42,562 nucleotides of DNA from Deltaproteobacteria bacterium (GTDB lineage: Bacteria > Desulfobacterota > DSM-4660 > Desulfatiglandales > HGW-15), in contig JAFDEE010000037.1 of the NCBI GenBank assembly GCA_019310525.1, positions 1 to 42,562 on the forward strand, read 5' to 3'. The translations under genes and the position numbers were made by a program. Position 1 is the stretch's first letter; each line of letters starts with the position of its first letter. Below, in pieces: positions 1 to 42,562 of this stretch. Below the pieces are notes generated by a model. The model worked only from the letters and a program-made list of their open reading frames with translations. It searched no databases and was not told the DNA's origin.

Positions 1-194
1 TCCAGAGCCGGGATCAAGTAATCGTGCGGCAAACCGAAACTGATGCGCACAAAATGATCCAACCCGAAATGGTCGCCAGGTACGATGAGCACGCTCTTTT
101 CCCGGCGCAGGCGTTCCGTAAACGCGGAAGAATTCACGTTCAAGTGATAACGGATAAAAGCGATAGCCGCGGCATCGGGCGGGGTCAGTGAAAC
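1..194 (-). pseudogene. Truncated class I/II aminotransferase, C-terminal remnant
   Basis: Reading the minus strand, an open frame enters from beyond the left edge and covers about 64 residues. It contains VLIVPGDHFG followed by FVRISFGLP, the kind of C-terminal segment seen in PLP-dependent class I/II aminotransferases (the small domain that carries the arginine binding the substrate carboxylate). Upstream, homology stops at about position 194 and an in-frame TAA lies at 216-218, with no start codon or ribosome binding site between. The break coincides with the 13-bp sequence at 197-209 that recurs at 402-414, so the 5' part was probably lost in an insertion or deletion involving that repeat. 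What is seen is the open tail and the stop; the family call rests on motif memory; loss of function is inferred. The lysine-bearing core is absent from this side, and the 3' end lies outside the window. Confidence 0.6.
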
Positions 195-196
195 CC

Positions 197-414
197 AAAT
201 TGAACGATTCCTGTATTATACATCCTGGCTACTACCCTTCTCTGGGTCTCTTTTCATGTTCAATAATATCATTGAGCTAAAAGGGAGGTGGTTTTTTCAT
301 GGGGTCATAATCTGGGTTAAAACTTACAAATATTTTTTCTTGACAAGATTTCCAACAAATTTTTTTTCAACAAAATTAGTTGTGAAATTTTGGTAGCACC
401 TAAATTGAACGATT
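197..414. repeat. 13-bp direct repeat pair bounding an AT-rich segment
   Basis: The sequence AAATTGAACGATT occurs at 197-209 and again at 402-414 in the same orientation, and both are followed by C- or T-rich sequence. The roughly 190 bp between them is AT-rich, with poly-T stretches and no convincing coding frame. The left copy sits at the point where the aminotransferase remnant loses homology, so the pair may mark the edges or target duplications of a decayed mobile element. The element type is not recognisable. Confidence 0.5.
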
Positions 415-842
415 TCCGAGTTTTCAGGACACCTGCCTGAGGCACGCGTATCCGCCAGTTGCTTGGCGGAAACGTAGAGGAAGGAACCTCTTTTATCCTT
501 CAGCCATTGGATGCAATCAAGACACCTTAACATATCGAAATAAAAGTCAATTTCACTATGAATGCTTAATTTAAAACAATTTCTTGAATTTTTTGCTGAT
601 TCCACTCCATACCCATCAAGCTTATTACAAGATGCGGGGAACGAATGCATCCATTTTGGTTGACACCGATTGAGCCGAGTTATAGAAATCAGGATGGAGG
701 GAGACCAGTGGGAGACCCGCCGGGTGATGGAAATCGACCCGATCATAAATCAGACAAAATCACGTCTCTCCTCACACAGCTGACACCATCAACATCAAAT
801 CAATCAACGCGGTCATGGAAACCCCAGTCAGCGAATCTGACC
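415..842. other. Non-coding decayed region
   Basis: No gene is supported here. A 140-codon open frame on the minus strand (324-746) has no family resemblance, no ribosome binding site and low-complexity ends. A small hairpin TCCGCCA-N6-TGGCGGA lies near 448-467; a related GTCCGCC/GGCGGAC hairpin occurs inside the repeat element at 38077-38503. The stretch reads as relic intergenic DNA. Confidence 0.45.
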
Positions 843-890
843 GGCTGTTGAAAAACGCCTCAAGCGCAGCGGCTTTTCATTTCAACAGCC
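843..890. repeat. 11-bp inverted repeat (hairpin)
   Basis: GGCTGTTGAAA at 843-853 is perfectly matched by TTTCAACAGCC at 880-890 around a 26-nt loop. There is no adjacent gene it could terminate, so it is more likely a small palindromic repeat unit than a functional terminator. Confidence 0.6.
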
Positions 891-900
891 TGCTTAAATG

Positions 901-1167
901 TATTATCCCGGATTATGCAATTGCCAAGTTTGCCGAAGATGCAAGGCGTAAGGTGCCCCAGACTACTTTCAGTACTTCGAGCGCCTTACAACGCAGCAGA
1001 TTCGGCAAAATCGGCAATTCCGAAGGGTGACGAATTTTGATAAATTTGATGTTTCCTGACTGCACCTTTTTGGTGAATGCAATCTGATCTGGAAAGATGT
1101 CCAACAGTCCACAATCATTAAAGAAACAGCTTCCTTCAAAATTTGTCATGCATAATCTGGGATTATC
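901..1167. repeat. Inverted-repeat-bounded element with a nested inverted repeat
   Basis: The left end at 901-919 (TATTATCCCGGATTATGCA) pairs with the right end at 1149-1167 (TGCATAATCTGGGATTATC) with about two mismatches over 19 bp. Inside, a second imperfect inverted repeat runs from about 919-956 to 981-1020, with the shared core TTTGCCGAA. No coding frame fills the 267 bp. The structure is that of a short non-autonomous element (MITE-like) or of one element inserted in another. No target duplication was established. Confidence 0.55.
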
Positions 1168-1483
1168 TGCCCCGCTTAATCCAACCTTTTGATGAGTTAC
1201 GAGCCGATTTGGAAAATCGCCTGAAATTCCGTGATTATCTCTTCACTGTAAAACGAAAGAAAGCATGGCAACCCATGACGGGACACGTTGAATCAACGAA
1301 AAGGCCGATAACCCGAAACCATGAGGGAAAAGCAGCCCCCGACTGATTCCCGCCCGTGCCTTTCCCATCAGCTGTCAAGGATGGGGTTCATTTAGGGAAA
1401 ATGGTTTCAACGGGGGAAAACGCACTATTTCAATAGACTGTTAAGGACACCGGGGAAATCCGGAGCGAAACCAGGAGGAGAAC
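1168..1483. other. Intergenic leader upstream of the amidohydrolase
   Basis: No coding sequence is supported between the repeat element and the amidohydrolase start. The last 100 bases are the likely promoter and leader of that gene, ending in a strong CCAGGAGGAG ribosome binding site. No convincing -35/-10 or -24/-12 pair could be picked out. Confidence 0.4.
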
Positions 1484-2686
1484 ATGAAATGGGCCTTTGT
1501 AAACGGCCGGATCATCGTGGGGGATGGCCGGCTTTTTGAGCGCGGAACCGTGCTGGTGGAAGGAGAAAGGATCACGAAAGTTACAGAAGGGAATACACCA
1601 CCTATTCCCGGAGATGCAGAGATTGTTTCCCTGGAGGGACGGACCCTGATGCCCGGGTTCATTGATTGCCATGTCCATCTGTGCCTCGACGCAGGACCCG
1701 ACCCGGTCGGATCCTGCCTGACCGATCCCCTGCCCATCATCGTGCTAAAGGCCGCGGATGCCGCCCGAAGGACCCTGATGGCCGGAGTCACCACGGTACG
1801 GGACCTCGGAGGAAAGGCAGGGATAGATATCCAGATCAAGCGGGCCATCACATCCGGACTGATCCAGGGCCCCCGCATGCTGGTGAGCGGACAGATGATC
1901 TGCATGACAGGGGGGCACGGATGGCAGGTAGGACGTGAAGCCGACGGCCCGGATGAAGTCCGGAAGGCGGCCCGGGAGCAGATCAAGAGCGGAGCAGACA
2001 TTGTCAAGCTTATGGCTACCGGGGGAGTCATGACAGAAGGAGTGGAACCGGGGAGTCCTCAACTTTCGGAAGAAGAACTCCGGGCAGGCGTCCGGGAGGC
2101 CCACAAGGCGGGGAAGAAAACAGCCACCCATGCCATGGGGACTGAAGGCATTCTTAATGCTCTGCGGGCGGGAATCGACAGTATAGAACACGGCGTCTAC
2201 CTCGACGAGGAGGCCCTGACCATAATGGCCGAACGAAACGTTCCCTTCATTCCCACCGTATCCGCCCTGTACAATATCGAAACCAAGGGGACCGAGGCGG
2301 GCATTCCGGACTTCGCGGTGGAAAAGACCTTGAGAGTCAAACCTCATCACCTTCAAAGCGTCAGAATGGCCAGAGAGGCCGGTGTTTCCATTGCCATGGG
2401 CACCGATGCCGGCACACCCTTCAACCGCCACGGTGAAAACTTAGGCGAACTGGAGCGGCTCGTGGAGTCAGGTTTTTCACCCATGGAAGCCATCGAGGCC
2501 GGAACCCGCGTAGCGGCGGGGGTCTTGGGGCTCGATGATATCCTGGGCACCATTGAAGAGGGCAAACTGGCCGACCTGATCGTGGTCGAGGGAAACCCCT
2601 TGGAGGATGTGAGCATTCTCCGGCAAAGGGAGGCTCTTGTCCATGTGATCAAGGGAGGAAAAGCGGCCGAGAAAAGCCCGAAGTAA
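1484..2686 (+). CDS. Metal-dependent amidohydrolase (imidazolonepropionase / prolidase-like subgroup)
   Basis: This 400-residue protein is a complete amidohydrolase-superfamily TIM-barrel enzyme that should hydrolyse a C-N bond of an amide, cyclic amide or dipeptide-like substrate in the cytoplasm. Visible ligands are the HVH pair (H63, H65), a lysine in the IVKLMATGG segment (K175, the usual carboxylated bridging lysine), H216 in THAMG, H236 in EHG, and D308 in GTDAGTP. The C-terminal IEEGKLADLIVVEGNP segment is typical of the subgroup with a small beta-sandwich. The start is set by a strong AGGAGG. A binding protein follows 27 bp downstream on the same strand, suggesting that the substrate is an imported oligomeric or amide compound. 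The exact substrate cannot be read from the sequence; imidazolonepropionase proper is unlikely because no hut genes are nearby. Confidence 0.88.
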   Translation: MKWAFVNGRIIVGDGRLFERGTVLVEGERITKVTEGNTPPIPGDAEIVSLEGRTLMPGFIDCHVHLCLDAGPDPVGSCLTDPLPIIVLKAADAARRTLMAGVTTVRDLGGKAGIDIQIKRAITSGLIQGPRMLVSGQMICMTGGHGWQVGREADGPDEVRKAAREQIKSGADIVKLMATGGVMTEGVEPGSPQLSEEELRAGVREAHKAGKKTATHAMGTEGILNALRAGIDSIEHGVYLDEEALTIMAERNVPFIPTVSALYNIETKGTEAGIPDFAVEKTLRVKPHHLQSVRMAREAGVSIAMGTDAGTPFNRHGENLGELERLVESGFSPMEAIEAGTRVAAGVLGLDDILGTIEEGKLADLIVVEGNPLEDVSILRQREALVHVIKGGKAAEKSPK

Positions 2687-2713
2687 AACCCATCATCAGA
2701 GAGGAGGAGGATC

Positions 2714-4273
2714 ATGGCGAGGAACAAGGCACCCCTGAAAAGCATGGTGATAGTGGTTTCCCTGCTCATTGGGCTGGGATTCTGTCTCTCCCCGGCTTCA
2801 GCCCGGGCCGAAATCAATGAACTCCGAATCGGGATCGGGATCGATGCCGACACCCTGAATCCCCAGGAACAGACCACTTCCCTTTTCATGAACATCTGCT
2901 ACCTCATCCACGACTTCCTGTTCTACCAGGCGGCGGACGGGACCTTGCAGCCCAGGTTGGCGGAGAGTTACTCAGTATCGAAGGACGGTCTCACTTACAC
3001 CGTTCGTCTGCGCAAGGACGTGACATTCAGTGACGGGACCCCCTTTGATGCCAAGGCCATGAAACTGACCTTTGACCGTGCCTTGGACCCCAAGTTGAGA
3101 GTACCCCTGCGTTTCCTGATCGGCATGGTCAAGTCGGTCTCGATTGCGGACAAATATACCATCAAAATCCACCTCAAGTACCCCTATGCCCCCATGGCAG
3201 CCACCCTTTCGGCCCACGTTCTCCTTCCCATCTCTCCTGCGGCCATAAAAAAATACGGCCAGGACGTACGCCAGCATCCGGTCGGAGCCGGCCCTTACGT
3301 GCTGAAGGAATGGGTGAAAGGAGACAAAATAGTTCTGGAGCGAAACGAGCATTACTGGGGCAAGCGACCCACCGTGAAAAGACTGGTCTTCAAGGTCGTC
3401 CCCGAGACATCCACCCGGGAGGCCATGCTCAGGAGCGGCGAACTGGATATATGTTACAAGCCTTCCCCCGCCAATGTGGCGGCCCTCAAGGCCGATCCCG
3501 GCATCACGGTGGAGATGCCCTTGGACACCCGTACCATCTTCATGGGCATGAACTGCCAAAAGGGCCCGACCCGGAACAAGCTTGTACGCCAGGCTTTGAA
3601 TTATGCCGTGGACAAGAAGGCCATTGTAAAGAAAATTCTCTTCGACACCGGCGTGCCCATGGACGGACCCACCTCTCCCCTCCTCTTCGGTTATCACAAA
3701 ATGGCCCACCAGTACGATTACAACCCCGAAAAGGCTAAGGAACTCCTGAAGAAGGCCAACTTTGATTTCAATCAGACCCTCCACATGCGGACCCCCAACG
3801 GGCGTTACAACTTCGACAAACAGGTCTCCGAGGCCATCCAGGCCTATTTCCAGGCAATCGGCATCAAAACGGAACTCAGGACTTATGACTGGCCGACTTA
3901 CGTTGCCGGCCTGCTCAAGCCCATCGAACAAAGCGAACTGGAACTCTTTCTGTTGGGGTGGGGGCCCATGATCCTGGACGCTGATATGGCCCTTTACGGG
4001 CAATTCCATTCCAGTGTCAATCCTCCCAAGGGTCTCGGCTCATCTTTTTACACTAACGCCGAATTCGATGATCTGCTCGAGAAGACCAGGAGGGAACAAG
4101 ACCCGCAAAAACGGCTGGCCCTTTTCAAGAGGGCCTCTGAGATTGTTTGGGATGATTGCCCCTGGCTGTGGCTCCACGTGGAAAAATTCGTCATCGCTTA
4201 CAGAAGCGACCTGACCAATCTCCTGGTCACCAACACGGAGATGTTCTTCCCGACTTACATGAAGAAAAAGTAA
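2714..4273 (+). CDS. ABC transporter solute-binding protein, family 5 (peptide/nickel type)
   Basis: This 519-residue periplasmic binding protein opens with an N-terminal signal peptide (basic start, hydrophobic stretch at about residues 11-25, probable cleavage after the ASARA motif near residue 36). The mature part shows family-5 hallmarks: a LAESYSVSKDGLTYTVRLRK segment, DGTPFDAKAMKLTFDRAL, and GAGPYVLKEWVKGDKIVLERN. It should capture a peptide-like or other amphiphilic solute for an ABC importer. It has no permease or ATPase of its own; the nearest are in the minus-strand operon at 5739-12130, which has its own binding protein. It is cotranscribed with the amidohydrolase (27 bp gap, GAGGAGGAGG ribosome binding site). 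It may offer the same importer a second specificity; that is inference. Confidence 0.9.
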   Translation: MARNKAPLKSMVIVVSLLIGLGFCLSPASARAEINELRIGIGIDADTLNPQEQTTSLFMNICYLIHDFLFYQAADGTLQPRLAESYSVSKDGLTYTVRLRKDVTFSDGTPFDAKAMKLTFDRALDPKLRVPLRFLIGMVKSVSIADKYTIKIHLKYPYAPMAATLSAHVLLPISPAAIKKYGQDVRQHPVGAGPYVLKEWVKGDKIVLERNEHYWGKRPTVKRLVFKVVPETSTREAMLRSGELDICYKPSPANVAALKADPGITVEMPLDTRTIFMGMNCQKGPTRNKLVRQALNYAVDKKAIVKKILFDTGVPMDGPTSPLLFGYHKMAHQYDYNPEKAKELLKKANFDFNQTLHMRTPNGRYNFDKQVSEAIQAYFQAIGIKTELRTYDWPTYVAGLLKPIEQSELELFLLGWGPMILDADMALYGQFHSSVNPPKGLGSSFYTNAEFDDLLEKTRREQDPQKRLALFKRASEIVWDDCPWLWLHVEKFVIAYRSDLTNLLVTNTEMFFPTYMKKK

Positions 4274-4287
4274 TTCGAGGAGGTTCC

Positions 4288-4320
4288 GCCGGTCCGATCG
4301 CTGTTTTCGATCGGACCGGC
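4288..4320 (+). terminator. Perfect 13-bp hairpin after the binding-protein gene
   Basis: GCCGGTCCGATCG at 4288-4300 pairs perfectly with 4308-4320 around a 7-nt loop, 15 bp past the stop codon. Only a weak TTCT follows, so it is a terminator-like or transcript-end-stabilising hairpin rather than a textbook intrinsic terminator. It lies between two converging units and may serve both. Confidence 0.6.
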
Positions 4321-4418
4321 TTCTAATGGATGAATCCGGGATGATCCGTCTGCTCTTCTACCTGGTCATTCTGGATTGGGAAGGCATGGCACGTACGTGG
4401 GGACATGTTGCCCTGAGA

Positions 4419-5717
4419 TCATGGGGATGGGAGGCGATGTTTTTCTTCCCTGATAAGCAGGGCGCAAAGGAAGGCCATGAGGGAAAGGGCCGCCGAGATG
4501 ATAAAGGCAGGATGATAACTACCCGTCCGGTCGAAGATCACACCGCCCATGAAGGCCCAGAACCCACCGCCTATGTGGTGGATAGTGGTAATGAATCCCG
4601 AGATGAGGCCCAGATTTGAAAAACCGAAAAGCCTGCCCACCAGGATCGCATTCAACGGCGCCGTAATCAGCAGGGTGAAGCCGAAGGCGCCGGAGAAAAA
4701 ATAAAAACCCGCCCTGGTATGAAACCGAAGCAAGAGAAGAAAGAGGAAAGTGCGCAGGAGGAAGGTGAGAGCGATGGGAATCTTCGTTCCGATCCTGTCC
4801 GAGAGGGGGCCTGCCACAAGGATTCCCGCAAGGCTCAGGAGCCCGAGCCATCCCAGCATGTTACCGGCAATGGCCGGTGAAATTCCGTAGTCTGTCACCA
4901 TAGGGATGAGATGGGTGGTGACTAAAAAATCCCCGCCGCCGCAGACGAACATTACAAACACAAAGAGCCAAAAAGAACGGGTCCTCATGGCCTGGCGAAG
5001 CCCCAGGTCCGGCAAACCCGCCTCAGCCGACCGGCTGTCGTCTCCCGCCTCCGAAGCTCCCCCTTCCACGTATCCCCAGGGTTTAAGCCCAAGGCCCTGT
5101 GGATCCCCTTTTATGACGAAAAGGGCAAGACCCAGAATCACGACCAACATCAGCAGCCCGAGGACGAAGTAGGAACACCTCCAACCATATCGAAGCACCA
5201 GCCCGGTGAAGGCTGGAACCAGGATGAACTGCCCCAGACAGCTCCCTGCCAGGCCCAGGCTGACGGCCAAGCCCCGGTGTCTGTGGAACCACTTGCTCAA
5301 AAGGGCGGCGACCAGGGGAACGGTGGTTCCTCCCATGCCGACGGCGGCCAATACCCCGTATAAGAGAAAAAACTGCCAGAATCGCTCAACCAGGGCCAGG
5401 CCCATGAATCCGGAGGTAAGGAGCACGGCTGAAAAGGCGATAACCCACCTTGGTCCGTATCGGTCATAGGCTCTTCCGGTGACAAGGAGGCTCAGGGCAA
5501 ATACCGTCATGTTGGCGAAAAATGCCAGGGAGACAGCGCTCCTGTCCCATCCGAATTCAGCCATGAGGGGCTTGAAGACGACCCCAATGGTGAACCTGGC
5601 CCCACTCGTCAGAAACAAAATCACGAAACATGCAGCCAGCACATACCAGCCGAAAAATAACGGACTTCGAGTGTTCGAAGCGAGAGGGCTTACCGCCCCT
5701 TTCTTATGAAAGACCAT
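4419..5717 (-). CDS. MFS transporter, monocarboxylate / oxalate-formate antiporter-like
   Basis: This 432-residue major facilitator protein has about twelve hydrophobic segments. The N-terminal half begins FFGWYVLAACFVILFL and includes the loop motif GRAYDRYGPRW (the MFS motif-A region between helices 2 and 3). This opening and the following FGWDRSAVSLAF resemble the OFA/MCT-type family that carries small organic acids. It lies 21 bp after the stop of the ATPase gene and on the same strand, so it is probably the last gene of the ABC operon. It may export or exchange the acid released by hydrolysis of the imported solute, which is inference. The start codon has only a weak GGTGA in front of it. 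The substrate is unknown. Confidence 0.85.
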   Translation of the reverse strand: MVFHKKGAVSPLASNTRSPLFFGWYVLAACFVILFLTSGARFTIGVVFKPLMAEFGWDRSAVSLAFFANMTVFALSLLVTGRAYDRYGPRWVIAFSAVLLTSGFMGLALVERFWQFFLLYGVLAAVGMGGTTVPLVAALLSKWFHRHRGLAVSLGLAGSCLGQFILVPAFTGLVLRYGWRCSYFVLGLLMLVVILGLALFVIKGDPQGLGLKPWGYVEGGASEAGDDSRSAEAGLPDLGLRQAMRTRSFWLFVFVMFVCGGGDFLVTTHLIPMVTDYGISPAIAGNMLGWLGLLSLAGILVAGPLSDRIGTKIPIALTFLLRTFLFLLLLRFHTRAGFYFFSGAFGFTLLITAPLNAILVGRLFGFSNLGLISGFITTIHHIGGGFWAFMGGVIFDRTGSYHPAFIISAALSLMAFLCALLIREEKHRLPSP

Positions 5718-5738
5718 AAGGTTTCACCGACACTGGAC

Positions 5739-6704
5739 CTAGGAATAAAGATGGCATCGAACCATGTGGGTCCGTCCGCCCCCCCCAATCCATCGGATCT
5801 CCGGAGGGACCTCTCTGCAGTGGTCTTTCGCGAGGCGACAGCGGGTATGAAACCGGCAACCCAGGGGAGGATCTTCCGGGCTCGGAATGTCGCCGTTCAG
5901 GACGATCCTCTGGTTGCCCCGGTACGCCGGGTCAGGCCTCGGGATTGCGGAAAGCAGGGCCTCGGTATAGGGATGCTTGGGGGAAGAGAAGAGGATTTCG
6001 CAATCGGTCATTTCCACGACCTGGCCGAGATACATGACGGCGATCCGGTTGCACAGGTGCTCCACGACCGCCAGATCATGGGAGATGAATATCATGGACA
6101 AGCCCAACTGCTTCCTGAGATCTACAAGGAGATTCAATACCTGGGACTGGATGGAGACATCCAGTGCAGAGACGGGTTCGTCTGCGATAACGAGCTTGGG
6201 TTCAAGGGCAATGGCCCTCGCGATTCCGATCCTCTGGCGCTGTCCCCCGGAAAACTCGTGAGGATAGCGGGAAGCGGCCTCCGGTTCAAGCCCTACCATC
6301 TTGAGAAGCCGGGCTACCCTTTCACGCCGCTCTTTACGGTTTCCGACTTTATGGACTATCAGGGGTTCCGCAATGATGTTTCCGACCTTCTGCCGGGAAT
6401 CAAGAGATGCATAGGCGTCCTGAAAGACGAGTTGCATCTCCCTTCGCATGTGCCTTAGTTCCCCGGGCCTCAACTCGCAAAGATTCTTTCCTTCGAGGAA
6501 AACGCTTCCCGATGTGGGCTCGATCAGCCGAAGGAGAAGCCTGGCCAGGGTGGACTTCCCACATCCGGATTCCCCCACCACTCCCAGGGTTTCTCCGCGC
6601 TCAAGGGTGAGATCCACATCTTCAACGGCATGGACCGTACCCTTTCCGCCCCTGGCCGGAAAGTATTTGGTCAGGTTTTGCGCTCTCAACAGTTCACTGC
6701 TCAT
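5739..6704 (-). CDS. Peptide-type ABC transporter ATPase (DppF/OppF-like)
   Basis: This is the second ATPase of the importer, about 321 residues from the ATG at 6704. It shows Walker [10 protein letters not shown], the Q-loop segment QLVFQDAYASL, signature FSGGQRQRIGIARAI, Walker B LVIADEPVSALD, the switch histidine in FISHDL, and the family's C-terminal cysteine-rich extension GCRFHTRCRLA, which in Dpp/Opp ATPases can hold an Fe-S cluster. The ATG at 6704 overlaps the end of the preceding ATPase gene (ATGAGCAGTGA), indicating translational coupling; the longer frame to 6749 would lack that logic. It pairs with the other ATPase to drive the two permeases. Confidence 0.92.
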   Translation of the reverse strand: MSSELLRAQNLTKYFPARGGKGTVHAVEDVDLTLERGETLGVVGESGCGKSTLARLLLRLIEPTSGSVFLEGKNLCELRPGELRHMRREMQLVFQDAYASLDSRQKVGNIIAEPLIVHKVGNRKERRERVARLLKMVGLEPEAASRYPHEFSGGQRQRIGIARAIALEPKLVIADEPVSALDVSIQSQVLNLLVDLRKQLGLSMIFISHDLAVVEHLCNRIAVMYLGQVVEMTDCEILFSSPKHPYTEALLSAIPRPDPAYRGNQRIVLNGDIPSPEDPPLGCRFHTRCRLAKDHCREVPPEIRWIGGGGRTHMVRCHLYS

Positions 6705-7674
6705 AAGGATTCCAACAGGCCAACAGATGGCCGTCTCCGCAATCCACAAATGGAGGAGTCTCCCGGGAACAGGAATCCTGTGCCCGTTCGCAACGGTCTA
6801 CGAAATAACATCCCTTGGGCCGCTGGTCCGGACTCGGGACCACTCCCGGAATGGTGGGGAGATGGGCGCTCTTGTTTCCGATCTTGGGTATGGAGGCCAG
6901 GAGTCCCTTGGTGTAGGGGTGCATCGGGCGAAGGAAAAGCTCCTCCGTGGCGGCCTTTTCCACCATCTTTCCCGCATACATGACCACCACATCATCACAA
7001 AAACCCGCCACGACACCCAGATCATGGGTGATCATCAGGATGGACATCTCCAGCTCTTTCTGGAGCTGGAGAAGGAGATCAAGGATTTGGGCCTGGATGG
7101 TGACGTCCAAAGCGGTAGTGGGCTCATCGGCGATCAACAGGCTCGGCCCGCAGGCCAAGGCCATAGCGATCATGACCCTTTGCCGAAGCCCGCCGGAGAG
7201 TTGGTGGGGATATTGATCGAGCCTGCTCTTTGCAGCGCCCACCCCCACCATCTCCAGCAATTCCACTACCCTCTCGCGGGCCTCATCCTGCCGAAGACCG
7301 CGATGGAGCCGGAGCACTTCGGCGATCTGAAAACCCACGGAGTAAACCGGGTTGAGGCTTGTCATGGGTTCCTGGAAGATCATTCCGATTCTGTTTCCCC
7401 GGATCCGCCGCATCTCCGCATCACTCAGAGAAAGAAGGTCGGTGCCATTGAAAAACACCCGCCCTCCCTCCACGTGGCTGGGCGGGGAAGGGAGAAGGCG
7501 CATGATGGACATGGCCGTCACGCTCTTTCCGCACCCGCTCTCCCCAACCAATCCCACTGTCCGTCCCCGTTCAACCGTGAAGGACACATTTTCCACCACC
7601 CGGACCCTTCCGGTCTCTGTGGTAAAACTGACCGTGAGATCTTCCACCCGGAGGATCTGTTCCGCTTCCGGCAC
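6694..7674 (-). CDS. Peptide-type ABC transporter ATPase (DppD/OppD-like)
   Basis: This is the first ATPase of the importer, about 326 residues. It carries Walker [10 protein letters not shown], the Q-loop region [12 protein letters not shown], signature [15 protein letters not shown], Walker [13 protein letters not shown], and the H-loop MITHDL, then the C-terminal [15 protein letters not shown] cysteine motif. The preferred start is the GTG at 7674, nine bases after a good AAGGAG (7684-7689). A TTG at 7707 overlapping the amidase stop codon is the alternative and would add 11 residues. The protein should work with the DppF-like partner immediately downstream. Confidence 0.9.
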
Positions 7675-7703
7675 CGCTCTGGACTCCTTGAAAGAGAAGG
7701 CCC

Positions 7704-8651
7704 TCAAACGAAAACCGCCTTGGGAAAGTAGAAGGAAACGATCCAGTTCGGCGCATCCACGATCTCGCTGATGCGTAAGTCGCCGCAGACGCTGGAGAGC
7801 ATGTAGGCCTCCTCAGGGGAGAGGTCATGTTCCCGGCTGAGCAAATCCACCATGCCGCTCACGGCCTCCCTGGCCGCTTCCATCAGATCCGGACCGATCC
7901 CCGTTGTTACCTCGTAGCCCTTTTCGTCAATGTGACGAGTCACCGGACCGGGAGTTGAAAAGCGGGGGTAAGGCAGGGACATCCCCTTTTCCACCTCCAA
8001 TCGAACCGTGACCTTCATTGGGCTTTCGATGGCCGTGCCGCAGACCTCACCGTCTCCCTGGGCCGCGTGGGCGTCTCCCATGGAGAAAAGGGCCCCGGGC
8101 ACCTCTACAGGAAGGTAGAGCACCGTACCTTCTCCAATGTCCCGGGTGTCCATGTTTCCGCCCACCCTTCGGGGATTCACGACACTGTGCTCACCCCTCT
8201 CACCGGGTGCCACCCCGATGGTTCCGGGAAAGGGTTTAAGGGGAACCCTGATCCCGGGCCGGAATTCCGCGGGCGCCAGGGTTTTAGGGTCATATTCCCA
8301 GATATGAAGGGCCGGGTTCTTGAAACGGTCGGCAAGCAACCCGAAGCCCGGGATAACCGCCGTCCATCCCCAACCCGAAGGGTCGAAGGAGAGGATGGTC
8401 ACCTTGAGGGCATCACCCGGTTGGGCCCCATCCACGAAGACGGGACCGGTTACAGGGTTGACCCTGGAAAAGTCCAGGGCGGCGACCTCCTCAAGGGTGG
8501 AACGGGCAGAGAGCTGCCCTCCCGAGGCGTCCACCGTCTCGATTTCCACCACGCTCCCGGGGGAAACCGTCAGGGCGGGGGAAAGGGAAGGGTTCCACCC
8601 AAAGTGGCTGCTCTCCTTATGAACCGTGTAATCCGGTTGAATGGAAGTCAT
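7704..8651 (-). CDS. Acetamidase/formamidase family protein (FmdA/AmdA-like)
   Basis: This 315-residue protein belongs to the FmdA/AmdA family, beta-rich cytoplasmic hydrolases that release ammonia and a short acid from simple amides. Family-like segments include the N-terminal HFGWNPSLSPALTVSPGSVV, the FVDGAQPGDALKVTILSF stretch, VNPRRVGGNMDTRDIGEGT and FSMGDAHAAQGDGEV; the last holds the conserved aspartate and histidine thought to bind metal. Its length matches the family. It has a GGAAAGG ribosome binding site and sits between the binding protein and ATPase genes of the ABC importer, so the imported solute may be its substrate. That placement is observed; the substrate link is inference. 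Confidence 0.88.
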   Translation of the reverse strand: MTSIQPDYTVHKESSHFGWNPSLSPALTVSPGSVVEIETVDASGGQLSARSTLEEVAALDFSRVNPVTGPVFVDGAQPGDALKVTILSFDPSGWGWTAVIPGFGLLADRFKNPALHIWEYDPKTLAPAEFRPGIRVPLKPFPGTIGVAPGERGEHSVVNPRRVGGNMDTRDIGEGTVLYLPVEVPGALFSMGDAHAAQGDGEVCGTAIESPMKVTVRLEVEKGMSLPYPRFSTPGPVTRHIDEKGYEVTTGIGPDLMEAAREAVSGMVDLLSREHDLSPEEAYMLSSVCGDLRISEIVDAPNWIVSFYFPKAVFV

Positions 8652-8672
8652 AACCTTTCCTTTCTCTTTACA

Positions 8673-10301
8673 CTACTGGACATCCTTGGCGTAAACGTAC
8701 TCGTAGTTAACCGGAATGTGGACGGGATCCACGAAGATGGCGTCGGGTCCTCCCAGGCGCCTGGCCCGCATGGTAAACCGCTGCTCATTGAAGATGGGGA
8801 CCCAGGGTGCGTCATCCATGATCTCGATGAAGATGGACCTCCACAGTTCCTCCCTCTCTGCGGCCCTGGAGGGATCGCTCATGGCATCGGCCTTGGCAGC
8901 CTTGGCGTCCAGTTCCTTGTTGCAGTACCAGGACCAGTTCCAGCCGCCCTTCACAGCCCCGCCGCAACCCAGGATGGGTCCGTAGAAATTGGAGGGGTCC
9001 GGGAAATCGGCGATCCAGGCCATGCCCCCGGACCAAATCATGGGAGCCTGGTCGGGCTCACCGCCCGCGGCGATGACCGTGGACTGGGCCAGGGTCTTGA
9101 TTTCGGCCTTGATTCCGATCTCCGCCAAGTCTCTCTGAATGGCTTGGGCGATTCGGGGATTGGGATCCGTGTTGTTGGCGTAAAGTTCGGTCGTGAAACC
9201 GTTGGGATATCCGGCCTCGGCCAGGAGTTCCTTGGCTTTCTTGGGATCATAGGGATATCCCTTGTAGTTCTTGTCATAACCGGGCATGGCCGGGGGAAGG
9301 GGCTGGTTGGCGGGCACGGCCCGGTTGTTGATGATCTGGCAGATGCGCTTCTTGTTGATGGCCATGTTGACGGCCCTGCGGACCTTGACGTTGTCAAAAG
9401 GTTTCATGCGGACGTTCATGGCGATATAACCGGTGTGGAGCTGCCCACCCTCGACAATCATGCCCTTGTTTTTTGGATCCTTCATGACCTGGAGAAATCG
9501 GGCCGGGGGAATTCCGTCGCCGAGGATATCCACTTCCCCGCGCTGAAGTCTGAGGAGCGCCACGGTGGGTTCCTGTCCAACTTCAAAGACGATCTCGTCC
9601 AATCTCGGCAGGCCCGGTTTGTAATAATAGGGGTTACGGACAAAGACGACCCTTTGCCCGAGCTTCCATTCTTTCATTTTGAATGCGCCGGTGCCGACGG
9701 GGTTTTTGCCGAAGTCCATACCGTACTTCTCCACCTCTTCCTTGGGCACGGCAAAGGCGAAGTTGATGGCCATCACGTGGAGAAAGGTCGCATCGGGTTG
9801 GATCAGTTCGAATTGAACCGTGTAGGGATCCAGTACCGTGATCCCCGAGAGGTGTTCCGTTTTCCCGGCCACCATGTCATCATAACCCTTGATGCTCCAG
9901 AAAAAACCCTGCCCCGGGCTCTGGGTCTTGGGATTCACGGCCCGCTCAATGGAATACTTGATATCCTCTGCGGTCAATTTCCGACCGTTATGGAATTTTA
10001 CGTCCTTTCTGAGGTGGAAGGTATAGACCTTGCCATCCGGGGAGATCGTGAAATCCTTTGCAAGGTCCGGCTCAAGGATATAGGTGCCGGGCTTGTAATC
10101 CATAAGACCGTTGAAGAGGCTCTTGATCATGGACCAGTTTTGCCAATCATAGCCGATGGCCGGGTCCAGGGTGCTGATGTCGTCCTTGTAGGTGACCACC
10201 ATCTTGCCACCCTGTTTGATCTCCGCGGCGACGCCTTGGCCTAAGACTGCCAGCAAAACCGAGGCGGCCAGCAATGGTATCCAAATCCATCTCCTTTTCA
10301 T
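8673..10301 (-). CDS. ABC transporter solute-binding protein, family 5
   Basis: This 542-residue periplasmic binding protein belongs to the importer encoded around it. It starts with a clear signal peptide (basic MKRRW, hydrophobic core to about residue 22, probable cleavage after GVAA near 26). Family-5 features are the LAKDFTISPDGKVYTFHLRK segment, FHNGRKLTAEDIKYSIERAV and GTGAFKMKEWKLGQRVVFVR. It is unlike the plus-strand binding protein at 2714-4273 in most of its sequence, so the two are separate specificities rather than a recent duplication. The start is supported by GAGGAGGGAAG. It lies after the permease genes and before the amidase gene in the same operon. Confidence 0.93.
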   Translation of the reverse strand: MKRRWIWIPLLAASVLLAVLGQGVAAEIKQGGKMVVTYKDDISTLDPAIGYDWQNWSMIKSLFNGLMDYKPGTYILEPDLAKDFTISPDGKVYTFHLRKDVKFHNGRKLTAEDIKYSIERAVNPKTQSPGQGFFWSIKGYDDMVAGKTEHLSGITVLDPYTVQFELIQPDATFLHVMAINFAFAVPKEEVEKYGMDFGKNPVGTGAFKMKEWKLGQRVVFVRNPYYYKPGLPRLDEIVFEVGQEPTVALLRLQRGEVDILGDGIPPARFLQVMKDPKNKGMIVEGGQLHTGYIAMNVRMKPFDNVKVRRAVNMAINKKRICQIINNRAVPANQPLPPAMPGYDKNYKGYPYDPKKAKELLAEAGYPNGFTTELYANNTDPNPRIAQAIQRDLAEIGIKAEIKTLAQSTVIAAGGEPDQAPMIWSGGMAWIADFPDPSNFYGPILGCGGAVKGGWNWSWYCNKELDAKAAKADAMSDPSRAAEREELWRSIFIEIMDDAPWVPIFNEQRFTMRARRLGGPDAIFVDPVHIPVNYEYVYAKDVQ

Positions 10302-10358
10302 TTCTTCCCTCCTCTGTTGTTTTAGGTTTTCACCAATAGGGCATCCTCCATCCGGTCG

Positions 10359-11279
10359 TTATCGAAGATATACACGGGGATCGATGAAAGGGATCACCAG
10401 GTCCGCGAGAAGATTCCCGAGGACGATCCCTATCGCCGCCACCAGCGTAACCCCCATGATGACCGGGATATCCACCATCTGAATCGCCTGCCACGCCAGT
10501 TGCCCGATGCCGGGCCACCCGTAGACCGATTCCACCACCACGGCCCCTGCCATGAAGATCCCGATATCCAGGCCTACCATGGCGATAACAGGCAGGACGG
10601 CGTTCCGGAGAGCATGGACGATCACGACCTTTCGCTCCCCCAGTCCCTTGGCCCGTGCCGTGCGGATGTAGTCCTGCCTCAGGACGTCCACCATGCTGGA
10701 TCTCATCATCCGGCTGTACCAGCCCCCGCCGGAGATCCCCAGGGTCAGGGCCGGCAGGACGAGGTGGTTGAGGGAACCATAGCCTCCCATCGGGAATATC
10801 GGGAAAATATGGGAAAAGAGGTAGAGAAGAAGAAGTCCGAGGACGAACTGAGGGATCGATACACCCGCGAAGGATAGGGCCATGATCCACTGGTCCGCGG
10901 GTCTGCCTCTTCGGGTTGCTGAAAAGATCCCCGCCGGGAGGCCGATGAGAAGTTCGAAAAAGATGGTTCCGCCCATTAGCAGGAGCGTCGCGGGTAGACG
11001 GCTCAGGATCAATTCACTTACCTGGGTCTTCTGCTTGTAGGAGCGGCCCAGATCCCCCTGGGCCAGGCGGCTGAGGTATTTGATGTACTGGACGGGCAAG
11101 GGCTTGTCGAGACCCAGCTCCTTGCGGATCGATTCGACCGTGGCCTGGGTGGCGCTCCGGCCGGCGATCATGCGTACGGGATCGGCGGGCATGAGAAATG
11201 AGAGACAGAAGGTGATAAGGGTCACCCCGAGAAGGATGAAAACGGATTGGGCCAGTCTCTTACCAAGAAAAACCAGCAT
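10359..11279 (-). CDS. Peptide-type ABC transporter permease (DppB-like)
   Basis: This 306-residue inner-membrane permease has about six hydrophobic segments, beginning FLGKRLAQSVFILLGVTLITF, the usual DppB/OppB opening. The EAA-type loop that docks the ATPase is visible near YIRTARAKGLGERKVVIVHA. Its start codon shares one base with the stop of the preceding permease gene (TAATG), so the two are translationally coupled. It forms the channel with the DppC-like protein. Confidence 0.94.
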   Translation of the reverse strand: MLVFLGKRLAQSVFILLGVTLITFCLSFLMPADPVRMIAGRSATQATVESIRKELGLDKPLPVQYIKYLSRLAQGDLGRSYKQKTQVSELILSRLPATLLLMGGTIFFELLIGLPAGIFSATRRGRPADQWIMALSFAGVSIPQFVLGLLLLYLFSHIFPIFPMGGYGSLNHLVLPALTLGISGGGWYSRMMRSSMVDVLRQDYIRTARAKGLGERKVVIVHALRNAVLPVIAMVGLDIGIFMAGAVVVESVYGWPGIGQLAWQAIQMVDIPVIMGVTLVAAIGIVLGNLLADLVIPFIDPRVYLR

Positions 11280-12130
11280 TATTCACGCCCCCTTTGCGTC
11301 GGGTCCAGGATGTCCCTCAGGGCGTCCCCCACGAGGTTAAAAGAGAGGGAAAGGAGCATGATGGCTGCCCCCGGGAAAAATACGAGCCATGGAGCATCCA
11401 GGAAATAGGACTGGCTCTCATAAATTATTCCTCCCCAGGAGGGCGTGGGCGGCCTGACACCTACCCCCAGGAAGGACAAGGTCGCTTCCAGAAGAACCGT
11501 GGTGGCGATTCCCAGGGTGCCCCAGACGAGCAAGGTCGGCCAGAGATGTGGAACAATATGGACGAAGAGGATTCTGGGCCAGGCCGCACCAATGGAGCGG
11601 ACGGCCTCGATGTATTCCTGGGCCGAAAGGGCCACGGTCTGGCTGTAAATCACCCGGGCGATCTGGACCCAGTTCACCAGGGCGATCACCAGGGCGACGA
11701 TCCATAGGCTTGGTTTGAAGATTGCGGCCAGGGCAATGGCCAGGAGCAGGGCGGGAAAGGCCATCATGAGATCCGTGAAACGCATGATGACCGTGCCCAG
11801 CCATCCCCGGACATAACCGGCTACTATGCCCAGAAAGGCCCCTATGAAAACCGCGGCCCCATTCGCTGCAATCCCGATGAGCAAGGATGTCCGAGCCCCG
11901 TAAAGCAACCTCGAAAACAGCCCTCTCCCCAAAAGATCGGTACCGAGCCAGAATTCCGAATTGGGAGGAAGGGGCGCCCCTTCGGGAGTCAGCCCTTCGA
12001 AATATTGCTCGTCCGGAGGATGCGGCGCAAGGGAAGGGGCAAAGATCGCCGCAAAGGAAAAAACCAGGATGGTGAAAAGACCGAAAAGGGCGAGCTTATT
12101 TCCGAAAAATCGCTTAAGGGCGTAATTCAT
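11279..12130 (-). CDS. Peptide-type ABC transporter permease (DppC-like), first gene of the operon
   Basis: This 283-residue permease has the DppC-type N-terminus (FFGNKLALFGLFTILVF), a periplasmic region with FWLGTDLLGRGLFSRLLYGA, and the cytoplasmic EAA-type loop YIEAVRSIGAAWPRILFVH. Six hydrophobic segments are expected. It opens the seven-gene minus-strand operon. No Shine-Dalgarno precedes the ATG; instead a -35/-10 pair ends 6 bases upstream, so a leaderless transcript is possible. Confidence 0.93.
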   Translation of the reverse strand: MNYALKRFFGNKLALFGLFTILVFSFAAIFAPSLAPHPPDEQYFEGLTPEGAPLPPNSEFWLGTDLLGRGLFSRLLYGARTSLLIGIAANGAAVFIGAFLGIVAGYVRGWLGTVIMRFTDLMMAFPALLLAIALAAIFKPSLWIVALVIALVNWVQIARVIYSQTVALSAQEYIEAVRSIGAAWPRILFVHIVPHLWPTLLVWGTLGIATTVLLEATLSFLGVGVRPPTPSWGGIIYESQSYFLDAPWLVFFPGAAIMLLSLSFNLVGDALRDILDPTQRGRE

Positions 12131-12131
12131 A

Positions 12132-12164
12132 GTCTAATTATCAGACAATATATAATAAAATCAA
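12132..12164 (-). promoter_or_regulatory. Candidate leaderless promoter with overlapping dyad for the ABC operon
   Basis: On the minus strand TTGATT (12159-12164) and GATAAT (12137-12142) are separated by 16 bp, and the ATG at 12130 begins 7 bases past the -10 box. A dyad GTCT-N7-AGAC (12132-12146) covers the -10 box and could be a repressor site of the GntR/FadR style. No Shine-Dalgarno is seen. This is a pattern match only. Confidence 0.45.
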
Positions 12165-12470
12165 TATTTCATTTCCCTGTTTGTTGAATGGGACATTACC
12201 TGCAACGGGGCGTCTTTTTAAGAAGTTCCTCCCTTTGAAAAATTCAAAAAGAGTTCCTTTTCAAGATCGCCACCGAGCCTAGATTTTTTGGAAAAAGGTA
12301 GGGGCGGTAATAATCCAGGCCGAAAACGAACCCTAGCGTAAATGTCTCCCGCTTTAACAGGCCGTTAATACAAAGAGAGTTTAATAAGGCAAGTTTCCGT
12401 GTATCCAGTCTGTATCCCAAGGGGAATATAGGGAAATCCATAATCACTGTCAAGGAGAAAGGAGGGGGTT
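12165..12470. other. Intergenic region between the dehalogenase homologue and the ABC operon
   Basis: No convincing gene was found. A 69-codon minus-strand frame (12244-12453) has no family resemblance and lacks a ribosome binding site. The stretch 12232-12268 resembles a decayed left end of the repeat family seen at 23052 (CCTTTGAAAAA followed by TTCAAGATC). No intrinsic terminator is visible for the upstream gene. Confidence 0.4.
12425..12453 (-). promoter_or_regulatory. Candidate sigma-70 promoter reading toward the ABC operon
   Basis: TTGACA (12448-12453) and TATATT (12425-12430) on the minus strand are spaced by exactly 17 bp. A transcript from here would have a leader of about 290 nt before the DppC-like gene, so it may act as a second, distal promoter for that operon. 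It lies directly after the stop of the dehalogenase homologue. Confidence 0.5.
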
Positions 12471-13925
12471 TCAGCCCCGCAGGCCGTTCTTCACCAAGCC
12501 GTAAGCCTCTTTCCTGGCCTCCTTACCTTTCGGATATTCGAGCCACTTGGGTACCGGTTTGGGCCTCCACACCTTACCGTAGAGGAAATTATCGATGGCT
12601 GGAAACACCTTTCGAGCCACAGGGGACCTGGCGACAAACCAGCGGACCATTTTGTGGAGAAACGTGTTGGGGCGGCTGAACGGGCAGATGGCCATGCAGA
12701 TGGAGCAGTCCGTTCCCACCTTGGACCAATACTCAAAACAGGTGTCTTCGTTGAGCTTCCACTTCAACGCCCCCCTGTGGACCGTCTTCTCTTCCATGGG
12801 AATGGAACTGGAGGGACATGACTCCGCACATTTCTTGCATCGCTTACAAAACTCATCGGCGCCGATGGAAATGGGCTTGTCCGGCACCAGGGGCATGTCA
12901 GTAAGGGTGGCGAAAATGCGGACCCTGGCCCCGAATTTGGGAGCCATCAGATACCCGAGGCGGCCCACTTCCCCCAGACCTGCATCCACCGCCAACGGGG
13001 GAAGGGCGATGTCATATCGGCGGGTGTTCTGTGCGATTCCCCTGTAGCCCATATGGGCGAACCACCTGGCTAAAAGGGTGCTAAGATACGCCCCCCTGGA
13101 ATACCCCCGGGCGCTCTCGGCCACGGTAGGGGTATGGGGTGCGCCGTATACATGGTCGGAATCCATCTCCGTAAGCATCACCACCGCAAAAGGGGGAAGG
13201 GCCGCCGGGTCGATCTCCTTCCCCCAATCCTCCCACCGGTCGTAAAAGATCTCCCCCCGATGGGAGTAAACCCAGTTTGGATTGACCTTGCAAATCCCCA
13301 CCATGTCGGCCCCGATATGGAGGGCATACTCTTTAACGATCTGAGTTGCTCTCTCCGGCGATATCTTGGCGGGCGGTACGCCGGGTTCCGGTTCAGCTAC
13401 GGCATAGGGTCCCAGGAAATGGGGCATATCAAAGGCCGCCTCCATCATGGATACGTTGGGCCGGTATCCTCCGTCGATGCCGCCGGGTTCTCCCAGGAGA
13501 CCCTTTTCCCTGCGCTTGGCGTCCGCCTCTTCTTTTTCGGGATGCATGGCATAGTACTTCCTGTAATACTCGGTCCCGGGAGGCACGCTTCTTACCCGCG
13601 CAAATGGGATGTCCCGCTCGTCGGGACGTACGGGCTCGGATACGAGGTGACCATCTGCACCCTTAAGGGCCTTGGGATCGGGCCTCCCCGGAATAAGAAG
13701 GATCCCTCCGAATACCGCCCCCATCCCAAACCCCAGGGCGATAATGATCCGAAGCCCCGGGACCCAAATAATGAGACCGGCCAGAACCAGGGAAACAAGG
13801 GCCAGGCCGGCCCCTACCTTGGGGGCGCGGGGCTCCCTTTCCCGTATGGATTCGTAAGTGAAATACAGGGCCGAGACGAAAAAGACGAAATCGGCCACCA
13901 GAAGCCCTGCCGTGAGGGTATTCAT
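12471..13925 (-). CDS. Membrane-anchored reductive dehalogenase homologue (RdhA family)
   Basis: This 484-residue protein matches the cobamide- and Fe-S-dependent reductive dehalogenase family, which removes halogens reductively from organic compounds. The N-terminus has three hydrophobic helices (about residues 5-25, 36-56, 58-78) in place of a twin-arginine signal. The catalytic part contains SARGYSRGAYLSTLLARWF (Y275 is a candidate for the proton-donating tyrosine), then AGLGEVGRLGYLMAPKFGAR. The two ferredoxin motifs are CKRCKKCAESCP (C360, C363, C366, C370) and C396-x10-CSICMAICP (C407, C410, C414). GGAG eight bases upstream sets the ATG at 13925. It lies 32 bp after dctM and looks like the last gene of that operon. 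No separate rdhB anchor gene is seen, consistent with self-anchoring. Epoxyqueuosine reductase is a relative but lacks the membrane helices. Substrate and halogen specificity are unknown. Confidence 0.85.
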   Translation of the reverse strand: MNTLTAGLLVADFVFFVSALYFTYESIREREPRAPKVGAGLALVSLVLAGLIIWVPGLRIIIALGFGMGAVFGGILLIPGRPDPKALKGADGHLVSEPVRPDERDIPFARVRSVPPGTEYYRKYYAMHPEKEEADAKRREKGLLGEPGGIDGGYRPNVSMMEAAFDMPHFLGPYAVAEPEPGVPPAKISPERATQIVKEYALHIGADMVGICKVNPNWVYSHRGEIFYDRWEDWGKEIDPAALPPFAVVMLTEMDSDHVYGAPHTPTVAESARGYSRGAYLSTLLARWFAHMGYRGIAQNTRRYDIALPPLAVDAGLGEVGRLGYLMAPKFGARVRIFATLTDMPLVPDKPISIGADEFCKRCKKCAESCPSSSIPMEEKTVHRGALKWKLNEDTCFEYWSKVGTDCSICMAICPFSRPNTFLHKMVRWFVARSPVARKVFPAIDNFLYGKVWRPKPVPKWLEYPKGKEARKEAYGLVKNGLRG

Positions 13926-13957
13926 AGGCAAATCTCCATTCTTTCTTTATTCACAGG

Positions 13958-15259
13958 CTACATCATCCGATTAGGCAGAAAGAGCACGATCTGGGGAAAT
14001 GCAGTCAAAAGGATGATGCAGATGATCATGGCAATCCAGAAAGGCACGATTCCCCGGAAGATGGTATACATGGGGATATCCTTGGCAACGCCGCTCAAAA
14101 CGAACACGTTTACGCCCACCGGCGGGGTGATCAGGCTCATCTCCATGGTCAGTGTGATGATAACCCCGAACCAGATGGGATCAAAACCCAGTCTCACCAC
14201 GATGGGATAGACGATGGGGACCGCCAGGACCATGATGGAAAGGCCCTCCATAAAACATCCCAGCACCATGAAACCGCAAATAATGGCTGAGATAACCACG
14301 TAGCGCCCCACCCCTATGTTTACGATCCAGCCCGCCAGTTGGTCGGGGATCTGGCTGAGGGTGACAAAATACTGGAATATCATTGCCCCGATCAGGATCC
14401 CAAAAATGAAGGCCGTGGAATGGGCCGTGTCCTTCAATGCATCCAGGAAATTGCGCCAGGTGAGTCTTCGCTTGAGGATGGTTACCACAAAGGCCCCGAA
14501 GGCGCCTGCGCCGGCCGCCTCCGTCGGGGTGAACCATCCCGTATAGAGCCCTCCGATTACCAGGACAAACAGGGCCAAGAGGCTCCAGGTGGACCGGAGG
14601 GAAGCGACTTTTTCCTTCATTTTAAACTTCGGACCCGCTGCGCCGATCGCGGGGTTGATTTTCGTGGCCACCCAGATAGTGCCCATGAAAATCAGGGCCA
14701 GGCAGATGCCCGGGATCATGCCTGCTATGAAAAGCCTGGCGATACTCTGCTCTGTGAGGATGCCGTAAAGGATAAGGACCGAACTCGGCGGGATCAGGAT
14801 GCCGAGGGTCCCCCCGGCCGCAATGCATCCTGTGGCCAGGGTATCGGCGTAGTTGAGCTTTTTCATCTCGGGCAGGGCGATGGCCCCGAACATGGCGGCA
14901 GTCGCCAGGGAGGATCCGGAAATAGCGGCAAAACAGGCGCAGGCCCCTACCGTGGCCATGGCAAGACCGCCCGGGAGGAAACCGATCCACCGGTAAAGCA
15001 TATTATAGATCTCTGTACCCATTCCCGATTGGTGGGCGAACTGTCCCATGAGCAAGAAAAGAGGGATAACGCTCAGGGTATAATCGGCCGTGGTCTTGAT
15101 GGGATCTATCCCCAGCACCCCGATTGCCGATTCGAAAGAATTGAGGGCAATGAAACCCAAGAAACCCACCAGGGCCATGGCGAAACCGATCTGCATGCGC
15201 ATGGCCAGGAACAGGAAAAGGAGTAAGATACCCAGGATACCGATCGTAATGGGACTCAT
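13958..15259 (-). CDS. dctM: TRAP transporter large membrane subunit (DctM)
   Basis: This 433-residue protein is the large integral-membrane subunit of a tripartite ATP-independent periplasmic transporter, which moves organic acids using a sodium or proton gradient. Hydrophobic segments run throughout (about eleven to twelve). Family landmarks include the N-terminal LLFLFLAMRMQIGFAMALVG, the AAISGSSLATAAMFGAIALP and GTLGILIPPSSVLILYGIL segments, and the C-terminal SLITPPVGVNVFVLSG. The start overlaps the end of dctQ by four bases (ATGA). It is followed closely by the dehalogenase homologue. Confidence 0.95.
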   Translation of the reverse strand: MSPITIGILGILLLFLFLAMRMQIGFAMALVGFLGFIALNSFESAIGVLGIDPIKTTADYTLSVIPLFLLMGQFAHQSGMGTEIYNMLYRWIGFLPGGLAMATVGACACFAAISGSSLATAAMFGAIALPEMKKLNYADTLATGCIAAGGTLGILIPPSSVLILYGILTEQSIARLFIAGMIPGICLALIFMGTIWVATKINPAIGAAGPKFKMKEKVASLRSTWSLLALFVLVIGGLYTGWFTPTEAAGAGAFGAFVVTILKRRLTWRNFLDALKDTAHSTAFIFGILIGAMIFQYFVTLSQIPDQLAGWIVNIGVGRYVVISAIICGFMVLGCFMEGLSIMVLAVPIVYPIVVRLGFDPIWFGVIITLTMEMSLITPPVGVNVFVLSGVAKDIPMYTIFRGIVPFWIAMIICIILLTAFPQIVLFLPNRMM

Positions 15260-15765
15260 GATTCGACTACCTCATGTAAGGCCGCCAACGCCTTGGCCAG
15301 GAGGACCAGGGCGAGCAGCCCGCAACCGACCACCGCCACATATACAAAAGGATACACCGGAAGTGCGAGGTCGAGGGTCACCTCACCCCACTCCCGCATG
15401 TTGTCCGCATGGCGGTATATGGCCCAGGTCATCAGGGAAAAAAGAACAAAACAGATGAATTGCGTCACAATATCAAAAATGGACTGGACCCGCGGGCTGA
15501 ACTGCTTGAGAATCAGATCCACCTTGATATGCCCGTCGTGGACCTGGCATTCCGCAAGGGAGCAGAAGACCACCATGATCATCATCATCTCGGTAAGTTC
15601 CACCGAGCCGAGAACGGACCAGGATGTGAACTTACGTAGGAAGACGTCCGTTACCGTGATCATCATCATGATAAAGAGAAGCAGCCAGGTGATACGGTCC
15701 AGGTACTTGGCGAGAGGAAACAGGATTTTCTCCAGGATCCCTTTTTTATCACTAGATGTTTTCAT
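15256..15765 (-). CDS. dctQ: TRAP transporter small membrane subunit (DctQ)
   Basis: This protein of about 169 residues is the small four-helix subunit of the TRAP transporter. Helices are visible in ITWLLLFIMMMITVTDVFLR, VELTEMMMIMVVFCSLAECQ, IVTQFICFVLFSLMTWAIYR and PVYPFVYVAVVGCGLLALVL. The ATG at 15765 is preferred because AAGGGG lies about nine bases upstream; the open frame extends 36 bases further but with no extra conserved sequence. It overlaps dctM by four bases. Confidence 0.92.
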   Translation of the reverse strand: MKTSSDKKGILEKILFPLAKYLDRITWLLLFIMMMITVTDVFLRKFTSWSVLGSVELTEMMMIMVVFCSLAECQVHDGHIKVDLILKQFSPRVQSIFDIVTQFICFVLFSLMTWAIYRHADNMREWGEVTLDLALPVYPFVYVAVVGCGLLALVLLAKALAALHEVVES

Positions 15766-15856
15766 CTTGAATAACCCCTTGTTTAAAGACCGGGCCGGCA
15801 TCGCCCGGCAGGGGCGAGCCGACCCGGAGACGGACCTCTGGGGTGAAAGGAGGGTC

Positions 15857-16882
15857 TTACTGGTTCGCCTTGGCGGCGGCCAGGGTGGCCTCCAGGATCT
15901 CCTTCGCGGGGATTCCCTTCTTGGATTTTTCCCTGACCCAGTTGTCCCAAATACCCTTGAGGGCCTCTCTCATCTTGGCCTTCTCGGCCTCCGGGAGCTT
16001 GTGGAACTGGATCCCCTTGGCCTTGCCCGCCTCGATGTTCTCGGCGTCTTCTTCGTCAAAGGCAGCGGCCGCCTTGATACCGAAATCCCTGTTGGCTACC
16101 TGATCAATGGCCTTCTTGGCGAAGTCCGGAAGGCTGTTCCACTTCCGCTTATTCATCAAGATGCACATCAGGGCGCCGTTATAGTTGATCTCAGTGATAT
16201 GTTTGATAACATCGATGAGTTTGTGGCTCAAAAGGGCAGCATAAGGGGTGACTGCACCGTCGACCACACCCTTCTGCAAGGATATTGAGAGCTCTGAGAT
16301 GGGCATGCCGATGGGATTGGCCCCCAGCAACTTGAGGCCTGCGGTCTCGGTAGCGCTGGCGGAGCGGATCTTCATGCCCTTGAAATCGTCCATCTTGGTG
16401 ACCGCCTTCCTCACGGTGTGCAACTGGCTCAAGGGTGCTGAGAGGAACCACAACACCTTGAACTGTTTGTAATCCTCTGCAAGGTAAGAATCATAGATGT
16501 CGTAAACCGTCTTGGTCACATGGACGGCGTTGTTGAAAATAAAGGGCAATTCAAGGACGCTGCTTCTCTTGAAACGGCCTGGGATGTACTCGGGCAGGAC
16601 GAAACCGATGTCCGTGATTCCCGTTGTAATGGCATCGACCATGGTCTTGGGGTTGGCCAGGGTCGCCCCGGGGTAGATCTTGATCACCACCTTGCCGTTC
16701 GTAAGCCGCTTCACTTCATCGGCAAAGGGCTTAAAGGCCTTCCGGTGCTGAACGTGCATGGTGGGAACAAAGTGGGCCAGTTTCAGTTCTATGGTCTTGG
16801 CCGCCGCCGGAGTCGCCATGATCCCCGAAAACAGGACACACGCAAAGACCAAAGCCATTCCCACTAAAATAACCTTCTTCAT
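15857..16882 (-). CDS. dctP: TRAP transporter periplasmic solute-binding subunit (DctP)
   Basis: This 341-residue protein is the soluble receptor of the TRAP system. A signal peptide with hydrophobic core at about residues 4-22 ends near TPAAA (about 28). The mature protein shows the DctP pattern: IELKLAHFVPTMHVQHRKAF at the start, MKIRSASATETAGLKLLGAN with the conserved arginine that binds the ligand carboxylate, and LSISLQKGVVDGAVTPYAAL. The family mostly binds organic acids, which fits import of a carboxylated substrate. The start has GGAGG seven bases upstream. It is the first gene after the -24/-12 promoter and would be the most abundant product of the operon. Confidence 0.95.
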   Translation of the reverse strand: MKKVILVGMALVFACVLFSGIMATPAAAKTIELKLAHFVPTMHVQHRKAFKPFADEVKRLTNGKVVIKIYPGATLANPKTMVDAITTGITDIGFVLPEYIPGRFKRSSVLELPFIFNNAVHVTKTVYDIYDSYLAEDYKQFKVLWFLSAPLSQLHTVRKAVTKMDDFKGMKIRSASATETAGLKLLGANPIGMPISELSISLQKGVVDGAVTPYAALLSHKLIDVIKHITEINYNGALMCILMNKRKWNSLPDFAKKAIDQVANRDFGIKAAAAFDEEDAENIEAGKAKGIQFHKLPEAEKAKMREALKGIWDNWVREKSKKGIPAKEILEATLAAAKANQ

Positions 16883-17146
16883 ACGATACCTCCTTCTTCC
16901 AGGGGCCCGGCCCCCGATATGAGAGTTAAAGATGAAAAACGGACTCCATCGTCCGCATCACCCACATCCCAGGGGAAACATACAAACCGTTTAATCGTCA
17001 ATGTTCCTGATTATGTATCTCATTTTTGCCTTCCCATGGCGGCGAGAGGAGGACGGTTATCCATATAGATAACTTAAGGAATTTTCCGATCAGATTCAAA
17101 GGCAATAAACGTACCCCTTTCCCCCCAATTTTAAATTGAAATAAAT
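16883..17146. other. Long 5' leader of the TRAP operon
   Basis: The -24/-12 promoter at 17147-17164 implies a leader of about 255 nt before dctP. No gene, riboswitch or strong hairpin was recognised in it. Confidence 0.4.
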
Positions 17147-17164
17147 GAGCAATTCACGTGCCAA
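17147..17164 (-). promoter_or_regulatory. Sigma-54 (-24/-12) promoter for dctPQM and the dehalogenase homologue
   Basis: The minus strand reads TTGGCACGTGAATTGCTC, an exact TGGCAC-N5-TTGCT match to the RpoN consensus, with the -24 box at 17158-17163 and the -12 box ending at 17148. It points at dctP and lies 130 bp from the start of a divergent sigma-54 activator gene, the usual arrangement of activator and target. Transcription should begin near 17138. Confidence 0.87.
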
Positions 17165-17232
17165 ATACACGACAAAAAAAACCCTATGATTTCAAAATGT
17201 TTTACAAAAACCGGTTTCCCTGAAAACCCCAA

Positions 17233-17270
17233 AATATTGGTGACAATAAAATATTGTTGCCCGACAACAA
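17233..17270. promoter_or_regulatory. Candidate activator binding sites (UAS)
   Basis: Two direct repeats beginning AATATTG(G/T)TG lie at 17233 and 17250; the second forms a perfect dyad TTGTTG-CCCGA-CAACAA (17254-17270). They are about 70-110 bp upstream of the -24 box, the normal distance for sigma-54 enhancer sites, and overlap the -35 region proposed for the activator's own gene, which would allow autoregulation. Confidence 0.5.
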
Positions 17271-17285
17271 AAAATTGACTATCAT
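17257..17285 (+). promoter_or_regulatory. Candidate promoter for the sigma-54 activator gene
   Basis: TTGCCC (17257-17262) and TATCAT (17280-17285) are 17 bp apart, and the ATG at 17294 lies nine bases past the -10 box. With no Shine-Dalgarno in front of that ATG, the messenger may be leaderless or nearly so. The -35 box falls inside the dyad at 17254-17270. Confidence 0.4.
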
Positions 17286-17293
17286 TTCTTTCC

Positions 17294-18943
17294 ATGAAAC
17301 TGAAGCCCAACTATGCACCTGAATTCGAATCCATGAGGGACCTCCTCCTGGACATGTCCCAGGAGAGGGATGTAAACGTGCTCCTCAACATGATCGTAAC
17401 CCGGCTGGCCGCTCGGCCCCATGTCTTAATGGCGCGGATCTGGCTGGTGGAGGATGGAGACCGCTGTGATTCCTGTGCCATGAGGAGCCAATGCGAAGAC
17501 CGCGGGAAATGCCTCCATCTGGCGGCCAGTGCCGGAGAGCCCGAAGCCGAGGAGTTGCTCGACTGGAAGCGGCTCCCTTTGGGGGCGGGTATATTGGGGC
17601 ACATTGCAAACATGAGGGGCTGTTGGAGGAAAGACGATATAACGGTTGATTGCAGCCGTGTTGAGCAACAGGAATGGGCTCAGCGCCTCGGGATCAAGTA
17701 CATAGTGGGGAAACCTCTCCTTCACAAAGGGGAAATTCTCGGAATATTAGGGCTCTTCCTCCTTATTCCCCCGGTTCGGGAAGGCCCCATCTGGTTGCGG
17801 ATGATCGCCAACCACGCGGCCATCGCCGTGGCCAATGCGCGGGCCTTCGAGGAGATAGAACGTCTTAAGAGGGGGCTCGAACTGGAAAACGCCTACCTCA
17901 GGAAAGAACTCAACAAGATCCAGGCCTTCGGAGATATCATAGGAAAGAGCCCTGCCCTTCTTAACGTCCTTGAACAAATCGAACTGGTCGCCCCCACAGA
18001 TGCCAGCGTGTTGATTCTAGGCGAATCAGGGACGGGCAAGGAACTGGTCGCTCGGGAGATTCACCGGAGAAGCCTCCGCCGGGAACGGCCGATGATCAAG
18101 GTGAACTGCGCCACCATTCCAAGGGGCCTTTATGAAAGTGAGTTTTTCGGGCATGTGAAAGGGGCCTTTACCGGCGCCCTGAAAGACCGGGCCGGCCGGT
18201 TCCAGGCCGCCGACGGCGGCACCCTGTTTCTGGACGAGGTGGGAGAGATCCCTTGGGACCTCCAAAGCAAGCTCCTTCGCGTTCTGCAGGAGGGCCGCTA
18301 TGAGCGGATCGGGGAAGAGGTGACCCGGGAGGTGGACGTCCGTATCATATCGGCCACCAATAGGGATCTAAAAAAAGAGATCAGGGAGGGCCGTTTCCGC
18401 CAAGACCTTTTCTACCGTCTAAACGTTTTCCCCATCGAGGTGGTACCCCTCCGCAACCGAAAGGAAGACATCCCCCTCCTCGCTGCCCATTTCCTGAAAC
18501 GGGTATGCGAAAAAATGAACCGTCCCCTGCCGATCCTTTCCAAGGAAAATCTCGACCAATTGCAACACTACTGGTGGCCGGGGAATGTCCGCGAACTCCA
18601 GAACGTCATAGAAAGGGCCGTAATCACCTCCAGATCCGGCACCCTCAGCTTCGACCTTCCAAGGGAATCCCGGAGGCCCGTTCCCCTCCGCCGGGACCAT
18701 GGAGCCGGAGAAAAGGAACCAATGGAGGTCATTTCCGAGGAGGCAATCCAGAAACTGATCCGGGAAAACACCCTTTGCGCCCTGAAAAAAACCGGGTGGA
18801 AGGTTTACGGACCGGACGGGGCGGCCGCTCTGCTGGGTGTGAAGCCCACAACCCTTTCGGCACGGATCAAAAAAATGGGCCTGCAAAGGCCCACATCCCA
18901 CTCCTACGAGACACCTTTTCCTCCCAGGCGCCGGTATGCCTAA
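17294..18943 (+). CDS. Sigma-54-dependent transcriptional activator, GAF-AAA+-Fis
   Basis: This 549-residue NtrC/NifA-type regulator has an N-terminal GAF sensor (about 15-185) with a four-cysteine insertion (C58, C61, C67, C73; spacing C-x2-C-x5-C-x5-C) that could bind a metal or Fe-S cluster or sense redox. The AAA+ domain (about 212-450) has Walker A GESGTGKE (243-250), the sigma-54-contacting GAFTGA loop (290-295) and Walker B LFLDE (311-315). The C-terminus carries a Fis-type helix-turn-helix ([20 protein letters not shown]). It is transcribed away from the TRAP/dehalogenase operon, whose -24/-12 promoter is in the shared intergenic space, so it is very likely that operon's activator. 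The inducer, possibly the imported substrate, is unknown. The start has no clear Shine-Dalgarno; an internal ATG at residue 14 is the alternative. Confidence 0.92.
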
Positions 18944-18954
18944 AAGAGAAACCT

Positions 18955-19752
18955 TTATTCCCGGAACCCGTCAGGAACGGGTTCCCCGTCCACATAAACC
19001 CTCCCTTCGTCGTCCAGGGCAAAACGGCCCCGGGCGACCATCTCCAGGGTTCTTGGGAAAATCCTCCAGTCACCTTTTTCCTTTAGGAGGCGCTGATGCT
19101 CCCCGGCCACTTCGAGCAATCGTTTCCTGTCCTTTTCAAGCACTTCGAGGGGAGCGGGAAGCTCCACCTTCAGGGGATTGGAAACCATCAAGAGGGGCCC
19201 CGTGTCCACACCCTCATCGGTCCAGATGGTGGAGGATCGAAGATGGGTCTCCCCGGCCAGGATAGCATCCAGGACAGCATGTTCCCCGACGTATTTCCTT
19301 TTCCCCTGGGGAGTCAAAATGGAGAGATCAGCAGGGTGCACGTTGATACACCGCCCTAAGGTAATGTAACTCATGTAACCCCCGAGGGCCACGACATCGA
19401 TCTCAAAGCAATGGATGAGTTTCCGGGCGACCTCGTCGTAGGCCTTCCGGGCCGCCAGACCTTCCGGTGTCGAGACGGTTCTCTTGAGGCCCCGCCGGGA
19501 ATGAAATGCCCTGATATCGTAACTGAAATAGGGAATACCTTGCGCCCGGGCGATTTCCTCCCCCCTGGAGGTTCCGTCCGAACGGTCGCTGAAGATGAAG
19601 ACCACCTCATAAGGAGGGCGGCCTTCCTCATCCTCCAAACGCTTCTGGGCCTCAAGGAGTTTGACGATATTGGTGCCCGAGCCTGACATGAAGGCCGCAA
19701 CCCTCATCGGGCGGCCTGCCTTCTCAGGATCAAAGATGGGCTTGGGGGTCAT
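18955..19752 (-). CDS. PurN-like formyltransferase family protein
   Basis: This 265-residue protein resembles phosphoribosylglycinamide formyltransferase, which uses 10-formyltetrahydrofolate in purine synthesis. The N-terminal MSGSGTNIVKLLEA segment is the phosphate-binding loop of the family. The catalytic triad positions appear as N137, H139 and D183 (INVHPADLS and GVDTGPLL). It is longer than typical PurN (about 200-215 residues), with an extra segment around 83-105 and a sequence KRKYVGEHAVLDAI where PurN normally has a PGLH loop. A true purine role is possible, but a different formyl or acyl acceptor cannot be excluded. It converges on the activator gene (11 bp between) and follows the phosphoglycerate kinase gene on the same strand. 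A strong AGGCGAGG precedes the ATG. Confidence 0.78.
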   Translation of the reverse strand: MTPKPIFDPEKAGRPMRVAAFMSGSGTNIVKLLEAQKRLEDEEGRPPYEVVFIFSDRSDGTSRGEEIARAQGIPYFSYDIRAFHSRRGLKRTVSTPEGLAARKAYDEVARKLIHCFEIDVVALGGYMSYITLGRCINVHPADLSILTPQGKRKYVGEHAVLDAILAGETHLRSSTIWTDEGVDTGPLLMVSNPLKVELPAPLEVLEKDRKRLLEVAGEHQRLLKEKGDWRIFPRTLEMVARGRFALDDEGRVYVDGEPVPDGFRE

Positions 19753-19834
19753 GGTATCCTCGCCTCCCTTCCCGAGGCCTGCTGGGCCGGGAAAGAGTTA
19801 TTATTGACAGAGCCCTTGGAACACGAAGCATTTC

Positions 19835-21130
19835 TTACCGATCCATCAGGACTTCTACGGGTTTGATTCCATAAGGACTTCCTTCCTCAATGGCCGCCAG
19901 GACACTCCCGCCCCCCGTGAAATAATAGGTCAGGGGATCGTCGAGGCCGGAGAGGTAGACACCTGGGCAAAGGTTCTTGAGTTCCTGGAGCGTGTCTCCC
20001 CCGGCGAACAATTTGCGGGCCGAGGAATTGGAGGCGATGAGACGGTACAGGGCCTCTGATCCCTCGTAAAAGTCCGGCATGTACCCCATGACGGCGTTTA
20101 CGAAAAGGGTTCCGGCCGAGCCGATGGCCTCTCTCACCCTTTCCTCCTCGAGGGAGCGGGGGTGGATGTCCAGTATGTAACCGTAAGAGCCTCCTTCTTC
20201 AAGATCCTTGATTTCAAGGGTCCTGAAGCGGCCCTCCCTTTTGCCTTCCATGGTCTCGGACTCCACAAGGAAGGGCATTTCGAGGATCTTGTTTTCCTTG
20301 CGATCCCTTTCAACGAGGACGGATGCCTGGGCCTTTTCCTCCTCGGAAACACCCCGGATATTCACCCCGTACTTGGCCGCCAGAAAGGCATTGTAAAGAA
20401 GCCCTCCGAGGATGAGGTGGTCGGCCCTTTCATAAAGGGCCTGCAAAGGGCCGATCTTGGTATCATACTTGGACCCTCCAATGATCCCTACAAAGGGCCT
20501 CTGGGGATTGAGCACCCGATCCAGGCCGGACAGCTCCCTCTGGAGCAACAGGCCCGCATAGGAGGGGAGCCGGGTTGCAATATCATAGGTGGAGGCATGG
20601 GGCTGCCAGGAACCAAAGGCGTCGTTCACGAAAAGGTCGGCAAGGCCCGCCAGCTCCCCGGCGAACTGTTCCCTTTCAGGGCCCGAGGACTGTTCACCCT
20701 GGAACCACCTGGTGTTGGGAAGGTAGATCATTCCTATTTTCCCGGACAGCAATTCCTCCACCGCGGACCGGATGGAAGAATCCAGGTGGAGGATACCCCT
20801 TTCAGGGTCCTTCGGAAATTCCGGGACGTGGATACGGATCGGCAACTTGTTCCTGAGGTACTCAACGATGGGAAGGATCGATTCACCTTCCCTGCATTGA
20901 ATCCGCCCCGTCTTCTTGTCCCGCGGCCGGCCCACATGGGTCATCAATATAGGCCGCCCACCCTTTTCGGCGATTCCGTAAAGGGTGGGAAAAGTGGCTT
21001 CGATCCGGTAGGGATCCTTGATCCGGCCGTTTTTTACCACGTTGTGATCCACCCGGACCAAAACGATCCGGTCCTTTAATTCCGCCTGCTGCATGACCCT
21101 GAGGTTTGGATTCTGTCCTATTGATTCCAT
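19835..21130 (-). CDS. pgk: Phosphoglycerate kinase, divergent
   Basis: This 431-residue protein has the phosphoglycerate kinase fold order: the VLVRVDHNVV motif (usually RVDxNVP), HVGRPR, the LFVNDAFGSWQPHAST segment (usually VNDAFGTAHRAHAS), the nucleotide-binding IIGGSKYDTKI (usually GGAKVSDKI), FAGGDTL, and the terminal FTGGGSVLAAIE (usually TGGGASLE). The order and spacing fit, but each signature differs from the textbook form and the protein is longer than the usual 390-400. It is either a divergent glycolytic enzyme or a paralogue with another acyl-phosphate substrate. A GGGGGA ribosome binding site precedes the ATG. A TTGATT-N17-TATAGC pair is visible on the minus strand upstream. Enolase is 5.5 kb away on the other strand. 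Confidence 0.8.
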   Translation of the reverse strand: MESIGQNPNLRVMQQAELKDRIVLVRVDHNVVKNGRIKDPYRIEATFPTLYGIAEKGGRPILMTHVGRPRDKKTGRIQCREGESILPIVEYLRNKLPIRIHVPEFPKDPERGILHLDSSIRSAVEELLSGKIGMIYLPNTRWFQGEQSSGPEREQFAGELAGLADLFVNDAFGSWQPHASTYDIATRLPSYAGLLLQRELSGLDRVLNPQRPFVGIIGGSKYDTKIGPLQALYERADHLILGGLLYNAFLAAKYGVNIRGVSEEEKAQASVLVERDRKENKILEMPFLVESETMEGKREGRFRTLEIKDLEEGGSYGYILDIHPRSLEEERVREAIGSAGTLFVNAVMGYMPDFYEGSEALYRLIASNSSARKLFAGGDTLQELKNLCPGVYLSGLDDPLTYYFTGGGSVLAAIEEGSPYGIKPVEVLMDR

Positions 21131-21159
21131 TTGACAAGTCCCCCGGTTTCTTCCATATT
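21131..21159 (+). promoter_or_regulatory. Weak candidate promoter for the cupin gene
   Basis: TTGACA (21131-21136) is followed after 17 bp by CATATT (21154-21159), pointing at the cupin gene 135 bp away. The -35 box is perfect and the -10 box has four of six bases. This is a pattern match only. Confidence 0.33.
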
Positions 21160-21294
21160 GAAATTTTCAGACCCCGAAATGGGACACCTACCTCTAGTCA
21201 GTATTATTACAGCTATAGTCCAATTGTCCGGCCGAATCAACGCCAAAGGCATGACCACCCCACGAGGAAACCACCAGAAGAGGAGTAAAAAATC

Positions 21295-21636
21295 ATGATC
21301 GTCAGGAACCTGCGTGATCCGGAGGTACTGGAAACGACTTACATCGCCCATGGGGGCGCCGTCGCGCAAATGATCCTGGACCGGCGGACCCTGAAGGAGA
21401 TAGGATTCCTGGCCGTCGCCCAACTGGCCCCGGGAAGGACCATAGAAACGCACCAAGACCCCATGGAGGAGATCTATTTCATCATGCAGGGGGAAGGAGA
21501 GATGACGGTGGACGAAGAAACCCGTCATGTGAAACCAGGCGATGCCATCTGGATCCCTACTGGATCCTCCCACGGCCTGACCAACTCGGGAAAGGAAAAT
21601 CTTGTCATCCTGGTGACGGCCTCCCCGGCCTGGTAA
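21295..21636 (+). CDS. Single-domain cupin protein
   Basis: This 113-residue protein is a small beta-barrel cupin. Motif 1 is seen in THQDPMEEIYFIMQGEGEM (a histidine, two glutamates and a glycine, with aspartate in one usual histidine position) and motif 2 in PGDAIWIPTGSSHGL, with its histidine. Such proteins bind a metal and act as isomerases, dioxygenases or simple sensors; no specific reaction can be assigned. The start at 21295 has GAGGAG upstream. It is transcribed divergently from the phosphoglycerate kinase gene. Confidence 0.85.
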   Translation: MIVRNLRDPEVLETTYIAHGGAVAQMILDRRTLKEIGFLAVAQLAPGRTIETHQDPMEEIYFIMQGEGEMTVDEETRHVKPGDAIWIPTGSSHGLTNSGKENLVILVTASPAW

Positions 21637-21911
21637 ACGTGGGGAACGCTCCGCAATGACTAAACCTTTGCATTCCTCCGACCGATAAGCCCTTAAGGGG
21701 GATCTGGATCTCAGTGATTGTTTGGGCATCGAAAGAGGAAAAAAACGCCGGCGACGGAGATGATACGGAAAAGAGGACTGGTGCCTCGTCAGATATACCT
21801 TCACCCGCTGGGACTCCCGGAAACGGATCAAACGGTCCTCGAACAGTTTCCCTTCATTTCAAGGACGGGCAAACACCCCTTCCTGTCCCCGCCACCACCG
21901 GAGAGGGAAGG

Positions 21912-22973
21912 ATGGAGCGTTTTTCAGATATCGTGAGGTTCAGGGAGAAGAAGCAGATGGATAAGGATTCTTCTCGAAGCAGGAACAAGGATAAGGACCT
22001 GTGGTTCCGCGAGTTCGACATCCGGAAGGTGGAGGGAGATCAGCCATCCCAGACCTCGGAGGCATCTGAGGCTTCCGGAGAAGAGCCCAATGCCCGCCGG
22101 GCTTATGAAAGGCTTCGGGAAAGGGCACGGGAGACGAGAAAACGGGTTCGGGAGGACCAGGATCTTGACGCCGCCGGGATCCTGTCCGATCTCGAATATG
22201 TCCTGGAAAATCACCTCCTCGAGGATCTTTTTGAGTATGCCATGATGAGCCCCGAAGATCCTGAACAGATCCTCTCCCAGATCCTTGACGTGACCATCGT
22301 GGCCCTCAAGCTGGGAGCCGGGTTGGGTTACGGAAAGCAGGAACTCCTGGATCTGGGGCTCGCAGCCTTCCTTGAAAACATAGGCATGTACAAGATTCCC
22401 GAATCCATCATCGAGAAGCGGGGCCGGCTGGATGAGCGGGAAATGGCCCTGATGCGGGAACATCCCATTTTGAGCGCAGAGATCCTTTCCCGACTCGGTG
22501 AGCCGTTCCAGTGGGTTTCCGATGTGGCCCTCCAGGTTCATGAGCGGGCCGATGGATCGGGCTATCCGAAGGGACTGAAAGGGGAAGAGATAGGAGAACC
22601 GGCATCCATCATCGGGCTGGCAGACACCTATGTAGCCATGATCAAGCGCAGGCCGCACCGTGACAAGTTCCTGCGCGCCGACGCGGTCAAGCTGATCCTC
22701 AAGGAAGGAAAAACCCTGTTTCCGGAAAAGGTGCTGAAGGTCTTCCTGGAGCACATTTCCCTCTTCCCCCTTAACACCTTGGTACGACTGAACAACGATT
22801 TCATAGCCAGGGTCATCGCCACCGACCCCGGACAGCCCCTGCGGCCTACCCTGGAACTCCTCCAGGACGGGCGGAACGCTCCCCTGAGGGACAGGAAGGT
22901 CATCCGTCTTGTTGACCATCCCGAGCTTTCCATCCTGGAGGCGGTGGATGAGAGCGTCCTGGCAGGACATTGA
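21912..22973 (+). CDS. HD-GYP-like domain protein with degenerate HD site
   Basis: This protein of about 353 residues has a charged N-terminal part (1-90, rich in K, R, E) and a C-terminal HD-GYP-type domain. The HERADGSGYPKGL motif (H210-L222), which defines the GYP part of c-di-GMP phosphodiesterases, is present. The paired HD residues are not: where LLHDIGK is expected, the sequence is FLENIGMYKIPE, with E155-N156 replacing His-Asp, and the upstream metal histidine is also missing. It is therefore unlikely to be a normal phosphodiesterase and may bind c-di-GMP or act by protein contact. The open frame extends to 21714, but ATG 21912 follows a GGAGAGGGAAGG and begins the more protein-like sequence. 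It precedes the SPOR kinase gene on the same strand. Confidence 0.8.
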   Translation: MERFSDIVRFREKKQMDKDSSRSRNKDKDLWFREFDIRKVEGDQPSQTSEASEASGEEPNARRAYERLRERARETRKRVREDQDLDAAGILSDLEYVLENHLLEDLFEYAMMSPEDPEQILSQILDVTIVALKLGAGLGYGKQELLDLGLAAFLENIGMYKIPESIIEKRGRLDEREMALMREHPILSAEILSRLGEPFQWVSDVALQVHERADGSGYPKGLKGEEIGEPASIIGLADTYVAMIKRRPHRDKFLRADAVKLILKEGKTLFPEKVLKVFLEHISLFPLNTLVRLNNDFIARVIATDPGQPLRPTLELLQDGRNAPLRDRKVIRLVDHPELSILEAVDESVLAGH

Positions 22974-23333
22974 TTTCCTCTCCATCGGGCCCCCCGAAGA
23001 CCCTTCGAGGAGGCGGCTTTAAGACGGCTTTTTCCGGGCGGGGATTCCCCGGAGACCTTTGAAAAACGTTCGTTTTTGTTCAAGATCAAGGAAGGCGAAA
23101 ATTTTAACCGCCCCGCTTGGGGGCCAAGCGGGACAGGCATCCATACATTGGAGTATTTCGAGGATTAAAATTTGAGTCTGACCTGTCTGCCGTGCCTGCC
23201 TGTCCTGTCGGAACGGCAGATAGGCCCGGCACAGGCAGGCGCAGAGATTGGGCAAAAGGGGGCGTTTTTCAAAGGTCTCGCCTGTAGACCGGGCTTAGGG
23301 GAGGAAACATCAAAAAAAGAGGGGCGACACAAC
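22974..23333. other. Intergenic region mostly occupied by a repeat element
   Basis: Apart from the inverted-repeat element at 23052-23279, this gap holds only the end of the preceding transcript and the leader of the kinase gene. No small gene is supported. Confidence 0.5.
23052..23279. repeat. Inverted-repeat element, family A, copy 1
   Basis: GAGACCTTTGAAAAACG (23052-23068) and its exact reverse complement (23263-23279) bound a 228-bp non-coding element. The left part carries TTCAAGATCAAGGAAGGCG and ATTTTAACCGC, then a palindrome CCCGCTTGG/CCAAGCGGG (23112-23132), then GTATTTCGAGGATTAAAATT. The right part has a second long palindrome built on TGCCTGCCTGT, then GGCAAAAGGGGGCGTTTTTC. The same parts in the same order occur at 38077-38503. 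It encodes nothing and is probably a MITE-like or BIME-like element. Confidence 0.82.
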
Positions 23334-26300
23334 TTGTCTTGGAAAGAACTCTACGGCCTGGAGATTCGACACGCCGTCAGACATAGAGTATTTCTGCTGG
23401 TGCTGATCGTTGTGGTCTGCCTCCTGTCGTCTCTCCTATACTCTTTCCTGACGGCCCCGTCCCCTCATTACGTATCCCGCTGCACCCTCCTCTTTGAAAA
23501 ACGACCTCTTCTTCCTTCATCACTTTCCTCAGGGCCGCTTCTCCAAGGGGAAGAATACCTGTTCTCCCAGGTCTCCGTCATCAGGAGCCCCGGCCTCATC
23601 CTGGATGCCCTGGCGGCCCTCGGAGAGATCCCCGAGGCACCTTCAAGGGGCAATGGGCGACTCGATCCCGGATCGGCCTTGCGGGCCGAGGAACTTCTCT
23701 CCCGCCTTTCGGTGAAAGCAGACCCACGGGGATCCACCCTAGGAATCGAGGTCACGGCTGATGATCCCCGCCGTTCCCGAAACATGGCGGAGGCCCTGGT
23801 CCGGGCCTATCTCAGGCACCGGGAGAAAACGGCCAAGAGCTCCTTGCAAAAATCCCTGGAGGCCATCGAAAAACAAATAGAGGAGGTAAGCCTCGAGGTT
23901 AAAAAAGCCCGGGAATCCCTGGAAAGTTACCTTCTGGAAAACGGGGTGTTTGACCCTGAATTGCGCGGGAAAAGTCTCTCCAGGGAGAGGGAGCGGATAA
24001 GGGAAAAATCTCGGGGCCTGCTCCTGGAAAAACAGCGACTTCAAGCCGTCTTGTCCCGTCTCCAGGTCTTCACTCGGCATCTTGAGCCGCCCTCCGTGGA
24101 TTTCCATACCGACAAGGCGGGCCCGGAATATGCCAAGCTGAACCGTACCCTGCTCGCCCTGCTGAAGGAGAGGGCGAAGGCCCTTGGAAATCCACCAATT
24201 CCCAAAAGAAGCAAACTCGAACGGAAGATAAAGGCCATCTCTCAAAAAATGACGAACCTCCTTTCCCGGCGGATTCGGGGAATGGAGGATGAAATCAAAG
24301 GGCTCCAAGAAAAAGAGTCGGAATTGTCCTTTGAGCTGGAATCCCTCCTGAAGAGGAGGTTGGAAGTCGAGGGACTGAAGCTTGAACTGAAAGGCCGCCG
24401 GGAAACCCTCCTCCTTTTGGAGAAGAAAAAGGTTGAAATGCTTGCGGGAGGTTCGGGAGACGACTGGAGCGTGAAGATCCTTCAACCCCCGTCTCTGCCG
24501 CGGGAGCCGGTGAGTACCCCGAACCATGCCGCTGCCGGCATCCTGGGGGCCATGGCCGGCCTGGTGATCGGCCTTGCCACGATCTTCTTTCTGGAACACT
24601 TCAGTTTCCCATACAGAATCCTGGAGGCAACGGAGAAGGCCTTGAAGATCCCGGTCCTCGGAGTCATTCCCCGGGCGGGGTCCCTCCCCGACCATCCCGG
24701 GGAGATGGGTGAACGGTCTCGGGGAGCCCCTGATCTCCGGTCTTATCTGGCCGATCATCTCTCCCGGGACTCACAGGTGGCGGAGAGTTTTCGGGCCCTC
24801 CAGGTCAATGTCCTTCAGGGAGGAAAAGGTATCAAGAAAACCTTACTGGTTACCAGCGCCTCTTCAGGGGAGGGCAAGACCTTTACGGCCGTCAACCTGG
24901 CACTTGTATCGGCCCAGGCGGGGATCAAGACCCTCCTGGTGGACGCTGACCTGAGAAGGCCCCGTATCGCAAGGCTCTTCGGCATCAAAGAAGAACCCGG
25001 CCTCTCCGATGCCTTGCTCGGAGCCATACATTGGCGGGATGCCCGCAGGACGGTGACGGATCTCCTCATGGGATCCTTGACGCCTGATGACCTCATAAGG
25101 GTCCGGGGCCTGGACCATCTGGATCTGCTGACGGCCGGACGCCCCGTTTCCAATCCCATCGGGCTCTTTCAATCCGGGCCCCTCGGGACATTAATGAAAG
25201 AAATCCAAGATTCCTACGATCTGGTCATCCTGGACACTCCCGTCTGCCTCTCCTCGGCCGAAGTGTTTCTCCTGGGCGACATTGCGGACGAGGTCCTCCT
25301 GGTTCACGGGATCGGGGTGACAGCCGGGAGGCTGCTCAAAAGGGCATCAAGGGTGCTCGGGCGGGCGGAATGTCCGCCTCTGGGCCTCGTTCTCAACGGG
25401 ATCAGGGGGCGGCTCGGGTCTTGGAACGGAAATTGGAGAGTCACGAAAACTCCCTTTCCATCGGAGCCTGGAGAGGAAAGCCTCCGCACGGGGAAAGAAT
25501 ATTTCTCCCGTGAAAAGGATAGAACTGTTCCTCTGAAAGGGGATGGGAGTCTTCTTGGCGCCTTACCCTCCCCCAGAACACCCCATCTTATCGTAGGACT
25601 CTTCTTCCTGGGAATCGGTCTTCTCTGGCTTGGGGGGCAACTCGATCATACTCCTGTTCCGAATGATTCCCTCTCATCAAATCCGGCTGCTTTCCGGGAA
25701 AAGCAGGAAATCGATAAAACACACCCTTCCGAAACCGATAAGGCCGGATTAACACTGAAATCATCCGGCACTTCAACCGAATCGCTTCCAGCCCTTCCGC
25801 CGGTAACCGCCTCTTCATCCGCCCCGTCTGCTTCCCGGGAAAAGGCAAAAAATCCGCCCAAGGTCCAGACTCTTCCCATGGCAAAGGAAAAAACTCCTTC
25901 TCCTCCCATCTCTTCCAGTCCTCCGTCCCTACTGCCCTACTCCCTTTACCTGGGATCGTTCAAGACCCTGAAACGAGCTGAAAAGGCCGTCTCCATTTAC
26001 AGCAGGAAAGGATTGTCTCCTTACTGGACCCGCGTGTATTTCAAGGAAAAGGGCTGGTGGTATCGGGTCTATGCCGGCACCTTCAGGGACAGGATGGAGG
26101 CGGAAGCCGTCCTGAATGGATTGGACCTTAAGGAAGCGGAGATCAAGATGACCCGGTATGCCAACCTGGTGGGGGAGTACTCGGATGCCGGCGAGTTGAA
26201 GGATCGCATGGATCAACTGAGAAAACTCGGGTATTGCCCTTACACCCTTCCCGAACCGGGAGGCCGAACCAGGCTTTACGTGGGTGCCTACCTGACGCGG

Positions 26301-26408
26301 ATCGGAGCCGAAAGGCAGAAGAGAAGGCTTCGAGCGGACGGAATCGAGTCCAGGGTCGTGGAGAGATACACGAGACGGGGCTTTGTTGAGAGAACGGTCT
26401 TACCTTAA
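23334..26408 (+). CDS. Wzz-type chain-length regulator / BY-kinase fused to two SPOR-like modules
   Basis: From the proposed TTG start the protein has 1024 residues. It begins with a membrane helix (about 19-39), a long charged coiled-coil periplasmic region (about 190-380), and a second helix (about 398-420), the Wzz/PCP topology of capsule and exopolysaccharide co-polymerases. The cytoplasmic bacterial tyrosine kinase domain follows: Walker A in TSASSGEGKTF (about 507-516), Walker A' VDADLRRP (about 535) and Walker B VILDTP (about 630). A third helix (about 752-770) then returns the chain to the periplasm, where a Ser/Pro-rich linker leads to two SPOR-like modules (about 866-935 and 945-1012) that could bind peptidoglycan. 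No C-terminal tyrosine cluster is seen. The longer frame to 23172 begins inside the repeat element, so a later start is favoured; GAGGGG lies upstream of the TTG. Confidence 0.83.
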   Translation: MSWKELYGLEIRHAVRHRVFLLVLIVVVCLLSSLLYSFLTAPSPHYVSRCTLLFEKRPLLPSSLSSGPLLQGEEYLFSQVSVIRSPGLILDALAALGEIPEAPSRGNGRLDPGSALRAEELLSRLSVKADPRGSTLGIEVTADDPRRSRNMAEALVRAYLRHREKTAKSSLQKSLEAIEKQIEEVSLEVKKARESLESYLLENGVFDPELRGKSLSRERERIREKSRGLLLEKQRLQAVLSRLQVFTRHLEPPSVDFHTDKAGPEYAKLNRTLLALLKERAKALGNPPIPKRSKLERKIKAISQKMTNLLSRRIRGMEDEIKGLQEKESELSFELESLLKRRLEVEGLKLELKGRRETLLLLEKKKVEMLAGGSGDDWSVKILQPPSLPREPVSTPNHAAAGILGAMAGLVIGLATIFFLEHFSFPYRILEATEKALKIPVLGVIPRAGSLPDHPGEMGERSRGAPDLRSYLADHLSRDSQVAESFRALQVNVLQGGKGIKKTLLVTSASSGEGKTFTAVNLALVSAQAGIKTLLVDADLRRPRIARLFGIKEEPGLSDALLGAIHWRDARRTVTDLLMGSLTPDDLIRVRGLDHLDLLTAGRPVSNPIGLFQSGPLGTLMKEIQDSYDLVILDTPVCLSSAEVFLLGDIADEVLLVHGIGVTAGRLLKRASRVLGRAECPPLGLVLNGIRGRLGSWNGNWRVTKTPFPSEPGEESLRTGKEYFSREKDRTVPLKGDGSLLGALPSPRTPHLIVGLFFLGIGLLWLGGQLDHTPVPNDSLSSNPAAFREKQEIDKTHPSETDKAGLTLKSSGTSTESLPALPPVTASSSAPSASREKAKNPPKVQTLPMAKEKTPSPPISSSPPSLLPYSLYLGSFKTLKRAEKAVSIYSRKGLSPYWTRVYFKEKGWWYRVYAGTFRDRMEAEAVLNGLDLKEAEIKMTRYANLVGEYSDAGELKDRMDQLRKLGYCPYTLPEPGGRTRLYVGAYLTRIGAERQKRRLRADGIESRVVERYTRRGFVERTVLP

Positions 26409-26504
26409 AATATGGGAGCAGAATCCGCGGGCCCCGATTTTTACTCCTTGTCAATGGCTCCGGCTTCCACTATGATTTCAGGTATGTGATTTCCCCTATC
26501 GGGC

Positions 26505-27946
<1,442 letters not shown>

Positions 27947-28421
27947 GGTAGGGCCGAAGGGATTCCCAACGCTTCCTCCCCGCGGCATTTCACTGCAGAA
28001 AACGAGTCTATCCGCGATGATCTCATCTCCCGGAAGAACCAAGCGAAAAATCCGTGGATATCTCGCAGCTGGAACACGGGTCGAGATCTTTGAATCCGGA
28101 TCTCGCAAGGGTGTCTCTACCAACGGCCCGGGCCTACCGGCTGCTGGCTCGGAAATTCAGCTTCGCTCAATCAGGGAAAGGATTTCGTCTCCATAGCTGC
28201 AAGTGGCAGGGCTTCTCCATGTACTTGCAAGATTCGGGTTGAAAAACATTCAATTTTGTTCAAGCCCAAAAAAGACGATAATTTTGGCTGTCTTACGCAG
28301 AATGCCAAATGGAACAGGCATCCACGTTGTTGAATAGAGGGCCGGAATTTGTCCGTGTGTAGCGACGACTCCTTACCTCCCTGACGGGTTCCCGGTTTGA
28401 GCCTGACTTGAAAGATTGAAT
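27947..28421. other. Intergenic region before the ATPase/TOPRIM-like pair
   Basis: No gene is supported in this 475-bp gap. It contains a decayed family-A repeat from about 28239 and small hairpins such as TGCAAGT/ACTTGCA near 28198-28230. A 62-codon plus-strand frame (28054-28242) has no family resemblance. Confidence 0.45.
28239..28407. repeat. Decayed family-A repeat element
   Basis: TTGAAAAACATTCAATTTTGTTCAAG (26 bases from 28239; key core TTGAAAAAC and TTGTTCAAG) matches the left part of the full copies, and TTTGAGCCTGAC at 28396-28407 matches the middle. The outermost GAGACC and the right end are lost and the interior has diverged. It ends just upstream of the AAA ATPase start, marking the left border of the inserted pair. 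Confidence 0.5.
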
Positions 28422-29585
28422 ATGAACAAGAAAAAAAAGATTGCAGTGAGATTTATCGCTATATCGCTTGAGAATTGGAAAAATTTCGCCCACGTGGAGG
28501 TCCCTCTTCAAAGGCGTGTTTTTCTTGTGGGCCCTAACGCGTGCGGCAAGTCCAATTTTCTTGATGTGTTTCGATTCCTGCGCGACCTTGCCTCTTCAGG
28601 CGGAGGATTTCAAGAGGCCATAAACAGACGAGGAGGGGTAAGTGCCATTCGTTGTCTCGCTGCACGGCGCAACCCCGACATTGCCATCTCCGTCGTTGTA
28701 AAAAGCGGACAGGATGAACCTCGTTGGGAATACGAATTGCGTTTTCACCAGGACAGCCAGCGTCGTCCATTAGTTCGTAAAGAAAAAGTAATTTGTGACG
28801 GCCGGACAATTCTTGAGCGCCCGGATAAAGATGATCGCCAAGATACCGAGCGATTGACACAGACATATTTGGAGCAAGTTAACGTAAACCGTCAGTTCCG
28901 TGAACTCGTCGAGATTTTTCAGTCGATACGATACCTTCACATAGTTCCACAACTCATTCGAGAACCGGACCGTTCTATAGGTAGGACCAGCGATCCCTAT
29001 GGAGGTGATTTTCTGGATCAGATTGCGAAAACTGCGGAGAAAACGCGCAATGCGCATCTGAGAAAAATCCAGGAAGCCCTTCGCGTGGCTGTGCCACAAT
29101 TAGGAAAGATAGAGATTTGGCGCGATGAAAGAGGTACTCCACATTTACGCGGCAAACATGAACACTGGAGGCTCAAAGGAGCATGGCAAACCGAAAAGGA
29201 GTTTTCCGATGGAACTTTACGGTTAATGGGCCTTCTGTGGGCCACACTGGCTGGAACAGGACCACTACTTCTTGAGGAGCCAGAACTTTCCCTGCATCCC
29301 GAAATCATCCGCTTTTTGCCACAGATGTTTGCCCGGCTCCAACGTCAAAGCAAAAGACAAATCATTGTCAGCACCCATTCCTCAGACTTATTGCGGGACG
29401 AAGGAATCGGACTGGATGAAGTCTTGTTATTGAAGCCCACGACCGAAGGAACGGATATAAAAACGGCGGATGCTTTTGAAGAAATTCCCGTGCTCTTGGA
29501 AGGAGGGATAACCCTCGCCGATGTTGTTATGCCCAAAACTCGGCCAGAGAACCCGGAACAACTTATGCTCTTTGGAGATGCATGA
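28422..29585 (+). CDS. AAA15/OLD-like ATPase, first gene of a candidate defence pair
   Basis: This 387-residue protein is an ABC/SMC-like ATPase of the AAA15 or OLD/RecF-like kind. It has Walker A GPNACGKSN (37-45), a signature-like FSDGTLRLMGLLWA, Walker B LLLEEPELSLHPE and the H-loop IIVSTHSSDLL. Such ATPases without a fused nuclease are commonly paired with a TOPRIM-type or other effector gene in anti-phage systems; here the next gene fits that role and its start is two bases past this stop. The codon usage is visibly more AT-rich than in neighbouring genes, suggesting transfer. The ATG at 28422 has only a weak GAAAGA upstream. Its target and effect are unknown. Confidence 0.85.
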   Translation: MNKKKKIAVRFIAISLENWKNFAHVEVPLQRRVFLVGPNACGKSNFLDVFRFLRDLASSGGGFQEAINRRGGVSAIRCLAARRNPDIAISVVVKSGQDEPRWEYELRFHQDSQRRPLVRKEKVICDGRTILERPDKDDRQDTERLTQTYLEQVNVNRQFRELVEIFQSIRYLHIVPQLIREPDRSIGRTSDPYGGDFLDQIAKTAEKTRNAHLRKIQEALRVAVPQLGKIEIWRDERGTPHLRGKHEHWRLKGAWQTEKEFSDGTLRLMGLLWATLAGTGPLLLEEPELSLHPEIIRFLPQMFARLQRQSKRQIIVSTHSSDLLRDEGIGLDEVLLLKPTTEGTDIKTADAFEEIPVLLEGGITLADVVMPKTRPENPEQLMLFGDA

Positions 29586-29586
29586 G

Positions 29587-30210
29587 ATGTCAGGAGTGGT
29601 TGTTATTTCGGCTGCTGTTGAAGGGATGGTTGATGAGGCAGTGATTCGTAGGCTCTTACATAATATGAACGCGTCATTGGGATCTGTCTATGGAAAGAAC
29701 GGCAAACCTCGACTTCATAAAGGCATTAAAGGTTATAATAATGCAGCCCGTTTTTCCCCATGGCTTGTTCTCGTAGATTTGGACCAGGACTTTGATTGTG
29801 CACCGCTTTTGCGAAATACGTGGCTCCCCGCACCAGGATCACATATGTGTATCCGCGTTGCAGTACATGAAGTAGAAGCGTGGTTGTTGGCAGACCGTGA
29901 GAGCATGGCTGATTTCCTTAGTGTGTCATACTCAAAAATCCCGAAAGATCCTGAAACCCTGGGCAATCCCAAAACAACGATTGTCAATCTTGCCCGTCAA
30001 TCTCGACGTCGTAATATCCGTGAGGATATGGTGCCAAGACCAGGCAGCAGCAGGGAAATTGGACCTGCCTATTCTTCACGTTTAATCGAATTTGTCTCTA
30101 AGCATTGGCGACCTGAGGTGGCCCGCAAGCGCTCTGACAGCCTTGACCGAACAATTCATCGCTTAAAAAACCTTATTAGCAGATGGCAAGCAAAAGGTGG
30201 TCGTCAATGA
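29587..30210 (+). CDS. DUF4276/TOPRIM-like protein, partner of the ATPase
   Basis: This protein of about 207 residues begins VVVISAAVEGMVDEAVIRRL, with E12 in a TOPRIM-like position, followed by LVLVDLDQDFD with D64, D66 and D68, the arrangement of acidic residues of a TOPRIM-type metal site. The VAVHEVEAWLLAD segment (about 91-103) resembles the family I know as DUF4276. TOPRIM-like partners of AAA15 ATPases act as nucleases in several anti-phage systems (OLD, Gabija and PARIS are related designs). The ATG at 29587 lies nine bases after GGAG and one base past the ATPase stop; ATG 29578 overlapping that stop is the alternative. DUF4276 assignment is from memory and nuclease activity is inferred. 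Confidence 0.72.
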   Translation: MSGVVVISAAVEGMVDEAVIRRLLHNMNASLGSVYGKNGKPRLHKGIKGYNNAARFSPWLVLVDLDQDFDCAPLLRNTWLPAPGSHMCIRVAVHEVEAWLLADRESMADFLSVSYSKIPKDPETLGNPKTTIVNLARQSRRRNIREDMVPRPGSSREIGPAYSSRLIEFVSKHWRPEVARKRSDSLDRTIHRLKNLISRWQAKGGRQ

Positions 30211-30292
30211 ATATCTCGTGCCCACACTTCATTCAAGTGGCAGCGCCGATCCGGGAGATATCGGCTGAAAGCCTGGTGTATAGGGACTTAAA

Positions 30293-31126
30293 TCACGGGC
30301 ATATCTCCTCATCTAATCCTTTGCGGGCAGGGGGGCCAAGGACGCCTTGGTGCGCCATTGCATTCGTTTCGTTGGCCACTGACCCCAAATCTCCCCTTTC
30401 ATACTGAAGAATGGCCGCAAGGACCAAACCGGCCGTCTCGGCCCGGAGAATCCTCCTTCCCAGGGAAACCGCTATGATACCGCTCTTCCGGGCCAAGGCC
30501 GCTTCCTGCTCCGTGAAGCCGCCTTCCGGGCCCACGATGGCGAAAAAACTCCGTGAATCCGGATGGCGGGAGAGAACCGCCTTGAGATCCTGATCCTGCT
30601 CCCCTTCCCAGAGCATGAGCTTCAGGTCACTTCGCTTTCGCCCGTAGGCAAGCAGTTCCTCGAAACCGAGAAGCGGGCCGATCTCCAGGGGCCTTTCCCG
30701 GTCGGACTGCTTGGAGGCATTACGGGCGATCTCCTTCCAGCGTCGGCTTTTCGAGGCGAACTGCTCTCCCTTGAGCCTGATCACGGTCCTTTCGCTGGCA
30801 AAGGGAACGATCCTGTGTACCCCCAGTTCCGTGGCCTTCTGAACAAGGAGATCCATGGAACGGGACTTCAGGATGGCCTGGCACAGGGTAATTTCGGCCG
30901 GCGAGGTCGCGGGGGAGGGGATGGGCCTCTCGAGGAGGACCGTGACCTCCCTTCTGCTGCAGGATTGAATGGAAACCTGATACCGGGATCCTTTCCGGTC
31001 CATAAGGACAAAACGGTCCCCCGGCCCCATCCGAAGGACCCTCAGGATGTGCCTGGCCTCACTTCCCCCGATGACACAAAGTCCATTTTCTTCCTCCTTG
31101 ATCTCTTCCACGAAAAAGCGTCTCAC
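30293..31126 (-). CDS. rsmE: 16S rRNA (uracil1498-N3)-methyltransferase RsmE
   Basis: This 277-residue enzyme methylates U1498 of 16S rRNA using S-adenosylmethionine. The N-terminal PUA-like region (MRRFFVEE, EARHILRVLRMGPGDRF) is followed by the SPOUT domain with LVQKATELGV, IVGPEGGFTEQE and SLGRRILRAETA, which form the knotted cofactor site. Length is slightly above the usual 240-250 owing to a short tail. The GTG start has GGAGG in front. It lies 16 bp after the prmA stop, as in many genomes where the two are adjacent. Confidence 0.95.
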   Translation of the reverse strand: MRRFFVEEIKEEENGLCVIGGSEARHILRVLRMGPGDRFVLMDRKGSRYQVSIQSCSRREVTVLLERPIPSPATSPAEITLCQAILKSRSMDLLVQKATELGVHRIVPFASERTVIRLKGEQFASKSRRWKEIARNASKQSDRERPLEIGPLLGFEELLAYGRKRSDLKLMLWEGEQDQDLKAVLSRHPDSRSFFAIVGPEGGFTEQEAALARKSGIIAVSLGRRILRAETAGLVLAAILQYERGDLGSVANETNAMAHQGVLGPPARKGLDEEICP

Positions 31127-31142
31127 GAGAGAACCTCCACCA

Positions 31143-32030
31143 TCAGGGTCTACAGGCCACGAGGCAGGCCCATTCTTCTTCCAGGAAGATCTCCTCTTTT
31201 CGGTAACCGAGCCGATAAAGGGCCTCTTCCATCCTCGATACCTGCTCCTCGAGGATGCCTGAAAGGATGAGGATTCCCCGGGGTTCCTGTACCCTTGGAA
31301 AATAAGGAAGCAGCTCCAGCAGGGTATCCAGGAGGATGTTGGCCGTAATCAGGTGGAAGGGTTCCCGGATTTCTGACAAGGGGAGGGGAGAGAGTTCGAT
31401 GGAACGAGAAACGCCGTTAAGGGAGATGTTCTTCTCCGCCCAGCGCAAGGCCTCCGGGTCCATGTCGAGAGCCAGGATCCTCTCGGCCTTAAGCAGGGCC
31501 CCGTAAACGGCGAGAATCCCGCTCCCCGTGCCAACGTCCAGCATGGACCAGGGGTGATCGGGGGTGAATCGTTCCATGGCCCTCAGGCACATCCGGGTCG
31601 TGGGATGCTGTCCCGTACCGAAGGCGGGTCCCGGGTCGATATGGATGATATGGCCTCCGGGATTCTCCGGAACCTCCTCCCAGGCGGGGAGGATGGTGAG
31701 GCGGGGAGAAATTCGTTGGGATTGAAAAAAACGCCGCCATGAGTGGTTCCAGTCCCCCTCAGGGAGATCCTGGACCCTCACCCGGCAGGTGCGTGCTTCC
31801 GGGAAGATTTCAGCGAGTTCCCGGTAAAAGGCATGGATGCGCTTCTTCAGAAGGCCGGGCTCTTTGTTCCTGGGCCAGTAAGCCTTGAGAAGGGGACTCC
31901 CTAAGTCATCCGTCACCATACCCCGGCATCCGAGATCGAAGAGAAAGTTCCCGAGGGCCTCATGGGTGTCGGGGTGTGCTTCGATGGAAACTTCCAGCCA
32001 TCCCGGTTTTTCGTCCGTCGATGGAGACAT
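31143..32030 (-). CDS. prmA: Ribosomal protein L11 methyltransferase PrmA
   Basis: This protein of about 295 residues trimethylates ribosomal protein L11. Landmarks are WLEVSIEAHPDTHEALGNFL at the N-terminus, IDPGPAFGTGQHPTTRMCL, and the SAM-binding LDVGTGSGILAVYGAL, followed by ALDMDPEAL and ITANILLDTLLEL. The ATG at 32030 is chosen because GAGGG lies upstream and the family sequence begins just after it; the open frame to 32114 adds sequence without resemblance. It is followed by rsmE. Confidence 0.94.
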   Translation of the reverse strand: MSPSTDEKPGWLEVSIEAHPDTHEALGNFLFDLGCRGMVTDDLGSPLLKAYWPRNKEPGLLKKRIHAFYRELAEIFPEARTCRVRVQDLPEGDWNHSWRRFFQSQRISPRLTILPAWEEVPENPGGHIIHIDPGPAFGTGQHPTTRMCLRAMERFTPDHPWSMLDVGTGSGILAVYGALLKAERILALDMDPEALRWAEKNISLNGVSRSIELSPLPLSEIREPFHLITANILLDTLLELLPYFPRVQEPRGILILSGILEEQVSRMEEALYRLGYRKEEIFLEEEWACLVACRP

Positions 32031-32175
32031 CCCTGACGACCCTCTTTCCGGCCCGCCGTTTCCTGAGATTGAGATACCTGCGGCGCACCTTGCACAGGGA
32101 TAAGTGGAATCCACAGGCTGCTGTCGGCAGGCAAACGGATGGTTGGTTGGGGTGGGGGTGAAAACCGCCGCTCAG

Positions 32176-32199
32176 GCCCCCCGCCTGGAGGCGGGGGGC
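32176..32199. repeat. GC-rich 10-bp hairpin
   Basis: GCCCCCCGCC (32176-32185) pairs perfectly with GGCGGGGGGC (32190-32199) around a TGGA loop, between the zinc-ribbon gene and prmA. There is no T-run on either side, so it is a strong hairpin of unknown role, possibly ending the thiolase/DUF35 transcript. Confidence 0.5.
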
Positions 32200-32228
32200 G
32201 AAGATCATCCAGGACAGGCCGCCCGCGG

Positions 32229-32660
32229 TTAAGCCTTTTCAAAAACATAGTTGAGTTGCCCGCCGGGAAGCTTATTCACCACGGTCTTCATCTCGAGTCC
32301 CACGGAAAGCTCTTCATCCTTGATGCCGTCGGCGATCCTTCCAAACACCTTGTAATCCCCGTAATCCAGGAGCGCAATGGTGTAAGGCAGATCACCCTCG
32401 AACCCCACGGGGCCGTATTGCAGCTTACTGAAGGTCAGAAGTTTCCCTGTTCCCGTGATCTCAAACCATTCCATATTGCTGGAAAGGCAATGGTAGCAAT
32501 CGGCCCTGGGAGGGAAAAAGGTAAGACCGCAGTCCTTGCAACGAGTACCGGCGACCTTTCCGTCTTCCAGGAAACGGATGAAGTCGTTAGTTTTGGTGAT
32601 GGCGGTGAAACTCACCGTGCCGAACTTCTTGAATCGATCGTCTACTTCTCTCTTGGCCAT
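32229..32660 (-). CDS. DUF35-type zinc-ribbon/OB-fold protein, thiolase partner
   Basis: This 143-residue protein has an N-terminal rubredoxin-like zinc ribbon with CKDC (C41, C44) and CYHC (C55, C58), then an OB-fold. Such proteins bind acyl-CoA and partner with thiolase-like enzymes, channelling or activating CoA thioesters. Its start is two bases past the thiolase stop and has GGAGGG upstream, so the two are coupled. The pair probably acts in acetyl-CoA/acyl-CoA condensation or cleavage; the exact acyl group is unknown. Confidence 0.88.
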   Translation of the reverse strand: MAKREVDDRFKKFGTVSFTAITKTNDFIRFLEDGKVAGTRCKDCGLTFFPPRADCYHCLSSNMEWFEITGTGKLLTFSKLQYGPVGFEGDLPYTIALLDYGDYKVFGRIADGIKDEELSVGLEMKTVVNKLPGGQLNYVFEKA

Positions 32661-32662
32661 TT

Positions 32663-33832
32663 CTATTCCCTCCCGAGAATCGTGACGTTTCCGTACAGGC
32701 CCACTCCGCCGATGTTATGGATGAGCCCAATCGCGGGGTCCTTGACTTGCATCTCGCCGGCCTCGCCCCTGAGCTGCAAAACGATGGTGCGGATCTGGGA
32801 ACCGCCCGTCGCCCCGATGGGGTGTCCCTTGGAAAGAAGTCCGCCGTCCACATTTACCGGGATGCTCCCTTCCTTGTAAGTCTCCTTGCTCTTGATCAGT
32901 TCCTTGCCCTCGCCCGGTTCGGCGAACCCCAAATTCTCGTAAGCCATCATCTCCGCGATGGTGAAGCAGTCATGCACTTCCGCTACATCTACGTCCTTGG
33001 GGGTGATCCCCGCCATCTCGTAAGCCTGTCTCCCGGCCTCAATACCTACGTTCAGGCCTGTGAACATGTCTCTTCCCGCCATATTAACGGGTGCAGAGGC
33101 CGCGCCGATTCCCAGGATCCAAACCGGTTTCTTTGAAAAGGCCTTGGCCTTTTCCTCATTCGCCACGATGATACAGGACGATCCGTCCGCGTTGGCACAA
33201 CAGTCTCCAACCCTCAGGGGGCTGGCTACAGGGCTCGACATGGGGCTTTCCGGATCATTGAACATGTCCATGGTCACCGGCTTGCGATAAACGGCCTTTT
33301 CGTTGATTTGGCCGTAGGTGGCCGACTTGACCCGGATCAGGGCGAGATCCTCAGGGGTCGTTCCATACTTTTCAAAATGAGCCCTGGCATGAAGGGCGTA
33401 ATAGGCGGGCATCATGGTTCCAAAAGGGCTTTCCCATTGAATGTCCGCCCCCCGACCCATTCTCTCCTGGGACTCGGCTGAGGTGATCTCCGACATCTTC
33501 TGGAAGCCAAGCACCATCACCACGTCATGGAGGCCGGACTTCACGAGGGAATAGGCCAGCTTGAGTCCCGTGCTACTGGATGAGCACAGGGTCTCCACAT
33601 AGAGGGTCGGCTGAGGCGTGAGCCCCAGGTACTCCGCGATGACCCCTGCCGGGGACCTCTGTTTGTCATATTCCGGTGCCGAACAGATGACGGTGGCATC
33701 AATATCTTCCACGCTGATCCGGGCATCCGCCATGGCCTCCTTGAATCCTTCGAAGGCCAGCTCCCTGATCGATCCGGGATATCCCCGCACAAAGGCGCTC
33801 TGGCCGACGCCGATAATTCCTACTTTTCCCAT
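32663..33832 (-). CDS. Thiolase-family protein (SCP-X / acetyl-CoA acetyltransferase-like)
   Basis: This 389-residue protein is a thiolase of the kind that needs a DUF35 partner. The nucleophile cysteine is C83 in VETLCSSSSTGL; the other catalytic elements are EVHDCFTIAEMMAYE and GGLLSKGHPIGATGGSQI, with its histidine and surrounding glycines. It condenses or cleaves acyl-CoA substrates. The first gene of a two-gene unit, it has GGGGAGG before the ATG and a good promoter 210 bp upstream. Confidence 0.92.
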   Translation of the reverse strand: MGKVGIIGVGQSAFVRGYPGSIRELAFEGFKEAMADARISVEDIDATVICSAPEYDKQRSPAGVIAEYLGLTPQPTLYVETLCSSSSTGLKLAYSLVKSGLHDVVMVLGFQKMSEITSAESQERMGRGADIQWESPFGTMMPAYYALHARAHFEKYGTTPEDLALIRVKSATYGQINEKAVYRKPVTMDMFNDPESPMSSPVASPLRVGDCCANADGSSCIIVANEEKAKAFSKKPVWILGIGAASAPVNMAGRDMFTGLNVGIEAGRQAYEMAGITPKDVDVAEVHDCFTIAEMMAYENLGFAEPGEGKELIKSKETYKEGSIPVNVDGGLLSKGHPIGATGGSQIRTIVLQLRGEAGEMQVKDPAIGLIHNIGGVGLYGNVTILGRE

Positions 33833-34042
33833 TGGTTACCTCCCCGTACACATCTTTCGGTGTTCTCGTGACAGGCGGGCCCCTGGAGGCATCCATGGAT
33901 CCCGGATCGTTTCAGGCCTTCCGGGCAAGACGCTGTTCCTAGGGGGCCTCCCTTTCAAATGAGTTTTGCTTCTCCACAAGGGGCATAAGATCGACGACCA
34001 TTCCGCTTCGGAATGAGACCTTTCCCAAATGAGGCGAGAGAG

Positions 34043-34071
34043 AGTATAGGAGATGTAAAGGAGGGGGTCAA
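34043..34071 (-). promoter_or_regulatory. Sigma-70-type promoter for the thiolase/DUF35 unit
   Basis: On the minus strand TTGACC (34066-34071) and TATACT (34043-34048) are separated by exactly 17 bp and point at the thiolase gene, implying a leader of about 205 nt. A small hairpin CATTCCG/CGGAATG (33999-34015) lies within that leader. A CTACAAT repeat sits just upstream of the -35 box. Confidence 0.68.
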
Positions 34072-34104
34072 GCAAGAAAACCGCTACAATATGGCTACAA
34101 TGTC

Positions 34105-35010
34105 TCACTCGAACTCCTCCGATTCCTCAGCAGGATAGAAAAGATAGAGAAATTCCTCCTCAATCCGTTCCAGATCTTCCCTGAGCAGTATCTCCTCAGC
34201 TTTCCTGCGAAAGGCCATCGATCTCCTCTCCATGTTTCGTAGCATTTCTTCCACCCCATACTCCCTGAGCAAGGCCTTGACCTCCCTGAAGAGGGCTTCG
34301 CTCCCATAGAGAAAAAGACCCTCGCTCAGGATCTTGCAGGCCACCATCCGCTTGAAGGTGTCAAAACGAAGCTGTTCTCTCACCCTATCCAAATCTTTTA
34401 CCACATAATCAATTTCCTCACGGAGGTGTGGAGTCATGAGGAGACGGGTCTTTTCCCGGTAGATAGCCTCATCCAGCCGCTTCGCCATGGAATCCGGGAA
34501 GAGATCATCCACGATTACAACTATATCCATATCGCTTCCCCGGACCATCCTCCCCGTGCTCCTCTCGGGCCGTGGAACGTCGTGGGCCATGTTGTAGACG
34601 ATATCCCCGGCCAAGATAAAACAGGCCCGCTCCTTGATATCGGTCTCGTCCCGGAAACGGCTCGCGAGGGAAGAGACGATATTGTAAGCCAGGTCCAATT
34701 TCGACCTGCTGATCTCCTCGATCCGTGAGATAAGAGCGGCCCCCTTACGGGCAAGGGCCGCGGGATCCCCCGGGAGACCCACTACTGAGTAAGTGAGGAA
34801 CTCTCTCAGGATGGAGGGAGAGAGCCGGGCGTATCCTTCGATCCTGGAATCGAGGCGCAGGTACCGGGTTCCCACGTTTCGCACCACAATACGGCTGGAT
34901 CCCTTGCAAGAACGCCACAGAACGATCCCGCTCATCGAGGTGGCCTCCAGGAGTTCTTGGCCTGTCATGGGCCCCTTTTCTTCGATCAGCTCGATGATCT
35001 CCTTTTCCAT
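34105..35010 (-). CDS. Unknown protein with nucleotidyltransferase-like motif
   Basis: This protein of 301 residues is not recognised at family level. Residues 1-60 look like a winged helix (MTGQELLEATSMSGIVLWRS, then VRNVGTRYLRL). The middle has GRMVRGSDMDIVVIVDD, with S159, D160 and D162 spaced as in polymerase-beta-type nucleotidyltransferases. The C-terminal third is helical and strongly charged, ending in a glutamate-rich tail. It could be a nucleotidyltransferase-like regulator. The ATG at 35010 follows TAAGG, part of which is the stop codon of the upstream Cys-rich gene, so the two are coupled. Confidence 0.7.
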   Translation of the reverse strand: MEKEIIELIEEKGPMTGQELLEATSMSGIVLWRSCKGSSRIVVRNVGTRYLRLDSRIEGYARLSPSILREFLTYSVVGLPGDPAALARKGAALISRIEEISRSKLDLAYNIVSSLASRFRDETDIKERACFILAGDIVYNMAHDVPRPERSTGRMVRGSDMDIVVIVDDLFPDSMAKRLDEAIYREKTRLLMTPHLREEIDYVVKDLDRVREQLRFDTFKRMVACKILSEGLFLYGSEALFREVKALLREYGVEEMLRNMERRSMAFRRKAEEILLREDLERIEEEFLYLFYPAEESEEFE

Positions 35011-35019
35011 CAATGGGCC

Positions 35020-35865
35020 TTACCGGGAAGAAAAAAAGGATTGCACCATCCGGTCCACATCGGCCTTAAGGCAGAGGGCCGCTTCCACCGGTATTCGGGA
35101 GCGCCGCAGGAAAAGCCTCAACAGATCCCGAAAGTGTTCGTCCATAGATAATCGAAAAATGGGTATACCTTCCGGTGTCTCCGGGGCTCCCCCGGCCAGG
35201 GCCGCGGCCACGTTTCCGGAGAAATCCTCGAATTCCATTCGGAAACCTGGCTCCTTAAGGAGATGAAGGGTATCGGGGGTCATCCCCCTGTATAAAAGGT
35301 AGGCGTTGGCCCTGGGGGAGAGGGTTGTCTTGAAAAAGGGGTAGGTCTTAAAAAACAGATCGGCCGTGAAATGTTTCCCTCTCTCCTTCCCGGCAATCCA
35401 CTGCAACAGGCGGGGGCCCCACCCCAGCAAGGTGAAGAGGGGATTCCTCTTCCTGCTGGAAAAGGAGAAGCTGTCCAGGTCATCGGCCAGGTTCATCCAG
35501 AATGATTTCTCCCTCTCGTCCAAGAGGGAGAAGGTTTTTGCCTCGGGGCAGGTCTCCCGCCTGCACTTCTCGCCGTAGTCCACCCGGTAGCGGAGGTCAC
35601 GGCCGCCGTTTCGGGCCGGGTGGAGCAGGCAACCGATCCGCCTGTAGTCCGGATCCAGATACCCCAAGGCCCAGCAACTGAAACCGGTGATGGGGACGAC
35701 GTCCCTCCCGGCCTTATCAAAGGTCCGGGTGTTCTCCCTGAGCATCCTCTGGACCATGCCGCGGTATTGGACATGCTCGTATCCGGGGGGCCGAATCGGG
35801 GGGCAACAACCAAAGCAGGTCTTCCGATCATCCGGAGAACATAAGGTTATGGTGTCCTTTTCCAT
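35020..35865 (-). CDS. Unknown cysteine-rich protein
   Basis: This 281-residue protein has eight cysteines concentrated in its first 106 residues: C9, the cluster CFGCCPP (C17, C20, C21), C64, C79, and CRRETCPEA (C101, C106). Such spacing could bind zinc or an Fe-S cluster. The GFSCWALGYLDPDYRRIGCL and HPARNGGRDLRYRVDYG segments look like a conserved core, while the remainder is helical without a recognised domain. It has no signal peptide or membrane helix. It is translationally linked to the nucleotidyltransferase-like gene downstream. Confidence 0.7.
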   Translation of the reverse strand: MEKDTITLCSPDDRKTCFGCCPPIRPPGYEHVQYRGMVQRMLRENTRTFDKAGRDVVPITGFSCWALGYLDPDYRRIGCLLHPARNGGRDLRYRVDYGEKCRRETCPEAKTFSLLDEREKSFWMNLADDLDSFSFSSRKRNPLFTLLGWGPRLLQWIAGKERGKHFTADLFFKTYPFFKTTLSPRANAYLLYRGMTPDTLHLLKEPGFRMEFEDFSGNVAAALAGGAPETPEGIPIFRLSMDEHFRDLLRLFLRRSRIPVEAALCLKADVDRMVQSFFSSR

Positions 35866-35941
35866 GGCGGTGGATTACTCCCGGAAAAACCCGGACGGGA
35901 AATCCCCAAACCCTTCCCCGTCCGACAACGGGGAACCTGGC

Positions 35942-37021
35942 TTAAGGCCACCGTTCCGGCTCTTCGCTTCCCGTGGAATCAAAATTTTTGGGGGACTTTG
36001 AAACGAGGCGGCTCTTTCTCCTCCTGGCCAGTTCCCGTTTATCCACCACCTCGTCGGACTCATCCACGATTTCCCTTCCCAGGATCTCTTCCAGGATATC
36101 CTCCAGGGTGATCAACCCTGAGAGCCCCCCGTATTCGTCGATCACGATGAAAAGCTTCTCCCTGGTTCCCATGAATTCCATGAGGACATTGTTCAGGGTC
36201 GCGTTTTCCACCACGAAATGTACGGGCCGCATGATTTCCGTGAGCCTCACATCCCGCTTCCCTTCCGCGAGGGCGATGAAAACCTCCTTGGTCAGGACGA
36301 TACCCACGATATCTTCCTTGTCCTTGTCGTATACAGGCACCCGGCTGTGTTCCCATTTAGGGGCTTGTCGATGGGCCTCCTCCAGTGTCATGTGCTCGCT
36401 GAGCGAGAAAACGACTGTCCTGGGAGTCATGACATCCTTGACCCTTCTGGTTTCCATGGAAAGGATATTGTCGATCACACTCTCTTGATAGGGTTTGATA
36501 GCCCCCGCCCTCATGCCCAGGCGGGCCATGATCCTGAGTTCCTCCGGCGAAACGGATTCCTGGGGCCGATTTTTTGCCAGGAGGCCTGTGATATGCCCGC
36601 ACAACCAGATAGCCGGCCACATGAAGATAACGAGCCATTTCAGGGGAAGGGCGATCAGGGGTGCCAGGGAGCGGGCATAGACCACCCCGGCGGTCTTCGG
36701 TATGACCTCCGAAAAGATCAGGATGGTAAGGGTGAAAAAGGCCGAAAAGTATCCCAGCCATTGATCACCGAAAACGGCCGTGGCCGCCGATCCCGCAAAG
36801 GCCGCCCCGGCCGTGTTTGCGATCGTATTCAGGGAGAGGATGGCCGAAATGGGCCGATCGACCTTCTCCCTCATCTCCTTCAATATCCTCCCGCTGCGGC
36901 GCTTCTGATTAACCAGGGCCTCTATCTGGCGGATAGGTGTGGAGTAAAGTACCGCTTCGAGGAGGGAACAACTCGCCGAAACGATGACGGCAAAGCTCAC
37001 GGAAACGATCAGTTCTATCAT
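35942..37021 (-). CDS. CNNM/CBS-domain membrane protein (CorC/HlyC-like lacking C-terminal domain)
   Basis: This 359-residue protein has an N-terminal CNNM (DUF21) membrane domain with three to four helices (about 1-160), including the SLLEAVLYSTPIRQIEAL and IFSEVIPKTAGVVYA motifs typical of magnesium or sodium exporters. It is followed by two CBS domains (about 200-330; VKDVMTPRTVVFSL, VPVYDKDKEDIVGIVLTKEV, IVIDEYGGLSGLITLEDILE). The CorC/HlyC C-terminal transporter-associated domain is absent; the chain ends in a short basic tail. Role in metal-ion export is inferred from family. Confidence 0.88.
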   Translation of the reverse strand: MIELIVSVSFAVIVSASCSLLEAVLYSTPIRQIEALVNQKRRSGRILKEMREKVDRPISAILSLNTIANTAGAAFAGSAATAVFGDQWLGYFSAFFTLTILIFSEVIPKTAGVVYARSLAPLIALPLKWLVIFMWPAIWLCGHITGLLAKNRPQESVSPEELRIMARLGMRAGAIKPYQESVIDNILSMETRRVKDVMTPRTVVFSLSEHMTLEEAHRQAPKWEHSRVPVYDKDKEDIVGIVLTKEVFIALAEGKRDVRLTEIMRPVHFVVENATLNNVLMEFMGTREKLFIVIDEYGGLSGLITLEDILEEILGREIVDESDEVVDKRELARRRKSRLVSKSPKNFDSTGSEEPERWP

Positions 37022-37124
37022 GGCTCACCTGGACTCCTGAATGAACGGGTTCGTGGTTGGCCCGGGAAAAGGGCAGGCTTTCATAACCGCCCCACAGGAA
37101 AATCCCTGTACCACGCCCGGACCT

Positions 37125-37754
37125 TCAACGTGCAAGCCTTGCGGCCCGGGTCAACTCCTCCGGCTTGTTGATGTTGATTAGGGTTAGCAGGTGGGGGTCA
37201 AACCGGCGGATCTCTTCCTCACGGACATACCGCACCCGGATTTCATCAAAGAACCTGATGATCTGATATCTCTCCTCCTCTATGGCCTTTTCGATGAGAG
37301 GGAGGCAGGTCTTGTGGTAGAGGGCGTGAAGCGGCTCTATCTTCCAGTCGACCCGCGGTACGACTGCATCAAACTCTTTCCCGGTCTCTATCATGTGACG
37401 AATCAGGCTGGAATTGATGAAAGGCATATCACAGGCCACGAAAAACCCGGCCTCGTCCGAAATGGTCTTGAGACCGGTGTAAAGCCCCCCCAGAGGGCCG
37501 AGTCCCTTGATCAGGTCTTCCACCATGGGAATATGGAGGTAGGCATATTCCTCCGGGGTATTGGTGACGATGAGCAGTTTATGAAAAATACCTGACATAA
37601 CCCCCACCACCCGATCAATGAGCCTGACCCCCTTTATTTCGACAAGGGCCTTGTTCCTGCCGTAACGCAGGCTCTTGCCTCCTGCCAGGATCACTCCCGT
37701 AACACTGTGGGGGGAGAGTGATTTTTGTCCCTTCCTTGTTTCAAGATCAGACAT
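37125..37754 (-). CDS. mobA: Molybdenum cofactor guanylyltransferase MobA-like
   Basis: This 209-residue protein resembles MobA, which adds GMP to molybdopterin to form the dinucleotide cofactor of DMSO-reductase-type enzymes. The signature GVILAGGKSLRYGRNKALVE is at the start, followed by GPLGGLYTGL and FVACDMPFI, which includes the aspartate of the metal site. The start codon has no clear Shine-Dalgarno. Related nucleotidyltransferases share these motifs, so another NTP-transfer role cannot be excluded. It is first in a run of minus-strand genes with the CNNM protein. Confidence 0.85.
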   Translation of the reverse strand: MSDLETRKGQKSLSPHSVTGVILAGGKSLRYGRNKALVEIKGVRLIDRVVGVMSGIFHKLLIVTNTPEEYAYLHIPMVEDLIKGLGPLGGLYTGLKTISDEAGFFVACDMPFINSSLIRHMIETGKEFDAVVPRVDWKIEPLHALYHKTCLPLIEKAIEEERYQIIRFFDEIRVRYVREEEIRRFDPHLLTLININKPEELTRAARLAR

Positions 37755-38076
37755 TGTTAAAAAGATATGGAGGAGACTCCGTGGGGCCTAGGTTTCCACA
37801 TCCCCGGGGAACACTCCTAAAAAGGGTTTCGCTCCCAGGGCAAATGCCTGTCTCCCGCCATTTCGTCGCAGGCCTAAAACACAGGAGTCTCCCTGTTACT
37901 TGAAAATCCGGAGTTCCAGGGTATGTCATTTATACATCAATCCCCACGAATCCGTCACCAAAAATAGATGAAGAACTGAAAATCCACCTCTATGCCATCA
38001 TCCGTTGACAGGAGAGGTGATCGATGAAAATATTGATGGGCGGTCGTCATTTCAAATACCCTTTCAGCGGTGAGGC
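37755..38076. other. Intergenic region, no feature seen
   Basis: No gene, strong hairpin or promoter pair was identified between mobA and the repeat element. It may hold the mobA promoter, but nothing could be picked out. Confidence 0.35.
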
Positions 38077-38503
38077 GAGACCTTTGAAAAACGTTCAATT
38101 TTGTTCAAGGTCAAGGAAGGCGAAAATTTTAACCGCCCCGCTTAGGATACCAAGCGGCAGAGGCACCATACATCGAAGTATTTCGAGGATTAAACTGCTA
38201 TCGGCTGAACCCGTAAGCTTAGGGGCCAAGGGGTCGAGGGTTCAAGGGGTCAAGTGGAAAACATCTTTCTTTAAATCCCGGTTTCTCACTCGAACCCTGG
38301 GCCCCTTGAATCCTTGAACCTTACTAAAAAAACGATCCAACTAAAGTTTTCGCCTGGAAAGCCCAAGGTTCTCCCATTCACAGACTGGGACATTAAAATC
38401 TAACCCTGACGCCGCTTGTCCGCCGTTGTCTGGCGGACTTGTCACGCCGTAGCCATAGCGAAGGCGGAAGATTGGGCAAAAGGGGGCGTTTTTCAAAGGT
38501 CTC
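38077..38503. repeat. Inverted-repeat element, family A, copy 2, with a nested insertion
   Basis: The 17-bp ends GAGACCTTTGAAAAACG (38077-38093) and its exact complement (38487-38503) are identical to those of the copy at 23052. The left part and the right GGCAAAAGGGGGCG part match that copy. In the middle, after GGATTAAA, about 200 bp of unrelated sequence is inserted. It carries arms rich in CCTTGAA/TTCAAGG (about 38220-38254 and 38285-38319), an imperfect inverted repeat of its own. A GTCCGCC/GGCGGAC hairpin (about 38418-38440) lies in the right part. Confidence 0.82.
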
Positions 38504-38508
38504 GAGGC

Positions 38509-39732
38509 ATGATGGAAGGAAAACTGCCCGGCATCAGAAAAGATCTGGAATGTTTTCCGGTTTTCCATGAAGGACGACAATTTGTCCTTTTCAGGGATCC
38601 CCTGGGGCTGGTTCCCGAAGGTACCAGTGTGCCCCTCTCCCTTTACCGTTTCATGAGCCTCCTGGACGGCACAAAGAGCCTCAGGGATCTGCAGACGGAT
38701 CTAATGCGTCAGCAGGGAGGCGTGCTCGTGGGGTCAGATGAGGTCATGGGCTTGCTCGCCCGGCTCGATAAATCTTACATCCTGGACTCACCCCGCTTCC
38801 GGGAGGCGCGGGACCGAATCATCGAAGAATTCCGTTCAAAGCCCGTAAGGCCGTGCTCCCACTGCGGTGCGGCTTACCCGGCGGAGGGCCCTACCTTGAT
38901 GCAAACCCTGGAAGAAATCCTGAATTCCGGACCGTCGAGTGAGGCCATCCAGGGAAAGGTCCTCGCCCTCGCGGCCCCCCATATCGACCTTTCCGTGGGC
39001 AGGAACGGATATGGGACGGCCTACCGGACCCTTCGCGGGAGGGAATATCCCAGGGTCGTGGTCCTCGGCGTAGGGCACCGGATGGAAGACGGGATGTTCG
39101 CCATCACCGAAAAGGACTTCGAGACCCCCCTGGGGAAAACCGAAACCGACCGGATCCTGGTTCAAGACCTCCGTCACGCCGGGGCGGAGATCCTGGCCGA
39201 TTCGGACATCGCCCACCGATCAGAGCATTCCATTGAATTTCAGCTCCTCTTCCTGCAATATCTTTTAGGGGCAGGTGCCTTCAAGCTGGTTCCCATCCTT
39301 TGCGGATCCCTGCTGGCGGGTCTTCCCAGCTATTCGCGCCAAGCCTACCTGGATCGGGCCGGCCCTTTCCTGGACCGGCTCAGGAAGGCCTTTTCGGGAC
39401 CAGGGGGGCAGACTCTTTTCATTGCAGGCGTTGATCTCTCCCACGTAGGTCCGAAATTCGGCCATGACGCGCCCGCCCCGGCGCTTCAGAAAGAGGCCGG
39501 AGAACACGACAGGGCACTGCTTGAGGCATTTTGCATGCTTGATGCTGACAGGTTGTGGGAAGAATCAAGCAGGGTTCAGGATCGATTCAATGTCTGCGGA
39601 TTTTCGGTCATGGCCTGCTTTTGCGAAATATTGCCGCCATGCAAAGGCAGGCTCCTCCACTACGAGACCTGGAACGAGGAGGCGACCCGCTCATCAGTAA
39701 GTTTCGGGGCTGTGCTTTTCGAGGCCGGGTGA
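38509..39732 (+). CDS. MEMO-family protein (AmmeMemoRadiSam system protein B) with N-terminal extension
   Basis: From ATG 38509 the protein has about 407 residues. Residues 1-115 are an extra domain that looks PqqD-like or unrelated. The MEMO domain follows: CSHCGAAYPAE replaces the usual AGSFYPA start, then LAAPHIDLSVG, VVLGVGHRME, HSIEFQLLFLQYLLG, IAGVDLSHVGPKF and FNVCGFSVMACF, which carry the conserved histidines and cysteine thought to bind metal. The family is related to extradiol dioxygenases; its bacterial role is unknown. No AMMECR1 or radical-SAM partner is adjacent. The open frame begins at 38416 within the repeat; ATG 38509 or 38512 is favoured, with AAAGG (38496-38500) from the repeat's right end as ribosome binding site. 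Confidence 0.85.
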   Translation: MMEGKLPGIRKDLECFPVFHEGRQFVLFRDPLGLVPEGTSVPLSLYRFMSLLDGTKSLRDLQTDLMRQQGGVLVGSDEVMGLLARLDKSYILDSPRFREARDRIIEEFRSKPVRPCSHCGAAYPAEGPTLMQTLEEILNSGPSSEAIQGKVLALAAPHIDLSVGRNGYGTAYRTLRGREYPRVVVLGVGHRMEDGMFAITEKDFETPLGKTETDRILVQDLRHAGAEILADSDIAHRSEHSIEFQLLFLQYLLGAGAFKLVPILCGSLLAGLPSYSRQAYLDRAGPFLDRLRKAFSGPGGQTLFIAGVDLSHVGPKFGHDAPAPALQKEAGEHDRALLEAFCMLDADRLWEESSRVQDRFNVCGFSVMACFCEILPPCKGRLLHYETWNEEATRSSVSFGAVLFEAG

Positions 39733-39739
39733 ATTTCGC

Positions 39740-40150
39740 TCAGCTCTTCTCTCTTTCACACAGTTCCACAAGGACGCCTCGGGTCTCCCCGGGATGAATG
39801 AAAGCGATTTTCGCTCCGCCGGCCCCCTGCCGTGGCTTCTCATCTATCAAGCGAACTCCCTTCTCCTTTAATTCGGAGAGGGCCGCCTCAAGGTTTTCGA
39901 CCCGGAAGGCGATGTGCTGAATCCCTTCTCCCCGGGACTCGATGTACTTCGCAACCGGACCATCAGGCCGGGTGGATTCGAGAAGCTCCACCTCCGTGTC
40001 CGTGACGGGGATGAAGGCGACCTTCACCTTTTGATCGTCCACCGTCTCGATCCCTTCAATCTTCAGCCCGAGAATGTCCGTGTAAAATGAGCCCGCCTTT
40101 GAGATCTCCTTGACCGCCACGCCGATGTGATCAATACAAAGAACCTTCAT
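39740..40150 (-). CDS. mce: Methylmalonyl-CoA epimerase
   Basis: This 136-residue vicinal-oxygen-chelate enzyme interconverts the R and S forms of methylmalonyl-CoA in propionate and branched-chain metabolism. Metal ligands are visible at H8 (IDHIGVAV), H79 (GIQHIAF) and E129 (GVLVELCE), with E55 of TEVELLE in the expected catalytic region. Length and order match the family. It converges on the MEMO gene with seven bases between stops. No mutase genes are in the window. Confidence 0.93.
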
Positions 40151-40300
40151 TTCTCCCTCGATACCTTGCTCCCCCTTGATGGGATGATTATAATAAATTC
40201 ATTATCAGCGACTCTGATCAAAGACAAAAATCTCTTCTTTTGTCTCAACAGTCGATTGCCGATTATTTTCCTTAATCCAAAACAATCCGGGAGCGTAGCC

Positions 40301-40555
40301 ATGGCTGATAGAGGGCGTTTCGGTTTCATGCCTCCAGATCCTCCGATAAATCGGAACCAGAGGGCTGATTTCGATGAATTCGAGGCCACGGAACTCTATT
40401 GCCCGGAATGCCGTCGTGCCGTACCCGTTCGAAAGTCCCTCCTCCTGATCCTTCCGGAGGGAGACAAATACGAATACCGATGCCAATTCTGCGGGAGCAC
40501 GGTGGGGGATAAAATCGACCGCAGGGGCCAATTCCACGACTTCACCAGGGGGTGA
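40301..40555 (+). CDS. Small zinc-ribbon protein
   Basis: This 84-residue protein contains CPEC (C34, C37) and CQFC (C61, C64), a two-knuckle zinc ribbon. The rest is short and polar. The ATG follows GGGAG at good spacing; a longer frame to 40127 lies over AT-rich sequence. Nothing further can be said about its role. Confidence 0.62.
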   Translation: MADRGRFGFMPPDPPINRNQRADFDEFEATELYCPECRRAVPVRKSLLLILPEGDKYEYRCQFCGSTVGDKIDRRGQFHDFTRG

Positions 40556-40619
40556 CGGCCGGTCTCCCATGAGCGCCATTGCGAAACAACCTGCGGCCGA
40601 ACCTGCCCCTCTATAAGGC

Positions 40620-42176
40620 TTATTCGAACCACATGATCCTTCCGTAACCCTCCCCGATGTTTGAAAGACGCGGCTTTTGGGCGGCGAGGTACAGGGTCTG
40701 CCCTTGAATTTGCATGTCCATGAGGCAATAATTCATCTTCATGCTTGAAAGGGAGGGGACCAAGTCCGTTCCCTTGATCCGATATACGATCAACTTGGAC
40801 TTGACATACACCTGAAATTGCTCCAGGTGCCCGATCATGGGGATGTTCTTTATTGCCAGGACATCCATGTTGCCGTCCTTGTCGATATCCGTGACAAGGA
40901 CCCGGCTGTTGAAAAGAATCAGGGGGATAAAACTCATCTCCGATCTCTGGCGAAGCTTAATATAATTGTTGGTGCCCCCTACCTTGTCCGTGGACTTCCA
41001 CAACACATCTCCGTCCCGGCTCCAAACACACAGATATGAGTCATTGTCCAGTCCCAGGAATTCAGGGATCGTGTCCCGGTTCAGGTCATAGAGGGTAAGG
41101 GTATAAAACTGTGCCTTTTTCAGGCCCTTGAGGGCCTCTTTGCGGACCAGCTTCCCCGGGGAGGCGTATTCCATGACATACTTCTTTCCGTGAAAAAAGT
41201 CATCGGTCGCGGTGTCCTGGAAGAGGATAAGGGCCAGGCCCCTGTGGGGTACCCTGATCACCTGAAGGTGTCCATAGATTGTAAGGCGTTCCCTGAAACC
41301 CCCTTTCCACTCCCATACCCTGCTCCGGGCCCTGAGCCCGTACTGGCTTGTGAGATAGATCTCCCCTCTCCCGTCACCGTCACCGTCCCCGATGCTCACC
41401 TTCAGAAAACTTTCTCCCATGCCCGGTTCCAAGGTACCCTTGAGGGCGAATGAATCGCCTTCCTTCTTGTAAAGGAGCAGTTTCCGGCGTCCCAGCACCA
41501 CCATTTCCGTCTCCCCGTCCCCGTCAAGGTCACCCATGTCGAAGGCCATGACCTCTACCCTGAGGGGCATCCTGCCCGTTGGGGTAATCGATGCCATTTC
41601 CGCGTCAGGCCTGAAAAAGAGGCCCCTGGTAGCCCTTTCATCGGCCGACAACCCGCGGAGGCGGGCCATCCGGAGTGCCCGGATGTCGATCCCCTCAACG
41701 GCCGCCCTGAACTGGTAGGCGACGTCCGCAAGACGTGTGATGAGCTGGTCTTCTTCCGTGGACTCGGAGACCCTGGTAACCTTGCCCTTTTTGACGTCCA
41801 ATATGGAAAGATCCAGGCTGTATGCAGGTCCCATGGCCGTGACGCTACCATACACCACGAAATCGACCTTCAGTTTAAGGGCAAGTTCCTTGGCCCTCTT
41901 GGGATCAGATACCCCCTGCTCCTTCTCCTTTGCCCCCAGGAGGGCCGAAACCTCATCATCCGGCACCAACTCGATCCCTTCTCCCGAAAGCCTGGAGACG
42001 AACATGCTCTTGAGGCCCGGTCTGAGGTATGCCTTGGATGCGTCCGCATAAAGCACAAATGGAAGAAGGGCCAGGGTCTTCTTCTCTCCCGTTTCCGCCC
42101 GGACGGGTGACTGGCACAGGAGTGTAACCAGAAATGCGGCAATAAAACCAAGGAAGCAGCCTTTTTTCCATCCCAT
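40620..42176 (-). CDS. Exported protein with CsgG/TolB-like N-domain and FG-GAP repeats
   Basis: From ATG 42176 the protein has 518 residues. A signal peptide (hydrophobic core about 6-20, cleavage after SPVRA near 26) is followed by a region resembling CsgG/FlgO- or TolB-N-type domains (KTLALLPFVLYADASKAYLR; VSRLSGEGIELVPDDEVSAL; LKLKVDFVVYGSVTAM). The C-terminal two thirds carry FG-GAP/VCBS-type calcium-binding repeats such as GDLDGDGETEMVVL, GDGDGDGRGEIYL and DIDKDGNMDVLAI, expected to fold into a beta-propeller. It is likely periplasmic or outer-membrane associated. GAAGGG precedes the chosen start; a longer frame opens at 42260. Confidence 0.82.
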   Translation of the reverse strand: MGWKKGCFLGFIAAFLVTLLCQSPVRAETGEKKTLALLPFVLYADASKAYLRPGLKSMFVSRLSGEGIELVPDDEVSALLGAKEKEQGVSDPKRAKELALKLKVDFVVYGSVTAMGPAYSLDLSILDVKKGKVTRVSESTEEDQLITRLADVAYQFRAAVEGIDIRALRMARLRGLSADERATRGLFFRPDAEMASITPTGRMPLRVEVMAFDMGDLDGDGETEMVVLGRRKLLLYKKEGDSFALKGTLEPGMGESFLKVSIGDGDGDGRGEIYLTSQYGLRARSRVWEWKGGFRERLTIYGHLQVIRVPHRGLALILFQDTATDDFFHGKKYVMEYASPGKLVRKEALKGLKKAQFYTLTLYDLNRDTIPEFLGLDNDSYLCVWSRDGDVLWKSTDKVGGTNNYIKLRQRSEMSFIPLILFNSRVLVTDIDKDGNMDVLAIKNIPMIGHLEQFQVYVKSKLIVYRIKGTDLVPSLSSMKMNYCLMDMQIQGQTLYLAAQKPRLSNIGEGYGRIMWFE

Positions 42177-42486
42177 GGTGTATCGTCCCTTCATGGAGGC
42201 CGTTGGCCCCGGATATTTCCAATGGATCCTATGCCATATCCCGTTAAATGTCAAAAGCAATTGATATGGACCCGGGGGGCCCTCCTGTCCCGGATCCAGG
42301 CATGTACGACCGGCAGATCTTCGGCTGCGTTACACTGAAAGCGGCCCCATGCATCCTTGAACCAAGGGCGGGAGGAGGCACACCTGAAGGGCGGTCCAGG
42401 CACAAAGGGTTCTGCCGGCACCGACGAGGGCAGGGGTTATCGATGGGCAATACGGATGAGGAAGGGGCGAAAATCCTCTGGGGTTT
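42177..42486. other. Intergenic region at the right edge
   Basis: No gene is supported in this gap. It holds the promoter region of the FG-GAP gene, though no clear promoter pair was found. Confidence 0.4.
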
Positions 42487-42524
42487 ACAAAAAGACCCGC
42501 GGGCCTTAAAAGGCCCGCGGGTCT
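42487..42524 (-). terminator. Intrinsic terminator for a minus-strand gene beyond the window
   Basis: AGACCCGCGGGCCT (42493-42506) pairs perfectly with 42511-42524 around a TAAA loop. Read on the minus strand the stem is followed by TTTTTG, a usable U-tract, so it probably ends a gene located to the right of the window. Confidence 0.75.
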
Positions 42525-42562
42525 GCTTGAAGTTACATCAAGTTTTCCAGGAGAAACTAGAA

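Follow-up and report, generated by a model that had tools for sequence, protein, structure and literature searches.

The stretch analysed here (the window; 42,562 nucleotides of a Deltaproteobacteria genome) carries a reverse-strand dctP-dctQ-dctM-rdhA gene series (Table 1). The adjacent P, Q and M genes, a –24/–12 promoter and an activator gene are all present, giving the layout of a sigma-54-regulated TRAP operon. The promoter, TGGCACGTGAATTGC, lies between dctP and the divergent activator and is the only zero-mismatch –24/–12 match in the 42.5-kb window. Elsewhere in this genome, a 59%-identical homologue of the activator adjoins a soluble rdhA (L022), where a sigma-54-like site is correctly oriented and weaker than that of the window; such sites ahead of other rdhA operons are weaker or absent. 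On the strand of rdhA, an acetamidase/formamidase gene and a family-5 (Opp-type) ABC importer occupy 7704–12130, beginning 341 bp downstream of rdhA, and a further family-5 binding protein is encoded at 2714–4273 on the plus strand.

Table 1. Features of the rdhA locus, in window coordinates.
Feature	Position	Strand	Basis
TMH-type rdhA, 484 aa, without TAT signal, with built-in membrane anchor	12471..13925	–	Profile, homologue and model evidence
TM helix 1, putative counterpart of PceB TMH2	13842..13919	–	AlphaFold2; profile match to 8q4h_C
EXE motif E29-R-E31 in the Lys/Arg-rich TM1–TM2 loop (YESIREREPRAPK)	13833..13841	–	22 homologues; charges
TM helix 2, putative counterpart of PceB TMH3	13764..13826	–	AlphaFold2; profile match
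TM helix 3, followed by the catalytic domain on the EXE-loop side of the membrane	13701..13760	–	AlphaFold2
Y275, equivalent to SmPceA Y246 (proton donor)	13101..13103	–	Invariance in the TMH clade; alignment to 4uqu
R336, equivalent to SmPceA R305; Lys in NpRdhA-type enzymes	12918..12920	–	Alignment
FeS1 motif, C360xxC363xxC366xxxC370P	12816..12848	–	Sequence; homologue alignment
FeS2 motif, C396...C407xxC410xxxC414P	12684..12740	–	Sequence; homologue alignment
C-terminal helices with H424, D445 and Y449	12579..12656	–	AlphaFold2; alignment; PMC10624902
dctM, TRAP large membrane subunit, 32 bp upstream of rdhA	13958..15259	–	Pfam DctM, 332 bits
dctQ, TRAP small membrane subunit	15256..15801	–	Position; tblastn to Q genes of relatives
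dctP, TRAP solute-binding protein of an rdhA-linked subfamily	15857..16882	–	Pfam DctP, 190.7 bits
Sigma-54 –24/–12 promoter, into dctP-dctQ-dctM-rdhA	17149..17163	–	Zero mismatches
Inverted repeat TTGTTGtcgggCAACAA ~100 bp 5' of the promoter, candidate site for activator binding	17254..17270	–	Putative role
Divergent sigma-54-dependent activator, weak GAF match	17294..18943	+	Pfam

A self-anchored RdhA of the hybrid class

The rdhA gene starts with ATG, preceded by a GGAG Shine-Dalgarno sequence ~8 nt 5' of the start. The original prediction described its product as a self-anchored reductive dehalogenase with three N-terminal hydrophobic helices, no twin-arginine (Tat) signal, no accompanying rdhB, both ferredoxin cysteine motifs and the RdhA core, and each of these features holds up. 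Hydropathy of the aligned N-termini marks three transmembrane segments, and an AlphaFold2 model built from an alignment of 22 homologues (mean pLDDT 88.1, pTM 0.87) places membrane helices at residues 3–28, 34–54 and 56–75. Inspection of the same aligned N-termini found no RR.F motif in the leader, and a Tat leader hidden by a misplaced start was ruled out because just 7 further codons are open 5' of the ATG (491 codons in total). An overlooked rdhB was also ruled out: from 8000 to 19500, neither strand has a small open reading frame with two or more transmembrane segments. All eight FeS cysteines are intact, and the protein scores 191.9 bits against the TIGR02486 (RDH) model, above its cut-off of 160.35. 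The chain stops after the FeS domain, with no NADPH-fed reductase domain.

Across 22 TMH-type homologues (30–72% identity), the architecture and the eight cysteines are invariant, so the architecture is not a product of chance. Within the EXE loop, E29 and A34 are invariant and E31 and R33 nearly so, and both Y275 and R336 are found in all 30 proteins of the TMH clade described below.

This protein belongs to a class published in 2019, and so the type itself is already known. Atashgahi 2019 (PMC6797604) described 'hybrid putative RDases' in ~70 genomes, SAG2, NaphS2 and Dethiosulfatarculus among them, with three N-terminal TMHs, an EXE motif and neither TAT signal nor rdhB. The window protein matches these hybrids in size (450–500 aa), in the three TMHs with EXE between TM1 and TM2, in the missing TAT signal and rdhB, in both FeS motifs and in forming a clade of its own apart from other RDases. 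In that work TMHMM gave mixed C-terminus orientations, about half of them exoplasmic, and orientation was left open; the words 'TRAP' and 'transporter' do not occur in its text. Whereas orientation was open and TRAP linkage unmentioned there, both are tested here by comparison. What we add is evidence for a flipped anchor, the sigma-54/TRAP operon linkage, and a genome full of TAT-less rdhA genes.

Family membership is clear at several levels. PF13486 by itself is sub-threshold (18.4 against a cut-off of 24.3), and the nearest solved structures by sequence are SmPceA (E 3e-43), NpRdhA (1e-39), DhPceA (3.5e-34) and QueG (1.6e-7). Fold comparison of the AlphaFold2 model ranks NpRdhA (4ras, Z 36.1), DhPceA (8q4h_A, 34.9) and SmPceA (~33) ahead of QueG (~15) and CblC (~7); VIA-align rows for transmembrane residues 1–60 contained only unrelated helical hairpins. 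A tree was computed from 80 catalytic cores, with QueG serving as outgroup. In it, one clade (SH-aLRT 96) holds 30 TMH-RdhAs apart from QueG, and a group with branch support 94 additionally takes in NpRdhA/BhbA-type proteins and their soluble TAT-less relatives. The sole non-TMH row within the TMH clade is L095 (G171), whose N-terminus is hidden by a 100-N scaffold gap. An apparent ETF-alpha/RdhA fusion at that locus (1075–1174), which if real would have directly shown cytoplasmic operation, is an artefact, as it spans this gap of exactly 100 N.

Because QueG and RDases share a cobalamin-binding core fold with two [4Fe-4S] clusters, and because TIGR00276 gives a weak match (38.7 bits), we considered whether the protein is a divergent QueG (epoxyqueuosine reductase), the outcome that the original prediction had named as its refutation. 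We reject this assignment, whose probability is negligible. The QueG score falls far under the cut-off of 200, the fold Z is 15 against 33–36 for RDases, and the tree puts the protein on a distinct branch outside QueG. QueG rows have His at the position of Y275 and no Arg at that of R336, and a true, separate QueG is encoded in this genome on C24. The genome also has a CobS gene. The second outcome named there, loss of cobamide-pocket residues, is likewise not what we find: judged from the alignment, catalytic and FeS residues are kept. Judged by its sequence, the 484-aa protein is thus an RdhA-family member outside QueG, with cobamide binding and dehalogenation predicted.

Probable anchor correspondence and predicted membrane orientation

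In the structure of PceA2B2 (PMC10624902), the EXE residues sit in the PceB TMH2–TMH3 loop on the outer face of the membrane, and menaquinone is held beside them, between the PceA C-terminal helices and PceB TMH2/3; the authors predict that hybrid fusions resemble PceA2B2. The likeness between the window RdhA and this Desulfitobacterium hafniense complex (8q4h) covers the catalytic fold, the Tyr/Arg pair, the two FeS clusters, the H/D/Y residues of the quinol pocket and the EXE hairpin. The window protein differs in having its anchor fused to the enzyme, an extra TM3 linker and no Tat signal; with respect to canonical respiratory RdhAB, it has neither the Tat leader nor a separate rdhB.

When the N-domains of 17 hybrids were built into a profile and compared with every PDB sequence, just one match came up at E ≤ 10: chain 8q4h_C, which is PceB, with the alignment running across the EXE loop (SSFSEREYQA). 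The match is weak by its E-value (0.26) and notable for being unique and in register, which is suggestive of a correspondence between hybrid TM1-EXE-TM2 and the PceB TMH2-EXE-TMH3 hairpin. Searching curated families with RdhB sequences showed that neither Pfam nor NCBIfam has a model for this protein, and a Sulfurospirillum RdhB used as phmmer query against the PDB gave no useful match. For comparison we used four RdhB sequences found beside Tat-RdhAs, plus the PDB chain.

The distribution of charge differs between the two groups. In 22/22 hybrids, the side of the EXE loop and catalytic domain is the one rich in Lys and Arg, averaging 6.2 of these residues, with 1.1 on the opposite side. RdhBs are reversed in 4/4 cases, with 0–1 Lys/Arg in the EXE loop and 4–9 on the opposite side. 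By the positive-inside rule, this bias predicts that the hybrid EXE loop and catalytic domain are cytoplasmic, inside rather than outside as in PceA2B2, and the whole anchor–catalytic module appears flipped relative to RdhB. Tat proteins receive their cobamide and FeS clusters before export, and an inward orientation therefore agrees with the missing Tat signal. The original prediction that the catalytic domain could face the cytoplasm is well supported at the sequence level by the uniform charge bias, the reversed RdhBs, the absence of Tat and the importer linkage described below, and we regard this predicted topology as very probable.

An outside-facing catalytic domain would make the protein a Sec/YidC-inserted RdhA–RdhB fusion, working as the terminal reductase of organohalide respiration. 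Such an arrangement would fit the exoplasmic C-termini that TMHMM assigns to about half of the published hybrids (PMC6797604), and it draws on the EXE loop and catalytic domain sharing one side, as they do in PceA2B2. The charge bias opposes it in every one of the 22 hybrids, and the importer linkage would serve no purpose, making it very improbable. External loading of cobamide and FeS clusters without Tat would be needed as well, for which we know of no precedent.

NpRdhA and BhbA, which form a neighbouring clade in the tree, are also TAT-less; they are cytoplasmic, as is predicted here. Those enzymes lack an anchor and have an NADPH-fed reductase at the C-terminus; the window RdhA is the reverse. 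Their active-site Lys is Arg at position 336 here, and their quinol-pocket His and Tyr are lost. Directly upstream of BhbA (Comamonas pBHB), a cytoplasmic enzyme for brominated hydroxybenzoate, lies the gene for a tripartite-transporter binding protein.

Importers beside rdhA genes

The 3.8-Mb genome holds 11 genes above the RDH-model cut-off, three of the TMH type and eight soluble, and the Tat motif occurs in 0/11. These rdhA genes lie on contigs C7, C22, C26, C28, C35, C37, C43, C48, C54 and C91 of the genome (G000; loci including L015–L023), and a relative (G012) has 26 RdhA-family matches. Seven of the 11 have an importer of the TRAP, TAXI, Opp or Liv type as neighbour: those of the window, L015, L017, L019 and L021, and both in L016. 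AMP-binding CoA ligases are encoded near rdhA at L021 (Pfam) and L022 (by sequence). Two further designs were seen in relatives. L054/L104 (G004:C240) encodes a 524-aa RdhA with a third kind of N-terminus, a Sec-like signal plus a second hydrophobic segment and no Tat motif, and at L137 (G005:C272, 5520–7292) an RdhA-like gene is followed by an 88-aa RdhB-like anchor (VASYKEMETRAAWMG), with TRAP genes near.

The TRAP link that the original prediction drew for this locus is supported well past it, by TRAP–rdhA neighbourhoods that recur in relatives. The closest relatives of the window dctM frequently adjoin rdhA. Same-strand TRAP genes lie directly beside a TMH-rdhA in the window and at L003, L063, L065, L071, L072 and L073; at L021, the TMH-rdhA is preceded by a TAXI-TRAP two genes away. 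Gene order varies, with TRAP preceding rdhA in the window, L003 and L063 and following it at L065, L071, L072 and L073, which suggests that such clusters were assembled repeatedly. TRAP is absent nearby at many TMH-rdhA loci (L023, L057, L060, L070 and others), and many loci end at contig ends.

Seen from the side of the solute-binding protein, the link is stronger. Across 22 genomes, six of the nine other members of the window DctP subfamily adjoin an rdhA, TMH or soluble (G040:C227, G028:C338, G005:C374, G000:C35, G003:C33 and G012:C563). TRAP systems abound in these genomes (4–51 DctM each), and among the matches listed for the ~400 other DctM genes rdhA neighbours are few (at least about six). 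The linkage of the subfamily to rdhA has a Fisher p of 1e-8, a value that overstates independence because the linked cases share ancestry and come from such TRAP-rich genomes. A literature search on reductive dehalogenases plus TRAP transporters found a matching paper that handles the two genes separately.

Individual loci record other states of the cluster. A decayed copy at L061 (G057:C49, ~7700–9330) retains dctP, dctM and rdhA fragments at 66–80% identity. At L131 (G011:C46) and L065 (G005:C374), TRAP genes are flanked by common neighbours, a 526-aa gene starting MRVLVSDPLSDVGVKIFEE and an IspE-like gene; two rdhA genes stand beside this shared TRAP only in G005, pointing to rdhA gain or loss around a constant TRAP.

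Electron donor, substrate and proposed function

H424, D445 and Y449 are the counterparts of DhPceA H495, D515 and Y520, proposed proton-relay and quinol-pocket residues (PMC10624902). The trio is kept in 28 of the 28–29 TMH-clade rows covering the position and likewise in 4/4 Tat enzymes, and its His and Tyr are lost in the NADPH-fed BhbA-type enzymes. Since most soluble TAT-less RdhAs keep all three residues without any anchor, their presence is consistent with quinol coupling and no proof of it. The original prediction held that a cytoplasmic orientation would alter how the enzyme obtains electrons. With both the H/D/Y residues and a PceB-like EXE hairpin retained, the hybrid RdhA may instead take the same donor as PceA, menaquinol, from the other membrane side. 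We put the odds of menaquinol being the donor at roughly even. If quinol is used, then by analogy to PceA2B2 its oxidation and dehalogenation would occur on one side, leaving the enzyme electroneutral.

A cytoplasm-facing dehalogenase might instead be fed by ferredoxin, flavodoxin or aldehyde:ferredoxin oxidoreductase, with the anchor only localising it beside the importer. Low-potential donors are thermodynamically suited to cob(I) formation, the anchorless TAT-less paralogues have the same core, and genes for aldehyde ferredoxin oxidoreductase stand next to rdhA at L057 (Pfam) and seemingly at L017 and L018 (by sequence), a possible donor link. We consider soluble donors unlikely: the EXE hairpin is kept across very divergent TMH proteins, a correspondence to the quinol hairpin of PceB would be superfluous for a plain anchor, and the window operon encodes no redox partner.

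The computed results cover the protein's architecture and family, its conserved residues, the charge bias, the layout of the operon with its promoter match, and the recurring linkage to importers. From these together we infer a topology, cofactor content, substrate, dehalogenation reaction, electron donor and mode of regulation: an inward-facing, membrane-anchored reductive dehalogenase acting on a TRAP-imported halogenated carboxylate (probability about 0.6). In this mechanism, the activator at 17294–18943 would turn on the sigma-54-controlled dctP-dctQ-dctM-rdhA operon, with rdhA as its last gene, upon some signal, and the TRAP system would import a halogenated, probably aromatic, carboxylate. 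TM1–3 would hold the RdhA domain at the inner membrane face. The halogen would be reductively removed at the cobamide via Y275 and R336, electrons would reach the cobamide through two [4Fe-4S] clusters, and the dehalogenated acid would enter catabolism. Menaquinol oxidised on the cytoplasmic side would be the likeliest donor, because the anchor appears to correspond to TMH2-EXE-TMH3 of RdhB, flipped.

That the 484-aa RdhA is an actual dehalogenase is a prediction in which we have good confidence. The same fold could serve a cobamide/FeS reductase whose imported substrate carries no halogen and which, for instance, removes another leaving group. The abundance of RdhA-like genes, 11 here and 26 in a relative, and the CoA ligases and TRAP, Opp and Liv importers nearby suggest a broad scavenging chemistry, and the literature examined holds no assayed TMH-RdhA. 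The Y275/R336 pair is nevertheless identical to that of PceA, and the close solved relatives are all dehalogenases, which leaves a non-halogenated substrate rather improbable.

The in/out orientation of hybrid RDases, and whether they serve respiration or catabolism, has been a question since 2019. The reversed charges, the correspondence to the PceB hairpin and the importer-linked sigma-54 operon offer a concrete, testable answer, and dctPQM is a named transporter whose ligand would disclose the substrate of RdhA. More generally, and tentatively, at somewhat under even odds, TMH-RdhAs may be inside-out menaquinol:organohalide oxidoreductases, RdhB–RdhA fusions flipped so that quinol is oxidised and halogen removed on the cytoplasmic face alike, and paired with dedicated TRAP importers in import-and-dehalogenate modules that were copied many times over in uncultured anaerobes. 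If the inward-facing reading is true, searches based on Tat signals or rdhB would miss import-then-dehalogenate systems, and part of the organohalide turnover in these organisms would run through uptake and then dehalogenation inside the cell.
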